From Capsulimonas corticalis (GTDB lineage: Bacteria; Armatimonadota; Armatimonadia; Armatimonadales; Capsulimonadaceae): a stretch of DNA of 64,000 nt. Of this stretch, positions 1 to 64,000 are shown piece by piece. Below the pieces are notes generated by a model. That model was not told the origin of the DNA. It ran no database searches and was given only the letters and a program-made list of their open reading frames with translations. The position numbers and the translations under genes were made by a program. Where the stretch lies: NCBI RefSeq assembly GCF_003574315.2, contig NZ_AP025739.1:682001-746000 (forward strand). The letters run 5' to 3'. Each line of letters starts with the position of its first letter. The stretch's first letter is position 1.

Positions 1-2851
1 GGCTTTCTTCAAGCAGCCGCTTGGCCTGCGCATAGTCGCGCTGCTCTCCGGTCACCAGTCCCAGGTGACGCAGCAGATGGGCGACGCCCTGCCGGTTTCC
101 CAGTTCCCGAAAGATCGCCAGGCTCTCCGAGTACAGCGCCTGCGCCGTCTCATGATCGGATTGGGCCTCCGCGACCTTCCCCAGCTCCTGGAGCGCCCAG
201 GCGGCGCCTTGACGGCTCCCCAGCTCCCGGAAAATCGTCAAACCTTCCTCCTGCACCGACCAGGCCAGCGGCAGGTCCCCCTGCATGGCGGCCAAATGGC
301 CCAGGTGGTGGAGCGCCCAGGCGATCCCTTCCTGGTCGCCCAGCTCCCGCTGCATCGCCAGGCCGTCCTCATACAGCCGCTTCGCTTCTCCGTAATCGCC
401 CTGATCGCGCATGACGCGCCCCAGGTGATGGAGGAGCTGGGCGACGCCGCGCCGGTTGCCCGCTTCCCGAAAGATCGTCAGGCTCTCGGTATACAGGGCC
501 CGCGCCGCGTCCTGGTCTCCGCGCGCGCCGAAGACATCTCCAAGATCGTTGAGCCCCCAGGCGGCGCCGGACTGATCTCCCAGCTCCCGGTACATCGCCA
601 CCCCCTGCTCGTGCAGCGTCTGGGCTTCCGCGTAGTCGCCCTCATAGTAGGCCAGCACGCCGGCGGCGCGAAGGGCTTTGGCGCGCACGGGCGTTTGCCC
701 GGAATCCGTATTTCTTCCCAGCGCCGCCGAAAGAGCGGCGCGTCCTTCCCGGTAATATCCGCGCAGCTCCCAGAATGGCCCGAGCGCGCCGGCCATCCGC
801 AGCCCAATCCCCGCCTCGTCCGGCGTCTTCCCAAGCCAGGCCAGCGCCGCGCGCAGATTGTCGTGCTCCGTCTCCAATCGGTCCACCCACTTCGCCTGCT
901 CCGGGCCTCGGAGGCCCGCCTCGGCGTCTTCCGCCAGTGCCAGAAACCATGCCTGATGCCGCGCCCGTACAGTCGCCGCGGCGCCGCTCGCCTCCAGCCG
1001 TTCGGAGGCGTACTGCCGCACCATCTCCAGCAGGCGATAACGGCCGCCCCCGGTCGCGTGGGCGTCGAAGGAGGCCAGGGACTTGTCCACCAGGCTCTTC
1101 AGCAGATCGGCCGCCGGAAGCGCCCCAGGCTCGTCGCCGAACCAGACCGCCTCCGCCGCGTCCCGCGTCCAGCCGCCAGCAAAAACGGAGACGCGCTCCC
1201 ATAGCAGCCGTTCGGGTTCGGTGAGAGGCGCATAGGACCAGTCCAGGGCCGCGCGCAGTGTCTGCTGGCGGGGCGCCGATGTCCGGTTCCCACCCGTGAG
1301 CAGCGTCAGATCCTGGTCCAGCCGCTCGGCCAGCTGCTCCGCCGTCATTCCCCGAACCCGCGCGGCGGCAAGCTCCAGGGCGAGCGGGATTCCCTCCAGG
1401 CGCGCGCAGATCTGAGCCACCGCCAGCGCGTTGTCGCGCGTCAAAGCAAACGTATTCCGCACCGCCTGCGCCCGCTCGACAAAAAGCTGCACGCTGCCGT
1501 AGCCGGCCATCACGTGCAGCAAGGCCGTTCCAGGCGCCGGCAGATGCGCGGGATCCGGCGACGTGAGCGCGGGAACAACCCAGGCCGTCTCGTCCGCCAG
1601 CCCCAGCGCCTCACGGCTGGTCGCCAGGATGCGCAGCCCCGCGCACTCTCCGAGCAGATGGAGGGCCGCCCGCGCGCTCCCCGCCAGGACATGCTCGCAG
1701 TTGTCCAGCACCAGCAGCAGACGCTTCGAACGCAAGTGTGCCGTCAGCGCCTCCAGCAGCGCCTGATTCGGCGTCTCCTTCATCCCCAACGTCGCCGCAA
1801 TCTGACCGGCGACGTGCGCGCCGTCCGTGAGCGCCTCCAGCGCCACCATCCATACTCCGTCGGCAAACTCGGGAGCGACTTCCCGGGCCACCGCGAGCGC
1901 CAGGCGTGTCTTGCCGATCCCTCCCGGCCCCGTCAGCGTCACCAGTCGCGACCGGCGCAGCCGCGCCGCCACTTCTTCCCGCTCGTCTTCGCGCCCAATC
2001 AGCTCCGTCAGTGGATGAGGCAAGCGCCCGGCGGCCGCCGGAAGCGCGGCCTTCGCGCCATCGTCGGCCGCCGCGCTCCGCGCCTGCGCCCCGCCGCGCG
2101 CCTCCGCCCGCAGGCGCGTGTACAGAGCGGTGGTCGGCTCCTCCGGCGCCATATTCGAATCGTCGCGCAGCAGCCGGGCAAACTCATGATAGACTTGCAG
2201 CGCCGCGTTGACATTCCCGGCGCGCGCCAGCGCCTCCATCCAGCCGCGCCGCGCCTCCTCGCGCCATGGATCCATCACCGCCGCCCGTTGGGAGTAATCC
2301 GCCGCCGCCGCCCAATCCCCCGCCGCCATGGCGGCGTCCGCCAGCTTCCCCAGCGCGCGCAGGCAATCCTGCTCGCGCGCCGTCTGCTCCTGGCCCGCCC
2401 ATTCCTCGCCGCACCCTTCCAGCAGCGTTCCCTGGTACAGCGCCACCGCCCGCTCCAGTGCCGGAATTTTGCCGCTCGCCACGGCGGCGTCAAACGCGAG
2501 GACATCGATCTCAGCGCCAGCGATGTCCAGCGACAGCGTGTTGCCGCTCGTGGAGCGCAGCCGCGCGCCTTCGGCCCCCAACGCCGCGCGCAGGTCGCTC
2601 AGGATCGCGCGAAGGCTGGACAAAGACCGGGTCGGATCGATATCCGGCCAGAGCGTCTCGGCCAGCCAGACGCGCTCGACCGGCCTGCCCCCGCGCAGGA
2701 CCAGCAGCGCCAATAGCCAAAGCGTCTTGCGCGAGCGCAGCCGAACAATCGGCTGCCCGCCCACAAGGATCTGCATCGGCCCAAAAAGCGTGAGGGTCAA
2801 CGGGGCGGCGTGCTCCAGGGTGTGTGAGGGGATGGCGGATTCCCGTAACAT
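1..2851 (-). CDS. SARP/AfsR-like regulator with NB-ARC ATPase and TPR repeats (3' end outside window)
   Basis: The reading frame is open from an ATG at 2851 to the window edge, giving about 950 residues without a stop. An OmpR-type winged helix occupies roughly residues 12-105 (TLFGPMQILVGG, then RSRKTLWLLALLVL) and is followed by a bacterial transcriptional activator domain to about 255. An NB-ARC/STAND ATPase follows, with a Walker A GPGGIGKT near 307-315 and a Walker B LLLVLDN near 375. The C-terminal part, from about residue 715, is a run of tetratricopeptide units of about 40 residues (pattern A..LHHLG....GDYGEAKRLYEE). This order is that of AfsR-type activators, where ligand-driven assembly through the ATPase and TPR parts controls the DNA-binding domain. 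The target genes cannot be read from the sequence. The C-terminal end is missing only because the window stops. Confidence 0.9.
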   Translation of the reverse strand, partial: MLRESAIPSHTLEHAAPLTLTLFGPMQILVGGQPIVRLRSRKTLWLLALLVLRGGRPVERVWLAETLWPDIDPTRSLSSLRAILSDLRAALGAEGARLRSTSGNTLSLDIAGAEIDVLAFDAAVASGKIPALERAVALYQGTLLEGCGEEWAGQEQTAREQDCLRALGKLADAAMAAGDWAAAADYSQRAAVMDPWREEARRGWMEALARAGNVNAALQVYHEFARLLRDDSNMAPEEPTTALYTRLRAEARGGAQARSAAADDGAKAALPAAAGRLPHPLTELIGREDEREEVAARLRRSRLVTLTGPGGIGKTRLALAVAREVAPEFADGVWMVALEALTDGAHVAGQIAATLGMKETPNQALLEALTAHLRSKRLLLVLDNCEHVLAGSARAALHLLGECAGLRILATSREALGLADETAWVVPALTSPDPAHLPAPGTALLHVMAGYGSVQLFVERAQAVRNTFALTRDNALAVAQICARLEGIPLALELAAARVRGMTAEQLAERLDQDLTLLTGGNRTSAPRQQTLRAALDWSYAPLTEPERLLWERVSVFAGGWTRDAAEAVWFGDEPGALPAADLLKSLVDKSLASFDAHATGGGRYRLLEMVRQYASERLEASGAAATVRARHQAWFLALAEDAEAGLRGPEQAKWVDRLETEHDNLRAALAWLGKTPDEAGIGLRMAGALGPFWELRGYYREGRAALSAALGRNTDSGQTPVRAKALRAAGVLAYYEGDYAEAQTLHEQGVAMYRELGDQSGAAWGLNDLGDVFGARGDQDAARALYTESLTIFREAGNRRGVAQLLHHLGRVMRDQGDYGEAKRLYEDGLAMQRELGDQEGIAWALHHLGHLAAMQGDLPLAWSVQEEGLTIFRELGSRQGAAWALQELGKVAEAQSDHETAQALYSESLAIFRELGNRQGVAHLLRHLGLVTGEQRDYAQAKRLLEES

Positions 2852-3031
2852 AGGTATGATTCTTTCGAAGGGAGCGCCCGATGCCTCCCAAAGAAACCCG
2901 TTCGAGATACCGAACCGCTTTCCCTTCCGCGCGAAAGCGCTGGATGATGGCGGATTTTTGTCAAACGCGAGCGTAAAGCGAACGTGTTTCCATGGAATTG
3001 AGAGAGGGGAATACGGCTTCCGGGAGAGCTT

Positions 3032-4114
3032 CTACTTCTTCACCACCGCCGACGGTCTTAACGCGTCGATCAGCTTTTCTTCGCCCGTTTCCGGGTCGGT
3101 GAAGTGCCAGAGTTTCCAGCCGTTAGAGTTGGGCAGGCCCAGCAGGAGCGCGCCGACTTTGTGGATCGAGCCGCAGTAGCCGCCGGCGGAGATGGCGCCG
3201 TCGGCGTGGACGCTGGCGTAGATGTCGGTGTTGCCGAAGCGCAGGCGGGAGCCGACGGCGAGCAGGCCGCTTTCGACGAGGCTGACGAAGGGGATGCGGG
3301 GTTTGGGCGCGTCCACGAAGACTTCGGCGCGGGGCTCTTCAAGGGTGGGAATGACGCCGTCCAAACGCTCTTTGGCGAGAGCGACGTACGCTTCCTCGCG
3401 GTCGATCGTGATGTAACGTCGCCCCAGGCGCTTGGCGACGGCGGCGGTGGTGCCGGTGCCGCAGAAGGGGTCCAGCACGACATCGCCGGGATTGGTGGTG
3501 CTCGCGATCACGCGATGCAGCAGGGCCTCGGGCTTCTGGGTGGTGTGGGCTTTGACGCCGTTGACCAGAAGGCGCTCGCCGCGCCCGCAGATCGGGAAGT
3601 GCCAGTCCGAGCGCATCTGCTTGTCTTCGTTGCCGGCTTTGAACTCGCGGTAGTGGAAGGTGTATTTGGTCTGTGTCTGAGATTTCTTCACCCAGAGCAG
3701 CGTTTCGTGGGCGTTGCAGAAGCGGACGCCCTTCATCTGCGGCATCGGATTCTTCTTCACCCACACGATATCGTTCAGAGTCCAGAACCCCAGGTCCATC
3801 AAGATCGCGCCCACGCGGTAAATATTGTGGTAGCTGCCGATGACCCAGAGCGTCCCGTTGTCCGAAAGCACGCGGCGCGCGGCGGTAAGCCACTCGCGTG
3901 TGAACTTATCGTACGCTTCAAACGAGGCGAACTTATCCCAGTGGTCGTCCACGGCGTCCACCTTCGTCATGTTCGGACGCCATAGCGCATTGCTGAGCTG
4001 CATATTGTACGGCGGATCGGCGAAGATCAAATCGGCGCATTTCTCGGGCAGCGAGTTCATCATTTCGATGCAGTCGCCGAGGAGAACTTGATTGACGGGT
4101 GGATGATTGGACAT
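3032..4114 (-). CDS. ccrM: CcrM-type adenine-N6 DNA methyltransferase (solitary)
   Basis: This 360-residue protein has beta-class methyltransferase order: catalytic motif IV DPPYN at residues 33-37 and the AdoMet motif DPFCGTGTT at 215-223. Many stretches match Caulobacter CcrM as I remember it (VDLIFADPPYN-like start, SKVDAVDDHWD-like segment, WVIGSYHNI, NPMP, AHETL, KAH.TQKPEALL). It also keeps a C-terminal domain of about 90 residues (SGSIHKIGAL-like, NGW.LWHF) that CcrM uses for DNA strand separation. CcrM methylates GANTC after replication and links methylation to the cell cycle. No restriction endonuclease lies nearby, so it looks like a housekeeping methyltransferase. GANTC specificity is inferred from family resemblance. 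A GATTC site lies at 4132-4136, just upstream of the start codon. No strong ribosome binding site is seen. Confidence 0.93.
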   Translation of the reverse strand: MSNHPPVNQVLLGDCIEMMNSLPEKCADLIFADPPYNMQLSNALWRPNMTKVDAVDDHWDKFASFEAYDKFTREWLTAARRVLSDNGTLWVIGSYHNIYRVGAILMDLGFWTLNDIVWVKKNPMPQMKGVRFCNAHETLLWVKKSQTQTKYTFHYREFKAGNEDKQMRSDWHFPICGRGERLLVNGVKAHTTQKPEALLHRVIASTTNPGDVVLDPFCGTGTTAAVAKRLGRRYITIDREEAYVALAKERLDGVIPTLEEPRAEVFVDAPKPRIPFVSLVESGLLAVGSRLRFGNTDIYASVHADGAISAGGYCGSIHKVGALLLGLPNSNGWKLWHFTDPETGEEKLIDALRPSAVVKK

Positions 4115-4343
4115 AGTGCGATGACCGAGCGGATTCTCCCTATTGTACCCGGCTTCTTTTCATGGACGCTTGCATGGACGCAACGGATTTCTTGGGCCTG
4201 ACGACGCCGGAAAAATTTTCGGGGGCGAAGGCGCGCCTATTGGTACGTTCAGATATGTATTTTTCTCTGTGCAAACATCGAGATCCGAGGAATCGTACAT
4301 AGATTTGACGCCTTCGTGCATATCAAGAACCGCTCCGGCGCCT

Positions 4344-4349
4344 TATAAT
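4344..4349 (+). promoter_or_regulatory. -10 box upstream of first GH29 gene
   Basis: TATAAT stands 55 bases before the fucosidase start. The hexamer 17 bases upstream (TATCAA) is a poor -35, so an activator or another sigma factor may help. A strong AAGGAG ribosome binding site lies at 4394-4399. The rest of the 290-base divergent gap between this gene and ccrM shows no other gene. Confidence 0.45.
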
Positions 4350-4404
4350 CTCATTAAGAAACGGGATAGACGTCGATATTCATACGAAACCCGAAGGAGT
4401 ACTC

Positions 4405-6189
4405 ATGTTAAGAAAGCCAGTCGCTCTTCTCGCCGCCGCGAGCCTGCTGTCCGTCGCCCTCTCCACGGCGCCGGCCAATGCGCAGACCGCCGCGAGCAGC
4501 CAGTCGCTCGATCCGCACGCGAACGAAACCAAGGCGCAGCGGGATGCGCGCATGAAGTGGTGGCGCGAAGCCCGGTTCGGCATGTTCATCCACTGGGGCC
4601 TCTATGCGGAGCTCGGCGGCGTTTACAAGGACAAATCGACGGACGGCGCCGGCGAATGGATGATGCACGATCTCCAGATCCCTGTGGCTGACTACGCAAG
4701 CTACGCCAAGCAGTTCGACCCGGAGCAGTTCAACGCCGACAAGTGGGTGAGCTACGCCAAAGCCGCCGGCATGAAGTATATCGTCATGACCGCCAAGCAC
4801 CACGAAGGCTTCGCGATGTATCCCACGAAGGTGGACGACTTCAACATCAACGCGCGGACCCCGTTTCATCGCGACCCGATCGGCGAGATGGCCGCCGCCT
4901 GCAAAAAGGCGGGAATCAAATTCGGCGTCTACTACTCGCAGAATCTGGATTGGCATCATCCGGGCGGTGGCACGGCCGGCTCGTCCTGGGACCCGGCGCA
5001 GAAGGGTGATTTCGACCAGTATTTCATGAAGGTCACCGTCCCGCAAGTCCAGGAGCTCGTCACGAGCTACCATCCCTCGGTCATCTGGTGGGACATTCCC
5101 GGCGACCTCACGCCCGATGAGACCCGCGCCATCACCGCCGCGTTCTCCTCGGACCCTGCTTTGATCTACAACAACCGCATGGGCGGCGGAATTCCCGGCG
5201 ACACCGAAACGCCCGAGCAGCGAATTCCCCCCAAAGGATTCCCGGGCCGCGACTGGGAAACGTGCATGACGATCAACAACACCTGGGGTTTCAAAGTCCA
5301 CGACACGGATTTCAAGTCCACCGAGACGCTGCTGCGCAACCTGATCGATATCGCCTCCAAGGGCGGCAACTACCTGCTCAATGTCGGCCCCGACTCCCAC
5401 GGCGTCATCCCCGCGCCGGAAGTGGAGCGGATTACGGCGATGGGCTCCTGGCTGAAGCATAACGGCGAGAGCATCTACGCCACCAGCGCCAGCCCCTATA
5501 AGAAGCTGGCGTTCGACGGCCGCGCCACGGTCAAGGGCGACAAGCTCTATCTGAATGTCTTTGCCTGGCCGGATTCGGGCTTGACGCTCACCGGCCTGCA
5601 AACCGGCGTCAAGGGAGCCAGAGCGCTGGCGTCCGGCGAAAAGCTTGCCGTGACCAAGGCCGCCGATGGAACGCTGACCATCGCCAAGCCCGGCAAGATC
5701 GATCCCATCTCCACCGCGATCGTCCTCAAACTCGCCGGACCGCCCGTCGTCACCGAAGCCGAAGTGCTGACCGCGCCGCAGGCCGATGGGAGCTACGCCC
5801 TGACCGCATCCGATTCCACCACCATCGGCGGCGTTCAAGTCGAGCACGACGGCGACAACGCCAATCTCGGTTACTGGATCAACGCCCCCGACGCAGCGCA
5901 GTGGCGGATTCACGTTCCAGCGGGCGCAGAGGGATCATACACCGCAAAGCTGAACTACTCCTGCGAACCAGGCAACGAAGGCAGCACAGTCGCCGTCCAG
6001 GTAGATGGCGTCGATTCCGCCATCACGGGGACGATCCCCAAGACGGCGTCATGGGACGATTATCAAACGCTGCCTCTGACCGGAACCCTGACCCTGACGC
6101 CGGGAGCGCATACGATCACGATTCTGCCCAAGATCAAGCCGGGCTACGCCGTGATGAATCTGCGGCGGATTACGCTGGCGAAGGAGTAA
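4405..6189 (+). CDS. Secreted GH29 alpha-L-fucosidase
   Basis: The 594-residue protein begins with a Sec signal peptide (cleavage expected after APANA, near residue 27). Its catalytic domain carries family 29 landmarks: RFGMFIHWGLY, MKYIVMTAKHHEGFAMY, KFGVYYSQNLDWHHP, and the nucleophile motif WWD with Asp near residue 230. It continues through ETCMTINNTWGF and NLIDIASKGGNYLLNVGPD. A beta-sandwich tail follows, ending in a second carbohydrate-binding-like module (GDNANLGYWI ... GAHTITILPKIKPGYAVMNLRRI). The family hydrolyses terminal alpha-L-fucose with retention of configuration. The substrate could be plant, algal or host glycans; I cannot tell which. A paralogue follows directly. Residues about 371-451 are encoded by DNA almost identical to the equivalent part of that paralogue. 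Confidence 0.95.
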   Translation: MLRKPVALLAAASLLSVALSTAPANAQTAASSQSLDPHANETKAQRDARMKWWREARFGMFIHWGLYAELGGVYKDKSTDGAGEWMMHDLQIPVADYASYAKQFDPEQFNADKWVSYAKAAGMKYIVMTAKHHEGFAMYPTKVDDFNINARTPFHRDPIGEMAAACKKAGIKFGVYYSQNLDWHHPGGGTAGSSWDPAQKGDFDQYFMKVTVPQVQELVTSYHPSVIWWDIPGDLTPDETRAITAAFSSDPALIYNNRMGGGIPGDTETPEQRIPPKGFPGRDWETCMTINNTWGFKVHDTDFKSTETLLRNLIDIASKGGNYLLNVGPDSHGVIPAPEVERITAMGSWLKHNGESIYATSASPYKKLAFDGRATVKGDKLYLNVFAWPDSGLTLTGLQTGVKGARALASGEKLAVTKAADGTLTIAKPGKIDPISTAIVLKLAGPPVVTEAEVLTAPQADGSYALTASDSTTIGGVQVEHDGDNANLGYWINAPDAAQWRIHVPAGAEGSYTAKLNYSCEPGNEGSTVAVQVDGVDSAITGTIPKTASWDDYQTLPLTGTLTLTPGAHTITILPKIKPGYAVMNLRRITLAKE

Positions 6190-6218
6190 GCATTCGGGCA
6201 GCCTCGCTTGGCCGACCC

Positions 6219-6464
6219 TGCCGTGGCAAACCCACCCTGGCCTTCGCCCTTGCAAACCTACCCCTGGTGCTTCGGCCCCGGCAAACCCACCCCGGCCCTT
6301 CGGGCCACCCCTCCCGCCGACGGGAAGGGTTTGTAGGAGACGCTCTTACGAAGGCCGATTGCGATAACACGCTCTGAAATAACCCTTCCCGTCGGCGGGA
6401 GGGGTCGGCCGAAGGCCGGGGGTGGGTTTGCAAGGGCGAAGGCCAGGGTGGGTTTGCCGCGGCA
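6219..6464. repeat. Nested long inverted repeat between the GH29 paralogues
   Basis: The outer arms 6219-6258 and 6425-6464 are complementary at 39 of 40 positions. Inner arms 6307-6331 and 6381-6405 are complementary at all 25 positions and enclose about 50 bases. Short direct motifs (GGCAAACCCACCC) recur within the left half. No open frame fits the element. It could form a very stable RNA hairpin that ends or buffers transcription between the two genes, or it could be a small non-autonomous palindromic mobile element. Confidence 0.85.
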
Positions 6465-6489
6465 GATCAAAACGATATAAGAACCAACC

Positions 6490-8303
6490 ATGAAACCAAC
6501 ACACATCGCCATTCTCACACTCGCGGGCCTGATGTCCACCGCGCTAACGGGCGCCCGCGCCGAGGCGCCCGCCGCCGCCGCGTCGCCCGTCGTCGAAGAT
6601 CCGCATGCGCATGAGACGAAGGCGCAGCGGGACGCGCGCATGAAGTGGTGGCGCGAGGCCCGGTTCGGTATGTTTGTCCACTGGGGGCTGTACGCCGTGC
6701 CGGGAGGGTTCTGGAACGGCAAACCCGTCGGAGGCCGCGCGGTCAATACGCAAGGCTACGGCGAGTGGATCATGCATAACGCCGAGATCCCCGTGGCGGA
6801 CTACGCGAAGCTCGCGCCGCAGTTCAATCCGACGCAGTTCGACGCCGACGCGTGGGCGCAGGCGGCGAAAGACGCCGGGATGAAGTATCTCGTCTTCACC
6901 GCCAAGCATCACGACGGCTTCGCGATGTTCCATAGCAAAGTGGACGAATTCAATATCTTTGACGGGACGCCGTTCCATCGCGATCCGGTCGCCGAGCTTG
7001 CCGCCGCCTGCCGCAAAAAGGGGATCAAGTTCGGACTGTACTACTCGCAGTCGCAGGACTGGAGTCATCCGGGGGGCGCGGCGTGGGACGGGCACTGGGA
7101 CAAGGCGCAGGACGGCGATTATGACGCGTATCTGCGCAATGTCGCGGTCCCGCAGGTCAAGGAGCTTCTGACCAAATACGGCCCGATCTCCGTCTTCTGG
7201 TTCGACACCGACACGGATATGACGCCAGAGCGGGCCGCGCCGTTTGTCGAATCGCTCAAACTCCAGCCGAATATCATTTACAACAACCGATTGGGCGGCG
7301 GCTTTTCGGGAGACACCGAAACGCCGGAGCAGCACGTTCCCGCGACGGGATTCAAAGACCGGGACTGGGAATCGTGCATGACGATCAACACCACCTGGGG
7401 TTATCGCTCGGACGACTTCAACTTCAAGTCCACGGAAGAGCTAACGCACAACCTGATCGACATCGCCTCCAAGGGGGGCAACTACCTGCTCAATGTCGGC
7501 CCCGACGCCCAGGGAGTTATCCCCGCGCCGGAAGTTGAGCGCCTCAAGCAAATGGGCGCCTGGCTAAAGACAAATGGAGAAAGCATTTACGGCGCGCAGG
7601 CGAGCCCTTCAAGCGCCTGGCGTTCGATGGCCGCGCCACGGTCAAGGGCGACAAGCTCTATCTGAATGTCTTCGCCTGGCCGGATTCGGGCTTGACGCTC
7701 ACCGGACTGCAAACCGGCGTCAAGGGCGCCAGAGCGCTGGCGTCCGGCGAAAAGCTTGCCGTGACCAAGGCCGCCGATGGAACGCTGACCATCGCCAAGC
7801 CCGGCAAGATCGATCCCATCTCCACCGCGATCGTCCTCAATCTCGCCGGACCGCCCGTCGTCACTGAAGCGACAACCGTGGCGGCGCCGAGCGCCGACGG
7901 GTCTTACCTCCTGGGAGCCCCGAGCGCCATTTTGGTCGGCGACACGATCGCGCTGCAAGGCTCCGGCGACGACGCGAACCTCGGCTACTGGACCGAGGGC
8001 GACGACGCCGCCGAGTGGAAGCTCTCCGTCCCTCCCGCCGCCGCCGGATCGTACACGGCCAAACTCGAATACTCGTGCGAGCCGGGGACGGAAGGCTCTA
8101 CCTATGCGATCCGGATCGACGGCGCCGACACGGGGATCACGATGACGGTGGCGGCGACGGCCGGCTGGTCGGATTATAAGATCGTTACCCTGCCCGGAAC
8201 GCTCGCGCTCACGCCGGGCGCACATACCATTCGCGTCGCGCCAACGGCCAAGCCGGGCTTCGCCGTCATGAATCTGAAACGAATCACGCTGACCAAATCG
8301 TAG
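6490..8303 (+). pseudogene. GH29 alpha-L-fucosidase interrupted by a -1 frameshift
   Basis: The first part has a signal peptide and all family 29 landmarks, including RFGMFVHWGLY, KYLVFTAKHHDGF, the WFD nucleophile motif and NLIDIASKGGNYLLNVGPD. Near 7606-7611 the frame is lost. The text reads AGCCCTTCAAGCGC where one more base would give Ser-Pro-Phe-Lys-Arg and rejoin the tail seen in the upstream paralogue. The original frame then stops at 7665. The other frame stays open to 8303 and encodes the same C-terminal sandwich and binding-like module. The frameshift lies about 20 bases before a 241-base tract (7629-7869) that differs from 5518-5758 at only five positions. The N-terminal fragment keeps the whole catalytic domain and might still be active. 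A sequencing or assembly error is the main alternative. Confidence 0.85.
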
Positions 8304-8319
8304 CGCCCCTTCCCGCATG

Positions 8320-8353
8320 CGCCCCATCGCCTTATGGCGATGGGGCGTTTCTT
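8320..8353 (+). terminator. Rho-independent terminator after second GH29 gene
   Basis: A perfect 12-bp stem (CGCCCCATCGCC, loop TTAT, complementary arm to 8347) is followed by TTTCTT. It closes the fucosidase unit before the pseudopilin promoter. Confidence 0.85.
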
Positions 8354-8414
8354 CGATGCCGCCGCACGCGCGCGGCGACTCTGTAAAATAACCAAAATTT
8401 AACCAAAACAATAA

Positions 8415-8463
8415 TTGACAATCTATCAAACCTTTGGTATACTGTTATTATGAGCTTTGGTCA
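8415..8463 (+). promoter_or_regulatory. Consensus promoter with TTTGGT repeats, pseudopilin 1
   Basis: TTGACA at 8415-8420, 17 bases, then TATACT at 8438-8443. CTTTGGTAT (8432-8440) runs into the -10 box and CTTTGGTCA recurs at 8455-8463, 23 bases later. Upstream, 8386-8410 holds two AACCAAAA tracts, the complement of TTTGGTT. The same signature occurs at the promoters near 10746 and 11668. TGG just before TATACT also fits an extended -10. Confidence 0.8.
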
Positions 8464-8584
8464 ATATGGTCATAAGTTTCATTGATGAGTCAAAGACGTC
8501 TCTCAAATCCCTGGATCGACACTCGCAACGGAACGTCCGCCATGTTTCGCGCCCGGACAGTGTTTATAATAAAAGGAGTCTTTG

Positions 8585-9358
8585 ATGCATAAGAGGGTTG
8601 GTTTCACGTTAATCGAATTACTCGTTGTTATCGCTATCATCGCGATTCTCGCCGCCATCTTGTTCCCTGTCTTCGCCAAGGCCCGCGAGAAGGCCCGGCA
8701 GACGTCCTGTTTGAGCAATACCAAGCAAATCCTGCTGGGCGTTACTCAGTACAACCAGGACTCGGACGAACAGTTTCCGCCGCTCTACTCGGATACGGGC
8801 GCTGGAACTAATATCGCCTGGTATCAATCGATCTATCCCTACATCAAGAGCACCGGCGTTTATCTCTGTCCCGATGACAGCAACACCAATGTCGGCGCGC
8901 CGGGCTGGATCAACGACACGCAGTATCCCGTGACGCATTGCAGCTACATCGCCACCGTTCGTGTCGGCCTCGGCAACAACGACCCGCACATCTCGCTCGC
9001 GCAGCTGCAATCCCCCGCCTCCACGGTCTTTATGACCGACGGCGCCGTTCAGGCGACTGCGACCGCCCCGTATGTGACGGTGTCCTCCACGAAGAAACCG
9101 AAGGCATGGATCCTGGAGGATCCGGTCAAGGACGGCAGCTTCACTCCCGGCCCCTCGCTCGTCACCGGGACCAGCGACGACTGGGGAGCGCCCGATATCC
9201 GTCACACCGACGGCAGCGTCGTCGCGTTCTTCGACGGCCACTCGAAATGGATGCGCCCGTCCGCATGGTACTACGGCAACACCCCCTGGCTCGACCCTGA
9301 GTGCGGCGGCGGCGGAACCAGCGGCTCGAACAGCTACGGCGACAGCTGCAACCGATAA
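8585..9358 (+). CDS. DUF1559-type secreted pseudopilin 1
   Basis: The 257-residue product starts MHKRVG followed by the class III prepilin signal: Gly at -1, then [20 protein letters not shown], a hydrophobic helix that prepilin peptidase would process after Gly. The [11 protein letters not shown] segment and the repeated Asn-Gln-Asp region are typical of DUF1559 proteins. The C-terminal FFDGHSKWM matches the family's H-x9-DG-type end. I chose ATG 8585 because AGGAG at 8574-8578 suits it; a TTG one codon earlier is possible. These proteins are assumed to be surface pseudopilins of a type II/IV-like system, with cargo unknown. The next gene is a GntR/LacI regulator in the same transcription unit. 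The product is very similar to the one at 10880. Confidence 0.92.
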
Positions 9359-9483
9359 TCGGCGCGCGGCGGAACACCGCGCCGCGCACGACTCCGACGC
9401 CGATGTCCCGTGCTTTTCATGCCGGGCGTCGGCGCTCCCATTTTCTTTCGATCCGGACACGGATTTCGCCATGAGGACAATCC

Positions 9484-10707
9484 ATGTTTGCTGAGCGCCA
9501 TTCCTTGTCTGCGGCTCCCGATCCTCGGCCCGCTCCCTCCACGTCCGCCCGACAGGTGCTGCGCGTGCTGGAGGAGCGGATCGCGCAGAAGGTCTACCCG
9601 AGCGGCGGCCGGCTGCCGACGGAGCGCGAGTTGGTGCGTGAGCTGGGGACCAACCGCGCGGCGGTGCGCCACGCCCTCACGACGCTCGCGGACAGCGGGC
9701 GCATTGTCCGGCGCGCCGGATGCCGTCCGCAGGTCGCTCCCACCACGGCGGCCCGCGCCACGGCGCGGCGCTTCACTTCCGCCAATCAGCCGCAGACCAT
9801 CGGGATCGTCCTGCCCCAGCACGAAGGCGACTACGCCTCGCGGGAGATCATGCGCGGCATCAGCCGAGTCCTGCGCTCCCAGGAGACGCCCTGCCGGCAG
9901 CTGATCTTCGACCTCACGCAATCGACCACCTCTCCCGAAGCGCTGGAGATCCAGGCGTGCGACGCCGTGGAGCAGGAAGACGTCGCCGGCGCGATCGTCT
10001 GGCCCACCCTTTCCCCCGAATCGCTCGCCCGCTGGCGCCGCTTGCAGCGGCTGGGGCATCCCGTGGTGTTCGTCGACCGCTGCGATCCCGAGATTCCCTG
10101 CGACTTCGTCGGCATCGACAACTACACCGCCGCCCGCGATATCGTCGAATACCTGATTGCGCGCGGGCACACCCGAATCGTTCACCTGACCGACTCCGAA
10201 CCGGTCTCCGCAGTGCGCCAGCGCCAGGAGGGTTACCGGGACGCGCTCCGTTACGCCGGGCTCGCATCGATGGAGCGCCTCTGGTCGCTGCCGCATGTGC
10301 ATTGCGACGATTTGAGCGCGAGGCTGGATCAAGATCTGCGGAGCGGCGCGCTTCCAACCGCCGTGTTCGCGCTCAACGACTTCTCCGCATCGCTGCTGAT
10401 CCAGCACCTGGAAGATCGGGGGATCTCTGTCCCGGACCAGGTCAGCGTGATCGGCTTCGACGATTCGGACTGCTACGCCTCCAGCGGCGGCGTCATGACC
10501 ACCATGCGCCAGCCCTTCGAGCGCATCGGACAATGGGCGGCGGAGCTGTTCCTCCAGCGCCTCAAATCGCCCGATCCGGCCGGACGCCCCTTCCAGCACG
10601 TCCTGCTCCCCACCCGCCTGATCGAGCGCTCCACCTGCCGAACGCTTGGCGCGCCAGCAGCGGAGCATACGCGCGAACCCAATATTTACCGGGGATACTT
10701 GCTGTAA
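9484..10707 (+). CDS. GntR/LacI chimeric transcriptional regulator 1
   Basis: The 407-residue protein has an N-terminal GntR-type winged helix at about residues 20-90 (LRVLEERIAQ, GGRLPTERELVRELGTNRAAVRHAL). The rest is a LacI/GalR periplasmic-binding-protein fold (IGIVLPQHEGDYASREIMRGI, PVVFVDRCDPEIPCDFVGIDN, VSVIGFDDSD, TTMRQPFERIG). AraR of Bacillus is the classic example of this architecture, which usually senses a sugar. A GC-rich stem-loop (about 9363-9388) lies between this gene and the upstream pseudopilin, and no separate promoter is seen, so it is probably co-transcribed. Its paralogue at 11730 shares long identical stretches in the effector domain, for example the identical DYASREIMRGISRVLRSQE. 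Confidence 0.93.
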   Translation: MFAERHSLSAAPDPRPAPSTSARQVLRVLEERIAQKVYPSGGRLPTERELVRELGTNRAAVRHALTTLADSGRIVRRAGCRPQVAPTTAARATARRFTSANQPQTIGIVLPQHEGDYASREIMRGISRVLRSQETPCRQLIFDLTQSTTSPEALEIQACDAVEQEDVAGAIVWPTLSPESLARWRRLQRLGHPVVFVDRCDPEIPCDFVGIDNYTAARDIVEYLIARGHTRIVHLTDSEPVSAVRQRQEGYRDALRYAGLASMERLWSLPHVHCDDLSARLDQDLRSGALPTAVFALNDFSASLLIQHLEDRGISVPDQVSVIGFDDSDCYASSGGVMTTMRQPFERIGQWAAELFLQRLKSPDPAGRPFQHVLLPTRLIERSTCRTLGAPAAEHTREPNIYRGYLL

Positions 10708-10745
10708 TCACGCTGAAAATGACCAAAAACTAACCAGGAAGGAGA

Positions 10746-10795
10746 TTGACATCACTCATAAGCTTTGGTATAATGGCGGTGTCATTTGGTCAAAT
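10746..10795 (+). promoter_or_regulatory. Perfect sigma-70 promoter with TTTGGT repeats, pseudopilin 2
   Basis: TTGACA at 10746-10751, 17 bases, TATAAT at 10769-10774: both hexamers are consensus. CTTTGGTATA (10763-10772) overlaps the -10. A 12-base palindrome ATTTGGTCAAAT lies at 10784-10795, 21 bases after the first TTTGGT. TGACCAAA occurs upstream around 10719, in reverse orientation. This is a strong promoter likely to be repressed by binding over the -10 and start region. Confidence 0.85.
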
Positions 10796-10879
10796 CGTCT
10801 CCGATGACGGACCGCGCCGCCGCTCTCCTCATTCGATCTACTTTGCGTTGACTGCGTGTTTTGTATAAAGGAATAACAG

Positions 10880-11659
10880 ATGAAAACAAACCGTGGATTT
10901 ACCTTGATCGAGTTATTAGTAGTAATCGCTATCATTGCGATACTGGCGGCGATTTTGTTCCCCGTCTTCGCCAAGGCGCGCGAGAAGGCGCGCCAGACTT
11001 CCTGCGCCAGCAACGAAAAGCAGATCATGCTCGCGCTGCTTCAGTACAACCAGGATTACGACGAAACATTCCCGCCCCTCTACACGGATGTCAGCGGCGA
11101 TTGGAACGGCCCGATGGTGGCCTGGTATCAGAACATCTACCCGTACGTCAAAAGCGTCGGCGTCTTCTACTGCCCCGATGACCCCAACACGGGTGTCGGC
11201 GCGCCGGATTGGATCACCTACACGGGAGTCCCCGTGCTCCACAGCAGCTACATCGCCAACGTGCAGACGGGCCTGGGCATCTACGACCCTCATATCAGCC
11301 TGCCGGCGGTGGTCGCGCCCGCCTCCACGGTCTATATTACCGATGGAGGAGTGCAGGGATCGGCGACAGCCCCGTTCGTCACCGTCTCCTCGACGCCAAA
11401 ACCAAAGGCGTGGATCCTGGAAGATCCGATCAAGGATAACCTTTTCCCCAGCGGTCCCGGCAATGTCAGCTCCAGTAACTCGGACTGGGCCGCGCCGGCC
11501 GTGCGCCACACCGACGGCTCCAATGTCGGCTTCTTCGACGGTCATGTGAAGTGGATGCGCCCGGCGGCCTGGTACTACGGCAATACGCCCTGGCTCGATC
11601 CCGAGTGCGGCGGGAACGGCAGCGGTAAAAACAGCGCGGGCGACAACTGCAACCGATAG
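10880..11659 (+). CDS. DUF1559-type secreted pseudopilin 2
   Basis: The 259-residue protein begins MKTNRG then [20 protein letters not shown], the prepilin peptidase site and membrane helix. Its body closely follows pseudopilin 1: [16 protein letters not shown], the [20 protein letters not shown] region, [14 protein letters not shown], and a C-terminal [21 protein letters not shown]. The C-termini of both copies end in the same N-R dipeptide after a CNR. An AAAGGAA ribosome binding site lies just before the ATG. The gene stands between the two regulators and is driven by its own near-perfect promoter. The tight similarity of copies 1 and 2 suggests that the pilin-regulator unit was duplicated. 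Confidence 0.92.
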
Positions 11660-11667
11660 CGCGCGAT

Positions 11668-11723
11668 TGGTAAAGTCCAGCGATCTTTGGTATACTGATC
11701 TCAGTGATTCCGTCACTTTTGGA
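11668..11723 (+). promoter_or_regulatory. Promoter of regulator 2 with TTTGG repeats
   Basis: TTGGTA at 11668-11673, 17 bases, TATACT at 11691-11696. TTTGG (11686-11690) abuts the -10 as in the two pseudopilin promoters, and TTTGGA recurs at 11718-11723, 32 bases later. The position rules out the early TTG start at 11667 and points to ATG 11730, about 27 bases after the expected transcription start. Confidence 0.7.
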
Positions 11724-11729
11724 CAATCT

Positions 11730-12896
11730 ATGCTCACAGAACGCCGCCCGAACCCCGCCGCAACCAAAGAACGCCGTGGGCTGTCCGCCACCGCCCTTCA
11801 CGTGCTGAAGGTTCTGGAGGAGCGGATCGCCCAGGGCGCTTACCAGGCGGGGGATTGGCTCCCGACGGAGCGGGATTTAGTGCAGGAGCTGGGCGTCAAC
11901 CGCGCGGCCGTGCGCGACGCCCTGACGGCGCTCGCGGACGGCGGGCGGATTACCCGCCTCGCCGGCTGCCGGCCGCGCGTCGCTCCGGAGGATGGCGGCC
12001 GGCGGGAAAGCCAAAAGACGTCGCCTTCGCATCCGTACACCATCGCCATCGTGCTGCCCCAGCATGACGGCGATTACGCTTCACGCGAGATCATGCGCGG
12101 CATCAGCCGAGTCCTGCGCTCCCAGGAGACGCCCTGCCGTCTCCTGGTTCTGGACATCAACCTCGCCACCACGCTTCCCGAACAACTGGAGCTCGAAGCC
12201 TGCGCCGCCGTGGAAAATGAGAATGTCGCCGGAGCGATCGTCTGGCCGACCCTGACCGCGGAAACATCCGCCGGCTGGCGGCGGCTTCAGCGCATGGGGC
12301 ATCCCGTGGTGTTCGTCGACCGCTGCGATCCCGAGGCTCCCTGCGACTTCGTCGGCATCGACAACTACACCGCCGCCCGCGAAGCCGTCGAGCACTTGAT
12401 CGCGCTCGGTCACAAGCGCATCGCCCACCTGACCGACACCGAGCCGGTCTCCGCCGTGCGCCAGCGCCAGGCGGGGTACCGGGACGCGCTGCTGGACGCC
12501 GGGCTGTCCTCCATGGAGCGGATGTGGATGCTGCCTCATCTGATCTCCGATGACGCCGCTCCCGAGCTCGACCGATGCCTGGACAGCGACACGCTGCCGA
12601 CGGCCATCTTCGCCCTCAACGACTTTTCGGCAAGCCTCGTCATCCGCCATCTTGAGTCACGCGGTGTCCGCGTTCCCGAGCAGATCAGCGTCATCGGCTT
12701 CGACGACAGCGAACGTTATTCCGCCCGTCCGGGGGTGCTCACCACCATGCGCCAGCCCTTCGAGCGCATCGGCCAACGCGCCGCCGAACTCTTCCTTCAG
12801 CGCCTCACCTCCGCCGATCCGGCGGCGCGCCCCTTCCAGCACGTCCTGCTCCCCACGCGCCTGATCGAACGCTCCACTTGCCGCCCCCTGGAATAA
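11730..12896 (+). CDS. GntR/LacI chimeric transcriptional regulator 2
   Basis: The 388-residue paralogue of the regulator at 9484 has a winged helix at about residues 17-80 (LKVLEERIAQ, DWLPTERDLVQELGVNRAAVRDAL) and a LacI-type effector domain (IAIVLPQHDGDYASREIMRGI, PVVFVDRCDPEAPCDFVGIDN, ISVIGFDDSE). A frame-compatible TTG lies 63 bases upstream but falls inside the promoter, and the ATG at 11730 aligns with the start of the first regulator. Its own promoter carries the TTTGG signature also found at both pseudopilin promoters, so autoregulation and cross-regulation with regulator 1 are likely. The ligand is unknown. Nearby fucosidases make a sugar plausible but do not prove it. Confidence 0.92.
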   Translation: MLTERRPNPAATKERRGLSATALHVLKVLEERIAQGAYQAGDWLPTERDLVQELGVNRAAVRDALTALADGGRITRLAGCRPRVAPEDGGRRESQKTSPSHPYTIAIVLPQHDGDYASREIMRGISRVLRSQETPCRLLVLDINLATTLPEQLELEACAAVENENVAGAIVWPTLTAETSAGWRRLQRMGHPVVFVDRCDPEAPCDFVGIDNYTAAREAVEHLIALGHKRIAHLTDTEPVSAVRQRQAGYRDALLDAGLSSMERMWMLPHLISDDAAPELDRCLDSDTLPTAIFALNDFSASLVIRHLESRGVRVPEQISVIGFDDSERYSARPGVLTTMRQPFERIGQRAAELFLQRLTSADPAARPFQHVLLPTRLIERSTCRPLE

Positions 12897-13025
12897 TCAC
12901 GCTCTCTTCACTTCCATCCTCGTATTGTTCACAGCTAAACGCCTCCCTGGTCTCTGCCAATACTCAGAGTAGCAGGCAATTTTTACGTTGAAGAATACGA
13001 AAGACTGAGAAGTTAAGAGGTTCCC

Positions 13026-13871
13026 ATGTCGCCAGTCCGTTACCGAAACATCGAGAAAGTTCGCGCGTTTACGCTGATCGAGCTTCTCGTCGTGATCGCT
13101 ATCATCGCGGTGCTCGCCGCGATTCTGTTCCCCGCCTTCGCCAAGGTCCGTGAGAAGGCCCGGCAGACATCGTGCGCTTCCAACCTGAAGCAGCTGGGCC
13201 TCGCGTTTATGCAGTACACGCAGGACAACGACGAAACGCTGCCCTCCGACAGCCAGCACTACGGACAGGGCTGGGCCGGCAAAATGTATCCCTACGTCAA
13301 AAGCACGGGCGTCTACGGCTGCCCGGACGATCCCACGCAGCCCACCGCCGGCGTGTTTAAGCTGTCCTACGCCCTGAACGCGGCGTACGTCGGCGGGATC
13401 AGCTACTACTATCCGCAAATCACCACGGACTACAACAACACCGTCGTTCAGCGCAGCCCCGCCAATACCGTTCTGCTGTTCGAGATCCAGGGCAACACCT
13501 ATGGCCCGACCCATCTGGTCGGCGTGCCCGTCAACGACCCCGCCGAGCAAAGCAGCGGATCGGGCCTGGGCAGCAACGCCGGCGCCTGCGGTCTTTCCCC
13601 AACCACGAACTGGTGCTACGGAAAGTACGCCACCGGCGACATCAGCGCCAACGGGCTAGCCCCGGTCGGCAAGAAGGGCGTCCACAACGACGGCGCCAAC
13701 TACCTGGCGTGCGACGGCCATGTGAAGTGGCTGAGGCCCGAGAAAGTCTCCGGCGGAGCCCCGGCGGTCAATGAGACCGACGCCGCCGCGCCCAGCACCT
13801 CCAGCAACACCGCCGTCGCGGCCGGCACCGGCAACATGGGCGGCTACGCAATGACGTTCAGCCCGATCTAG
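13026..13871 (+). CDS. DUF1559-type secreted pseudopilin 3
   Basis: The 281-residue protein has a longer leader ([14 protein letters not shown]) before [20 protein letters not shown]. The residue before the cleavage site is Ala where the other three copies have Gly, which prepilin peptidases accept less well. The body contains [32 protein letters not shown] and a C-terminal GHVKWLRPE. The middle differs from copies 1 and 2, so this is an older paralogue. An AGAGG ribosome binding site precedes the ATG at 13016-13020. No promoter with the TTTGG signature is seen in the 129 bases upstream. A strong terminator follows. Confidence 0.9.
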
Positions 13872-13890
13872 TCCACTCAGATCGTCCCGC

Positions 13891-13927
13891 AAAAAAAAGC
13901 CCCGCGCCTGCCAGCGCGGGGCTTTTC
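13891..13927. terminator. Bidirectional rho-independent terminator
   Basis: Stem GCCCCGCGC (13899-13907) pairs with GCGCGGGGC (13914-13922), with eight A on the left and TTTTCTT on the right. It serves the converging pseudopilin 3 and O-methyltransferase genes. Confidence 0.92.
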
Positions 13928-13957
13928 TTCGTCAAGCCGCTCCCAATTTGCCCCCAA

Positions 13958-14995
13958 TCAGGATGAGTAAGGCTTGTGCGCGACGATCAGCGGATAAGCG
14001 CTAGGGACGGACATTGGGCGCGGCTCCACAAAGCCAGCTTCGATGAGCCATTGCTGCATTTCTCCGAGCGTATGCGTATCCCCGTCGTCCGTATTCAGAA
14101 GCATAATCACGGAGTGAATGAGCGCTTGCGGCGGGCCAGTGCGCTCCTCATTCACAAACGCCTCCGCGATGACGATCGTTCCACCGGGAGCCAATGCGCC
14201 GTAAGCACGGCTTAACAAGGTCCGAACCCGCGCTTCCCCAATCCCGTGCAGTACATGTCCGAATACGGCGATATCGTAGTCCGCTCCGAACTCCGTCTCC
14301 CGAATGTCGCCGCCGATGAACTCGAACTGATCCGCGATTTCGAAGCGCTCCGCCATACGGCGCGCCGCCGGCAGGACGCCTGGCCAATCGACGCCCGTCA
14401 CGCGCACGTGCTCAGATTCCTGCGCGAGAGCAATTCCCCACACGCCGGCTCCGCACGCAATATCCAAGACATAAGTCGGCTCGCGGCGCCCGCCCAGGTC
14501 CAATGATTTCGCGAACGCTTGAGCGGCGCCGAAATTGATCGGGAAGAGATCTTCCACGAAGTCCGAGAAAAACTCGGTGCATGGAGCCTCTTCGTTCATG
14601 GAGATCTTGGGCTTTCCCGTGCGCACCGCATCCACGAGACTGCTCCACACCGGCAGAAAGCGGTCAGGCGCGTGTCGATAGACGCCGCCCAAATAACCTG
14701 GGCGACTGCTGACAAGAAACGCCGCGCTTTCCGGCGTCAGTGAATAACGCGCTTGCGAGTCCTTGGACAAAAACTCGAGTCCGACCAGCGCGTTCAACAG
14801 TGACCGAAGGCCGCGCGGCGACGCCGCCGTCTCCTCCGCAACTTCCGAAAGACCCATCGGGCCGACATCGAGCAAATCAAAAATGCGCAGCCGGAGGGCG
14901 GCTTCCACAATCAGCGTCGGCGCGTAGCCCCAGGCGATTTGCAAGACGCGCTGCGGCGAAACATGAGAGCTCGCCTCAATCGTATTGACAGTCAT
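13958..14995 (-). CDS. SAM-dependent O-methyltransferase (dimerisation-domain type), copy B
   Basis: The 345-residue protein has an N-terminal winged-helix dimerisation domain at about residues 15-100 (QIAWGYAPTLIVEAALRLRIFDLL, SPRGLRSLLNALVGLEFL). A class I methyltransferase fold follows, with AdoMet motif LDIACGAGVWGIALAQ and the acidic VTGVDWP. This is the caffeate/acetylserotonin/CrtF/MmcR-like O-methyltransferase architecture, which usually acts on an aromatic or polyene hydroxyl. The substrate cannot be assigned. The ribosome binding site AAAGGAGA is in the same spacing and context as in the paralogue immediately upstream (gap 36 bases), so this is a tandem duplication in one operon. 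Confidence 0.9.
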   Translation of the reverse strand: MTVNTIEASSHVSPQRVLQIAWGYAPTLIVEAALRLRIFDLLDVGPMGLSEVAEETAASPRGLRSLLNALVGLEFLSKDSQARYSLTPESAAFLVSSRPGYLGGVYRHAPDRFLPVWSSLVDAVRTGKPKISMNEEAPCTEFFSDFVEDLFPINFGAAQAFAKSLDLGGRREPTYVLDIACGAGVWGIALAQESEHVRVTGVDWPGVLPAARRMAERFEIADQFEFIGGDIRETEFGADYDIAVFGHVLHGIGEARVRTLLSRAYGALAPGGTIVIAEAFVNEERTGPPQALIHSVIMLLNTDDGDTHTLGEMQQWLIEAGFVEPRPMSVPSAYPLIVAHKPYSS

Positions 14996-15031
14996 AAGAT
15001 TTCTCCTTTGAAATTTTCAATGGCATTCGGT

Positions 15032-16072
15032 CTAAGCCCCGAAAGGCTTGCGGGCGACGATCAGCGGGGAGACGCTGGGGGAGGGCATGGTTCGCGCCTC
15101 CACGAAACCGGCTTCCGTCAGCCACTGCTGGATCTCTTCGAACGTGTAGGTGTCGCCGGCGTCCGTGCCGAGCAGCATCACGAGCGAGAAGATCAGCGGG
15201 AATGGCGGGCCGGTGCGCTCTTCGTTGGGAAGCATGTCCGCGATGGCGATCGTCCCGCCGGGCGCCAGCGCCGTGTAGACCTTCTTCAGCAGCTCCCGGC
15301 TGCGCGCTTCGCCTTCCGAGTGCAGAATGTGCCCGAGGGTGGCGACCTCGTAGCCCGCGCCAAAATCGGCTTCGAGGATGTCGCCGCCGATAAACTCGAA
15401 CTGATCCGCGACGTGGAATTTCTCCGTCGTGCGTCGCGTCACGGGCAGAACTCCGGGCCAGTCCACGCCGGTCACGCGGACATGCTCCGATTCCTGGGCC
15501 AGCGCAATCCCCCAGACTCCCGATCCGCACGCGATGTCCAGGGCGTACGTCGTTTGTCGCCTTGTGGAAAGATTCAGGCTGCGCGCGAACGCCTGAGCCG
15601 CGGCATAGCTCACCGGGAAGAGGTCTTCCACGAAGTTCTGGAAGAACTCCACGCCTCCCTTTTCGGCGTTCATCGAGGCCGCGCGGGGCTTGCCGGTCTG
15701 GACAACCTCGGCAAGATCCATCCACGTCGGGATGAAGCTGTCCCGGACTTGACGGATGAATCCGCCATGGTAACCCGGGCGTGTGCTCACCAGAAATGTC
15801 TCGCTCTCCGGCGTCAGTGAATAACGCTCCCGGGACGTCTTCGCAAGCAGGCCCAGGCCCGTCAGCGCGTTCAGCAGCGAACGCAGGCCGCGCTCCGACG
15901 CGGCCGTTTCCTCGGCGACCTCCGCGATCGTTTTTGCCCCCGAATCCAGGATATCGAAGATGCGCAGGCGCACCCCGGTTTCCACGATCAGCGAGGGCGC
16001 GAAGCCCCAAAAGATCTGCGCCAGGCGCTGGATGTTGACGTCGGGGCGAGAGAGGGTCGTGTCATTAGTCAT
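15032..16072 (-). CDS. SAM-dependent O-methyltransferase (dimerisation-domain type), copy A
   Basis: This 346-residue tandem paralogue of copy B has the dimerisation domain (QIFWGFAPSLIVETGVRLRIFDIL, SERGLRSLLNALTGLGLL), the AdoMet motif LDIACGSGVWGIALAQ and VTGVDWPGVLP. I chose ATG 16072 because AAAGGAGA precedes it; an upstream in-frame start at 16135 lacks one. It is first in the methyltransferase pair. The cytochrome c lipoprotein gene lies 107 bases upstream on the same strand and may belong to the unit. Two nearly parallel enzymes may act at successive positions of one metabolite or on related ones, but no biosynthetic gene such as a polyketide synthase is nearby. Confidence 0.9.
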   Translation of the reverse strand: MTNDTTLSRPDVNIQRLAQIFWGFAPSLIVETGVRLRIFDILDSGAKTIAEVAEETAASERGLRSLLNALTGLGLLAKTSRERYSLTPESETFLVSTRPGYHGGFIRQVRDSFIPTWMDLAEVVQTGKPRAASMNAEKGGVEFFQNFVEDLFPVSYAAAQAFARSLNLSTRRQTTYALDIACGSGVWGIALAQESEHVRVTGVDWPGVLPVTRRTTEKFHVADQFEFIGGDILEADFGAGYEVATLGHILHSEGEARSRELLKKVYTALAPGGTIAIADMLPNEERTGPPFPLIFSLVMLLGTDAGDTYTFEEIQQWLTEAGFVEARTMPSPSVSPLIVARKPFGA

Positions 16073-16179
16073 TGTGATTTCTCCTTTGAGATCGATGGAA
16101 ATGTGCAAGTTGGCGCAAAATATGCATTGCGACAATGGATGGATAGTCGGCGCCTGCGCTCAGATCGCCGCTCGGCGCG

Positions 16180-16857
16180 TTACGGCGTGAATTGTTCCCC
16201 GGCGGCCGGGTACGACGGCAGGACGCCGGGGCCGATCTTGTCCGCCGTATCGCTGCTCGCCCAGAAGTCGGGCGGTCCCTGACTGTCCGGCGGCGTATTC
16301 GCGACGGGTTTGACGCCGTGCTTCAAGTAGGCGACGACGCTCCACAGGTCGTCATCCGAAAGATGACGGATGGAGGCCCAGGGCATGGGAGGCGCGAGGT
16401 AGTGCGGCGCGGCGGGGAAGCCGCCCTGCCCCGGCGTGTCGCCGCTGATCGAGGCGTCCGCCGTCGCTCCCGGATCCAGGCCGTGCTTGAGCGCGTTGTA
16501 GACCTGACGATCGGTGAAGCCGCCCAGTCCGGTGGCGGACGGAGTGATGTTGGCCGCGTAGGTTGCGAACGGACCGATCTGGAATACGCCGGGACCGTGT
16601 GGTCCGGAGGCCGTGTTGTATCCCGAGAGCCAGCCGGGCGCGCCGGGATCGTTCCGGCCCTGTGAGTGGCAATCGACGCAGCCGAAGGATGCGACGATCG
16701 CGCGGCCCCGAGAGACCTGGGACTGCGTCGCCTTCGACAGCGGCAGGCCGGAGTCTCCCCCGCCGGAGCTGTCCGACCCGCCGCAGCCGGCGATCGCAAT
16801 TGCGCCGATCGCCGTGAGAGTAAGAAGAAACGCGGCGGCAGGGCCGCGCTTCTCCAT
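16180..16857 (-). CDS. Monohaem cytochrome c lipoprotein
   Basis: From ATG 16857 the product is 225 residues. A hydrophobic leader ends in the lipobox AIAGC, so Cys25 should be lipidated. A Gly/Ser linker follows, and the haem-binding CVDCH lies at residues 60-64. Downstream LAPPMPW could supply the axial Met, and LSDDDLWSVVAYLKH is the typical C-terminal helix of class I cytochromes. The protein should face the periplasm as a membrane-anchored electron carrier. An earlier in-frame start at 16992 would add 45 Arg-rich residues before the signal sequence and is unlikely. The partner oxidase or reductase is not in the window. Confidence 0.88.
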   Translation of the reverse strand: MEKRGPAAAFLLTLTAIGAIAIAGCGGSDSSGGGDSGLPLSKATQSQVSRGRAIVASFGCVDCHSQGRNDPGAPGWLSGYNTASGPHGPGVFQIGPFATYAANITPSATGLGGFTDRQVYNALKHGLDPGATADASISGDTPGQGGFPAAPHYLAPPMPWASIRHLSDDDLWSVVAYLKHGVKPVANTPPDSQGPPDFWASSDTADKIGPGVLPSYPAAGEQFTP

Positions 16858-17202
16858 TCCCGAGCGGCTTGCGGCGGCGGGCGCCGCGGCGCCGCACGAG
16901 TATGCTTGTGTGTGAAATGGCAAGACTGAGCTTCCTTTCGAGAGTGATTGAGGACGGCCCCGGCGCGGACGATATCGTCGCGCCCTTGACATCCCGCCGA
17001 TCCGTAAGACCGTTGTGTCACATTTGTGGGCGTGAATTCGGACGCATTGTCTGAGCCGCCGGATTCTTCGTCTGAACTGCCGCCCGGAGGAGGACCAGAG
17101 CGGCGTGCGTTTAGGTAAACTTTGTTAGGTTGAAATCTTCGCCGTCCCAGTGGGCGCCGGCCGGCCGATCGGCCGGCGCGTGGAGGCGAGAAAGAGGCTT
17201 TC
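16858..17202. other. Divergent intergenic region with GC-rich palindrome
   Basis: This 345-base gap separates the cytochrome gene from the divergent LytS-like kinase. No convincing gene or consensus promoter is visible. A 24-base GC palindrome at 17155-17178 (CGCCGGCC / GGCCGGCG arms around an inner GGCC-GATC) sits just before the kinase ribosome binding site and could fold in its leader RNA. Confidence 0.5.
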
Positions 17203-18492
17203 GTGGAGATTTTTGCGCTTCTGGAGAAGGTGTGCGTGCTGACGACGCTGGCGTTCGTATTGACGCGAACGCGGCTCTTCAGCCATTTGCGCCGGCGGCG
17301 TCTGCCGGCGCGAGATCAGGCGATCGCGCTGATCGTATTTCTCGCGATGGGGATGATGGAAGAGGCCGTCTCCCATCAATCGTGCTTGATGAACGCCCGG
17401 ATCGTGACCGCGTGCGCCGCCGGCCTGGTCGCCGGTCCCTGGATCGGCCTGCTGGTCGGAGCGGCGGTCACGGGCCTTGCGTGCGAGTGCGATCACTTCC
17501 CCATGCCCGCCATCGGAATATCCATGGTGTGCGCGGGCTTGATCGGCGGATGCCTGCACTGCTGGCGGCCATCGGTCGCGCTGAGGCCGCTCACCGGATT
17601 TGCGCTGGGCGTGGGGACATCGCTGACGCGCTATATTCTGGCGCTGGCGCTGCATCCGATCACCCACACCTATCGCCCCGCCGAGCCGCTCGGGACGGAG
17701 CTCATCAAGGCCGTCGTGCAGGGCGCGGGCGTCGCCTTGATCCTGATCGTTCTGGAGGAAGTGCGGGAGCGGGACTCCTGCGTGCGCGCCGCGTCCATGG
17801 CCGAGGTCCGGGCGCTGCGCGCCCGGATGGACCCGCACTTCCTGTTCAACGCGCTTAACACGCTGTCGGCGCTGTCGATGACGGAGCCGGACGCCGTCCC
17901 CAACGCCTCGTCGCGTCTCGCCTGTTTCCTGCGCGCCAGTCTCGATCAGGACGAGCGGCTCTTGATCCCGCTGAGCGAGGAGCTGGATGTCGTGGACGCC
18001 TATCTCGACATCGAGGCGCTCAGATTCGGGCATCGCCTCCGGATCGAGCGCGACGTGGAGCCGGGACTGCTCGGCGTGCTTGTGCCGCCCTTTATCCTCC
18101 AGCCGCTGGTGGAGAACGCGGTGCGCCACGGTCTCCAGCCCAGGCCGCGCGGGGGCACGATCCGGCTGGCCGCGCGCGCCCACGGAGATTTCATGGATCT
18201 CTGCGTTTCCGACGACGGAGTCGGCGCGGCGATCGATGTGAAACGCAAAGTCGAGCGGAGCGACGACTTCCGAACGCACGCCCTTGGACTGATGCACCGG
18301 CGCCTGCGCCATCTGTACGCCGACGCCTTTGCCTTCGATTTCACCAGCTCGCCGGGATGCGGCGCGTCCGCCGCGATCCGGCTGCCGCTGCTTCCCATCG
18401 AATCACGCCTGCGGATCGCCATCGAGACCCAACGCCGCAGCGCTTTCCCATTCTCCCAGGAACAGACACATGATCTCAGTCGTAATCATTGA
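17203..18492 (+). CDS. LytS/YehU-family sensor histidine kinase
   Basis: The 429-residue protein starts at GTG 17203 after AGAGG. Residues 1-185 hold five to six hydrophobic helices of the 5TM LytS receptor type (LIVFLAMGMMEEAV, GLVAGPWIGLLVGAAVTG, GISMVCAGLIGGCLHC). The His_kinase domain has the phospho-acceptor motif MDPHFLFNALNTL with His212, an N-box LVENAVRHG and a G-box DDGVG. Such kinases pair with LytTR regulators and sense small metabolites or cell-envelope state. The response regulator gene overlaps the 3' end by 23 bases, so the two are translated together. The signal is unknown. Confidence 0.93.
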   Translation: MEIFALLEKVCVLTTLAFVLTRTRLFSHLRRRRLPARDQAIALIVFLAMGMMEEAVSHQSCLMNARIVTACAAGLVAGPWIGLLVGAAVTGLACECDHFPMPAIGISMVCAGLIGGCLHCWRPSVALRPLTGFALGVGTSLTRYILALALHPITHTYRPAEPLGTELIKAVVQGAGVALILIVLEEVRERDSCVRAASMAEVRALRARMDPHFLFNALNTLSALSMTEPDAVPNASSRLACFLRASLDQDERLLIPLSEELDVVDAYLDIEALRFGHRLRIERDVEPGLLGVLVPPFILQPLVENAVRHGLQPRPRGGTIRLAARAHGDFMDLCVSDDGVGAAIDVKRKVERSDDFRTHALGLMHRRLRHLYADAFAFDFTSSPGCGASAAIRLPLLPIESRLRIAIETQRRSAFPFSQEQTHDLSRNH

Positions 18493-19261
18493 GGATGAAC
18501 CCATCGCCGCGAAGTATCTCGCCAAGCTGCTCTGCGCAACCGGGCGCGTGGAAATCGCCGGCGAGGCGCCGGACGCCGAAGGCGGGCTCCGCCTCTGCGC
18601 CCAGCTTCGCCCGGAGGCCGTGTTCATGGATATCCGGCTCCCAAGCCAGGACGGCATCTCCCTAGCGCAGCGCCTGCATCTCCTGCCGCAGCCGCCGCTC
18701 GTGGTCTTCACTACGGGCTACGCGGACCGCGCCAGCGACGCCTTTCGGGTGGCCGCCGTGGATTACCTGATCAAGCCGCTGAACGCGGCGCAGGTCGCCG
18801 AAGCGGTCGCACGGCTCGAAGTGCGCAAGGTCATGGAGAGAATCTGCCGCGAGAAGCGCATGGCCGCCTCGGCTCGGGAAGGCGAAGCCGTGGATGAAGA
18901 TCTTCTCCCGGTCAAAGTCGCCGGGGAAGACGTTGTCCGGTTCCTCACCCGGCGCGAAGTCGTCGCCGCCGTGCGCCGCGACCGCCGAACCTGGATCCAC
19001 ACGGTTCGCGAAGAGATCCCCACCTACTTCGCCATCTCCGATGTGCTCCGTTGGCTCGGCGGCGCCCCGTTCCTGCAAGTTTCGCGCGAGACTCTGGTCA
19101 ACATGCAGGCGGTGGAAAGCGTCGTCCATTACGGCGACCGGCTCTATCAGCTCCAGCTGCGCGACCGAAGCGGCTCCACCGTGGAAGTCTCCCGCTCCGG
19201 CGCCAACCGGCTTTCCGCCTATCTCAAACTGCGCCGAGAAGCCGTCGACGCTCCCGCCTAA
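18470..19261 (+). CDS. LytTR-family response regulator
   Basis: The 263-residue protein has a receiver domain with acidic pocket EDE at 8-10, the phospho-acceptor Asp54 in VFMDIRLP, and Lys in VDYLIKPL near residue 104. The C-terminal LytTR DNA-binding domain (about 155-255) reads RREVVAAVRRDRRTWIHT ... FLQVSRETLVNMQAVESV, with the usual GxxxxVSR..NRL end. The ATG at 18470 lies inside the end of the kinase gene and follows CAGGAAC. The pair forms a complete two-component system. The stop codon TAA (19259-19261) overlaps that of the converging efflux gene, so the two transcripts must run through each other or end very close together. Confidence 0.93.
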   Translation: MISVVIIEDEPIAAKYLAKLLCATGRVEIAGEAPDAEGGLRLCAQLRPEAVFMDIRLPSQDGISLAQRLHLLPQPPLVVFTTGYADRASDAFRVAAVDYLIKPLNAAQVAEAVARLEVRKVMERICREKRMAASAREGEAVDEDLLPVKVAGEDVVRFLTRREVVAAVRRDRRTWIHTVREEIPTYFAISDVLRWLGGAPFLQVSRETLVNMQAVESVVHYGDRLYQLQLRDRSGSTVEVSRSGANRLSAYLKLRREAVDAPA

Positions 19262-20892
19262 TGCATCGCCGCCGGGGCCGTTCCGGGCTTGGGTTTGCGC
19301 AGAAGCAGCAGCGTCGGGATGGTCGCGATGCTGACGAACATGATGAACAGGAACGTGTGGTTGTACGAGAGCATGATCGCCTCGCGCATCAGCGTCTGAT
19401 CGATAATGTGCAGCGCGCCCTGGTAAGCCGCCGGGGCGCTGTATCCCTGGGATGCGAGCAATCCCTGTAGTCCCGACATACGGTCGTTGAACGCCGCGTT
19501 GTCCACGGTGATGTTATTGACCAGATGCGCCCGGTTGACGTGGATCTGGGAGTTCAAGTAAGTCGCCAGGACGGCGATGCCGATGGAGCCGCCGAGCTGG
19601 CGCGCCAGACCCAGCAGTCCCACGCCCTGATTGACCTCCGCCGGCTTCAAGTTGCCGATCGCGAGGGTGTTGACCGGGACAAAGAGGAAGCCGATGGAGA
19701 CGCCTCGGATCAGCAGCGGCCAGAAGGTGTCGCCGACACTGGACTGCGAGTTGAGGTGCATGAAGAGCCACATCGCCGTCACCGAAAAGCCGATCCCCAG
19801 GAGCGTGAGCGCCCGCGCGTCGATCTTGGACTTCGGATCGTTGCTGATGACGCCGCAGAAGACGATGCTGAACGCCGTGGCGATCCCGCCGGGAAGCATC
19901 GCCATCCCCGTCTGGTACGCGGTCATTCCCTGGACCGTCTGCGCGAGCAGCGGATACATATACGAGACGCCGTAAAGACCGAAGCCGACGGAAACGAAGA
20001 GAATAATGCCCGCCGTCAGCGAGCTGTTCTTCAGGACCCGCAGGTTCATGACCGGGTGCGTATTGCGCGGCGAGAGCTGCCAGATGATCAATGCGATGAG
20101 GCTGACCGCAGAGATCACGCTGAGCTTGAAGATCGTCGGATCGGCGAACCAGTCGTTGCGCTCCCCCTCCTCCAGCACATATTGCAGTGTTCCCAGTCCC
20201 ACGGTGAGCAGCCCGACACCCGCCCAGTCGACGGGCTCGTCGCCGCGCGACGCCTCCGTGTCGTGAAGAAACGCGAAGACGATAAAGCCGGCGATCGCGC
20301 CCAGCGGGATGTTGATGAAGAAGCACCAGTGCCACGACGCGGCGTCGGTGAGCCAGCCGCCCAGCGACGGGCCGACTGTTGGGGCAACGACCAGTCCCAT
20401 CAGAAACAGCGGCTGGACGATCGATTGTTCTTCGGGGGGAAAGACCTGAACGAGCGTCGCCTGCGCCGTGGAGATCAAGGCCGCGCCGGCGGCGCCTTGC
20501 AGGATACGCCAGACGACGATTTCGCCCAGGCTATGGCTCGCGCCGCAGAAGAACGACGCCACCGTGAAGATCATGATCGAGGCGGTAAGGTAGTTCTTGC
20601 GCCCGAAACGCGCGGTCAGAAACGCGGTCATTGGGAGGACCACGACGTTCGCCAGAATATATCCCGTGGAGACCCACGCGATATCCTGCGTGGTCGCGCC
20701 CAGGTTGCCGGCCATCTGCGCCTGCGCCACGTTGACGATGGTGGTGTCCAGGACTTCCATGGCCGCCGCCACGATCAGGCCGATCAGGATCAGCCATCGA
20801 TACCGCAGGTTGGTCGCGGCCGCGTCGGCGGCGTCGTGCGCGCGCCCCAATTTTCCTCGGCCGCTGCTAGGCAGAGCAGGACTATCTTGCAT
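19258..20892 (-). CDS. DHA2-family (EmrB/QacA) drug efflux MFS transporter
   Basis: The 544-residue protein has the 14-helix DHA2 layout. The motif LDTTIVNVAQAQM in helix 1 is the DHA2 motif D1, followed by WVSTGYILANVVVLPM, TARFGRKNYLT (motif A) and GAALISTAQATLVQVFPPEE. GPSLGGWLTDAASWHWCFFINIPLG is motif C of H+/drug antiporters. ATG 20892 follows AGAGG; a start 45 bases further upstream is possible. It lies downstream of a small gene and a MarR repressor on the same strand, with matching operator-like sites. That is the usual arrangement for inducible efflux of lipophilic or phenolic compounds. An EmrA-type adaptor is not present. Confidence 0.93.
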   Translation of the reverse strand: MQDSPALPSSGRGKLGRAHDAADAAATNLRYRWLILIGLIVAAAMEVLDTTIVNVAQAQMAGNLGATTQDIAWVSTGYILANVVVLPMTAFLTARFGRKNYLTASIMIFTVASFFCGASHSLGEIVVWRILQGAAGAALISTAQATLVQVFPPEEQSIVQPLFLMGLVVAPTVGPSLGGWLTDAASWHWCFFINIPLGAIAGFIVFAFLHDTEASRGDEPVDWAGVGLLTVGLGTLQYVLEEGERNDWFADPTIFKLSVISAVSLIALIIWQLSPRNTHPVMNLRVLKNSSLTAGIILFVSVGFGLYGVSYMYPLLAQTVQGMTAYQTGMAMLPGGIATAFSIVFCGVISNDPKSKIDARALTLLGIGFSVTAMWLFMHLNSQSSVGDTFWPLLIRGVSIGFLFVPVNTLAIGNLKPAEVNQGVGLLGLARQLGGSIGIAVLATYLNSQIHVNRAHLVNNITVDNAAFNDRMSGLQGLLASQGYSAPAAYQGALHIIDQTLMREAIMLSYNHTFLFIMFVSIATIPTLLLLRKPKPGTAPAAMH

Positions 20893-20949
20893 GAGTAACC
20901 TCTTTCGCACCGGCGCTTCGCGCCTTCCAAGAGACATGACAAACGCGCA

Positions 20950-21180
20950 TCAATGTTCACACCGTTTTCCGAGATCCGGCCAGATTTCCTCAAATACGAC
21001 CCGAAGCGCGGCGCGCGCCTCGACGAACTCATCCCTCGTTTGCTTCACGACGACTCCGCCTTCGGAGTCCAGCAAGGCCGCTTTGGCGCATCGGTACCGG
21101 CGCTCCAATTCCCACAAATCCGTTTCCATACCCGCGTAGACTCCCGGCGCTTCCGGCGCCGCCATCTCTTCTCTCATCAT
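20950..21180 (-). CDS. Small hypothetical protein in the MarR-efflux operon
   Basis: The 76-residue product (MMREEMAAPEAPGVYAG...) is highly charged and mostly helical in appearance, with no signal peptide or membrane segment. I accept it as a gene because AAGGAAAA is well placed before the start codon and because it lies between marR and the efflux gene with only 57 bases to the latter. I recognise no domain. The part ETDLWELERRYRCAKAALLDSEGG looks like an amphipathic helix. It may modulate the repressor or the transporter, but that is a guess. Confidence 0.65.
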   Translation of the reverse strand: MMREEMAAPEAPGVYAGMETDLWELERRYRCAKAALLDSEGGVVVKQTRDEFVEARAALRVVFEEIWPDLGKRCEH

Positions 21181-21220
21181 TTATCTTTTCCTTTGGAAAA
21201 CTGAAGGCAGCTTATCATCA

Positions 21221-21303
21221 GACGCCTAATTACATTTTGACAGCAGAGTTCCCGCTGCGCTGTTCTCTTCGCGACACGCGCCATTTTATAAGGCGGCTAA
21301 CTA
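21221..21303 (-). promoter_or_regulatory. MarR-like operator sites before the small gene/efflux unit
   Basis: ATAAGGCGGCTAACTA at 21288-21303 matches 14 of 16 bases of the site inside the marR promoter (21893-21908). In the minus-strand sense it overlaps TATAAA (21290-21285), a possible -10. A weaker copy, GACGCCTAATTA, is at 21221-21232 (9 of 12), nearer the small gene. No good -35 is seen for a second promoter. Confidence 0.6.
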
Positions 21304-21345
21304 CCTCAATCACGACAAAGCCTCAAGGAGTCTTTGCCGGGCCGC

Positions 21346-21879
21346 TCAATATCCGCAGCGGAAATCCGGCCCCACGCCTTTGATTTTCGAGAGCAGACGG
21401 ATGAGCTCCCGCCGCTCCGTCTCATCCAGAGCCGTCATGAGCTCCTTCGCGGAGCGCAGCGCGCCGGGCATGTAGTCTTCCAAAAACCGCCGCGTCTTGT
21501 CCGTCATCCCGATCGCCAGGGCGCGCCGGTCCTCGCAGCAATGGCGGCGCTCCAAATAGCCGTCCCGCTCCAAGCCGTCCAGAAGCCCCGTCACCGTCGC
21601 CCGCGTCACTCCCAGATTATCGGCGATGTCCGATGGCCCTGGAGCCGGGTGGTCCAGAAGCTCTTCCGTAAACAAATAACACAGAACAAAGAATTTGCCC
21701 TCGGACAGACCCACTTCTTCCAGAGGAGCGTTCATCACGACGCTCACGGTCTTCGCCGCATGCTTGACGGCCGTAATCGACTCCATCGCACTGGCGTCCA
21801 GATCTGGATAACGCTGTGAAATCTTTCTGAGCAGTTCCTCTTTGAGCGGCGCATTCAGAGTCGGAGTTTCTTTTCCCAT
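21346..21879 (-). CDS. MarR-family transcriptional regulator
   Basis: The 177-residue protein has the MarR winged helix at about residues 60-130: FVLCYLFTEELLDHPAPGPSDIADNLGVTRATVTGLLDGLERDGYLER, then the wing CCEDRRALAIGMTDKTRRFLE. Helices before and after form the dimer interface. An in-frame TTG at 21918 sits inside the -35 box of the promoter, so ATG 21879 is the likely start, only about four bases after the predicted transcription start. The operator-like sequence lies in its own promoter spacer and before the downstream small gene, so it probably represses itself and the efflux operon until a ligand binds. Confidence 0.9.
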   Translation of the reverse strand: MGKETPTLNAPLKEELLRKISQRYPDLDASAMESITAVKHAAKTVSVVMNAPLEEVGLSEGKFFVLCYLFTEELLDHPAPGPSDIADNLGVTRATVTGLLDGLERDGYLERRHCCEDRRALAIGMTDKTRRFLEDYMPGALRSAKELMTALDETERRELIRLLSKIKGVGPDFRCGY

Positions 21880-21889
21880 AAGTTTCCAT

Positions 21890-21918
21890 ATTATATGGCG
21901 ACTAACTAAAAATGTCAA
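21890..21918 (-). promoter_or_regulatory. marR promoter with operator in the spacer
   Basis: On the minus strand TTGACA (21918-21913), 17 bases, TATAAT (21895-21890): a perfect consensus. The spacer contains the TAGTTAGTCGCC half of the operator shared with 21288-21303. Transcription should start near 21883, giving an almost leaderless mRNA. Confidence 0.82.
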
Positions 21919-21993
21919 GTGAATCGCCGGGGCCGAAGTGATTTATTTTCCGTGAAGATAAAATCTGTTACCCTACACGCCCCCGCGATGAAA

Positions 21994-22776
21994 CTATGTC
22001 AGCCGCCGCCAGCGCAGAATATGCATGGGGACGTTCAGCCAGGCGCTGCGCCCGCCGTCCGGGCTGATCTGGATCACCTTGTCTCCGACCACCGCGCTGG
22101 GATCGGCTTCGATCCACTGCCGATCGCCCAGATACGCCATCGTGTGCGCCCCGCCATCGGTGACCGCGATGTCGCCGGGACGCAGGCGCGTGTAGTCCAG
22201 CTCGCGCAGGCTCTGCGTCTCACAGACAGGCGTCGTGCGCCCGCCATACCCCTCCCCCAGCCGCGCCGCGCTGGCGTCGCTCCACCAGAGATCGGCGCTC
22301 TGACGCAGGAGCGCGCAATCGCCCGTCACTATCCCGCGCCGAAATGACGCGTCGATCATCCCCGCCCGCACCAGCCCGGAGCAATCGATTCCCAGACGGT
22401 TCTCGCCGCCCCAAACATACTTCGTTCCCAGATACGCGCGCAGACTGCGCACATACTCCCCGCGCAAGCTGCGAACATCCGGACGCCGCCCCGGACCAAG
22501 CGCCACAAAAAGCGTCAGAACCGCCAGGCCAATTCCCACAAAGCGTCCCGCCCGCGACCTCCAGAACAGCGCCAGCCCCGCCGCCCAAACCATTACCGCC
22601 AGCGCCACCGTGAGCTCACGCCCAATGTTCGTGCGGATGGGAAAAGCGAAGACAAGGACGAGCAGCGCGCAAAGGCCCAGCCAGTCCCGACGCCGCGCCG
22701 GCGTGTTTTGCCAAAAGCGATAGCAAAGCGCGGGCAAAAATCGGCGAAAGGCGCTGGGCGCGGAGGAAGTTTCCAT
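21994..22776 (-). CDS. Membrane-anchored NlpC/P60-like cysteine peptidase
   Basis: The 260-residue protein has three to four N-terminal hydrophobic segments (LGLCALLVLVFAFPI, ELTVALAVMVWAAGLALFW, GIGLAVLTLFVAL). An NlpC/P60-like domain follows from about residue 105. The nucleophile motif reads YVWGGENRLGIDCSGLV with Cys132, and the catalytic His is probably His211 in GGAHTMAYLG, with a polar residue following in the WIEAD segment. Family members cut gamma-D-glutamyl-diaminopimelate or related bonds in peptidoglycan. The multiple membrane anchors are less usual than a signal peptide with SH3 repeats. It stands alone between marR and the divergent TPR gene. Confidence 0.85.
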   Translation of the reverse strand: METSSAPSAFRRFLPALCYRFWQNTPARRRDWLGLCALLVLVFAFPIRTNIGRELTVALAVMVWAAGLALFWRSRAGRFVGIGLAVLTLFVALGPGRRPDVRSLRGEYVRSLRAYLGTKYVWGGENRLGIDCSGLVRAGMIDASFRRGIVTGDCALLRQSADLWWSDASAARLGEGYGGRTTPVCETQSLRELDYTRLRPGDIAVTDGGAHTMAYLGDRQWIEADPSAVVGDKVIQISPDGGRSAWLNVPMHILRWRRLT

Positions 22777-22915
22777 GAATGGAGAACGGAAATTTCACTC
22801 AGAAGTTTCGCGGATTTCCGTCAGGTGAATGGCGTCATGCAATCACGACTTCATCTCTAAGACCACGATAACTGAACGGCGCCCAGGTACAATTCTCTTT
22901 TTGAGGAGCGTAGCA

Positions 22916-24409
22916 ATGAACTGGCTCTACTTCCCATCCATCAGCGTTGTCGGCGTGATCTTTTTGTATCATCTGATCGCGTTCGAATTGCTTCCCAGCT
23001 ATTACTCTCGGCAGTTAACCAGTTCGCCGCGTTATGAAAATCCGCGCGCTCTGTGTCAGATGGAGCGCCTGGTCCGTCTTCCGGCGATTGGCGGGCGGCG
23101 CTGGAAACAAAACGCCATATTTGAGCTCGCGCACGCCTATCGCGTGCAGCGCCGTTATGAAGACGCGGCGGAGCAATATCAATCGCTGTTGCGGCATACC
23201 GACAACTGGTCGTTTCAAGCGACAGTACACAGCCGCCTGGCGGAATGCATGGATGGCTTAAACCGGCCGGCGGAGGCCGCCGAGCATCGAGCGCAGGCGA
23301 CGGCGTGTTCGCAAACCGCGTTTGTGACGGCGACCGTATGCCTGGAACAAGGACGGCTTCTGGAGGTCGAAAATCGCTATCGGGAGGCGTGCGAATATTA
23401 CGAGCGCGGTTTGCCGCTGGCGGAAACCAGCGACATCAAGAACCGATTGATGGCGAAGCTGGCGATCGCGAACTTTAACGCCGGCAATATCGCCGACACG
23501 GTGCGCTGGGCGGAAGCGACAATCGCCAACAAACCGATAGGATCGACGCTTTCGGTGATGCACTCCATGGCGGGTGTCGCTTACAGGAATATGGGAGATC
23601 TCGCCGGCGCCGCCACGCACCATGAGCGCCTCTACGAACTCGTCGCGGCCGGGAAGGATCCCAAAAAGATCGCGGAGGCGCTCGCGAAGCTGGCGACGAT
23701 CCAATCGTTTCAGGGCAATTTTTCCGAAGCTCTCAATCTGTGCCAGCGGGGGCGCGGCGCTTATCCGGACGGCAGCCGGATTGTCGGGATGACGGAATAC
23801 GGCATTCTCATGCTGCTCGGACGGTTTGAAGAGGCGCGTGCGGCGCTGATCAACTCGCGCGGCTCCGATCCGCTTTTCATCCCTCGTTTAGAAGACAGAA
23901 GCAGTGGACTGTACGCACTGGGGATCGCCCTGCTGGCGGCGGAATCCGGGAACGTTTTGGAGGCGAGAGAGTTTTATGAGCGGGGACGGCGCGCCTTTGA
24001 AGGCGATGAAAAGAACACCCTCTTCGCCGATGCTCTGGGCGCGTGGATCTGCGCGCTGGAAGGGAATCGGCCGGACGCTCAGGACCAAATCGCGATCGTC
24101 GAGCGCAATCTCCCCCAATGCGCGGGATCGAGGACAACTCTTCTCGACGTGTATATCTTCTTAACGAAGGCCAGCCTGGAAATGGACGATTATACCAACG
24201 CCCTGCGTTACGCGGAGCGATATTGGGAGCTCAAACCGTATCCCTCCTACCACCCACTCGCCTATTATCTGCTGGGGGAAGCGCGCCTCGGCCTGGGCGA
24301 GACCGAGAAAGCGGTCGACGCCTATGAGCGAGGGATAGCGCTGAATTTGCCGACGAACGCCGCCAGCAAAGCGCGTGTTCGGCTGGACCAAATCCAGAGT
24401 TCGTCGTAG
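22916..24409 (+). CDS. Membrane-anchored tetratricopeptide-repeat protein
   Basis: The 497-residue protein starts MNWLYFPSISVVGVIFLYHLIAFELL, a single N-terminal membrane anchor. The rest is a helical array of about ten TPR units (AHAYRVQRRYEDAAEQYQSLL, RYREACEYYERGLPLAE, GNFSEALNLCQRG, DYTNALRYAERYWELKPYPSYHPLAYYLLGEARLGLGETEKAVDAYERGIAL). GAGGAG before ATG 22916 decides the start; an in-frame ATG at 22829 lacks such a site. TPR arrays act as protein-docking scaffolds, and the partner is unknown. The protein stands alone, with dnaE downstream under its own promoter. Confidence 0.88.
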   Translation: MNWLYFPSISVVGVIFLYHLIAFELLPSYYSRQLTSSPRYENPRALCQMERLVRLPAIGGRRWKQNAIFELAHAYRVQRRYEDAAEQYQSLLRHTDNWSFQATVHSRLAECMDGLNRPAEAAEHRAQATACSQTAFVTATVCLEQGRLLEVENRYREACEYYERGLPLAETSDIKNRLMAKLAIANFNAGNIADTVRWAEATIANKPIGSTLSVMHSMAGVAYRNMGDLAGAATHHERLYELVAAGKDPKKIAEALAKLATIQSFQGNFSEALNLCQRGRGAYPDGSRIVGMTEYGILMLLGRFEEARAALINSRGSDPLFIPRLEDRSSGLYALGIALLAAESGNVLEAREFYERGRRAFEGDEKNTLFADALGAWICALEGNRPDAQDQIAIVERNLPQCAGSRTTLLDVYIFLTKASLEMDDYTNALRYAERYWELKPYPSYHPLAYYLLGEARLGLGETEKAVDAYERGIALNLPTNAASKARVRLDQIQSSS

Positions 24410-24522
24410 CGGAAATTTTCTTAGGGCCGCAGCCGATATTTCTCGGCAATGGCTGCTACTGGACGCCGCCCATCGATAGTTAATTCGACCTATTGCTCGT
24501 CCTGGCGCCGCGCTTCGGCTTT

Positions 24523-24550
24523 TGACTTCGCCCGCGTTTTCTGCTAGAAT
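24523..24550 (+). promoter_or_regulatory. dnaE promoter
   Basis: TTGACT (24523-24528), 16 bases, TAGAAT (24545-24550), about 110 bases before the dnaE start. The remainder of the 251-base gap holds no gene. Confidence 0.6.
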
Positions 24551-24660
24551 AGAACCCGCCCGCGCACCAATTGCGGCGTATTTTTATCCCTTCATCGATA
24601 GTGAATAGAGTAGTTTTACTTCATTTTTCTGTCAGCAATTCGTAAGAGGAACACTCCTGA

Positions 24661-27600
24661 ATGTCCGTTCGCACCCCTGACTTCGTCCACCTGCATCTGC
24701 ACTCCGAATATAGCCTGCTCGACGGCGCCTGCCGGATCGACGACCTTGTGAAGAAGGCGGTCGATCTGAATATGCCGGCCATCGGTCTCACCGATCATGG
24801 GGTGATGTACGGGTCGATGGAGTTCTATCTGAAGTGCAAAAAAGCGGGTATCAAGCCGCTCGTGGGGTGCGAGGTCTATGTCGCGACGCGCACGCGGTTC
24901 CAGCGTGAAAGCAAGAAGCTGGACGACTCGCAGCACTTAGTTCTGCTGGCGATGAACGACGTCGGCTATCGCAATCTTCTCAAGCTGGTTTCGATCGGCT
25001 CGATGGAAGGGTTTTACTATAAGCCGCGTATCGACAAGGACGTATTGCAGCAGTACAGCGAGGGATTGATCTGTCTGTCGGCGTGTCTGGGCGGCGAAGT
25101 GCCGGAACACATCATGGACGACGCCTACGACAAGGCGGTCCGGTCGGCAGAGACGTTCCGGGAGATCTTTGGGGACCGTTATTACCTGGAGATGCAGGAC
25201 CACAATATCGAAAAGCAGTGGATCGTCAACGAGCAGCTGCACAAGCTGTCGGCGCAGACGGGAATCCCGCTGGTCGCGACCAACGATGTTCACTATTTGG
25301 GCGCCGAGGACGCCGATCCGCATCAGGTTTTGCTGTGCGTCCAGACAGCGACCACGATGGACGACCCGAAGAAGATGAACTACGGGTCGCAGCAGTTCTT
25401 TATGAAGACGCAGCACGAGATGCTGCAAGTCTTCAACAAGTACGAGCACGCGCTGCATCGGACGAAGGAGATCGCGGATCGATGCGACCTAAACCTGGAG
25501 TTCGGACGCCTTGGCATGCCCGTCCCGGAAAAGCTGCCGGAGGGCATGAATGCGCAGTCGTACCTCGCAAAGATCGCCTTTGACGGGATGAAGGCGCGCT
25601 ACCCGATCATCACCGAAGAACATGAGGAGCGCCTGCGCTTCGAACTGGATGTTATCGAGCAGACGGGCTTTGGCGCATACTTCTTGATCGTGCGCGACTT
25701 CGCCCAGTTCGCGCGGCGCGAGGGCATCTTTTTTGGAGTCCGCGGCTCGGCGGCCGGCTCCATGACGTCGTACTGCGTCGGCATCACCGATGTCGATCCC
25801 ATCAAATACGGGCTCACCTTCGAGCGCTTCCTGAACCCGGAACGACTGTCCATGCCCGATATCGACATGGACTTTGAAGACTCGCGTCGCCAGGACGTCA
25901 TCGATTACGTCGTCAATAAGTACGGGCGTGAGTATGTCGCCCAGGTGGCGACGTTCGGAACGATGGCGGCCCGCGCGGCGATCCGCGACTGCGGGCGCGC
26001 GATGAATAAGATGCCGATGCCGGAGATCGACAAGCTCTGCAAGATGATCCCCACCATTCCAGTCGGCATGAAGCTCGATAAGGCGCTGGAGGTCAATCCC
26101 GAGTTCAAGGCGATGTACGACACCAATCGTCAGGCCCGCGAACTGATCGATACGGCCAAGCGGCTCGAAGGTCTGACCCGCCACGACAGTGTCCACGCCG
26201 CCGCCATTATCATCTCGGCCGAGCCGCTGGTGGATCACACCCCATTGCAGAAGGCGGACGACGGGATCGGCATGGTCACCCAGTACCCCGCCGGCATGCT
26301 GGAGAAGATCGGCCTGCTCAAGATGGACTTCCTGGGCCTGGCGAACTTGACCATCCTCGCCAAGGCCGTGCGCAACGTCAAAGCCAGCTTCAATGTCGAT
26401 ATCGACGTGCTGAAACTGCCTTTGGACGACCGCAAAACTTACGATCTGCTCGGACGCGGCGAGTGCTCCGGAGTGTTCCAGTTGGAAGGCGCGCAGATGC
26501 GCCGCTACATCGCCGAATTGCGCCCCGGCTCCGTCGCCGAGGTCGCGGCGATGGTCGCGCTTTACCGCCCCGGCCCGATGGCGCAGATTCCCCGATACAT
26601 TCGGTGTAAGCTGGGCATGGAGCCGATTGAGTACCCCCACCCCGTGCTGGAGCCGATCCTGAAGGAGACGTACGGCATCATCGTCTACCAGGACCAAGTT
26701 TTGAAGATCGTCCAGGCCATCGCCGGCTTCTCGCTCGGCCATGCAGACATTCTGCGTAAGGCGATGGGCAAAAAAGATCTCAAGGAGATGGTCAAGCAGC
26801 GCGAGAAATTCATCGAGGGCGCCGTCGGAAAGGGACTGGTGAACGAAGAGCGCGCGGTTGAGATCTTCGACCTGATCGAGCCGTTCGCCGGCTACGCCTT
26901 CAACAAAGCCCACGCCTTCTGTTATGCGATGGTCGCTTACCAGACGGCGTACCTCAAGGCGAACTACCCCGTCGAATACTTCGCCGCGCTGATGGCGACC
27001 CAGGCGGACGACACCGAAAAGCTGGTCAACTTCCTCGACGACGCCCGCCGCACGAAGATCGAAGTGCGCCCACCGGATGTCAACTACAGCTCCGCCGACT
27101 TTACCGTCGAAGAAGGCTGCGTGCGCTTCGGCCTGCTCGCGATCAAAAACGTCGGCAAAGCCCCCATCGAAGCCATTCTCGCCGCGCGCAAAAAGGGCGG
27201 CGACTTCCTCTCGCTGCACGACTTCTGCGACCGCGTCTACGACTTCGGCCTGACGGGGAAAGGCGCGATGGAAACGCTGATCAAAGCCGGCGCGCTCGCG
27301 AGCCTCCACCCGGACCGCGCGCGCCTGCTCGCCGGCTTGGAAGGCGCATTGAACAGCGCCGCCACCGCCGCCCGCGACCGCAAGAGCGGTCAGGTGTCCA
27401 TGTTCGGCGACGATCCCGACACGCCCGCGTTAGAGCGCATCATCCCGCCCTTGCCCGACGTCCCGCCGCTGCCCGCCGCCGAGACTATGGCGATGGAGAA
27501 AGAACTGCTCGGCTTCTACCTGAGCGAGCACCCGCTGGATCAGTTCGTCGAAAAGCTCAAGCAGATCGCGACACACACCATCGACGAATGCCGTTACCTC

Positions 27601-28185
27601 GGCGATAAAGAAGAAGTCGTCATCGGCGGCGTCCTGACCAACATCCGCAATTACTACACCAAGGCCAAGAACGAGCTGATGTACTTCCTCACGTTGGAAG
27701 ACCGCACCGGCACCATCAGCGTCACCATCTTCCCGCGCGCCGCCGCCAAGATGGAGACGCCGCAAAAAGACAGCGTCGTCGTCGTCAAGGGCAAGACCTC
27801 GCACCGCGACCGCATCAACAAACAAACCGACGAAGACGGCGGCGTCTCCGCCGCCAGCGTCGAAATCAGCGCCGACGCCGTCCAGCCCATCGCCAGCGCC
27901 GACGTCCTCCTCGGCTCCGCCGAGCGCCAGGCGCACTACGGCAGCGGCCAGCCAGAAATCTCCTGCCTCCACATCCGCCTCGACGACCGGATGAAGGGAC
28001 GCATGCCGACCCTCCAGCAGTTCCTCAGTCGCTACACCGGCCCCACCAAACTCCTGCTGCACATCGCCGACCGCCCCGGCAGCGTGCAGTGCTTCCTACC
28101 CAATCTGAAGGTTTCGCCCGACGAGCATATGGTGGAGTATCTGAAAAGCATGCTGGGGGACGAACGCGCGGTTTGGGTGGAGTGA
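24661..28185 (+). CDS. dnaE: DNA polymerase III alpha subunit
   Basis: At 1174 residues this is the normal DnaE1 size. It opens with the PHP domain (FVHLHLHSEYSLLDGACRIDDLV, GLTDHGVMYG). The palm holds FFGVRGSAAGSMTSYCVGITDVDPI and the catalytic acidic motif PDIDMDFEDSRRQDVIDYV. The fingers and tau-binding part continue with ECSGVFQLEGAQMRRY, ALYRPGPM, GIIVYQDQV and FNKAHAFCYAMVAYQTAYLKANYP. A helix-hairpin-helix and an OB fold follow (VVIGGVLTNIRNYYTKAKNELMYFLTLEDRTG). It is the replicative polymerase of the chromosome. AAGAGGAA lies before the ATG. It is monocistronic and looks intact. Confidence 0.98.
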   Translation: MSVRTPDFVHLHLHSEYSLLDGACRIDDLVKKAVDLNMPAIGLTDHGVMYGSMEFYLKCKKAGIKPLVGCEVYVATRTRFQRESKKLDDSQHLVLLAMNDVGYRNLLKLVSIGSMEGFYYKPRIDKDVLQQYSEGLICLSACLGGEVPEHIMDDAYDKAVRSAETFREIFGDRYYLEMQDHNIEKQWIVNEQLHKLSAQTGIPLVATNDVHYLGAEDADPHQVLLCVQTATTMDDPKKMNYGSQQFFMKTQHEMLQVFNKYEHALHRTKEIADRCDLNLEFGRLGMPVPEKLPEGMNAQSYLAKIAFDGMKARYPIITEEHEERLRFELDVIEQTGFGAYFLIVRDFAQFARREGIFFGVRGSAAGSMTSYCVGITDVDPIKYGLTFERFLNPERLSMPDIDMDFEDSRRQDVIDYVVNKYGREYVAQVATFGTMAARAAIRDCGRAMNKMPMPEIDKLCKMIPTIPVGMKLDKALEVNPEFKAMYDTNRQARELIDTAKRLEGLTRHDSVHAAAIIISAEPLVDHTPLQKADDGIGMVTQYPAGMLEKIGLLKMDFLGLANLTILAKAVRNVKASFNVDIDVLKLPLDDRKTYDLLGRGECSGVFQLEGAQMRRYIAELRPGSVAEVAAMVALYRPGPMAQIPRYIRCKLGMEPIEYPHPVLEPILKETYGIIVYQDQVLKIVQAIAGFSLGHADILRKAMGKKDLKEMVKQREKFIEGAVGKGLVNEERAVEIFDLIEPFAGYAFNKAHAFCYAMVAYQTAYLKANYPVEYFAALMATQADDTEKLVNFLDDARRTKIEVRPPDVNYSSADFTVEEGCVRFGLLAIKNVGKAPIEAILAARKKGGDFLSLHDFCDRVYDFGLTGKGAMETLIKAGALASLHPDRARLLAGLEGALNSAATAARDRKSGQVSMFGDDPDTPALERIIPPLPDVPPLPAAETMAMEKELLGFYLSEHPLDQFVEKLKQIATHTIDECRYLGDKEEVVIGGVLTNIRNYYTKAKNELMYFLTLEDRTGTISVTIFPRAAAKMETPQKDSVVVVKGKTSHRDRINKQTDEDGGVSAASVEISADAVQPIASADVLLGSAERQAHYGSGQPEISCLHIRLDDRMKGRMPTLQQFLSRYTGPTKLLLHIADRPGSVQCFLPNLKVSPDEHMVEYLKSMLGDERAVWVE

Positions 28186-28341
28186 GAGGAAATAATTCGG
28201 CTTTCCGGAATTGGTGACCGCCCGCGAGTGATCTTCTATAATCGCGTTTCCGGTGTCGTTCCCACAGCTGGAAGCTGTGGGAGGCTAAAGCGTGTTTTCA
28301 AAATCTCTGCTCCCCTACCATGCGCGCCTCCAATTGTTGCC

Positions 28342-30486
28342 TTATTGAACAGCAATCACCAACTTCTTCCCTCGAGCCAATTCTTGATGAGGAATAAAAT
28401 AGCCGTCAATCTTTCGATTGTCGTACATGATTTCAGAAATTTTATCGCCCGAATTCTTCTTGAGGATTGTGAAGCTGGCCTTGTCCCCTATCCTGACATC
28501 GATTTTGTCGAACAACGGCACGGAGACAATGTAATTTGGATCGGCCGGTGAAAACGGATAGATCCCGATGGCGTTGAAGACGTACCAGGAGGACATCTCG
28601 CCGGCGTCGTCCATTCCGGCGTACGCGAGTTTGTCTTTTCCCATGTCGTAGAAACGGTCCATGATTTGATCTAAGATCGCCTGGGACTTTTCTTGCTTGC
28701 CGACAAAATAGTACAGAAACGGCACGCTGTGATCGGGCTGATTCCCCTGGCAGTACTGTCCGATAAACCCGGAGAGGTTATCGGCTTCCGGCCCCGTATA
28801 AGGGGTGGCGAACATCTCATCCAGCTTCTTCTCAAAATCGGCTTTGCTGGGGAATAGACCCACTAACCCTTCGACATCGTGCGGGGCGAAGTACGACGCC
28901 TCCCAGGCGTTCGCCTCTCGATACATATATTCGTAGTAGGGATACTGCGGATCGAAATTCTTTACCCAATCCCCGTTCTCCAGACGCCCTCGCATGAACC
29001 CTGTCGATGGATCGAACATATTCTTGTAATTGCTCGTTCGCTTCATCAGCATGGCGTAGTTGTCCGTGTCGTTCAATTCTTTCGCCAGCTGCGCCACGGC
29101 GTAATCGTCATAGGCGTACTCCAGCGTCTTGGTCACGGCGGCTTTCGCTTTGGTGGCGACGACCGGGTTCGCCAAATCTGGCTCGGAGATCCAGCCTTTG
29201 GTCGCGTATTCTGTGATATACGGCCGGGGGCCGCCTTCCACGGTCGCGTTTCTTAAGAGCAGATTGTAGGCGCTCTTTACGTCATAGCCGCGAATGCCCC
29301 GAAGATACGTTCCCGCGATATAGGGGGCCGCATGGTCGCCATGGAAAAACGTGGGCATAAACCCGGTGTTTTCTCCCTTGTCAATCAGCGATTTGATCAC
29401 GTCCACGCTCACCGAAGGCGTCAGCATCCCTAAGAGGACCAGCTTATTGCGGTAGTCGTCCCACAACGAGGGATCCGTGTAATAGCGAAACCCTTTGTTG
29501 ACAACCTTACCGCTTCGGTCGACAAAATCCCCGTTGGCGTCGCTGCGCAGGGCCGGCCAGAGGAATGATCGGTACAGGCAGGAGTAGAAAATCCCACGCT
29601 GACGCTCCGTTCCGCCCGACACGGCGATCTTCGACAGTAGCGCCGCCCAAGTTTGCGTCGCTTCTTTTCGGACCTGCGAGAATCGTTTCCCCAGCATTTC
29701 TTTCCGCAGGTTTTCCTTCGCATTGTCCACGCTGACAAACGAAAAGCCGATCTGCAGCTCCAGCGCGCCCGGAGCGTCCGCGAAATCGACTACGGAAATC
29801 TCTTTCTCGGGAGACGCCAGCGTTTCAATGCCTTTGATTTTGTGGTTGGAAACGGCGTAGAAGTACATCGTCTCGCCCGTTTGCTGAAAGCCGCTAAAGA
29901 CATTGTCGCCCTCCTGCTGGATGCCCTTGCTTTTTACCCGTTCATTGGAGGTCGCCAGATCTGCGATCAGCTTCTCATCCTTCGGGTTCTGGAACGTATA
30001 TTTGTGAAAGGCGCACCGGAGGGTGGAGGTCAATTCGGCGTTGACGGCGTATCGATCCAGATAGACTTGATAATAGCCGGGATGGGCGGATTCGTTTTTA
30101 TGGCTGAACGGAGAGCTGAAGTCTTTGGGATCGATGGTTCCGGTGGCCGGCAGTAACGGAATATTGCACAGGTTCCAATGTCCCTTGCTGGTGTGCGCGA
30201 AACCCTGAATACTGGTGTCTTCGTACTGGTAACCGGAACCGCTGTGAAACTTCGTGACCGGCGTGAGCTGCACCATCGCATTGGGAAGGGAGGCTCCCGG
30301 GAAAACTTCGGCGCCCCAGGTTCGATGGGTGGGCGTGTAACCGATATCTTCCTTGTCCCAGAGGGTCGCCGTCCCTAACAGGGGATTCACGTAATCCGTG
30401 GGTTGTTTTTTCGCGTGAGACGCCGCCGCCGCGAAGAAAAGTAAACCGAAGGAAGCAATCAGTGTTTTTGTCATAACATTCTTCAT
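28342..30486 (-). CDS. Secreted GH92 alpha-mannosidase
   Basis: The 714-residue protein has a signal peptide (MKNVMTKTLIASFGLLFFAAAASHA) followed by the family 92 start DYVNPLLGT. Further family marks are FPGASLPNAMVQLTP, GSGYQYEDTSIQGFAHTS-HWNLCNIPLLP, TDPSLWDDYRNKLVLLGMLTP, GENTGFMPTFFHGDHAAPYIAGTYLRGIRGYD and YAGMDDAGEMSSWYVFNAIGIYPFSPADP. GH92 enzymes are calcium-dependent exo-alpha-mannosidases of alpha-1,2/1,3/1,6 links with inverting mechanism. Linkage specificity is not visible. GGAGGA lies a little far (about 13 bases) before the ATG at 30486. The gene is 57 bases downstream of the GH2 gene, so they form one operon. Base composition is somewhat lower in GC than the neighbours. Confidence 0.93.
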   Translation of the reverse strand: MKNVMTKTLIASFGLLFFAAAASHAKKQPTDYVNPLLGTATLWDKEDIGYTPTHRTWGAEVFPGASLPNAMVQLTPVTKFHSGSGYQYEDTSIQGFAHTSKGHWNLCNIPLLPATGTIDPKDFSSPFSHKNESAHPGYYQVYLDRYAVNAELTSTLRCAFHKYTFQNPKDEKLIADLATSNERVKSKGIQQEGDNVFSGFQQTGETMYFYAVSNHKIKGIETLASPEKEISVVDFADAPGALELQIGFSFVSVDNAKENLRKEMLGKRFSQVRKEATQTWAALLSKIAVSGGTERQRGIFYSCLYRSFLWPALRSDANGDFVDRSGKVVNKGFRYYTDPSLWDDYRNKLVLLGMLTPSVSVDVIKSLIDKGENTGFMPTFFHGDHAAPYIAGTYLRGIRGYDVKSAYNLLLRNATVEGGPRPYITEYATKGWISEPDLANPVVATKAKAAVTKTLEYAYDDYAVAQLAKELNDTDNYAMLMKRTSNYKNMFDPSTGFMRGRLENGDWVKNFDPQYPYYEYMYREANAWEASYFAPHDVEGLVGLFPSKADFEKKLDEMFATPYTGPEADNLSGFIGQYCQGNQPDHSVPFLYYFVGKQEKSQAILDQIMDRFYDMGKDKLAYAGMDDAGEMSSWYVFNAIGIYPFSPADPNYIVSVPLFDKIDVRIGDKASFTILKKNSGDKISEIMYDNRKIDGYFIPHQELARGKKLVIAVQ

Positions 30487-30543
30487 AGGGCAGATCCTCC
30501 TCGATCTCAAGCGCGGTATCCCGTTGGGAGCGCCGTCCTTCGG

Positions 30544-33162
30544 TCACGCAACCGAGGGGCGAATCTTCACGGTCTCGCTTTGGATCGTCGCCGTTGCGGA
30601 TTCCAGACCATCGGCGGAGGCATCGATTTTTATCGGTCCCGCCTGTTTCGACGCCTGGACAAACACCATGCAGAGGCCGCTGAAGGCGCTGCGCGCGGCC
30701 GTATCGGGGGCGTCCGGCTTGTCAGCCTCACGGCAGCTTGGGTCGCCGTTGCCCACGCCGATGATCTTTCCCGGCCCCGTCAGTTTGAAGCTCACTTTGT
30801 TGGCTGCGGTGGGCGCGACGCGCCCCTGCGCGTCCTGCACTTCCACGGCGATGGAGGAGACGTCCTCGCCGTCCGCCGCGATCGTCACCTGGCTGGGGCG
30901 CAGCGCCAGTTTGGCCGGCGCCCCCGTCGTCTCGCGGCGGTCCGTCAGCACGAGCTGTCCGTTTTTGTATCCGCGCGCCTCAATTGCGCCCGGCGCATAC
31001 GGCGCGAACCAGGTGAGATGCGCATTGCGCGTCACGGGCTTGGCGCCGAGGCTCTTTCCGTTCAGAAACAGCTCCACTTGATCGAGGTTTGTGTAGCACC
31101 GGATATCGATGTTCTGTCCTTCCCTGCCCTCCCAGTTCCAATGCGGGAAGAGATGCAGCACGGGCTCGGAGCCCCACCAGGATTGATAGTAATAGTAGAT
31201 GTCCTTGGGGAAACCGCAGAGGTCGAGCGATCCCGACTGCGAGCTGACGGCAACATGGTCGTAGGGACTGGGTTCGCCGCGATAATCAAAGCCGACCCAG
31301 GTGAAGCCGCCGGAAAGAAACGGGCGGTCGTCATAGATCGTCCACCAGATTTCCGCGTTTGTCTTACAATCAGCGCAATTGGGTTTGTAACCGTAGGCGT
31401 AACCGCGTTTTGGATCGTTCTCGTAGACGCCCCGCGCGCTTTTTCCGTTCGCGGTTTCGGAGCCGACGGTGGGTTGTTTGGGAAATTGCCGATGGAATTT
31501 TTCGAGATCGGTGTATTCCGGCGATCCCGGCTTATTCGACGACGGCTCGCCCGGCAGCCCGCCGTTCCAGTAATTGAAGCCCTGCACATCGACGACGCCC
31601 GACATCCCATGCCCCCACCCGCCGTTCATCGCTCCGGTGACCGGGCGCGTCGGATCCAGCATATTCGTCAGGCGCTTCATGGTCGAGATAATGCGGGCGC
31701 CGGTCGCATTCCCCTGGTAGAAATACTCTTCGTTCGCCAGTGACCAGAGGATAATGCTGGGATGATTGCGATCGCGCCGAACCATGCGCTCCAGCTGGCT
31801 CAATCCTTCTGGAGTCGACGCCATCATGCGCACTTCGGCCATCACGAGCATTCCCTGGCGATCGCAGGCGTCCAATACCTCGGGAGCCACGGGATTGTGG
31901 GCGGTCCGCCATGCGTTCGCCCCCATCGCTTTGAGCATCGCCACGCGGTCATTATGGATGCGATCGGGAACGGCGATGCCGACGCCGCCGTGATCCTGAT
32001 GGTTGCACGTTCCCTGGATCTTGACGTGTTTTCCATTGAGGAAAAATCCCCGATTGGCGTCGAACTGGATCGATCGAACGCCAAATGCGGCGTCGTCATG
32101 ATCGACCACCTGCCCACCGCTCTCAATGTGCGAGACCACGCGATAGAGGCGGGGCTCCTCGATCGACCAAAGCGCCGGACGCGCGATGGACGTTTGTGTC
32201 TCCAGCGTCAGATTTTCCCAGGGATCGATCTCAAATGATTTTGAGACTGCGGCGACCTGCTTCCCGTTCGGATCCAGAATCCGAGAGATGAGCCGGCCGC
32301 GCGCTTTCTCGTTACTCTCGTTCTGGATTTCTGTTTCGATGGAAATCTGCGCATCGTTTTTGCGGATCTCGCTTTTGACGAATGCGCCCCACTGCGCAAT
32401 ATGGAGCGGGTCGGTCTTCACCAGCCAGGTATGGCGGTAGATGCCCGCGCCTTCGTAGTACCAGCCTTCGTTGAGCGTGGCGTCCACGCGCACCGTCACG
32501 ACATTGCTTCCCCCGTAATTGACATAGTCCGTGACATCGAACCGAAAGGGCGCGTACCCACTCAGGTTCCTCCCGAGATAAAAGCCGTTGAAGAGGACGG
32601 TGGCGTCCCGAAACACGCCGTCAAAGTCGATGGCGATGCGCAAGCCTTTGTCCTTCTCGGGAATCAAAAGTGTCCTCTGGTACCAGCCGATGCTCGTCTC
32701 GGGAAATCCGCGTCCAAGCGCCTTCCCGCCGTGGGCGGCGTGAACGGAAACGCCGGGCTCCGGAACATCGACATACGGCAGCTCCACCGCCCAATCGTGG
32801 GGAAGGTCGACGATGCGCCAGGCGCTGTCGTCAAAACTGTGCTGAAGCGAATCATCGGAAGGATTGTGCAGCCAGTTTTGCCCGGCCTTGGAGAAAGTCC
32901 CCTCACGCATCGGAGCGCCAAATCGAAAATCCCTGGTGGGATCATCCGCGTTTCCGAAATGGAACCGCCAGCCAAAGTCGAGCAGCAGACGCTCACGCGC
33001 GGAGACAGGATCGGAGATCGTCTCATTGGCGATCGATCCCGCCGACAGGTCTGGGGACGCCGGCATCGTGGGGGTGAGACCAAAAGTCCTGTCGGCGCCG
33101 ATCAGGCCCGCAGAAGCGACGAGCCCTGTTTTCAAGAGGCTGCGCCGTGTCAGATGTGTCAT
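30544..33162 (-). CDS. Secreted GH2 beta-galactosidase-type glycosidase
   Basis: The 872-residue protein starts MTHLTRRSLLKTG, a twin-arginine (Tat) type leader. GH2 modules follow in order: the jelly-roll sugar-binding domain (LLDFGWRFHFGN, WRIVDLPHDWAVELPY, YQRTLLIPEKD, RFDVTDYVNYG), an immunoglobulin-like domain and the TIM barrel (KIQGTCNHQDHGGVGIAVPD, MGANAWRTAHNPVAPE). The acid/base Glu lies in HPSIILWSLANEEYF. The C-terminus has DUF4982-like and Ig-like domains (VELFLNGKSLG, FAPYAPGAIEARGYKNGQLV). It probably removes beta-linked galactose or a related sugar from the glycan whose mannose is cut by the downstream GH92. It is divergent from an MFS transporter, 179 bases between starts. 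Confidence 0.93.
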   Translation of the reverse strand: MTHLTRRSLLKTGLVASAGLIGADRTFGLTPTMPASPDLSAGSIANETISDPVSARERLLLDFGWRFHFGNADDPTRDFRFGAPMREGTFSKAGQNWLHNPSDDSLQHSFDDSAWRIVDLPHDWAVELPYVDVPEPGVSVHAAHGGKALGRGFPETSIGWYQRTLLIPEKDKGLRIAIDFDGVFRDATVLFNGFYLGRNLSGYAPFRFDVTDYVNYGGSNVVTVRVDATLNEGWYYEGAGIYRHTWLVKTDPLHIAQWGAFVKSEIRKNDAQISIETEIQNESNEKARGRLISRILDPNGKQVAAVSKSFEIDPWENLTLETQTSIARPALWSIEEPRLYRVVSHIESGGQVVDHDDAAFGVRSIQFDANRGFFLNGKHVKIQGTCNHQDHGGVGIAVPDRIHNDRVAMLKAMGANAWRTAHNPVAPEVLDACDRQGMLVMAEVRMMASTPEGLSQLERMVRRDRNHPSIILWSLANEEYFYQGNATGARIISTMKRLTNMLDPTRPVTGAMNGGWGHGMSGVVDVQGFNYWNGGLPGEPSSNKPGSPEYTDLEKFHRQFPKQPTVGSETANGKSARGVYENDPKRGYAYGYKPNCADCKTNAEIWWTIYDDRPFLSGGFTWVGFDYRGEPSPYDHVAVSSQSGSLDLCGFPKDIYYYYQSWWGSEPVLHLFPHWNWEGREGQNIDIRCYTNLDQVELFLNGKSLGAKPVTRNAHLTWFAPYAPGAIEARGYKNGQLVLTDRRETTGAPAKLALRPSQVTIAADGEDVSSIAVEVQDAQGRVAPTAANKVSFKLTGPGKIIGVGNGDPSCREADKPDAPDTAARSAFSGLCMVFVQASKQAGPIKIDASADGLESATATIQSETVKIRPSVA

Positions 33163-33263
33163 GGCGTTATCCAAATCTCCCAAGGATCTCAATGGAACCA
33201 TTATACACGCCTACGGGCGCCTGTCAAGCATTTTGGCGCCACAATAAGCCGCATTACAGGAGA

Positions 33264-33292
33264 TTGACTTACTTCCCTCAGGTTTGTATAAT
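33264..33292 (+). promoter_or_regulatory. Promoter of MFS transporter
   Basis: TTGACT (33264-33269), 17 bases, TATAAT (33287-33292), 50 bases before the ATG at 33342. The divergent GH2 start is at 33162, so a regulator bound between them could control both. Confidence 0.8.
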
Positions 33293-33341
33293 GGTCCGAC
33301 AGAGTGTCTTTGGTTCCAAGCAGGAAGGCGGCGGAGTAAAG

Positions 33342-34556
33342 ATGGCGACACCACTCAGGACGCTGACGCCCGATCAGCGCAATACGTTTCTGGCGAGCTT
33401 CCTCGGATGGACGCTGGACGCCTTCGACTTCTTCGTCCTGGTCTTCGTCCTCAAGGACGTAGCGAAGACATTCCATACTGACAAGACGCATGTCGCTTTC
33501 TCGATCATGCTGACTCTGGCCTTGCGCCCGGTCGGCGCGTTTCTCTTCGGCCTGGCGGCGGAGCGTTACGGACGGCGCACGCCGCTGATGATCGATATTA
33601 TTTTGTTCTCCATTTTGGAGCTGCTGTCGGGCTTCGCGCCGAATCTGACTACGTTTCTGATTTTACGGGCGCTGTTCGGGATCGCGATGGGCGGGGAGTG
33701 GGGCCTGGGGGCGTCGCTGGCGATGGAGACGGTTCCGACAAAAGCGCGCGGCATGCTGTCGGGGATTTTGCAGGAAGGATACGTCGTTGGATATCTGCTG
33801 GCGGCCGTCGTTTACCGGTTTGTCGCGCCCAATTTGGGCTGGCGATGGATGTTCTTCGTGGGCGTCTTGCCAGCATTGCTGTCGCTGTTCATCCGCGCCA
33901 ATGTCAAAGAGTCGCCGGCCTGGCAAGCGGAGCAGGCGAAGCGTGAGCGCGTCCCCTTCGGCGACCTCCTGCGCCGGCATGGGAAGCTGTTTCTGTACGT
34001 CATCGTGCTGATGACGGGCTTTAACTTTCTCTCGCATGGCACGCAGGACCTCTACCCAACGTTCCTGCAAATCCAGCACAAGCTGCCGGCGGCGACCGTC
34101 AGCAACATCGCCATCATCTACAACATCGGCGCGCTCTGCGGCGGCATCTTCTTCGGAACACTTTCTCAGCGCATCGGACGCCGAAAGGCCATCATCATCG
34201 CCTGTGTCTGCGCGCTGCCGATCATCCCGCTCTGGTCCTTCTCGCAAAGCCTGGCGCTGCTCACGGTGGGCGCGTTCCTCATCCAATTCTGCATCCAGGG
34301 CGCCTGGGGCGTCATCCCCGCTCACCTGACGGAACTGGCGCCCGCCGCCCTGCGCGGCACGCTGCCGGGCCTCGCCTACCAGCTCGGCAACCTGATCGCC
34401 TCCGTCAATACCCCCCTGCAAACCAGCGTCGCCGAACGCCACGGCGACAACTACGGAATGGCAATGGCGATCGTCGTCACCATCGCCCTCGTCCTGGTCC
34501 CTATCATGGCGGGTCTGGGCCGCGAGGCGCGCGACACCGGGTTCGTGACCAAGTAG
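33342..34556 (+). CDS. MFS transporter, sialate/lactate:H+ symporter-like
   Basis: The 404-residue protein has twelve hydrophobic segments. Helix 1 reads FLGWTLDAFDFFVLVFVLKDVAKTF, and the first cytoplasmic loop has AERYGRRTPLMIDI (MFS motif A). FGIAMGGEWGLGASLAMETVP and LGWRWMFFVGVLPALLSLFIRA are characteristic of the SHS/NanT-JEN group that imports organic acids such as sialic acid or lactate with protons. ATG 33342 follows GGAG; earlier in-frame starts lie in or before the promoter. Its head-to-head position with the GH2/GH92 operon suggests uptake of a released sugar acid, but the substrate is inferred only. Confidence 0.88.
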   Translation: MATPLRTLTPDQRNTFLASFLGWTLDAFDFFVLVFVLKDVAKTFHTDKTHVAFSIMLTLALRPVGAFLFGLAAERYGRRTPLMIDIILFSILELLSGFAPNLTTFLILRALFGIAMGGEWGLGASLAMETVPTKARGMLSGILQEGYVVGYLLAAVVYRFVAPNLGWRWMFFVGVLPALLSLFIRANVKESPAWQAEQAKRERVPFGDLLRRHGKLFLYVIVLMTGFNFLSHGTQDLYPTFLQIQHKLPAATVSNIAIIYNIGALCGGIFFGTLSQRIGRRKAIIIACVCALPIIPLWSFSQSLALLTVGAFLIQFCIQGAWGVIPAHLTELAPAALRGTLPGLAYQLGNLIASVNTPLQTSVAERHGDNYGMAMAIVVTIALVLVPIMAGLGREARDTGFVTK

Positions 34557-34678
34557 CAATCGAAGCGAATGTGTGGCCGCCCCCGCCTTCGGCTTAAAAT
34601 CTCCCGTAAAAAATTTTTGGATTTCGTTTCCGGAATGGACAAGGCTCGGCGAGTACCCCGTCACGGAGGAAGAAATCA

Positions 34679-35692
34679 ATGCAACCGAACGAAGGCGACA
34701 TCATATTTTACAGCTCCCCTTTGGGTCAAACCAAGGTCGAAGTAAGATACGAAGAGGAAACATTCTGGCTCTCTCAGAAACGGCTGGCGGAACTCTTTGG
34801 GGTGGAGGTAAACACTGTTAACTACCATCTGAAAGAGATCTTTGCTTCTGGGGAGTTGATGGAGCAATCAGTTATTCGAAAATTTCGAATAACTGCCGCA
34901 GACGGGAAAAGCTATCTCACCGGCTGCTATAACCTGGACGCGATTATCGCCGTCGGCTACCGCGTCAATTCTCATCAGGCGACGCAATTTCGCATCTGGG
35001 CGACGCAGACGCTCAAGGAGTTTATCGTCAAGGGGTTTGTGCTGGATGACGAGCGTCTCAAGCTCAACAAGCGATTCGGCAAGGACTATTTTGAAGAGCT
35101 TGTTGAGCGCATTCGGGAGATCCGCGCCAGCGAACGCCGCTTCTATCTGAAAATCACGGATATCTTTGAGCAGGCGAGCATCGACTACGATCCGAACTCC
35201 GAAGCGACCCAATTGTTCTTCAAGATGGTCCAGAACAAGCTGCACTGGGCGGTGAGCGGCATGACCGCCGCTGAGATTATCGCGTCACGCGCGGACTCGA
35301 ACAAGCCGGCGATGGGTCTGACGCACTGGAAAAATGCGCCGAGCGGCAAGATTTTGAAATCGGATGTGGTCACGGCGAAGAACTATTTGATCGAACGCGA
35401 GATCAAAGAACTGGACCGCATCGTCGAACAGTATTTGCTCTACGCCGAAAACCAGGCGGCCCGCCAGATCCCGATGAAGATGGCGGACTGGATCAAGCGA
35501 CTGGACGCCTTCCTCAACTTCAACGAATACGATATTCTCACCAGCGCCGGCTCGGTTTCACACGAAGTCGCCAAACAGCTCGCCGAAGGACACTACGAGG
35601 CGTTTCGTATCCGTCAAGATCGCGAGTTCGAAAGCGATTTTGAAAAGGAAATCGCGCGGCTCCAATCGCGTCAAGGCGAGACGTCGCAGTGA
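34679..35692 (+). CDS. RhuM-family protein
   Basis: The 337-residue protein matches the Virulence_RhuM family along its whole length: KVEVRYEEETFWLSQKRLAELFGVEVNTVNYHLKEIFASGEL (an N-terminal helix-turn-helix-like region), then CYNLDAIIAVGYRVNSHQATQFRIWATQTLKEFIVKGFVLDDERLK. The family is scattered among genomic islands, and its biochemical role is unsettled. Relatives of the N-terminal part occur in Fic and phage anti-repressor type proteins. No Fic motif is present here. The C-terminal half is charged and helical. A 27-base perfect palindrome lies within codons 64-72. Neighbours give no functional hint, and its isolated position is compatible with horizontal gain. Confidence 0.88.
   Translation: MQPNEGDIIFYSSPLGQTKVEVRYEEETFWLSQKRLAELFGVEVNTVNYHLKEIFASGELMEQSVIRKFRITAADGKSYLTGCYNLDAIIAVGYRVNSHQATQFRIWATQTLKEFIVKGFVLDDERLKLNKRFGKDYFEELVERIREIRASERRFYLKITDIFEQASIDYDPNSEATQLFFKMVQNKLHWAVSGMTAAEIIASRADSNKPAMGLTHWKNAPSGKILKSDVVTAKNYLIEREIKELDRIVEQYLLYAENQAARQIPMKMADWIKRLDAFLNFNEYDILTSAGSVSHEVAKQLAEGHYEAFRIRQDREFESDFEKEIARLQSRQGETSQ
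34869..34895. repeat. 27-base perfect palindrome inside the RhuM gene
   Basis: Two 13-base arms (CAGTTATTCGAAA and its complement) flank one central A. The sequence is AT-rich compared with its surroundings and encodes VIRKFRIT. It is a plausible protein-binding site or a scar of a small palindromic insertion. Confidence 0.8.
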
Positions 35693-35732
35693 ATGCCTTG
35701 CCCCGCCCGCGTTCGCGAAATTGGGATTGTTC

Positions 35733-36953
35733 TTACTGCGGCTTCCGAATCGCTCCCGCGAACAGTACTGCTCCCGTCTGCGTGTCTTGAATGGCGCAGA
35801 AGAAGGGGCGATCGATGCGGACGGTGAGCGGCGGAGGCAGCATGATGGCCTTGGGCGTCATGATGACGGCCGTGGCGGCAGAGGCGGTGGTTCCTTCTTC
35901 GTCCACATCCAGCGTGGTCTTGTGCAGAACATCCGAGATCAAGAGGTCTTTGCGGCTGCCCATGGCGGTGAAGTCCGCATCGCCGCGAAACGCGCTGCGC
36001 ATGCCGAGACTGTCTAAGGCAGGTTTCAGACTGGCGCTGTATTCGACGTGAACCTTCGGCAGGAAGAGACTGAGCCGCGTGGGCTGGAGTTGCTGCGCGA
36101 GGGCAGACCATCGGGCTGCGGAAAGCGTTTCGACAAATGCGCTCAGGCTGCTGCTTTCCGCCGGAAGAACGGCGATCATGCGCAGTCGACCTCCGCCATA
36201 TGGCAGGGCGACGGCTTCCCAGTCGCTGGATTTGGCGTAGTCGATCGCGCCCTCGCGCCGCATCGTCGGGATTTGCTGGGCGGATTGCCCCGAAAGATGA
36301 AACGTCTGCGGATGGGTGTCGGACGCCTTGAAGGCGGTTGTCCAGGAGCCATGGAAATAAACGGCGTTCGTCAAAACAGCGACGGCTTCGATCAAGGCGG
36401 CGGGAGTTACGATCTCCGATATCTTATTTTCCGTCTTTTGTTTCACCCACGCATTGATCGCCGCCGCCCCCGAAGGCTTCCGCAGCGCCACGCTTTGAGT
36501 ATGGGCGTCGTAGAACTCCTGGCACGTTTCCTGATAGCTGGTGGTGAACAGGAACGAATGGTCGGCCCACAAGGCGTTGGCGATATCGATCTTCACCTTG
36601 GGATCGGCGGAGGTCAGCGACTCGCGTAGGGCTTTCGTCTGGATGTTGATTGTGGCAAGCGGCGTTGTTCCCAGATGCAGCACGGTCCCGATCTGCTTGC
36701 GGGTGATACCCCCAGCGCCGTTATCGGCCAGCAGCAGGGCCTGCTGCACGCTGTAGGGCGAGATAAAGCAGTTGGCGTCGGGATGCGCCTTCGTCAGTTT
36801 GCCGAGCAGATCGATCCCGAAGGCGTTCGCCGCCGTCGCGACTTGCGTCACTGACTTTCCTCCATGCGCGCTCGCGGCGGCCCCGGCAGTCCCAGGCAGC
36901 GACATGAGCGCCGCCATGGACAAAGCCGCCATTCCGACTGCATTCCAATTCAT
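35733..36953 (-). CDS. Secreted serpin, copy B
   Basis: The 406-residue protein has a signal peptide (MNWNAVGMAALSMAALMSLPGTAGAAASA) and a full serpin fold of about 370 residues (ANAFGIDLLGKLTKAHPDANCFISPYSVQQALLLADNGAGG, ALWADHSF, LTNAVYFHGSWTTAF, LPYGGGRLRMIAVLP). The hinge reads DEEGTTASAATAV, the small-residue pattern of inhibitory serpins. The reactive loop continues IMTPKAIMLPPPL before DRPFFCAIQDTQTGAVLFAG. The exact P1 residue is uncertain because the loop is about four residues longer than in alpha-1-antitrypsin; Lys or Leu are candidates. It should trap a serine or cysteine protease outside the cell. An alternative start at 36977 gives eight more residues. It follows copy A by 30 bases. 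Confidence 0.93.
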   Translation of the reverse strand: MNWNAVGMAALSMAALMSLPGTAGAAASAHGGKSVTQVATAANAFGIDLLGKLTKAHPDANCFISPYSVQQALLLADNGAGGITRKQIGTVLHLGTTPLATINIQTKALRESLTSADPKVKIDIANALWADHSFLFTTSYQETCQEFYDAHTQSVALRKPSGAAAINAWVKQKTENKISEIVTPAALIEAVAVLTNAVYFHGSWTTAFKASDTHPQTFHLSGQSAQQIPTMRREGAIDYAKSSDWEAVALPYGGGRLRMIAVLPAESSSLSAFVETLSAARWSALAQQLQPTRLSLFLPKVHVEYSASLKPALDSLGMRSAFRGDADFTAMGSRKDLLISDVLHKTTLDVDEEGTTASAATAVIMTPKAIMLPPPLTVRIDRPFFCAIQDTQTGAVLFAGAIRKPQ

Positions 36954-36983
36954 CCGAAGTTTCCCCTTTCGACCCATCGATCT

Positions 36984-38183
36984 TTACTCAGCTTGCGGTT
37001 TCCGGATAACTCCGGCGAACAGCATTACCCCCGTCTGCGTATCCTGAATGGCGCAGAAGAAAGGCCGGTCGACGCGCATGATGATCGGACTCGGCGCCGC
37101 GACGGAGAGAGTCCCGATAACCGCCGTGACGGCGGCGGCCGTCGTCCCTTTTTCGTCAATATCCAGAGTCGTTTTGTGGACGATATCGGAGATCAGGACT
37201 CCGGAGCCAATACGAGAGAAATCCGCGTTCGACTGAAAGGCTTGGCGCATGCCGAGACTACCGAGGGCTGGATTGAGGCTGGCGCCGTATTCGGTATGCG
37301 CTTTGGGCAGAAACAGGCGCAGGCGCGTTGGTCTGAGACGCTTGGCCATCACCGACCACTTGTCCGGCGTCAGCGAACTGACATACGCGTTCAAGCCTTG
37401 ACTTTCGGAGGGCAAAACGACGACCATGCGCAAGCGGCCGCCGCCGTAAGGAAGCGCGACGGCCTCCCAGTCATCCGTCTTCGCGTAATCGATCATGCCC
37501 ATTTGCGTCATCGTCAGCGTTTGCTCGGTTTTTTGCGGCGTCAGATGGAACGTCTGGTGCTCAGTATCCTTGGCGCGAAACGGGTCCGTCCAGGTCCCAT
37601 GAAAATAAAGCGCGTTGGTCAGAACCATTACCGCGCTTTCTAAGTCCTGCGGAGAAACGATCGTTTTGATCTTGCCTTCGGTCTTTTGCGCCGCCCAGGC
37701 GTTGATCGCCGCCGCGCCCGAAGGCTGGCGCAGCGAGACGGTTTGCGTCTGGGCGGCGTAAAACGCACGGCATGTTTCCTGATAATTCGCTCCGAACTTG
37801 AAAGAGCGATCGGCCCAGAGGCCGTTGGCGATGGAGATCTTCACCTTGGGATCGGCGGAGGCCAGCGATAAACGCAGGGATTTCGCCTGCGCGTTGATCG
37901 TGGCGAGCGGCGTTGTTCCCAGATGCAGCACGGTCCCGATCTGCTTGCGGGTGATTCCCCCGGCCCCGTTATCGGCCAGCAGCAGGGCCTGCTGCACGCT
38001 ATAGGGCGAAATAAAGCAGTTGTCGTCCGGCTGCGCCTTGATCAGCTTGCCAAGCAGGTCGATCCCAAAGGCGTTGGCCGCCGTCGCGACCTGCGGTTTC
38101 GACTGCGCCGCGGCGGGCGCCAGCGCCGCAAGCGTCAGCGCGGCGGCAAACGGCAGCGTACGGGCAAATGCGCTCTTCATCAT
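36984..38183 (-). CDS. Secreted serpin, copy A
   Basis: This 399-residue tandem paralogue of copy B has a signal peptide (MMKSAFARTLPFAAALTLAALAPAAAQ) and the same mature start (PQVATAANAFGIDLLGKLIKAQPDDNCFISPYSVQQALLLADNGAGG). Hinge DEKGTTAAAVTAV predicts an inhibitory serpin. The reactive loop continues IGTLSVAAPSPI, with Ser, Val or Ala near the scissile bond instead of the Lys/Leu of copy B. That points to an elastase-like rather than trypsin-like target. AAGGG before the start codon and the short gap to copy B indicate one operon. DNA near the shared mature N-terminus is highly similar between copies, while the reactive loops differ. Confidence 0.93.
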   Translation of the reverse strand: MMKSAFARTLPFAAALTLAALAPAAAQSKPQVATAANAFGIDLLGKLIKAQPDDNCFISPYSVQQALLLADNGAGGITRKQIGTVLHLGTTPLATINAQAKSLRLSLASADPKVKISIANGLWADRSFKFGANYQETCRAFYAAQTQTVSLRQPSGAAAINAWAAQKTEGKIKTIVSPQDLESAVMVLTNALYFHGTWTDPFRAKDTEHQTFHLTPQKTEQTLTMTQMGMIDYAKTDDWEAVALPYGGGRLRMVVVLPSESQGLNAYVSSLTPDKWSVMAKRLRPTRLRLFLPKAHTEYGASLNPALGSLGMRQAFQSNADFSRIGSGVLISDIVHKTTLDIDEKGTTAAAVTAVIGTLSVAAPSPIIMRVDRPFFCAIQDTQTGVMLFAGVIRKPQAE

Positions 38184-38289
38184 CGTGAATTCCCTTTCAA
38201 GAGGAATAGAGACTTTCTGACAATCATAGCTTCAAGGTTCAAGACGCAGGGAAAGAGGAGAACGTTCCCACGGCATCGAATTGTTTTTC

Positions 38290-38994
38290 ATGATCAAGAT
38301 GGTGTTCTTTGACATCGGGGACGTTCTGTTTGACGAGGATCAGCAGCACCGATGGTTTTTTCACACGCTTCTCGCCACGCTGCGCAAGCACGGCAAGGAT
38401 GTTCTCTGGGATGAATGGAACGCGACCCGGATCGCGCTGGCGACCGCCGGGCCAAACCCGGCGAAGGCGATGCGCGGCGCCGTCACGGCGTACTGCGTCG
38501 ATGAGGAAGAATCGCGGCGGATCTGGAAAGAGGCGGAAGAGCAGTATCATCAGATGCGCGCGCCGCGAAAGTACGGCCTGCTGCTCGACGGAGTGACGCC
38601 GGCGCTGCAGGATCTGCGGCGGGACTTTCGGCTGGGCGTCGTCGCGAACCAGCACTCCGAAGTGCTGGAGTCGTTCTCGGATTATGGGATCGCGGGCTTG
38701 TTCGACGTGATCGTGATCAGCGAGATGGTCGGTTTGTTCAAGCCCGATCCGGCGATCTTCCAATATGGCCTGGACCAGGCAGGCGTGTCGGCGTCGGAGG
38801 CGATTTTTGTCGGCGACCGGGCCGACAACGATGTCGCGCCGGCCAAGGCGCTGGGGATGAAGACGATCCGTTTCCATCGCGGGGTACACTATGGATTGTA
38901 TAACCCGGACGATCCCGCGCAAACCGCCGATATTACGATATTCGACGTTTCGGAGCTGGCGGGGGCAGTGCGGCGGCTGGCGGTCGAGAGATAA
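38290..38994 (+). CDS. HAD-superfamily hydrolase, subfamily IA
   Basis: The 234-residue protein shows the HAD motifs: MVFFDIGDVLF with nucleophile Asp8 (motif I, DxGxV form), VVANQHSE (motif II region), GLFKPDPAIFQYGL (motif III Lys) and IFVGDRADNDVAPAKALGM (motif IV). The insert between motif I and II is the helical cap of phosphoglycolate-phosphatase-like enzymes. It probably dephosphorylates a small sugar or organic phosphate. The start is ATG 38290; a TTG nine bases earlier is less likely. A nine-base gap and AAGGAA link it to the next gene, so the two are co-transcribed. Confidence 0.9.
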   Translation: MIKMVFFDIGDVLFDEDQQHRWFFHTLLATLRKHGKDVLWDEWNATRIALATAGPNPAKAMRGAVTAYCVDEEESRRIWKEAEEQYHQMRAPRKYGLLLDGVTPALQDLRRDFRLGVVANQHSEVLESFSDYGIAGLFDVIVISEMVGLFKPDPAIFQYGLDQAGVSASEAIFVGDRADNDVAPAKALGMKTIRFHRGVHYGLYNPDDPAQTADITIFDVSELAGAVRRLAVER

Positions 38995-39003
38995 GGAACG
39001 AAC

Positions 39004-39798
39004 ATGATTATTGAAGCGCGCGACGACGTTGTGATGCTGGAGGGCGCACTGACGCGCAACCTCTGGCTGACCATTCAGGCGGCGGCCAACCTGCTGCTGC
39101 GCAACCATGTCCAGGGCATCATCATTGACGGCAGCGCGCTGACCTGCTGCTCGGCGGAAGGCGCCAAGACCTTCCGGGACGCGATGAACTACATCGAGCG
39201 TTACCACGCCCGTATCGTCGTCAGCGGCCTTTCCGACGAGATCATCCAAACGATCAAGGCGATCCCCGGCGTCCGCTCGCGCCTGCCGATCGCCGCCAAC
39301 CTCGCCGAAGCGCGCATTTCGCTCAGCCTGACCGCGCCCGGCAAGATCCCCGGCGCCGCGCATCAGGCCGCGAATATCCTGCTGCCGCTTCTGGGAACCG
39401 CGCCGCCCGAAGCCATGCTTCCCCTGCCCTGCCGGCTGGCGAAGGCGGAAGGCCCGAAAGCCCACGTCCACCTGCTCTACATCCTGGAAGTCCCGCGCGC
39501 CCTGCCGCTGAACGCGCCGCTTCCGGAAGAAGAAGCCATCGCCGCCCGCGTCGTCGGCGAAGCCGAAGCCATCGTGCGCCGCGCCGGCCTCACGCCCGTC
39601 ACCCACGTCACCCGCGCCCGCGATATTGGCGAAGAGATCATCCTTCAGGCCGAGCGCCTCGGCGCCAGCATCCTGATCCTCAGCTACGCCCCCTCGGCGC
39701 AGTATGACGGCCAGACGATGGAGCGCATCACCCGCAACGTCCTGGACCGCGCGCCATGCGAGGTGATTTTGAATAAGCTGGCGCCGGCGGAGGTTTAG
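39004..39798 (+). CDS. STAS-USP domain fusion protein
   Basis: In the 264-residue protein, residues 1-108 resemble a STAS/anti-anti-sigma domain (VVMLEGALTRNLWLTIQAAANLLLRNHVQGIIIDGSALTCCSAEGAKTFRDAMNYIE, then RIVVSGLSDEI). Ser at CCSAEG stands in the position of the phosphorylatable Ser/Thr. Residues about 120-260 look like a universal stress protein domain (HVHLLYILEVPRALPL, AEAIVRRAGLTPVTHVTRARDIGEEIILQAERLGASILILSYAP, NVLDRAPCEVILNK). The G-x2-G-x9-G-S ATP motif is not kept, so it probably does not bind ATP. The order STAS then USP in a soluble protein is unusual. A signalling role is inferred from the two domain types only. Confidence 0.7.
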   Translation: MIIEARDDVVMLEGALTRNLWLTIQAAANLLLRNHVQGIIIDGSALTCCSAEGAKTFRDAMNYIERYHARIVVSGLSDEIIQTIKAIPGVRSRLPIAANLAEARISLSLTAPGKIPGAAHQAANILLPLLGTAPPEAMLPLPCRLAKAEGPKAHVHLLYILEVPRALPLNAPLPEEEAIAARVVGEAEAIVRRAGLTPVTHVTRARDIGEEIILQAERLGASILILSYAPSAQYDGQTMERITRNVLDRAPCEVILNKLAPAEV

Positions 39799-39865
39799 GG
39801 GAAAGCGCGATAAAGCGCCGGGGGAATAGGGCCTCACTGCGCCCAAACGAAAGCTCCAACATTTC

Positions 39866-40906
39866 ATGTCCACTCCCCCCATCTCCCGCTCACAAATCGA
39901 CCTCGCGGACCAGATCCTCCAGCGCGCTTACGCCGATGGCCTCTTCACGCACGCCGCCTATGCGCTGTCCGTTCGGGGGGCGACGGCCGCGCGGCGGGCG
40001 TTTGGGGCGGCGACAATGGAGACGGTGTTCGATCTGGCGTCTCTCACGAAGCCGGTCGCGACGGCGACAGGGGCGATGCAGCTCGTCGAACAAGGACGGC
40101 TGCATTTGCTGCAGCCGGTCCGGAAGTTCTTTGAAGAAGAGTTCGGCGCGCTTCCGCATTTGACGGATGTGGAAGTCCACCATCTGCTCACGCATACCTC
40201 CGGCCTGCCGCCCATCCCGAAGTGGCCGAAGGACGGCGCCGACTCCGAACGCAAGGCGTGGCTCCAGGCCGTGCTCAGCACGCCTCTGCTGCGCGCGCCG
40301 GGCGTCGGATACACCTACTCGGACGCGGGTTATATTCTGCTCGGAGAGATACTGCGGCGCGTGTCGGGAATGGATCAAGCGGCGCTGTTCCGTCAGGGCG
40401 TCACGGAGCGCCTCAGTCTTCCGAACATCGGCTATCTGCCCGATGCGTCGCTGCGGCCACGGATCGCGCCGACCTCGAAAGACGCCGCCGGAACCGTCCA
40501 CGATCCAAGGTCACGAGACATGGGCGGCGTCAGCGGCCACGCCGGCCTGTTCGGAACGACCGATGACTTGATCCAGTACGCCGAGGCGATTCGCGGCGGC
40601 GGACCGCCCCTGCTTTCGCGCGCGGCGACGGCGCGGATGGCGGTCAGCCAGATCCCGCGCACGGTGGGAAGCCAGTCATACGGCTGGTTCTGCGCCGGCA
40701 ACGACTTCCTCCCCAAAGGCGACCTCTTCTCCGACCGCTCCTTCGGTCATTCAGGATTCACGGGCACACTACTGCTCATCGATCCGGAATACGAAGTTTC
40801 GCTCGTCCTGCTGACGAATCGCGTGGTGAACGAAACAGAAGACGGCAGCCGATTCCTCCGCGTTCGCCGATACTTGCTCAACGCGATGGCGGCGGCGCTG
40901 GTGTAG
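39866..40906 (+). CDS. Class C beta-lactamase-family serine hydrolase
   Basis: The 346-residue cytoplasmic-looking protein has family S12 features: SLTK at residues 59-62 as the nucleophile SxxK, YTYSDAGYILLGEIL with Tyr-Ser-Asp as the second element (YxN equivalent), and FGHSGFTGTLLLIDPE as the KTG-equivalent (HSG) box. No signal peptide is present. Such proteins are esterases, D-aminopeptidases or penicillin-binding-like hydrolases rather than true beta-lactamases, so the substrate stays open. It follows the STAS-USP gene by 67 bases without a clear promoter and could belong to the same transcript. A three-hairpin repeat element follows. Confidence 0.88.
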   Translation: MSTPPISRSQIDLADQILQRAYADGLFTHAAYALSVRGATAARRAFGAATMETVFDLASLTKPVATATGAMQLVEQGRLHLLQPVRKFFEEEFGALPHLTDVEVHHLLTHTSGLPPIPKWPKDGADSERKAWLQAVLSTPLLRAPGVGYTYSDAGYILLGEILRRVSGMDQAALFRQGVTERLSLPNIGYLPDASLRPRIAPTSKDAAGTVHDPRSRDMGGVSGHAGLFGTTDDLIQYAEAIRGGGPPLLSRAATARMAVSQIPRTVGSQSYGWFCAGNDFLPKGDLFSDRSFGHSGFTGTLLLIDPEYEVSLVLLTNRVVNETEDGSRFLRVRRYLLNAMAAALV

Positions 40907-40911
40907 GAGGA

Positions 40912-41055
40912 GCCCTCACCCCCCCGCCCCCTCTCCCAAAATTGGGAGAAGGGGAGTCAGAGTTTGAGTTTTTTGGATCAAAGATCCAAATCTTTATCTG
41001 ATCCTAACCCTCTCCTAGAATTGGGAGAGGGTGGCGCGGAGCGCCGGGTGAGGGC
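40912..41055. repeat. Three-hairpin intergenic repeat element
   Basis: Outer arms GCCCTCACC (40912-40920) and GGTGAGGGC (41047-41055) enclose two CTCTCCC-AATT-GGGAGA hairpins (about 40931-40953 and 41010-41031) and a TTTGGATC-AAA-GATCCAAA hairpin (about 40972-40990). It lies in the 382-base gap before the helicase. It resembles the CCCTCACCC-type palindromic elements common between bacterial genes. The remaining 41056-41288 shows no gene and forms the helicase leader region. Confidence 0.75.
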
Positions 41056-41288
41056 CATCCGCCGCCATCCTCAAAATCCATTTGTGATGTTTTTCACGAA
41101 ATGTGGTATCATGGTTGCGTCACTTATGACACAATGCGCTTTTTCACGCTGCACAGCACACCGGTTTGCCGCAGCGCCCCGTTCTTGGTTTTCTTTTCAA
41201 TCGCCTCGACAACGGCGCCACACGACCTTCGCCTGAACCGGAATCCGCCGAAACGCGGACGCAGGCCGGTTTCAGGAGATTCCTTCGT

Positions 41289-42647
41289 ATGTCTTTCACG
41301 TCCCTCGGGCTGCGCCCCGAGATCCTTCGCGCGCTCTCGGACTCGGGTTACGAGACGCCCACACCCATTCAGTCCAAAGCCATTCCCGTCATCATGCAGG
41401 GCCGCGACGTGCTCGCCGCCGCGCAGACCGGCACGGGCAAAACGGCGGGCTTTACCCTGCCCCTGCTCCATCGTCTCAGCACGACGCCGCAGCGGGCGAG
41501 CCGTGGTCACCACCATCCCGTGCGCGCCCTGATCGTGACGCCGACGCGTGAGCTGGCGGCGCAGGTCGAAGAAAGCGTCACCACGTATGGCAAGCATCTG
41601 AACTTGACATCGGCGGTCGTCTTCGGCGGCGTCAATATCAATCCGCAGATCGCGGCGCTGCGCCATGGCGTCGATATCCTGGTGGCGACGCCCGGACGCC
41701 TGCTCGACCACATCCAGCAGGGAACGGTCGATCTGACACAGGTCGAGGTGCTGGTGCTCGACGAAGCCGACCGGATGCTGGACATGGGTTTTATCCGGGA
41801 TATCAAAAAGATCCTCGCCTTGCTGCCCGCGAAGCGCCAGAACCTGCTGTTCTCCGCGACGTTCTCCGATGAGATCAAGTCGCTGGCGAATGGCCTGCTG
41901 AACTCGCCGACACTGGTGGAGGTCGCGCGCCAGAACGCCGAAAGCGAGCTGGTGACGCACTGCGCGTACTTCGTCGCGCAGGAGAATAAGCGGGACCTGC
42001 TTGAGTACCTGCTGATCGAGAAGAAGATCGGACAGGCCCTGGTCTTCACGCGCACCAAGCACGGCGCCGACCGTCTCGCCAAGCAGCTGACCAAGAGCGG
42101 GATCAACGCCCTCGCGATCCATGGCAACAAGAGCCAGCCGCAGCGCACCAAGGCGCTCGCGGACTTCAAGTCCAGCACAGCCCGCATTCTGGTCGCCACG
42201 GACATCGCGGCGCGCGGCATCGATATCGATCAGCTGCCGCACGTCATCAACTATGAGCTGCCGAACGTTCCCGAGGACTATATCCACCGGATCGGCCGCA
42301 CGGGCCGCGCTGGCAGCCCGGGCGAGGCGCTCTCGCTCGTCAGCCGCGATGAAGAATCGTATCTGGCCGACATCGAGCGCAAGATGAAGAAGAGCATTCC
42401 GCGCCAGCAAGCGACGGGCTTTATTCCTAAGCCCGCCTCGGTCACCGCGCTGGAGAACGCCGATACGCGGCCGCCGCGCCCGCCGCGTCCCCAGCCGCGT
42501 CAGTCCGGCCCCGGACAGCGTCCGAGCGGTTCGGGTGGCCGACCGCCGATGCAGGGACCGCGCGGCGACCGTCCGCAATCGCAGGGATCGCAGGGCCATC
42601 GCCCCGGAAGTTCGCCCTCATCGCGCCCCGCCTGGCGACGCGATTAA
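41289..42647 (+). CDS. rhlE: DEAD-box RNA helicase, RhlE-like
   Basis: The 452-residue protein has all DEAD-box motifs in order: Q motif [11 protein letters not shown]...GYETPTPIQ, motif [71 protein letters not shown] and [14 protein letters not shown]. The C-terminal tail from about residue 385 is Pro/Gly/Arg/Gln-rich and should bind RNA nonspecifically, as in RhlE and SrmB types. AGGAGA precedes ATG 41289. Such helicases help ribosome assembly and mRNA decay and are often cold-induced through long leaders; more than 150 bases without a gene lie upstream here. Confidence 0.95.
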
Positions 42648-42728
42648 AACTTTATGCCGGAGTATGTTTGCGGCGAAACCCCACCGGGTAAATGTCTGTA
42701 GTTAGATATTACTTTGGAGGAAATCACC

Positions 42729-43259
42729 ATGGCATACGACGACATCAAGGATGATAATGTACAGCACGGGATCGACGACAACCCGACTCATGACGCCGAA
42801 AAGGGCGCGGGTCTGGGAGCGGTCGGCGGCGCGATCGTCGGCGGCCTCGCGGGCGGCCCGGTCGGCGCGATCATCGGCGCGGTTGCGGGCGGAATCGCCA
42901 GCGGCGCGGCGGTTGCAGCCGTGGATCGCCATGACAATGATAACACCGTCTCCGGCCTCGGCGATGGCGCGACCAGCGATCTGAACGACCCGCTGAACGA
43001 CGATGTGGACGCGATCGATCCGAACCTGCCGGCCGGCGGCCGTGTCGGCGTTTACAACACGCCGTCCACCGTCCCGGTCGACAACAGCGCGAATGCGGGT
43101 TATGACACCACCGGACGGGTCGGCAACGGCGTTCCCGGCGTGCAGACCGGCGGCTACGATGTGGACGGCACGCCCGACACGCGCGGCATTACCGAGAAAG
43201 CGGCCGACGCCATCACCGGCGACCGCATCGATGACAAGACCGGCAAGCCGGTTGTTTAA
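42729..43259 (+). CDS. Glycine-zipper protein
   Basis: The 176-residue protein begins with a charged stretch (MAYDDIKDDNVQHGIDDNPTHDAEKG). A glycine-zipper segment follows at about residues 28-62, with Gly, Ala and Val in four-residue spacing (GAGLGAVGGAIVGGLAGGP, GAIIGAVAGGIASGAAVAAV), which can pack or insert into a membrane. The rest is acidic and rich in Asn, Asp and Gly, with a C-terminal ITEKAADAITGDRIDDKTGK. There is no signal peptide. A strong GGAGGAAATC ribosome binding site marks the start at 42729. Similar small proteins occur in stress-induced settings. Function is unknown. Confidence 0.8.
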   Translation: MAYDDIKDDNVQHGIDDNPTHDAEKGAGLGAVGGAIVGGLAGGPVGAIIGAVAGGIASGAAVAAVDRHDNDNTVSGLGDGATSDLNDPLNDDVDAIDPNLPAGGRVGVYNTPSTVPVDNSANAGYDTTGRVGNGVPGVQTGGYDVDGTPDTRGITEKAADAITGDRIDDKTGKPVV

Positions 43260-43332
43260 GCCGGCCCCTATGCGAAAAGCATAGACGCCTTGACTCGACA
43301 ACTCAATCACGGCCTAACTGAATAACGGCGAC

Positions 43333-43377
43333 AAAAACTCCCCGAGGGTCTGTGTGACAGATCTTCGGGGAGTTTTT
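43333..43377 (+). terminator. Rho-independent terminator after glycine-zipper gene
   Basis: A stem of about 20 bp with one interior mismatch region (AAAAACTCCCCGAGGGTCTG against CAGATCTTCGGGGAGTTTTT) ends in TTTTT. It separates this gene from the copper operon promoter that begins six bases later. Confidence 0.9.
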
Positions 43378-43382
43378 CCGTC

Positions 43383-43411
43383 TTGACCCAGATACCCCCG
43401 CCGGGTATAAT
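43383..43411 (+). promoter_or_regulatory. csoR promoter with copper operator in the spacer
   Basis: TTGACC (43383-43388), 17 bases, TATAAT (43406-43411). The arms ATACCC (43392-43397) and GGGTAT (43403-43408) form a CsoR-type palindrome covering the spacer and -10 edge, so apo-CsoR would block RNA polymerase. AAGGAG at 43418-43423 follows. Confidence 0.85.
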
Positions 43412-43433
43412 TCCGTTAAGGAGAACCGATCCA

Positions 43434-43724
43434 TTGCAGCAGGAAGCGCGTCAGAAGATTCAGAACCGTCTCAAGCGTATCTCAGGCCAGGTCGCCGGCG
43501 TCCAGCGGATGGTGGAGGAGGACCGTTACTGCGTCGATATCCTCACCCAGGTCGCCGCGATCCGCTCCGCCCTCGACGCCGTGGGCGTGGCGATGCTGAC
43601 GAGCCATTTGGAGACCTGTGTGCTGGGGCATGGCGCGAAAACGGAGCATGAGTGCGCAAAGCAGATGACTCAGACGGAGCTCTTAGAAGAAGTGCGCGTT
43701 TCGCTGGAGCGGTTCCTCAAGTAA
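43434..43724 (+). CDS. csoR: Copper-sensing repressor CsoR
   Basis: From TTG 43434 the product is 96 residues. This start is chosen because AAGGAG lies ten bases upstream and because the earlier in-frame TTG (43383) is the -35 box. The fold is the all-helical DUF156/CsoR type (QNRLKRISGQVAGVQRMVEEDRYCVDILTQVAAIRSALDAVG). The copper ligands Cys33, His58 and Cys62 have the spacing of CsoR (Cys-x24-His-x3-Cys), while FrmR-type formaldehyde sensors lack the last Cys. Copper(I) binding would release the operator in its own promoter and derepress copZ downstream. A copper P-type ATPase is not in the window. Confidence 0.9.
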   Translation: MQQEARQKIQNRLKRISGQVAGVQRMVEEDRYCVDILTQVAAIRSALDAVGVAMLTSHLETCVLGHGAKTEHECAKQMTQTELLEEVRVSLERFLK

Positions 43725-43756
43725 CATCGATCGTTCAACGAGCAGGAGAAAGTCCC

Positions 43757-43981
43757 ATGGAAACAACATTCATCGCCCCCGACATCGAATGCGAGGGCTG
43801 CGCGGCCAGCATCAAAAAAGCGCTGGGACAAGCGCGCGGCGTGGAAACCGTGGACGTCAACATCGAACAGAAATCCGTAATCGTCGGCTTCGACACCGAC
43901 CAAACCAACGCCGCCGCCCTCGCCGACGTCCTGGACGACATCGGCTTTCCCATCCAGCGCGAATCCGACGTCCGCGCTTAG
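43757..43981 (+). CDS. copZ: Copper chaperone, HMA domain (CopZ-like)
   Basis: The 74-residue protein is a single heavy-metal-associated domain with the metal site ECEGCAAS (Cys12 and Cys15), then VETVDVNIEQKSVIVGFD and ALADVLDDIGFPIQ, the beta-alpha-beta core. AGGAG precedes the ATG, and the gap to csoR is 32 bases, so the two are co-transcribed. It would bind Cu(I) in the cytoplasm and pass it to an exporter or to CsoR. Methionine before the CxxC is absent (Glu-Cys-Glu-Gly-Cys instead of Met-x-Cys). This differs a little from classical CopZ. Confidence 0.9.
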   Translation: METTFIAPDIECEGCAASIKKALGQARGVETVDVNIEQKSVIVGFDTDQTNAAALADVLDDIGFPIQRESDVRA

Positions 43982-44038
43982 GTCAATTCTCAAAAGACGT
44001 CAGACTGTCAAGCGCCCTGCTTGCAAAGGATGATAACG

Positions 44039-44299
44039 TTGAAAATTCAGGAAAATTTAGAACAAATCATGCGTAAGCGATGCTATCTCTGCGGCAGATC
44101 CCGCGATCAGGTCGAGAAGCTCATCCTGGGCGTTCACGGCGGCGTCTGCGCGAATTGCATCGAATTAGCGTACAGCATACTCCACAGTTCTCCTGAAGAG
44201 CAAAGCGAGGCGCTGGTGGCGGCAAGGGAACGCGCGCAGAGTGAGCGTTCAAAAACGCTGCTGCAGCGCCTCTTTAGCAAACCAAAACAGCGTCTATGA
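44039..44299 (+). CDS. Small ClpX-type C4 zinc-finger protein
   Basis: The roughly 86-residue product holds CYLCGRSRDQVEKLILG and GVCANCIELA, the Cys-x2-Cys-x18-Cys-x2-Cys zinc-binding domain found at the N-terminus of ClpX, without any ATPase part. The C-terminus is a charged helix. TTG 44039 is chosen because AAAGGA lies eight bases upstream; ATG 44030 and ATG 44069 are alternatives. The domain in ClpX binds adaptor proteins and substrates, so a free copy could compete for or recruit such partners. It follows copZ by 57 bases and may be in the same transcript. Confidence 0.75.
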   Translation: MKIQENLEQIMRKRCYLCGRSRDQVEKLILGVHGGVCANCIELAYSILHSSPEEQSEALVAARERAQSERSKTLLQRLFSKPKQRL

Positions 44300-44322
44300 A
44301 CTCTAACGCGCCATGAGGCCCG

Positions 44323-44781
44323 TCAGGCCGCAAAGCGGCGATAGATTTCCCAGGACTTATCGAGACACGTCAGGATCTGGACTTCGTGCGAATGGATTTC
44401 TTTCTTGATTCCAGGGAACGTCTTCTTCGCGGGTTCTTCCTGCGCAGCATAAAAGATGAACTCCCGGCGCCCCGCCGTGGTGATCGCCAGAGCCAGAGTC
44501 GCGGAGCCGTCGGCCTCGAACCGTTCGCGCAGCAGGTGCTCGATGGCGTCCAGTTCGATCGTTTCCAGCCGGCTGGGCAGGCCGTTGGTCGTTGGGGATC
44601 GGAACGGGACCACCACGCCCACATGGTACTGATATCCGAGCAAACTGCTCATTCGTTTCAGTCCCATATTGACCCGAACCACGAGCAGCGCGCCGCTGTC
44701 GTTGTATTTTTTGACTTCCCACGGTCCATCTGCGGCAGTCGGCGCGAATGTCGGGGTGCTAGTCTTCGTGAATGGCCACAT
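44323..44781 (-). CDS. DUF695-type protein
   Basis: The 152-residue cytoplasmic protein starts MWPFTKTSTP with AAGGA just upstream. It shows the DUF695 pattern: WEVKKYNDSGALLVVRVNMGLK, YHVGVVVPFRSPTTNGLPS, LETIELDAIEHLLRERFEADGSATLALAITTAGRREFIFYAA. The function of the family is not established. The converging ClpX-type gene ends 23 bases away, with no terminator between. An upstream in-frame start at 44874 would add a Cys/Met-rich stretch and has no ribosome binding site. Confidence 0.8.
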   Translation of the reverse strand: MWPFTKTSTPTFAPTAADGPWEVKKYNDSGALLVVRVNMGLKRMSSLLGYQYHVGVVVPFRSPTTNGLPSRLETIELDAIEHLLRERFEADGSATLALAITTAGRREFIFYAAQEEPAKKTFPGIKKEIHSHEVQILTCLDKSWEIYRRFAA

Positions 44782-44947
44782 AGATCCTTCTCCGGACATA
44801 GTTTTGGAGGGGCAAGCAGCGTTGGATACCCCGTCATTCATCATACAACAAAAATCGACAAACCAAGCAGGCATGAAATATTTTTATTGAAATTAGGAAA
44901 TGTTAATTCCCCTAATAATTGAGGCGGCTTCCGCAATGTCCGTAAAA

Positions 44948-44964
44948 ACTCATGTATAATGAGT
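44948..44964 (+). promoter_or_regulatory. -10 box inside a palindrome, upstream of candidate small RNA
   Basis: ACTCAT-GTATA-ATGAGT is an inverted repeat with 6-base arms centred on the -10 box TATAAT (44955-44960). No good -35 is present. A regulator could bind the palindrome and cover the -10. Confidence 0.5.
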
Positions 44965-44965
44965 G

Positions 44966-45151
44966 CGTAGTGCTTCATTCTCCAGATCGACGAACGCCGC
45001 ATGTGTCGTCGCGCGGAGCCGGCGGCGTTCGCTGCATACTTTACCGTTGCAATTATTGCTCAACAGCTCCCACATGCGTCGTCCATCGTTCACCACGAGG
45101 ACACACTGCAACTGACTTAAGGCCGAGGCGTAACGCCTCGGCCTCTTTTTT
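44966..45151 (+). ncRNA. Candidate small RNA (or 39-codon small ORF) before pstS
   Basis: The gap between the DUF695 start and pstS is 471 bases. Within it a TATAAT promoter element, about 185 bases and a strong terminator (45120-45151) define a separate unit. A perfect 10-bp stem pairs CGAACGCCGC (44991-45000) with GCGGCGTTCG (45022-45031), and GCATGTG near 44998 can pair with CACATGC near 45071. An ORF of 39 codons runs from ATG 45001 to TAA 45118-45120, ending exactly at the terminator stem; it has no ribosome binding site. The unit could be a small RNA, a small protein gene or both. Confidence 0.5.
45120..45151 (+). terminator. Rho-independent terminator of the candidate small RNA
   Basis: Stem AGGCCGAGGCG (45120-45130), loop TAA, CGCCTCGGCCT (45134-45144), then C and six T. 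Confidence 0.93.
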
Positions 45152-45252
45152 GGCGATTTATTTTTGGCGAGATCGCGATTCTGCGACGCGTATCCCGGGG
45201 GCGTGTGGGTATCATGTCGGAGGCGTCATTACGAATCAACGGAGAAACTAGT

Positions 45253-46335
45253 TTGAAAAATACAATATTCCAAAATAAGAAATCAATCGTATTGGTTCCT
45301 GCGGCGGCTGTCGCGCTTGGGCTGCTGAGCGCCGGCTGCGGAGACAACGGTCAGAAGGATAACGCAAGCGCTCCGGCCTCCACCGGCGCGCAGACCGCCA
45401 GCAGCAGCGCGGGCGGCGCTTTGAACGGCGCGGGCGCGACCTTCCCGGCGCCCCTGTATCAGAAGTGGTTCCAGGAATATCAGGCCAAGAACGGCGTCCA
45501 GATCAACTACCAGGCGATCGGCTCCGGCGGCGGCATCAAGGGTATCACGGCCAAGTCCGTGGACTTCGGAGCATCCGACGCGCCAATGAACGACGAGGAG
45601 CTGGCGAAGGCGCCCGGCATCCTGCACGTCCCCACCGTGGCCGGCGCGGTCGCGATGGCCTACAACGTTCCCGGCGTTCCCACGGGGATCCACCTGACCG
45701 GCGACGTCATCGCGGATATCTTCCTGGGCAAGATCACGAAGTGGAATGACGCGCGCATCACGGTGCTGAATCCGGGCAAGAACTTCCCGGCCCTGACCAT
45801 CGCCCCCGTTCACCGCGCCGACGGCTCCGGCACCACCAATATCTTCACAACCTATCTGAGCCAGGTCAGCCCAACCTTCAAGGCCGGGCCGGGCGCGGGC
45901 AAGTCCGTGAAGTGGACCGCCGGCGTCGCCGGCAAGGGCAACGCGGGCGTCGGCGCGCTGGTCCAGCAGACCCAAGGCGCCATCGGCTATCTGGAGCTGG
46001 CGTACGCGATCCAGAACAAGATCGCCTTCGCGGACGTGCAGAACGCCAAAGGCGCTTTCATCACCCCGTCGGTCGAATCCACCACGGCGGCCGCCGCCGG
46101 CGTGACGCTGCCCGACGATTTCCGGGCCGTGATCACCAACACGGACGACCCCAAGGGCTACCCGATCACCGGCTTCACCTTCCTGCTGGTTTACAAAAAC
46201 TCCAAACCGGACGTGAAGAAGTTCCTGCAATGGGCGCTGACCGACGGACAGAAAGACGCCCCCACCCTGATCTACGCCCCGCTCCCGGACAGCGTGCAGA
46301 AGAAGGCGCTGGCGGAAGTCGATACGATCCAGTAA
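45253..46335 (+). CDS. pstS: Phosphate ABC transporter substrate-binding lipoprotein PstS
   Basis: From TTG 45253 (GGAGA upstream) the 360-residue product has a lipoprotein leader ending LLSAGC. It then shows PstS hallmarks: LNGAGATFPAPLYQKWFQEYQ, INYQAIGSGGGIKGITAKSVDFGASDAPM, NVPGVPTGIHLTGDVIADIFLGKITKWND, PVHRADGSGTTNIFTTYLSQVSP and GAIGYLELAYA. The Ser/Gly/Asp loops bind phosphate in the periplasm and hand it to PstCAB. The genes for PstC, PstA, PstB and PhoU are not within the window, so this is an isolated copy. A bidirectional terminator follows. A candidate small RNA lies immediately upstream. Confidence 0.95.
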   Translation: MKNTIFQNKKSIVLVPAAAVALGLLSAGCGDNGQKDNASAPASTGAQTASSSAGGALNGAGATFPAPLYQKWFQEYQAKNGVQINYQAIGSGGGIKGITAKSVDFGASDAPMNDEELAKAPGILHVPTVAGAVAMAYNVPGVPTGIHLTGDVIADIFLGKITKWNDARITVLNPGKNFPALTIAPVHRADGSGTTNIFTTYLSQVSPTFKAGPGAGKSVKWTAGVAGKGNAGVGALVQQTQGAIGYLELAYAIQNKIAFADVQNAKGAFITPSVESTTAAAAGVTLPDDFRAVITNTDDPKGYPITGFTFLLVYKNSKPDVKKFLQWALTDGQKDAPTLIYAPLPDSVQKKALAEVDTIQ

Positions 46336-46354
46336 TTTGGCCCGCCTGATAACG

Positions 46355-46397
46355 ACAAACGCCCCGCCGCATATGTGTCATGCGGCGGGGCGTTTGT
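46355..46397. terminator. Bidirectional terminator between pstS and HD-GYP gene
   Basis: ACAAACGCCCCGCCGCA (46355-46371) pairs with TGCGGCGGGGCGTTTGT (46381-46397), with a nine-base loop. A and T runs are short on both sides. Confidence 0.88.
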
Positions 46398-46415
46398 TTG
46401 CGAGGGCGGCCAGCA

Positions 46416-48110
46416 TCACGCGGCCATCGCGTAGGTGATTTCTTCCTCGGGGGCAATGATGTCCAGAAAGACATCCACCACTCTCGGGTCGAAGTGCGTT
46501 CCCGCGCCGGCGCGGATATGCTCCGCGACACGGCTCGGACTCCAGGCGGGCCGGTAGGGCCGGTCGGACCCCAGCGCGTCCCACACATCCACCACGGCGA
46601 AGATGCGCGCCGCGAGCGGGATTTCGGTTCCCGCCAGGCCGCGCGGGTATCCGCCGCCGTCCCAGCGCTCGTGATGGCAGTAAGGGATATCCATGGCTGG
46701 CGCCAGAAACGCGATCGGCTCCAGCAGATCGTGGGCGTAGGCGGGGTGGCGGCGCATGATCTCCCACTCGCCGGCGTCCAGCGCGCCGGGCTTGAGCAGG
46801 ATGGCGTCCGGAACGCCCATTTTGCCGATGTCGTGCAGCAGAGCGCCCCGGCGGATCTGCACGATCTCTTCTTCGCTCAGGCCAAACTCATTGGCGAGAC
46901 GCAGCGTCATCTCGGTGACGCGGCGGCTGTGTCCTTCGGTTTCCTTGTCGCGCAGATCCAGGAAGTGCGCCCAGGCTTCGATGGTGGCGTCGTAGGCGGA
47001 GTGCATCTCGGAGAGGTTGTGGTGGAGCTCCGCGTTCAGTCGCAGGATCTCCGCCTCCGATCTCTTGCGGTCGGTAATCTCCGTGGAAACGCCCAGCATT
47101 TGTCGGCATCCGCCGTGACCGTCAATGAGCGGACGCTTCTCCGTTTGAAACCAGCGGAGATTCCCGTCGGCGTCCGTGATCTGCTCTTCCGCGATGAACA
47201 TCGCCAGCCGGCTCTGAATGACCTGACGGTCGCATTGATGAAACTCGGCGATCTCCGCGGGATTTCCCTGAAGGTCCGTTTCCCGAAGACCGATCAGCAG
47301 CTCCGGGGACGTTCCAAAAAACTGGGCGAGCGCATTGTTCACCATCCCAAAGCGCCCCGCGCCGTCTTTGATGAAGATCATGCTCGGCACGGCGTCGATC
47401 ACGCCCGCCAGGAAGTCCCGCGCCTCCACCACCTCTTGCGTGCGTTCGGCGATTCGACGCTCCAGCTCTTCGTGGGCCTGCTGCAATGCGATCTGCGCGG
47501 CTTTGCGGTCGGAGATATCCACCAGAACGCCGTCCCACACGGTCGCGCCGTCGGAGCGCCGCTCGGGACGCGAAACGCCCTGGATCCAGCGCTCGCCGCC
47601 GCCAGGCAAGCAGAAACGCCCTTCCCAGTTCCAGAGGGTCAGCGACCCCGCCGATTCCGCGACGGACAAATCGAAGGAAGGGCGATCGTCCGGATGAATC
47701 ATATTGACGATTCCGATAGTGTTCGCAAGCACTTCCTCGGGCGACATATCGTATAACTCACGGCACCCTTCACTCACAAACTCAAACTTCGGCGTCCCAT
47801 CGCGCAGCAAAGCAAAGCGATAGACCATCCCCGGCGTATTCGCGGAGATGCGCTCGTACCGGCCATGCAGCGCCCAGAAGCGCCGCTGCACGACCAGGGT
47901 GGCGGCGCCCGCCAGGACCGCGCTGACGACGATCGTCACGTAATGCGACTGCCACTTCGTCAGCCACGGCGCCGTGAGCTCCTTGAATAGCTCGTATCCC
48001 AGCATGGCGCAAAGCGTGGCTGCGGCCACGATAGCCACGGTCCACAGGGACGAGCAGGAAGGCGGCGAATAAGGGCGTATTCGTTCCATTTTTTTAAGAC
48101 GCAATAGCAT
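46416..48110 (-). CDS. Membrane PAS/PAS/HD-GYP protein (probable cyclic-di-GMP phosphodiesterase)
   Basis: The roughly 564-residue protein has two N-terminal membrane segments (VAIVAAATLCAMLGYEL, YVTIVVSAVLAGAATLVV), a PAS domain (YRFALLRDGTPKFEFVSEGCRELYDMSPEEV) and a second PAS/PAC (GVIDAVPSMIFIKDGAGRFGMVNNALAQFFG). A C-terminal HD-GYP domain follows with ALLHDIGKMGVPDAILLKPG, RRHPAYAHDLL and HHERWDGGGYPRGLAG. All metal-binding residues and the GYP triad are present, so degradation of cyclic-di-GMP is likely. The start is uncertain: ATG 48110 is used, while GTG/ATG at 48167/48164 have a ribosome binding site too close. It lies downstream of the chemoreceptors on the same strand but behind a terminator. 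Confidence 0.88.
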   Translation of the reverse strand: MLLRLKKMERIRPYSPPSCSSLWTVAIVAAATLCAMLGYELFKELTAPWLTKWQSHYVTIVVSAVLAGAATLVVQRRFWALHGRYERISANTPGMVYRFALLRDGTPKFEFVSEGCRELYDMSPEEVLANTIGIVNMIHPDDRPSFDLSVAESAGSLTLWNWEGRFCLPGGGERWIQGVSRPERRSDGATVWDGVLVDISDRKAAQIALQQAHEELERRIAERTQEVVEARDFLAGVIDAVPSMIFIKDGAGRFGMVNNALAQFFGTSPELLIGLRETDLQGNPAEIAEFHQCDRQVIQSRLAMFIAEEQITDADGNLRWFQTEKRPLIDGHGGCRQMLGVSTEITDRKRSEAEILRLNAELHHNLSEMHSAYDATIEAWAHFLDLRDKETEGHSRRVTEMTLRLANEFGLSEEEIVQIRRGALLHDIGKMGVPDAILLKPGALDAGEWEIMRRHPAYAHDLLEPIAFLAPAMDIPYCHHERWDGGGYPRGLAGTEIPLAARIFAVVDVWDALGSDRPYRPAWSPSRVAEHIRAGAGTHFDPRVVDVFLDIIAPEEEITYAMAA

Positions 48111-48226
48111 GAGAACTTTCGCGAAGGCGTGTCCGAGCGCTTTTCGTCCGCGCCGAGCGGACATCACTCCATTTCATTTTCGGCGTTTCGCGCGCGTAAT
48201 CTCAGTCTATCCGCGAAAGATTCGGC

Positions 48227-48263
48227 AAAAAAGCCCGGCGCGCACTGCGGCGCGCCGGGCTTT
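48227..48263 (-). terminator. Terminator of chemoreceptor 1
   Basis: On the minus strand a GCCCGGCGCGC stem with a five-base loop is followed by TTTTTT (plus-strand A run 48227-48232). It lies 22 bases after the chemoreceptor stop codon. Confidence 0.88.
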
Positions 48264-48284
48264 CCTGATGTTGAAGCGCCTCAG

Positions 48285-50609
48285 TTACGCGAAGCGCAGC
48301 TTCGGCCGTCCGGGGATCGCTGCGGCCGGCGCTTCCGGCTCGGCGTCAAGCGTGAAGCGGGAGACGCTTTCCTGGAGCGTCTCGGCGATCCGGGCCAGTT
48401 CGCCCGACGCCGCCACAAGCTCTTCCACGGCCTGTCCCTGCTGCTCGGTCGTGGACGTAACGGTCTGGATGGACGCGGAGACTTCCTCGGCGGACGCCGA
48501 CATCTCCTCGGCCGCCGCGCTGTTCTGATCCACCGCCGACGCCACCGAAGAAATCGCCTCCGAGACCTCCACGGAGGTGATTCGCATCTCGGTTGCGGCT
48601 TCCCGGATCTGCTTGGCGCGGAACGTCACCGATTCTACCACCTTCTGGATCTCGCCCAGCGCCGCGCCGGCCTGCTCGGCCTGCGCCGCGCCGTTCTCCA
48701 CATCGCGCCGCCCCGCGTCCATCGACGTGATCGCTTCCTGTGTGCGGCTCTGCACTTCTTCGATCAGCGCGCCGATCTCGCGGGTCGCCGCGCCGGAGCG
48801 CTCGGCCAGCTTGCGCACTTCGTCGGCCACGACCGCAAAGCCGCGTCCCGATTCTCCGGCCCGCGCCGCTTCGATCGCCGCGTTGAGCGCCAGCAGGTTC
48901 GTCTGCGCCGCGATCGCGTCGATCGTCTCGACAATCCCGCCGATCCGCTGCGAGGCGTCGCCCAGGCTCTCCATGATCTGGGCCGACTGGCTGACCGTGC
49001 GATGGATATTCTCCATGCCTCGGACGGTTTCGGCGACCGTGTTCACGCCCTGGACGGCGACATGGCTCGCGCTCGCCGCTTCGGCGGCGGCAAGCGTCGC
49101 GTCTTCCGCGACCAGGTCTACGCTCTGCGCCAGTTTGCGCATCAGGCCCATGCTGTCCGCGACGGAATTGGCCTGCACGGAGTTGCTGTGCGCTACGTCG
49201 CCGGCGCCGCGCGCCGACTGCTCGGACGCCGTGGCGACCTCGCGCATCGTCTGCGTGATCTCCTCGGTCGAGTAACCGACGTTTCGCGCCGTTCCCGCCA
49301 GCTGCGCCGCCGAGCTGGTGACCGTTGAGGCGCTCGCGCCGACTTCGCCGATCAAACGGCGCAGGTTTGTCCCCATATCCTGAAAGGCGCAGCCAAGCGC
49401 GTCCCGGTCCGACTGCGGCTGCGTGGTCTGCCGCAGGTCGCCGGCCGCGATCCGCTCCGCCGCCTGCGCCATGGATTTCTGATAGGCGATCAGCGAGCGG
49501 AACGCATCGGCGATCCGCCCAACTTCGTCGTCGCTGTGGACATCGATCTGCTGATCGACCTCACCCTTGGCGAGCGCTTCCGCCGCCGTCGCCATCGGCG
49601 CGAGCGCGCGGCCCAGCCCATTCGCGATCATCCAGACAAGACCGAGCATCATCGCCAGCGCCACGCCGCTGATGACCAGCGCCTGATTGCGCAGCGCGAT
49701 GCTGGGCGCCAGAATGGCGTCCTGCGAGACGTTCATCACCACGCGCCAACCGGTGAACGGCGCCGTGGCCCAGTAGACTCGGCGCCATTCGCCTTTGATC
49801 TGAAGCTCCTGCATGCCATGGTCATCCCCCGAAACGACCTTGCCGTCCGGCAGCGATTTGGCGGGGACGCCGGCGAAGCCCTTGCGCAGCAGCAGATCCG
49901 CGTTCGGATGGGTAATGAGCAGTCCGCCCCGGCTCACGAGATAGCCGTACTCCTGCGACTGATTGCCGGAATCGAGAACGTGGACGCCGCTCATGATCGT
50001 GCGCAGCTCATCTAGCCCAAGGTCCACGCCGACGATGGCGAGAAGCGTGTGGTTGGCGTCGTAGATCGGCCGCGTATAGCTGACCATGGAGATGTTGCCG
50101 CCGCCGTCATCGAAGTACGGCTCGCAAACGTAGGGCGCGCCGGTTTTCTTGGGGCCGTTGTACCACTCCTGGGAGGCGTCATGATAATCGTAATCGGGCT
50201 TGAGGATCGTCGGCCAGCTCTTGCGCGTCACGAGCTGGTTCGACAGCTTCGCCTTGTAGTTGAGCTGGTCATACGCGATATAGAAGTCGAAGGCGTCGCT
50301 TTCCGGCGCTTCGCGCAGCAGCTTCACCAGATACGGTCCCACGGCGCCGTCCGGAACCACGCCGTCGCCCTGCTGGCGCGCGGCCACCGCGTCCACGCGC
50401 GCGCCGCAGCGCTGGACATAGGTGTCCAGGCGCTGCGCGGTCGATGTCAGCAGGCTCAGCGCCTTGGCGTCGGCCTGCTGCTCCAGCAGATGGCGGCTCG
50501 CATTGTAACTGAACCAGGACGTCGCGATCAACACCGCGCCGGTCGCAAGTCCCACGGCGAGACAAAGCTTTTGCGCGATGGTGCGCAGTTTTGGTATGGG
50601 AAAGGGCAT
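48285..50609 (-). CDS. Methyl-accepting chemotaxis protein 1 (dCACHE-HAMP-MCP)
   Basis: The 774-residue receptor has an N-terminal membrane helix ([20 protein letters not shown]), a periplasmic double-CACHE ligand domain of about 280 residues, a second helix ([23 protein letters not shown]) and HAMP ([31 protein letters not shown]). The signalling coiled coil carries the tip [31 protein letters not shown]. The ligand pocket shows YHDASQEWY followed by [12 protein letters not shown], close to the amino-acid-binding dCACHE motif except that Gln replaces Arg. AGGAG precedes ATG 50609. No chemotaxis kinase or flagellar gene is in the window, so the output could be pilus-based motility. A near-twin lies immediately upstream. 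Confidence 0.94.
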
Positions 50610-50732
50610 GGGAATTACGCTCCTGCAAAATGTCAAAATTACGAAGACGACGCCGCTGTCGCCCTCACCACTCTTCATTGTCGGAAGCAGCCGCGAGAAA
50701 CTTCAGGCGTCCGCCCCCTTGCCGACGAAAGC

Positions 50733-50771
50733 GGCCCCGGCTGCGCGAAGCGCGGCCGGGGCCGGAGGGAT
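50733..50771 (-). terminator. Probable terminator/processing hairpin between the chemoreceptors
   Basis: GGCCCCGG (50733-50740) pairs with CCGGGGCC (50756-50763), extended inward by a GCGC-GAA-GCGC tip. The T run after it on the minus strand is weak (GCTTTC). Confidence 0.5.
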
Positions 50772-50788
50772 CGAAAAATCGCGCGGCG

Positions 50789-53104
50789 TTACGCCGCGCG
50801 CAGATGCTCGTGGCGAGGCGCGGCGCTTGCGCCGTCGTCCGACAGCGCAAACCGCGAAACGCTGTCCTGCAAAATCTCGGCGATCCGCGCCAGCTCGCCG
50901 GACGCCGTCACCAGATCTTCGACCGCGCCGCTCTGCTGCTCGGTCGTGGACGCCACGGTCTGAATGGACGCGGAAACTTCCTCGGCGGACGCCGACATCT
51001 CCTCGGCCGCCGCGCTGTTCTGATCCACCGCCGACGCCACCGAAGAGATCGCCTGCGAGACTTCCTGAGACGTGCCGCGCATCTGCGCCGCCGCCTCGCG
51101 GATCTGCTGGGCGCGGGCCGTTACGGACGCCACGACCGTCTGGATCTCGCCCAGGGTCTTGCCGGCCTTCTCCGCCTGCAACGCCCCGCTCTCGACATCC
51201 CGCCGCCCGGCGTCCATGGAGTCGACGGCTTCTCGTGTCCGTGTCTGCACTTCCGCGATCAGCGCGCCGATCTCGCGGGTCGCCGCGCCGGAGCGCTCGG
51301 CCAGCTTGCGCACTTCGTCGGCCACGACCGCAAAGCCGCGTCCCGATTCTCCGGCCCGCGCCGCTTCGATCGCCGCGTTGAGCGCCAGCAGGTTCGTCTG
51401 CGCCGCGATCGCATCGATCGTCTCGACAATCCCGCCGATCCGCTGCGAGGCGTCGCCCAGGCTCTGCATGATCTCCGCCGAATGGCTCACCGTCTGATGG
51501 ATCCGCTGCATGCCCTGCACCGTCTCACTCACCGTGCGGACGCCTTCCTGCGCCACATCGCCCGCGCTCGCCGCTTCCGCGGCCGCCTGATTCGCATCGG
51601 CGGCGACGGATTCGACGCTCTCGGACAGCTTGTGCATTAAATGCATGCCTTCCGCGACCGAGTTCGCCTGCACGGAGTTGCTCTGGGCCACATCGCCGGC
51701 GCCGCGCGCCGACTGCTCGGACGCCGTGGCGACCTCGCGCATCGTCTGCATGATCTCCTCGGTGGACAGGCCGACGTTTCGCGCGGTTCCCGCCAGATGC
51801 GCCGCCGAGCTGGTGACGGTCGAAGCGCTCGCGCTCACCTCGCCGATCAGCTGGCGCAGGTTCGTTCCCATCTCCCGGAACGCGCATCCCAGCGCGTCCC
51901 GCTCCGACTGCGGCTGCACGATCTGCCGCAAGTCTCCCGAGGCGATCTGCGCCGCCGCCTGCGCCATCGATTTCTGATAGGCGATCAGGGAGCGGAAGGA
52001 AGTGGCGATCCGGCCGACTTCATCATCACTCTCAAAGTCAATCGTCTGATCCACCTCGCCCTTGGCGAGCGCTTCCGCCGCCGTCGCCATCGGCGCGAGC
52101 GAACGGCCGACGCGGGACGCGATGATCCAGACAAGAAGCAGCATCAGGGCCGTCGCGGTGGCGCTGATCGCCAGCGCCTGGTTGCGCAGCGCGATGCTGG
52201 GGGCCATTACGGCGTCCTGGGAGACGTTCATCACGACGCGCCATCCGGAGAAGGGCGCGGTCGCCCAGTAAACGCGCCGCCATTCGCCCTTGATCTTAAC
52301 CGCCTGCTCGCCATGGGCGTCACTCGAAACAACCTTGCCGTCCGGCAGCGAATTGACTGGGGCGCCGGCGAAGCCTTTGCGCAGCAGCAGGTCCGTGTTG
52401 GGATGCGTGATCACCAGTCCCCCACGGCTAACGAGATAGGCGTACTCCTGGGAGCGATAGGCGTTGTCCAGTACGTGAACGCCGCCCATGATCGCGGTCA
52501 GCTCTTCGAGCGACAGGTCGACGCCCGCGATCGCCACCAAATCATGGTTGGCGTCGTAGACCGGCTGCGTGTAGCTGACCATCGAGATATTGGCGCCGCC
52601 GTCGTCGAAGTACGGCTCGGTCACATAGGGCTTGCCGGCGTCTTTCGCGCCCTTGTACCATTCCTGGGACGGGTCGTGATAGTCGTAGGTCACCTGATCC
52701 AGATTCGGCCAGCTCTTGCGAGTCACCCAGGGCATCGAAAGCGTGTCCTTGGCTTTCATCTTCTCGTAAGCGATGTAAAAGTCGTACGCTTCATTCTCCG
52801 GGGTGTGCTTCAGCAGAGACGCGAGGTAGGGAATCATCGTCCGATTGGCCCGGCTTCCGGAGACTTCCTGACGCGCCACGATAGCGTCTGTACGCGCGCC
52901 GCATGACTGGAGGTAGGTATCCAGCCGCTGGGCCGTGGATTCGAGCATCCCCAGCGCTTTGGCGTCGGCCTGCTGCTCCAGCAGATGTCGGCTCGCATTG
53001 TAGCTAAACCAGGACGTCGCGATCAAAACGACTCCTGTCGCAAGCCCTACCGCAAGGCAGAGCTTCTGCGCGATCGTGCGCAGTTTAAAGGTTGGAATGG
53101 CCAT
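50789..53104 (-). CDS. Methyl-accepting chemotaxis protein 2 (dCACHE-HAMP-MCP)
   Basis: The 771-residue paralogue of chemoreceptor 1 has the same layout: leader helix, dCACHE ([37 protein letters not shown]), second helix ([23 protein letters not shown]), HAMP ([18 protein letters not shown]) and MCP hairpin tip [36 protein letters not shown] precedes ATG 53104. The ligand domain differs from copy 1 at many positions while the tip is encoded by nearly identical DNA, so the two receptors probably sense related but different ligands and share one signalling array. The C-terminus has no CheR-docking pentapeptide that I can recognise. Confidence 0.94.
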
Positions 53105-53260
53105 GGTGAACGGGTGCTCCTGCTCGGCGAAAAATGTCGAAGCTGTGACTTTTGCCAGCTTCCCGCCGCTATTATCGGCAGAATTCCCCGCGCGCTGGAG
53201 ACCGTTTCGGCGCTATTTTCCAGTATAGTTAAGAGGATCGAAGTGGAGGAAATGAGTTCC

Positions 53261-54127
53261 ATGAAGAAACAAACGATTTGGCGCGGCGCGGCGCCGGCCG
53301 CAATCGGCCTGCTGCTGCTGACGGGATGCGGAGGAGGCGGGGGATCGTCCTCCGGGGATTCCACGACGGGCTCCACGGGAGCGACGACGGGGAGCACGAC
53401 CGGGGGATCAACGGGCGCGTCGCTGACGGCGAGTCAGCAGGCCGCGTCTGCGAGCGGCGTCAGCGGCGCCGTCTACGGCGCGGCGACGGTGGCGGCCCTG
53501 GGATCGCTGAGCGACGCGGCGTCGATCACGCCGGCGATCGAGGGAACCGTGAGTCACGCGGGGTCGGAGACGCATCCGACGGTGACCGTGAAGAAAACGA
53601 GCGGGGGCGTAACGGTCACGCTGGATTACGGATCGGGAATCACCCAGGGCGGCGTGACGCGCTCCGGCGTGGTGATCGTCGCCATCAACACCTCGGCGAA
53701 GACCGCAAGCGTGACGTTCCAGAACTTCACCGTCAACGGCAAAACGGTCTCCGGGACGATCCAACTCACATCGCTGAGCTACTCCTCAAACCGAGTCGCC
53801 TTCGCAAGCGCGGTCGATCTCACGATCGGCGGCGTCGGGACCATCGTCGGAGGCGAATCGGTCTCCTACGCCTCGCAGACACTCACGATCGACAGCGCCA
53901 ACGTGACGTACACCGATACGATGGGAAAAGTGTATTTGATCGGGCTGTCCCACGTCGTCATTCCCTACGGCGCCACCGGCAGCCTGCTGCCGGACTCCGG
54001 CGCGCTGACGCTGAGCGAATCGTCGGTGGGAACAATCGCCGTCACGTTCACCGCGAACACGCCCGCCACGAAGACGGTGCTGGTCTCCGTCAACGGCGGC
54101 CCTCAGATCGCGCTGACGCTTTCCTGA
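53261..54127 (+). CDS. Lipoprotein with Ser/Thr/Gly linker, function unknown
   Basis: The 288-residue protein has a leader ending LLLLTGC, so Cys20 is the lipidation site. A low-complexity linker follows (GGGGGSSSGDSTTGSTGATTGS). The mature part is rich in Thr, Val, Ser and Gly with alternating hydrophobic residues (VTVTLDYGSGITQGGVTRSGVVIVAIN, SVTFQNFTVNGKTVSGTIQLTSLSY), suggesting a beta-rich or beta-helical domain. No catalytic motif is seen. GGAGG lies eleven bases before ATG 53261; ATG 53252 is too close to it. It is divergent from chemoreceptor 2 (157 bases between starts) and converges with the phosphoesterase. Confidence 0.82.
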   Translation: MKKQTIWRGAAPAAIGLLLLTGCGGGGGSSSGDSTTGSTGATTGSTTGGSTGASLTASQQAASASGVSGAVYGAATVAALGSLSDAASITPAIEGTVSHAGSETHPTVTVKKTSGGVTVTLDYGSGITQGGVTRSGVVIVAINTSAKTASVTFQNFTVNGKTVSGTIQLTSLSYSSNRVAFASAVDLTIGGVGTIVGGESVSYASQTLTIDSANVTYTDTMGKVYLIGLSHVVIPYGATGSLLPDSGALTLSESSVGTIAVTFTANTPATKTVLVSVNGGPQIALTLS

Positions 54128-54133
54128 CGCGTC

Positions 54134-54763
54134 TCAAACGTCGATGAGCCGCCAGCGTTTGGCGAGGTTGAAGATCCGTGTGCGGCCGAGCGCCAGGGCG
54201 CCGACCGCGCCGTGGACATGGCCGCAGACGACGAGTTTGGGCTGGTGTTTTTCGATGTACCGGGTCAGCGGGCGGGATCCCAGGTGGGGGCCGCCCGCGC
54301 GGTCCAGCAGGCTGTAGGGCGGCGCGTGGGAAAGGACGATATCGGCGTAAGGGAAGTCGTAGGCGGCTTCTTCGGCTTCGGGATCGACGGTCAAGCGCTC
54401 CCAGAGGCGCATCAGCTGCGGCGTCTCGTAACTGGGACTGAGCGAAACGCCGTGCACGGACATCGGTTCGCCGGTCTGAGGATCGTCGAAGGACAGCGTT
54501 TTGTCGAGGACCCAGTGCAGGCCGGGCATGGACAGCGTGTCTTCGGACATGCCGATGTCGTGGTTGCCGGGAATCCAGAGGACGTTGGGATAGACTCCCG
54601 TCAGCGTGCGAAGCCAATCGGCCATCGCCTGCATCTCCGTGGGACTGCGCATCCCCAGGTTGGTCACATCGCCCGCGATCACGCACAGGTCGGCCGCCGG
54701 CATCTCCGCGGCGCGAAACTGATCGAATCGCGCGTGGACATCCGACATCGCGAGAACTCTCAT
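54134..54763 (-). CDS. Calcineurin-like metallophosphoesterase, small
   Basis: The 209-residue protein begins MRVLAMSDVHARF, with the metal motif DxH (SDVH), then VIAGDVTN (GDxx), WIPGNHDIG (GNHD), ADIVLSHAPP (the H-x-P motif) and VVCGHVHGAVG (GHxH). All metal ligands of the calcineurin-like fold are present. The length fits the YfcE/UPF-like small phosphoesterases with unknown natural substrates. Its ATG overlaps the stop of the pabBC fusion gene by four bases (ATGA), so translation is coupled. This suggests a job in the same folate or chorismate setting or simple co-expression. Confidence 0.92.
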   Translation of the reverse strand: MRVLAMSDVHARFDQFRAAEMPAADLCVIAGDVTNLGMRSPTEMQAMADWLRTLTGVYPNVLWIPGNHDIGMSEDTLSMPGLHWVLDKTLSFDDPQTGEPMSVHGVSLSPSYETPQLMRLWERLTVDPEAEEAAYDFPYADIVLSHAPPYSLLDRAGGPHLGSRPLTRYIEKHQPKLVVCGHVHGAVGALALGRTRIFNLAKRWRLIDV

Positions 54764-56511
54764 TCACTCTCCATAAGCGTCACGGGAACCCACCCGCGCA
54801 CGCTGTTGATCAACCAGATCCGTGTGGCCTCGGCGAGCATCGCGCGCGGCAGCGCCCGCTCCGCGATCTCGCCATTGGCGAGAAGCTCGGCCCGGAACGT
54901 CCCGGCAAGCAGGCCGCAGCCGCGCGAAGGCGTCCAAAGACGCCCTTCGCTCTCTAGCACTAAGTTTCCTACGGTAAATTCCGTCAGTTCGTTCTCTTCG
55001 TTCCAAAGTAAAACGTCAAACGCGCCCGGGCGCGCGCTTCGGAGCCGCTCATACGTCTCGCGTCGCGTCGTCTTGTGGCAAAGAAATCGATCCGAACGGC
55101 TAATGGGCTCCGAGGCCAGCGCCACGGGCGGCGCGCTCGCCGAAGCTGGCGGCAGCGGAACGTATTCGACGCGCGTCGCCCCCGCCATGTTCACCAAAAG
55201 CCGTACGCGCCAGGAACCGGCGCCGAGCGTTTGCGCCAGGGCGTTCAGCGCCTCGTCCACGGGGGCGTGGGCGAAGGGAATCCCAAAGTAGCCGGCCGTC
55301 TCACGCAGGCGCTCCAGATGACGCCCACGAAGCGCGTATTCGCCATTTTCCAGACGCAGCGTCTCCAGCAGATCGAACGGGGGCGCGGGCGTCTCGGCGA
55401 ACCGCGCCTTGCCGCGCGCTTCGGCCCGCTCTTCTTCCGGATCGGAATCCCAGGTGACTCCGCTGCCGACGCCCAGCTCCACCCGGCCGCGCGCCTTATC
55501 GACAATCGCCGTGCGAATCGCGACATTGAACACGATCTCGGACTGACGAGGCGCGATATAACCGATCGCGCCGCAGTAGGCCCGCCGGGGCGCCGTTTCC
55601 AGACGCGCGATCGATCGCATCGCGCTGACCTTCGGCGCGCCGGTGACAGAGCCGCACGGAAACAGCGCTCCGAAGATCTCCGTCAGGCCGATCTCCGGGC
55701 GCAGCCGCGCCGTGACGGTGGAGGTCATCTGGAGCACCGTCGGGTAGGTCTCGACTTCAAAGAGCCTGGGAACATCGACCGAACCGATCTCCGCGATGCG
55801 GCCGACATCGCTGCGCATCAGGTCCACGATCATGACGTTCTCGGCGCGCTCTTTTTCCGAGCGCACCAGCTCCCGCGCCAGCGCCTCGTCTTCCTCACGC
55901 CACCGGCCGCGCGGCCGCGTCCCTTTCATCGGCCGCAGCGTGATCTCACGGCCGCGCGATGCGAAGAATAGCTCGGGGGAGGCCGACAAAATGCGCTGGT
56001 CGCCCAGGTCCAGATACGCCCCGTAACCACGCCCGCCCTGCGCGCGGACCAGATCGCGCCAGTACGCCCGGTCATCTCCCGAGAACGCCGCGCGGCGGCG
56101 CACGGTATGGTTCACCTGATAAACATCGCCCGCCGAGATCGATTCCCGAATGGCGCGGACGGCGTCGCCATACTCCACATCGCCTTCATCCCAGGCTCCC
56201 AGCGAATAGCTCTCCGAATGGATCGACTCGGGAATGTGTGTAAGAGGGGCGGAAAAGAGCGCGAACCAGAGCAGCGGCAGATCGCCGGAGTGGGGCGCCG
56301 CCAGCGCCGGGTCGAACGCGGGCGCGGCTTCATAGGCGACATATCCGGCGGCCCACAGGCCCTGCGCCGACGCCTCCTCCACGCGCCGCAGCGCGGGAAC
56401 GACTTCGGACACGGCGCGCGCCGAGACGATCTCCACGGGATCGGAGAACGCCAGACGGCGCGGCGCGCTTTCAAAATCGAGGAATTCCAGCTGAACGGTC
56501 GGATCGGTCAT
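54760..56511 (-). CDS. pabBC: Aminodeoxychorismate synthase I - aminodeoxychorismate lyase fusion (PabB-PabC)
   Basis: The 583-residue bifunctional enzyme serves p-aminobenzoate and folate synthesis. Residues about 1-340 are the chorismate-binding PabB part: RILSASPELFF, LRPMKGTRPRG (the Lys of PabB, where anthranilate synthase has Ala), ENVMIVDLMRSDVGRIAEIGSV and PCGSVTGAPK. Residues about 350-583 are a fold-type IV PLP lyase: ENGEYALRGRHLERLRETAGYFG, catalytic Lys in CHKTTRRETYERL, NEENELTEFTVGNLVL and TPSRGCGLLAGTFRAELL. Start ATG 56511 is inferred; further upstream in-frame codons run into the divergent gene. PabA, the glutaminase, is not nearby. Confidence 0.93.
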   Translation of the reverse strand: MTDPTVQLEFLDFESAPRRLAFSDPVEIVSARAVSEVVPALRRVEEASAQGLWAAGYVAYEAAPAFDPALAAPHSGDLPLLWFALFSAPLTHIPESIHSESYSLGAWDEGDVEYGDAVRAIRESISAGDVYQVNHTVRRRAAFSGDDRAYWRDLVRAQGGRGYGAYLDLGDQRILSASPELFFASRGREITLRPMKGTRPRGRWREEDEALARELVRSEKERAENVMIVDLMRSDVGRIAEIGSVDVPRLFEVETYPTVLQMTSTVTARLRPEIGLTEIFGALFPCGSVTGAPKVSAMRSIARLETAPRRAYCGAIGYIAPRQSEIVFNVAIRTAIVDKARGRVELGVGSGVTWDSDPEEERAEARGKARFAETPAPPFDLLETLRLENGEYALRGRHLERLRETAGYFGIPFAHAPVDEALNALAQTLGAGSWRVRLLVNMAGATRVEYVPLPPASASAPPVALASEPISRSDRFLCHKTTRRETYERLRSARPGAFDVLLWNEENELTEFTVGNLVLESEGRLWTPSRGCGLLAGTFRAELLANGEIAERALPRAMLAEATRIWLINSVRGWVPVTLMESE

Positions 56512-56561
56512 AACGGCGTAATGCAATTCACAAAATGCAGGACAAGGGAACGGAGTTACCG

Positions 56562-56567
56562 TATAAT
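56562..56567 (+). promoter_or_regulatory. -10 box immediately upstream of the DUF4328 array
   Basis: TATAAT lies nine bases before ATG 56576, so the transcript would start at or next to the start codon (leaderless). The -35 region (AGGACA, near 56539) matches poorly. Confidence 0.55.
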
Positions 56568-56575
56568 AGCACAAC

Positions 56576-57289
56576 ATGACGCCTACTCCGCCCTCAGAAT
56601 CGCCCAACCCCGGATCCGTCTGGCCGCCGCCGCCCACGCAGCCGGTCGCCGCCGACGCGCGCCGGCCCTTTGCATCGCTCATCCCGCTCTCGCGCGTCAT
56701 CGCGGTTCTCGGCGTGCTCGACATCATCGGCGGAGTCGGAGTCACGCTCGTCAAAGCGCGTCAGGTGGCGCTCTCCGGCGTTCCCGGAGACATCCTCCTG
56801 GTGCTGCTCGCCGGGGTGATTTTTCTCGCCGTCTTCGTCGCTTACCGGGTCCTGTTTTTGCGCTGGCTCTTTGTCGCCTACAAAAACCTCGATGTGTTCG
56901 AGGCGGCCGGCCTCGAGACCACCGCCGGCTGGGCGGTCGGCTGGATTTTCATCCCGGTCGCCAACCTCTACCGGCCCTATTTGACCCTCCACGAACTCTA
57001 CAAGGCGGGAACGCCGGGCGTGGACAGTCGCGACGAGATCGCATGGCAGCGAGTCCCGTCCTCACCACTGATCGGCTGGTGGTGGTCGTCGATCCTGATC
57101 GATCTCTTCCTGCCGAAGATGGTGGACAAAGTATTGACGCACGGCATAACTGAAACCGCGTCCGGCATTCTGAACTTCGTCCTGGAATTGGTCTCGATTA
57201 CCCTGACGATCGTCCTGGTCGGCTCGATCTCACGCCGCCAGGAAGCCAAAGCGCGGGAGATCGCCCCGTCCGCCCCATCGTATCTCTAG
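56576..57289 (+). CDS. DUF4328-type membrane protein 1
   Basis: The 237-residue protein has a proline-rich cytoplasmic-looking start containing SVWPPPPTQP, then four hydrophobic segments (VIAVLGVLDIIGGVGVTLV, ILLVLLAGVIFLAVFVAYRVLFL, a GWAVGWIFIPVANLY re-entrant segment and ILNFVLELVSITLTIVLVGSI). FLRWLFVAYKNL and GWIFIPVANLYRPYLTLHELYKA are the core DUF4328 signature; function is unknown. It is first of four tandem homologues, and the most divergent. It may be translated from a leaderless mRNA. The next gene starts nine bases after its stop. Confidence 0.87.
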   Translation: MTPTPPSESPNPGSVWPPPPTQPVAADARRPFASLIPLSRVIAVLGVLDIIGGVGVTLVKARQVALSGVPGDILLVLLAGVIFLAVFVAYRVLFLRWLFVAYKNLDVFEAAGLETTAGWAVGWIFIPVANLYRPYLTLHELYKAGTPGVDSRDEIAWQRVPSSPLIGWWWSSILIDLFLPKMVDKVLTHGITETASGILNFVLELVSITLTIVLVGSISRRQEAKAREIAPSAPSYL

Positions 57290-57298
57290 GAACACCTC

Positions 57299-58021
57299 AT
57301 GTCCATGCCGCCTTTTCCGCCGTCCGAGGCGATTGCGCCAGTCGTTTGGCCGCCGCCGCCAACGAATACCGCGAATGTCCTGACCGACGAACAGCGCCGC
57401 GCGTTCGCCCAGTTGTCAAAATATCAATCCCCCATCGCGCTTTCTCATTGGATCGTTGGCTCCTTAGCCATCACTTTCGTGGTGCAGTTCGCACAGACGG
57501 CGTGTCTTCTGCTAGGGCCAGCCGCAGCGAAACTCGAAAGCATCACCTCCGATGTGTCCGCTTTTACAGCAATGGCGGGAGGGATGTTTTTCCTGATCTG
57601 GATCCGCCAGCTTTATCAGAACCTGACATTCCTCGGCGTCCCAGGACTGCAATATTCTCCCATGTCCGCGGCGACCGCGTTCCTGATCCCGATCGTCAGC
57701 ATTTACAAGCCGATCAAGATCATGGCGGAGATCTGGAAGGCGACATCGCCGTCCAGCGTCCTCTATTTCGTCAGCGGCCACTGGGCGCAGACTCCATCCA
57801 CGCCGCTGATCACCGCCTGGTGGGCGCTTTTCACGATCTACAATTCGATCAATTTTCTCATTGCGCTGAATATGGACATTAGCCAGTTCAAGGTGATAAA
57901 TGACGAGGCAGACCTCTTGTTTTCGGCGATCAACGGCGCGCTGCTGGCAATTTTGATCCTGCGTTTGACCAAACGAGAAGAATCACGCTATAGGGAGATA
58001 TACGCGAGCCTGCAAAACTAA
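57299..58021 (+). CDS. DUF4328-type membrane protein 2
   Basis: This 240-residue tandem homologue has N-terminal VVWPPPPTNTAN, then LSKYQSPIALSHWIVGSLAITFVVQF (first helix), AFTAMAGGMFFLIWIRQLYQNL, the MSAATAFLIPIVSIYKPIKIMAEIWKA signature, a TAWWALFTIYNSINFLIAL helix and a last helix AINGALLAILILRLTKREESRYREI. The C-terminus ends in a charged tail like those of copies 3 and 4 (RYxEI-A-SL). AGGA lies before the ATG. It is closer to copies 3 and 4 than to copy 1. Confidence 0.85.
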   Translation: MSMPPFPPSEAIAPVVWPPPPTNTANVLTDEQRRAFAQLSKYQSPIALSHWIVGSLAITFVVQFAQTACLLLGPAAAKLESITSDVSAFTAMAGGMFFLIWIRQLYQNLTFLGVPGLQYSPMSAATAFLIPIVSIYKPIKIMAEIWKATSPSSVLYFVSGHWAQTPSTPLITAWWALFTIYNSINFLIALNMDISQFKVINDEADLLFSAINGALLAILILRLTKREESRYREIYASLQN

Positions 58022-58046
58022 GCAGCCGCAGAAGGCGATAGGATTC

Positions 58047-58757
58047 ATGGAACATCTTCCCCCACTCGAAGGCTCAAACACCGGCGGCGTCTGGCCGCCA
58101 CCGCCGACCAACGCCATCGACGACGGCCGCAGCCGCATGCTGTCTCTGCTGTCCCAATACCGGTCTCCCGTCGCGCTTTCGCGCTGGATGCTCGGCTTTA
58201 TGGGCGCTACCGTAATCTCAGACGTTTCCGTGACACCATTGCTGATGTCCGGCCCATCTGGAAAAGACTCAGCAGACACCCTATCCAGCCTCTCGAACCT
58301 CCCACATTTCGTGGCCGGGATATTGTTCTTAATTTGGACATATCGACTTTACAAAAATCTGATCGTATTGGGCGTCTCCGGCTTGAAATTTTCTCCCACG
58401 ATCGCGGTATTGATGTGCGTGCTGCCGGTCCTCAATCTCTACCAGCCAGTCGTCATTTTTGGAGAGATTTGGCGCGCATCGGCATTGCGGGAGACTATCG
58501 CGCGCGCCGGTGGACGCTGGAAAGCAGTTCCGTCGGCTCCGATCATTGTGTGCTGGTGGATCGCTTACCTCCTCTACAGCGTCGTAGCCGCCATATTGGG
58601 CAAGCAGGAGATCAAAAAGGCTACGGACCTTACACCTTATGCACTGCTGGGAGTAACATCGCTCGTCAGCGGGACATTACTCACAATCGTCGCACTGCGC
58701 CTTAATAAGCGTGAAGAGGCTCGCTACATTGAGATTGCAGCGAGCCTAAAGGACTAA
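58047..58757 (+). CDS. DUF4328-type membrane protein 3
   Basis: The 236-residue homologue begins MEHLPPLEGSNTGGVWPPPPT followed by NAIDDGRSRMLSLLSQYRSPVALSRWML. Its membrane part follows the array pattern (LPHFVAGILFLIWTYRLYKNL, FSPTIAVLMCVLPVLNLYQPVVIFGEIWRA, PIIVCWWIAYLLYSVVAAILG). The first 35 codons after GGVW are almost identical in DNA to those of copy 4, evidence of recent duplication or conversion. AGGA precedes the ATG, and 25 bases separate it from copy 2. Confidence 0.85.
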   Translation: MEHLPPLEGSNTGGVWPPPPTNAIDDGRSRMLSLLSQYRSPVALSRWMLGFMGATVISDVSVTPLLMSGPSGKDSADTLSSLSNLPHFVAGILFLIWTYRLYKNLIVLGVSGLKFSPTIAVLMCVLPVLNLYQPVVIFGEIWRASALRETIARAGGRWKAVPSAPIIVCWWIAYLLYSVVAAILGKQEIKKATDLTPYALLGVTSLVSGTLLTIVALRLNKREEARYIEIAASLKD

Positions 58758-58784
58758 GCGCTCATAGAAAAGGTAAGGTAAAGA

Positions 58785-59486
58785 ATGGAACAAATCCCAC
58801 ACATAGACGGCGGCGTTTGGCCGCCGCCGCCGACCAACGCCATCGACGATGGCCGCAGCCGCATGCTGTCTCTGCTGTCCCAATATCGATCGCCCACGGT
58901 TCTGACGCGCTGGATGCTGGGCTGCCTGGCGGTCGCCGTGGTCACGGATGTGGCCGAAGCCATCGGGCTTCTGGGCGGACTTTCGGCGCATGCGTTCACG
59001 GAGGCCATCTCTGAGGCGTCGTCCTTCATCACACTCGCCGCCGGCGTCGTGTTTCTTGTTTGGATCCACCGGCTTTACAAGAACCTCACCGCGCTGGGGA
59101 TCGCCAATCTTCGGCATTCGCCCGGCGTCGCGGTCATCATGTTCATTCTGCCGTTCATCAATTTGTACAAACCCATAGTGATTGTCCGAGAGATCTGGCG
59201 CGCCACATCGCCGCAGGCGACTCTGAGCATCGTCAAAGGCCGCTGGACCGAGACACCCTCAACTCCGCTCATCGGTTTCTGGTGGATTGCGTATCTTTGC
59301 TATAACCTGGTGAACACCCTCATCGCCGTGAACTCATCCAACTCGCAATTCGAGACCGCGCCCTACGAAGTCGGGGCGGCGTTGTCCGTTCTCAGCGGAA
59401 CCCTCCTGGCGGTCCTCGCGCTGATGCTCACGGAACGCCAGGAACAGCGCTACACGGAAATTGCGGCAAACGTATCGAGGGCGTAA
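58785..59486 (+). CDS. DUF4328-type membrane protein 4
   Basis: The 233-residue last member of the array starts MEQIPHIDGGVWPPPPTN then AIDDGRSRMLSLLSQYRSP, and continues TLAAGVVFLVWIHRLYKNL, SPGVAVIMFILPFINLYKPIVIVREIWRAT, PLIGFWWIAYLCYNLVNTLIAV and a final helix before ERQEQRYTEIAANV. A GC-rich bidirectional terminator follows about 75 bases later. All four genes run in one direction with gaps of 9, 25 and 27 bases, so they form one operon whose products may assemble together. Confidence 0.85.
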   Translation: MEQIPHIDGGVWPPPPTNAIDDGRSRMLSLLSQYRSPTVLTRWMLGCLAVAVVTDVAEAIGLLGGLSAHAFTEAISEASSFITLAAGVVFLVWIHRLYKNLTALGIANLRHSPGVAVIMFILPFINLYKPIVIVREIWRATSPQATLSIVKGRWTETPSTPLIGFWWIAYLCYNLVNTLIAVNSSNSQFETAPYEVGAALSVLSGTLLAVLALMLTERQEQRYTEIAANVSRA

Positions 59487-59560
59487 GACCAAGAGCGCTC
59501 AAATTCGAGGCGATGACGGTCTCCCCCGCCAGTAATGCAAGCGCGATATAGATGGACGAG

Positions 59561-59601
59561 AAAAAAACGCAGTCGCCTCACGGAGAGGCGACTGCGTTTT
59601 T
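59561..59601. terminator. Bidirectional rho-independent terminator
   Basis: ACGCAGTCGCCTC (59567-59579) pairs with GAGGCGACTGCGT (59585-59597), with A-run left and T-run right. It ends the DUF4328 operon and the converging Ser/Gly-rich gene. Confidence 0.93.
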
Positions 59602-59652
59602 CATCTCACAAACTTGCGGGGCTAACCACGCTTGGATTGACCGAATGATCCA

Positions 59653-60408
59653 TTACTTTCCAGCGCCGCCAGCTCCCGCAGATCCCGCGCCGCCGGCGCT
59701 TCCCGCTCCGGAAACTCCGCCGCCGACACTTGAGCCGCCGCCGCCTTCCGAAGCGCCCGCTGCTCCGAAGCCGCTGGTGGCTGCGCCGGGGGACGACATG
59801 CTGGACGTTCCGGAAGCCGCTACGGGGTTCGACATGGTCGAGCCAGGCGCGGCGGTCGAGCCGGGCGTGGCCGCCGCGCCCGAACTGTTTGTGCTCGGGC
59901 CGGCCGGCGATCCCGGCGTATTTGCGCTGGATGCGCCGGGCGTGGCCGCGTTCATGTTGTTGGATGTGGACGAACTGGATGTATTTGGGCCGCTCGGCGA
60001 TGCCGAGGACGAATTGGGGCCGTTTGTTCCGGCGGAATTCATCGTCGAGCTGGCTCCCGGCCCAGATGGCGCGGAGCCGCCGGGAGCCGTGCTGGCTCCC
60101 GATCCGGTCGCCGTGGAGATTCCGCCGGGGGCCTGCGAGTATCCGCCGCCGGCGGGAGCGGAGGCGCCGCCCGGGAGACTGCCCGAAGAAGAGACGGCGC
60201 CGCCGCCTCCTCCATCGGGCGAGGCCGGCTGCGCGACGTTGACATTCGCGGTGCTGGGGGCGTTGGGCTTCTCCGACGCCTCCACCGCCCAGGAGATGAG
60301 CGCGATGGCGATTACCGCCGCCGCCACCCAGGTCCACATCTGCTTGCGTCCCATTCCCGGACGCGCGCCCGGCGCGTCCGCGACATTGTTCACGTTGTTG
60401 CTTGCCAT
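59653..60408 (-). CDS. Single-pass membrane protein with long Ser/Gly/Ala/Pro tail
   Basis: The 251-residue protein has a short cytoplasmic start (MASNNVNNVADAPGARPGMG), a membrane helix (MWTWVAAAVIAIALISWAV) and a low-complexity exterior tail of about 200 residues, made mostly of Ser, Gly, Ala, Pro, Asn and Thr (NTPGSPAGPSTNSSGAAATPG and similar). GAGGGAG before the ATG supports the minus strand; the plus-strand frame across it is Pro/Glu-rich and less plausible. The tail is probably disordered and could be glycosylated or span the envelope. No conserved domain is seen. Confidence 0.78.
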   Translation of the reverse strand: MASNNVNNVADAPGARPGMGRKQMWTWVAAAVIAIALISWAVEASEKPNAPSTANVNVAQPASPDGGGGGAVSSSGSLPGGASAPAGGGYSQAPGGISTATGSGASTAPGGSAPSGPGASSTMNSAGTNGPNSSSASPSGPNTSSSSTSNNMNAATPGASSANTPGSPAGPSTNSSGAAATPGSTAAPGSTMSNPVAASGTSSMSSPGAATSGFGAAGASEGGGGSSVGGGVSGAGSAGGAGSAGAGGAGK

Positions 60409-60581
60409 GACAGACTCCCTCTAAGGACAAACCATTTTCGTTACTATTGATACCAACATTGGAGACGAGGCAAAACCCGACGCGGCGTCAATCATTGACT
60501 GAGCAGTGAGTAGACAGCGCTTGCGCCGGAAGGGTACCCTCATTGCGAGCCCAGAATTGTGGCGGTGAAAGACAAACGCCG

Positions 60582-61031
60582 ATGAACGCCGATATCCAAA
60601 TCGCCGCGCAGAACGACATTGAAGCGCTGCTGCCGATGATCGCGGAGCTTTACGCGCACGAACGGATTCCGTTCGACGAGGCGGTTCTGCGCCCCGCCGT
60701 GGCCGCGCTGCTCGCCGACAGGGCGTTCGGTTTTATCTGCTTGGCGCGCGTAGACGGGACTCCCGCCGGGTACCTGATCGTCACGTTCGGTTACGATATC
60801 GAGTTCGGCGGGCGACAGGCGACCGTCACGGATGTTTACGTCCAGCCCGCGTTCCGCCGGCGCGGACTGGCGGGCGCCGCGCTGCGCTTCGCCGAGGAGA
60901 AATGCCGCGAGCACGGCGTCCGGGCATTGGAGCTACAGGTCTCCGACGGGAACACGCCGGCGAGCGACGCCTATGAGAAGGCGGGATTCACGATGTCCGG
61001 AAGATTTGTGATGAACAAGCGATTGGTGTGA
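60582..61031 (+). CDS. GNAT-family N-acetyltransferase
   Basis: The 149-residue protein has the GNAT fold: ALLPMIAELYAHERI, FICLARVDGTPAGYLIVTFGYDIEFGGRQATVTDVYVQPAFRRRGLAGAALRFAEEKC. The acetyl-CoA pyrophosphate loop is QPAFRRRGLAGAAL (R/Q-x-x-G-x-G/A). It continues with LELQVSDGNTPASDAYEKAGF, the typical C-terminal part. The substrate is not predictable. ATG 60582 matches the usual start of the family; the ribosome binding site is weak. It stands alone between a minus-strand gene and the next plus-strand unit. Confidence 0.9.
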   Translation: MNADIQIAAQNDIEALLPMIAELYAHERIPFDEAVLRPAVAALLADRAFGFICLARVDGTPAGYLIVTFGYDIEFGGRQATVTDVYVQPAFRRRGLAGAALRFAEEKCREHGVRALELQVSDGNTPASDAYEKAGFTMSGRFVMNKRLV

Positions 61032-61111
61032 TTTGCCTCTAGACATTTGCCGAGCGGGCGGGTACCATTCACCCGAATTTTTTGGCGCATTCGCGCCAGA
61101 CGAGGCGGACC

Positions 61112-61357
61112 ATGATCACATTATTTGACAAAGAGACCGGCGAAGAAATCGGCCCGATCACTCCCGAACAGCTGGAGTTTCTGATGGACCATCTGGAGGA
61201 AGAGTCCTCCGACGATACGGATTACTATTTGACCGAAGATACAATCGATCTGTTTGAAATCGAAGGGGCCGATGAAGGCCTCGTCGAAATGCTGCGCAAC
61301 GCGCTGGGCGATCGGACCGAGTTCGAAGTGCAGTGGGTCACGACGGGCGCAATTTGA
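61112..61357 (+). CDS. Small acidic conserved protein
   Basis: The 81-residue protein starts MITLFDKETGEEIGPITPEQLEFLMDHLEEES and is strongly acidic, with no Cys and no membrane segment. ITxEQLEFLxDxLEEES followed by DxYYLxxDTIDLFE and a final LRxALGxRxEFEVxW is a pattern I remember from short conserved proteins in other phyla, some wrongly named galactosyldiacylglycerol synthase. I do not assign a function. Its stop codon overlaps the TTG start of the membrane phosphoesterase downstream (TTGA), so the two are translationally coupled. Confidence 0.8.
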   Translation: MITLFDKETGEEIGPITPEQLEFLMDHLEEESSDDTDYYLTEDTIDLFEIEGADEGLVEMLRNALGDRTEFEVQWVTTGAI

Positions 61358-62802
61358 GCGATCTGAGTACGACACGCCCGCAATTGCGGCGCCTGCATTA
61401 CAAGCGATTGCTGCGCCGTGGATTGTTCGCGTTTCTTCTGGCCGCGCTAAGCTTGCTTGGCGCGGCCTTTATCGTCACCAGCTTCGGCGCGCAAACCTAT
61501 CACTGGCGCGCCTTTGAGATCGAGGTCCGCATCCAGCCGGCCGCGCGCGGGGAAACGCGTCTGGTCTTTACGCCGCTGGGCGAAGTGCGGGCCGCCACCC
61601 ACAAAACGCCGCTGGCGCTGGAAGTCAGCCTCCGCTCGGTCTCCTTCGAAAACCTCGGGCGCCTGATCCAGCATATGCCGCCGCGTCAGGATATGGAGCG
61701 GGAGTTCGCCGCCGTCGCCCGGCGCAGCCTCACACGCTTCGCGCTGCGCGAAGTGGTGCTGGGGATGCTCGGCGCGCTGCTGGGGCCGCTGCTGCTGCAC
61801 GTCAAACGCCCCGGGATCTGGGCCGCCTCGGCGGCGCTCGGCGGCGCGTTCACCGGCCTGCTGCTCTACGGCACGCTGCGCACCTACAACCCCAAAGCCT
61901 TCGAACAGCCGACTTATGTGGGATCCCTGCGCGAAGCGCGGGCGGTCACCACGCTTGTCAGCAGCGCGTTCCATAGCGCCAACGCGCTTTCGGACAAGCT
62001 GAAGGTCGTCGCCGGAAATCTCAATGTCCTGTATGGCCGTATCGGGGACACCGCCATTACGCCCGAGGACGACAGCAAGACCGTACGCGTCCTGCACATC
62101 TCCGATATCCACAATAACACGGCGGCCATCGACTTCGTGAAGGAGCTGGCGCAGAAGTTCCAGGTGAATTTCGTCGTCGACACCGGCGATCTCAGCGACT
62201 ACGGCTCTCCCGTCGAAGCGCCGCTGGCGCGCGAGGTGGGCGCATTGCGCGCGCCGTATCTGTTCGTCGCCGGCAACCACGATTCGCAGACAACCATCGC
62301 GGCGGTGCGCGCCAACCCGAACGCGATCATCCTGAACGGGCAGCCGGTGGTCGTCGACGGCCTGACCGTGCTAGGGCTTCCCGATCCAAGCTCGATGCGC
62401 CCGGGGATCGGCAGCGTGGACACGCCGCTGGCCGCGCTGCGCGACGCTTCGGGAGCGCTCGCGGGCGATATCGCCCGCATGCCCGCGCCGCCCGATCTCG
62501 TCTGCGTCCACAATCCGCTGGAAGAAGCCTCGCTGGAGGGGCGCGTTCCCGTCATCCTCTGCGGCCACCTGCACCGCGCGTACATCAATACAGTCGGAGA
62601 GACGGTGATCTGCAACGCCGGCACCACCGGCGGCGCCGGCCTGCGCTATCTCGACCACCGCGAGGGCGTGCCGCTCACGGCCGCGATCCTCACGTTCTCA
62701 CGCGCGCCCAAGCCCAGGCTGCTCTGGATCGACCAGGTGGCGCTCGACGGCGCCCTCAGCGAATACTCCATTACCCGGCGCACGTTCGCGGCGGCGAAAT
62801 AA
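61354..62802 (+). CDS. Membrane-anchored calcineurin-like metallophosphoesterase
   Basis: The 482-residue protein begins at TTG 61354. It has one N-terminal helix (LFAFLLAALSLLGAAFIVTSF), an extracytoplasmic beta-rich part, two further hydrophobic segments (VLGMLGALLGPLLLHV, AALGGAFTGLLLYG) and a metallophosphoesterase domain from about residue 245. Metal motifs are VLHISDIHNN, VVDTGDLSDYG, FVAGNHDS and VILCGHLHRA, all complete. The family cleaves phosphodiesters or phosphomonoesters of unknown identity, and the anchor suggests a cell-surface substrate. It overlaps the small acidic gene by four bases. Confidence 0.88.
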   Translation: MSDLSTTRPQLRRLHYKRLLRRGLFAFLLAALSLLGAAFIVTSFGAQTYHWRAFEIEVRIQPAARGETRLVFTPLGEVRAATHKTPLALEVSLRSVSFENLGRLIQHMPPRQDMEREFAAVARRSLTRFALREVVLGMLGALLGPLLLHVKRPGIWAASAALGGAFTGLLLYGTLRTYNPKAFEQPTYVGSLREARAVTTLVSSAFHSANALSDKLKVVAGNLNVLYGRIGDTAITPEDDSKTVRVLHISDIHNNTAAIDFVKELAQKFQVNFVVDTGDLSDYGSPVEAPLAREVGALRAPYLFVAGNHDSQTTIAAVRANPNAIILNGQPVVVDGLTVLGLPDPSSMRPGIGSVDTPLAALRDASGALAGDIARMPAPPDLVCVHNPLEEASLEGRVPVILCGHLHRAYINTVGETVICNAGTTGGAGLRYLDHREGVPLTAAILTFSRAPKPRLLWIDQVALDGALSEYSITRRTFAAAK

Positions 62803-62829
62803 AACCCGAAATAATTGCCGCCAAACCGC

Positions 62830-62880
62830 TTGACAGGCGCTCAATCGTCTGTTACAATCAGAAAATCAAACCGGTTGGAT
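62830..62880 (+). promoter_or_regulatory. Promoter and LacI-like operator of pseudopilin 4
   Basis: TTGACA (62830-62835), 17 bases, TACAAT (62853-62858), with TG before the -10. Downstream, ATCAAACCGGTTGGAT (62865-62880) is a 16-base palindrome with one mismatched pair and a central CCGG, the shape of LacI/GalR operators. It differs from the TTTGG sites at the other pseudopilin promoters. Confidence 0.78.
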
Positions 62881-62953
62881 AATTGCAGGATCTCGGATGC
62901 GAGCCAGCCGCCTGGGGCCAAAGCGCCCCGCATTTGTCAAAGGAGTGGTCACC

Positions 62954-63775
62954 ATGAAGCGTGGATTTACATTGATTGAACTACTAGTTGTCATAGCGAT
63001 CATCGCGATACTTGCCGCAATCCTTTTTCCCGTTTTCGCGCAGGCCCGAGAAAAGGCGCGCCAGATCTCCTGCGCGTCGAATGAAAAGCAATTGGCTCTG
63101 GGCATCCTTCAGTATGTCCAGGACTACGATGAGAATTACCCCTTTGGGAACGAGTCCGGCCACGTCTGGAGCACCACTCCCGCCTGCAAATGGGACCTCA
63201 ACATCGCACCGTATCTCAAGAGCCTCCAGGTCTTCTATTGCCCGGACGATTCGATGACCGGAAACGCCTACCCGGACTGGCAGGGGCTCGGAATGTCGTA
63301 CGGCGTCAATGGGCTGATCACGCCGCACTGGGGCTCGCCGACCACCGTCTCGGTGGCCGGACCGATGGGGTACGCCAATGAGAACTGGGGCGGAAACTCC
63401 CAGACACCGGGTGGGGGCGGTCTCAGCCTCGCCGCCGTCAGCCAGCCGGCGGCCTCCATCCTGCTCGCCGAGCAGTTCAGCGCCGATATCCATAAGGCCA
63501 GTCCGACGGATATCAACGCCACCGGCGCGGGCGATTGGGGCGTCTTCGGAACCGGCACGGACCGCGGCAGCGGGTACGGAAATATCCCGGACGGCGCCGC
63601 TGCGGCGGCGGCCTACCCGAACGGCCCGAACGGGGGCGTCTCCGCCCACCACGCCGGAGATACGCTCACGAACTTTGCCTTCTGCGACGGCCATGTGAAG
63701 GCGATGCGCCCGACGGCCACGAACCCGAACGGCGCCGCTCACCCGGAGCTGAATATGTGGGACGCGACGCGATAA
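62954..63775 (+). CDS. DUF1559-type secreted pseudopilin 4
   Basis: The 273-residue protein starts MKRG then [20 protein letters not shown], with KAREKARQ-like segment [38 protein letters not shown]. Its C-terminal [11 protein letters not shown] matches the family end. The middle ([20 protein letters not shown], then a Gly/Pro/Asn-rich stretch) differs from copies 1-3, so it represents another branch. AAAGGAG precedes ATG 62954. A lipoprotein gene follows after a stem-loop, repeating the idea that each pseudopilin sits beside one partner gene. Confidence 0.92.
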
Positions 63776-63795
63776 CCGCCTCGCGATCCCTTCAT

Positions 63796-63820
63796 GGCTC
63801 CGGCGAAATCCGCCGGAGCC
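63796..63820 (+). other. Intercistronic stem-loop
   Basis: GGCTCCGGCG and CGCCGGAGCC form a perfect 10-bp stem with loop AAATC and no T run. It may limit read-through or stabilise the pseudopilin mRNA. Confidence 0.6.
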
Positions 63821-63835
63821 GCAGCGAGGTTTCCA

Positions 63836-64000
63836 ATGACACACACGAAGAAAACCGCCTGGGCCATCCGCCTCGCCTTGCTCGCCGCGCTCGCCGCGTC
63901 GGGATGTTCGCATTCGCAGAACCCGGGAGGCAAGATCTCCAGCGAGCAGATCCAGGCGATGTCCGGCCGCCCGCCCACGGCCGATGAGCTGAGGCGTTCG
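63836..64000 (+). CDS. Lipoprotein (5' part only; runs off the window)
   Basis: The first 55 codons are visible. The leader MTHTKKTAWAIRLALLAALAASGC has a positively charged start, a hydrophobic core and an ASGC lipobox, so Cys24 should be lipidated. The start of the mature part (SHSQNPGGKISSEQIQAMSG) has no recognisable domain. GAGG precedes the ATG. It probably shares a transcript with pseudopilin 4. Confidence 0.75.
   Translation, partial: MTHTKKTAWAIRLALLAALAASGCSHSQNPGGKISSEQIQAMSGRPPTADELRRS

Follow-up and report, generated by a model that had tools for sequence, protein, structure and literature searches.

How did two tandem genes that are otherwise well diverged come to share a short, nearly identical tract, and does the base missing next to this tract in the second gene go back to the same event? 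These questions were raised by an initial annotation of a locus in Capsulimonas corticalis, whose genome (NZ_AP025739.1) is one contig of 7.645 Mb. The window, i.e., the whole stretch of DNA that was analyzed, covers positions 682001-746000 of this genome (64,000 nucleotides). Our results suggest, with a probability of about 0.93, that a tract of about 254 bp in the second gene was recently converted from the first gene after the species split and that the neighboring base loss most likely occurred separately and later.

The Two Tandem Genes and Their Relatives

The two genes, referred to as g1 and g2, are tandem GH29 alpha-L-fucosidase genes with CBM6, which are in direct orientation and about 2.1 kb apart. 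The following features were identified.

4405-6189, + strand: g1, intact ORF of 594 aa, GH29 followed by CBM6; likely tract donor
6212-6475, no strand: imperfect palindromic intergenic repeat between g1 and g2, with inverted repeats; member of a dispersed family
6490-8303: g2 as a whole, including its out-of-frame part
6490-7665, + strand: truncated ORF of g2, 391 aa, GH29 complete (PF01120, 8e-95), followed by a short out-of-frame tail
7608-8303, + strand: remainder of g2, out of frame, with the putatively converted domain and CBM6 (PF03422, 4.2e-08); its own frame is open and constrained

In g1, the Pfam domains PF01120 (9.1e-89) and PF03422 (9.5e-09) were found at residues 36-355 and 468-591, respectively. 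The PF01120 scores of the two genes were 298.7 and 318.6 bits, compared with a curated cut-off of 25.2. By profile match, g1 and g2 belong to the GH29 alpha-L-fucosidase family, and hydrolysis of alpha-L-fucosides is their predicted activity. The palindromic repeat between them is about 260 bp long; 40 places, scored out of 174 candidates genome-wide, were about 79-91% identical. One copy is located between two other GH29 paralogs (C1:1285238-1285430), which are part of a second tandem GH29 cluster of three genes in the same genome (L058, G000:C1:1284038-1289093). At the start of the window, positions 60-615 contain five copies of a 76-nt unit with a spacing of 120 bases, which are 63-71% alike and possibly code for a repeat protein on the reverse strand.

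The comparison of g2 with an ortholog rests on one genome, the draft genome of a same-genus relative (G001). Its g2 ortholog is intact with 602 codons, and the protein identity was 88% over residues 1-371 of g2. The ortholog is followed by prepilin-like and GntR/LacI-like genes, the same kinds that are found downstream of g2 in the window, and a sequence that looks similar to the palindromic repeat is just upstream of it. No g1 ortholog was found in this draft, which is 69% complete. A match on its contig C624 was rejected as a g1 ortholog, as it covers the beginning of a different GH29 gene next to a transporter. Four genomes of the same family (G002-G005) each contributed one closest copy, of which that of G002 is the sister of g1. 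A separate related-locus search of genome contigs identified no relative. Downstream of g2, at 8572-13871, prepilin-like and GntR/LacI-like genes alternate in a block of which two to three repeats are present, with identities of 62-80%, and no recent conversion tract was seen in this block.

Extent and Edges of the Near-Identical Tract

The 241-base segments 5518-5758 and 7629-7869, which had first drawn attention to the locus, differed at exactly five positions as described (5562, 5595, 5616, 5730, and 5754 in g1 coordinates). The maximal block was slightly longer.

5506-5759, + strand: tract copy in g1, on the putative donor side, 254 bp with six differences to g2
7617-7870, + strand: putatively converted tract in g2, with edges at 7616/7617 and 7870/7871

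Outside the block, g1 and g2 were 62-78% identical. Their codon-aligned identities were 70.0% at 4510-5250, 77.5% at 5251-5502, 96.5% at 5503-5757 and 62.0% from 5758 onward. The flanks had been described as far more diverged, at roughly 70% before the tract and unrelated right after it. The first part of this description agrees with the identities of 0.700 and 0.775; the second does not, as the sequences after the tract are homologous CBM6 regions with an identity of 0.620. By permutation, the highest-scoring segment (218) was well above the maximum of 53 among 2000 shuffles. A search for a third high-identity copy of the block in the genome identified none. The tract codes for residues ~368-452 of g1, which are between the barrel and CBM6.

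A Different Ancestry of the Tract in g2

Comparison with the ortholog separates the tract from the rest of g2. The identities between g2 and its ortholog in G001 were 85-87% before the tract and 70.6% within it, and those between g1 and g2 were 70-78% and 96.5%, respectively. Along the gene, dS between g1 and g2 was 0.89, 0.64, 0.08 and 1.27, so that it was low in the tract only (0.08 vs. 0.64-1.27). Moreover, segment trees were incongruent. Both flanks of g2 grouped with the ortholog, with a support of 100 in the N-terminal part and 100 in CBM6, whereas in the tract g2 joined g1, not G001 (support 98), and the pair was placed beside G002 at 69-79%. These comparisons show that the tract of g2 has an ancestry other than that of the rest of the gene and that its replacement was recent. 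Thus, the initial proposal that a tract with such sharp edges arose by gene conversion or a template switch is strongly supported by the ortholog comparison, the synonymous distances and the trees.

Could the two copies have stayed alike through slow evolution, by selection on the protein or the DNA? In the tract, dS between g2 and its ortholog was 1.46, with 64% of the synonymous sites differing; the tract therefore diverged normally between the two species, which means that the region was free to change and excludes slow evolution. Identity of g2 to its own ortholog in the tract is only the 70.6% given above, and other species differ likewise, so that this explanation is practically untenable. 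Judged by the dS ratio, the age of the conversion would be roughly one tenth of that of the split from G001, or less.

Proposed Route and Direction of the Conversion

The starting state would be two old tandem paralogs in direct orientation about 2.1 kb apart. Once the species had separated from its same-genus relative, a stretch of about 254 bp in g2 was most probably overwritten by the matching part of g1. We infer that the molecular route was homologous recombination without crossover, i.e., gene conversion or an equivalent switch of template followed by a return: the flanks of g2 on either side group with the ortholog (100%), and g1, g2 and the spacer have all been retained, with neither crossover nor deletion.

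The direction was most likely from g1 to g2, as judged from trees with moderate support. In the tract, the pair is placed beside the copy of G002, which the N-terminal tree likewise recovers as the sister of g1; therefore, g1 would be the donor and g2 the recipient. A conversion from g2 to g1 is unlikely, given that the tract tree joins the pair to G002 (69-79%) rather than to G001 and that dN between the tract and G001 was 0.184, which is large for an orthologous stretch when compared with 0.05 in the N-terminal part. Two observations fit the opposite direction. The identity of the tract to G001 was slightly higher for g2 than for g1 (0.706 vs. 0.690), and at site 5730/7841, one of the six differences, the codon of g2 at 7839 is AAT, which is also the codon of G001. 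At this site, a short remnant of the former g2 sequence may persist within a tract that came from g1, or the site may reflect the opposite direction.

The Frameshift in g2

The second gene had also been described as lacking one base about 20 bases before the tract. The missing base is confirmed in the assembly, 21 bp before the 241-base segment and 9 bp before the maximal block.

7605-7607, + strand: frameshift site, a C run that is one base short relative to g1 and the intact orthologs

At 7603-7610, g2 reads AGC-CC-TTC, whereas g1 and the related genes in five other genomes have a full middle codon. This assignment is based on the alignment with the G001 ortholog and a codon table of seven genes, and a coding-frame scan independently flagged the frameshift. 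The truncation of the C-terminal module was as described: g2 stops at 391 aa with GH29 complete and CBM6 lost. The base loss would remove the domain encoded by the tract as well as CBM6 from the product of g2 and leave the catalytic barrel. The sequence flanking the missing base is of the g2 type, as it matches G001 and not g1; thus, the base was lost outside the converted tract.

It is a substantial possibility, although short of probable, that the assembly or the base calling is at fault here and that the organism carries an intact g2. A single base in a C run is a common kind of sequencing error, and the part beyond the frameshift is still constrained. The run is, however, merely three bases long, and the coding-frame scan, whose sensitivity was 48.5% for simulated one-base deletions, found nine frameshift candidates in 2.06 Mb. 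With so few candidates, of which at least one is likely to be spurious, the assembly is not full of such errors, and they are uncommon here. The window contains one other candidate, near 60123, which is in a Ser/Gly-rich low-complexity gene and was set aside as a likely false alarm.

It is very improbable that g2 is recoded in a programmed manner, with ribosomes shifting frame near 7605 so that the full protein is made. The downstream frame is open and constrained, as such recoding would need, but the G001 ortholog requires no shift. The local sequence, GCG AGC CCT TCA, is without the usual slippery heptamer, and a run of three Cs is too short for transcriptional slippage; both count against recoding.

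One Event or Two

The initial annotation further suggested that one failed recombination event produced the tract and the frameshift at once. What speaks for this claim is the nearness of the two alone, and it is not supported by the bias toward synonymous differences or by the constrained CBM6 part. In such an event, at the left edge of the tract, either strand exchange or repair synthesis would have copied g1 into g2 and dropped a base at the junction, perhaps aided by a hairpin. The missing base is 9 bp from the tract edge, and the density of frameshifts is low elsewhere; from nine candidates in 2.06 Mb at about 48% detection, we estimate that such closeness would occur by chance, if the two were independent, in roughly 1 in 1000 per tract. 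A DNA hairpin is also predicted (-9.7 kcal/mol in a 40-nt window), of which the 3' arm reaches the start of the tract and the loop would contain the missing base. This hairpin is unexceptional, ranking 30 among 355 positions in the gene, and the bases beside the missing one are of the g2 type rather than the g1 type.

The substitutions also argue against a joint origin. Of the six differences in the tract, five are synonymous and one is not; had g2 lost its frame at the conversion, five or more synonymous differences would be expected with a chance of ~0.03-0.045, a value that rests on small numbers. In the CBM6 part, five amino-acid changes were assigned to the g2 lineage, compared with 23 on the lineage of the intact G001 ortholog, and dN/dS between g2 and G001 was 0.16. 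The respective numbers for the N-terminal part were 6 and 10. Changes in CBM6 are few on the g2 lineage, with no indication of relaxed constraint; thus, the C-terminal part was kept under selection until very recently. A single event is therefore doubtful, and the frameshift, if real, is probably younger than the conversion.

Other Tandem Pairs in the Genome

All paralogous ORF pairs in 2.06 Mb (27%) of the genome were surveyed. Tandem pairs were defined as those on the same strand and at most 10 kb apart, with an identity of 60-90% in their remaining sequence, and near-identical windows as 60 codons with at least 95% identity. Such windows were present in 8 of 39 tandem pairs, compared with none of 26 distant pairs in the same identity range (Fisher P 0.018), which is expected if proximity helps conversion. 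For the 60-80% class alone, the numbers were 4 of 35 and 0 of 26 (P 0.13); the other four of the eight tandem pairs were in the 80-90% class, where the contrast is weaker. In these near-identical windows, fourfold-degenerate sites were nearly unchanged (e.g., 0 of 40), compared with 21-56% differing outside. In addition, one tandem pair in a 400-kb sample of a genome from the same order (G007) had a window of 97.8% identity, compared with 58.9% around it. Conversion between tandem pairs as a genome-wide habit is suggested by these patterns. A habit of the whole lineage, in which short, domain-length conversions let tandem families such as glycosidases, chemoreceptors and others exchange domains, with edges prone to deletion, is a tentative idea that may well not hold.

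The analyzed stretch itself contains another tandem pair of this kind at 48285-53212, two chemoreceptor genes (MCP signal, Cache, HAMP) with an identity of 99% in one window and of 77% in the rest. Within that window, 0 of 40 fourfold sites were changed. This pair likely contains another conversion tract.

Relation to Known Systems

Domain-length conversion between diverged bacterial paralogs has been described for RF1-RF2 in Bacteroidia and Chloroflexi (PMC4530459). Similar to RF1-RF2, the converted stretch of g2 corresponds to about one protein domain, segment-wise trees were used, and the direction was judged from orthologs (PMC4530459). RF1-RF2 are essential genes with an ancient divergence, whereas the fucosidase genes are neighbors in tandem and their conversion occurred much more recently. 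It is also documented that gene pairs of prokaryotes, including tufA/tufB, evolve in concert through conversion (PMC6053082 and references therein). For tufA/tufB as for the fucosidase genes, interlocus conversion makes two copies alike within a species. The recurrent homogenization of tufA/tufB over very long times differs, however, from one 254-bp tract in otherwise diverged genes. The nearest solved chain, 9rzx_A (GH29), matched residues 38-456 of g1 at 2.5e-85. Similar to 9rzx_A, g1 consists of a barrel and a following domain, and the tract codes for this post-barrel stretch. Different from 9rzx_A, the assembled g2 ends shortly after the barrel, without the post-barrel stretch and CBM6.

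The fucosidase tract is thus a new and clear case of a known process and is ordinary in kind. Its value is that of a clean, datable conversion between diverged tandem paralogs, with an intact ortholog as control. It shows that conversion can give rise to domain swaps between tandem carbohydrate-active genes. Moreover, judging from the survey, patchworks appear to be common among the tandem pairs of this genome, so that single-gene trees of such families can mislead.
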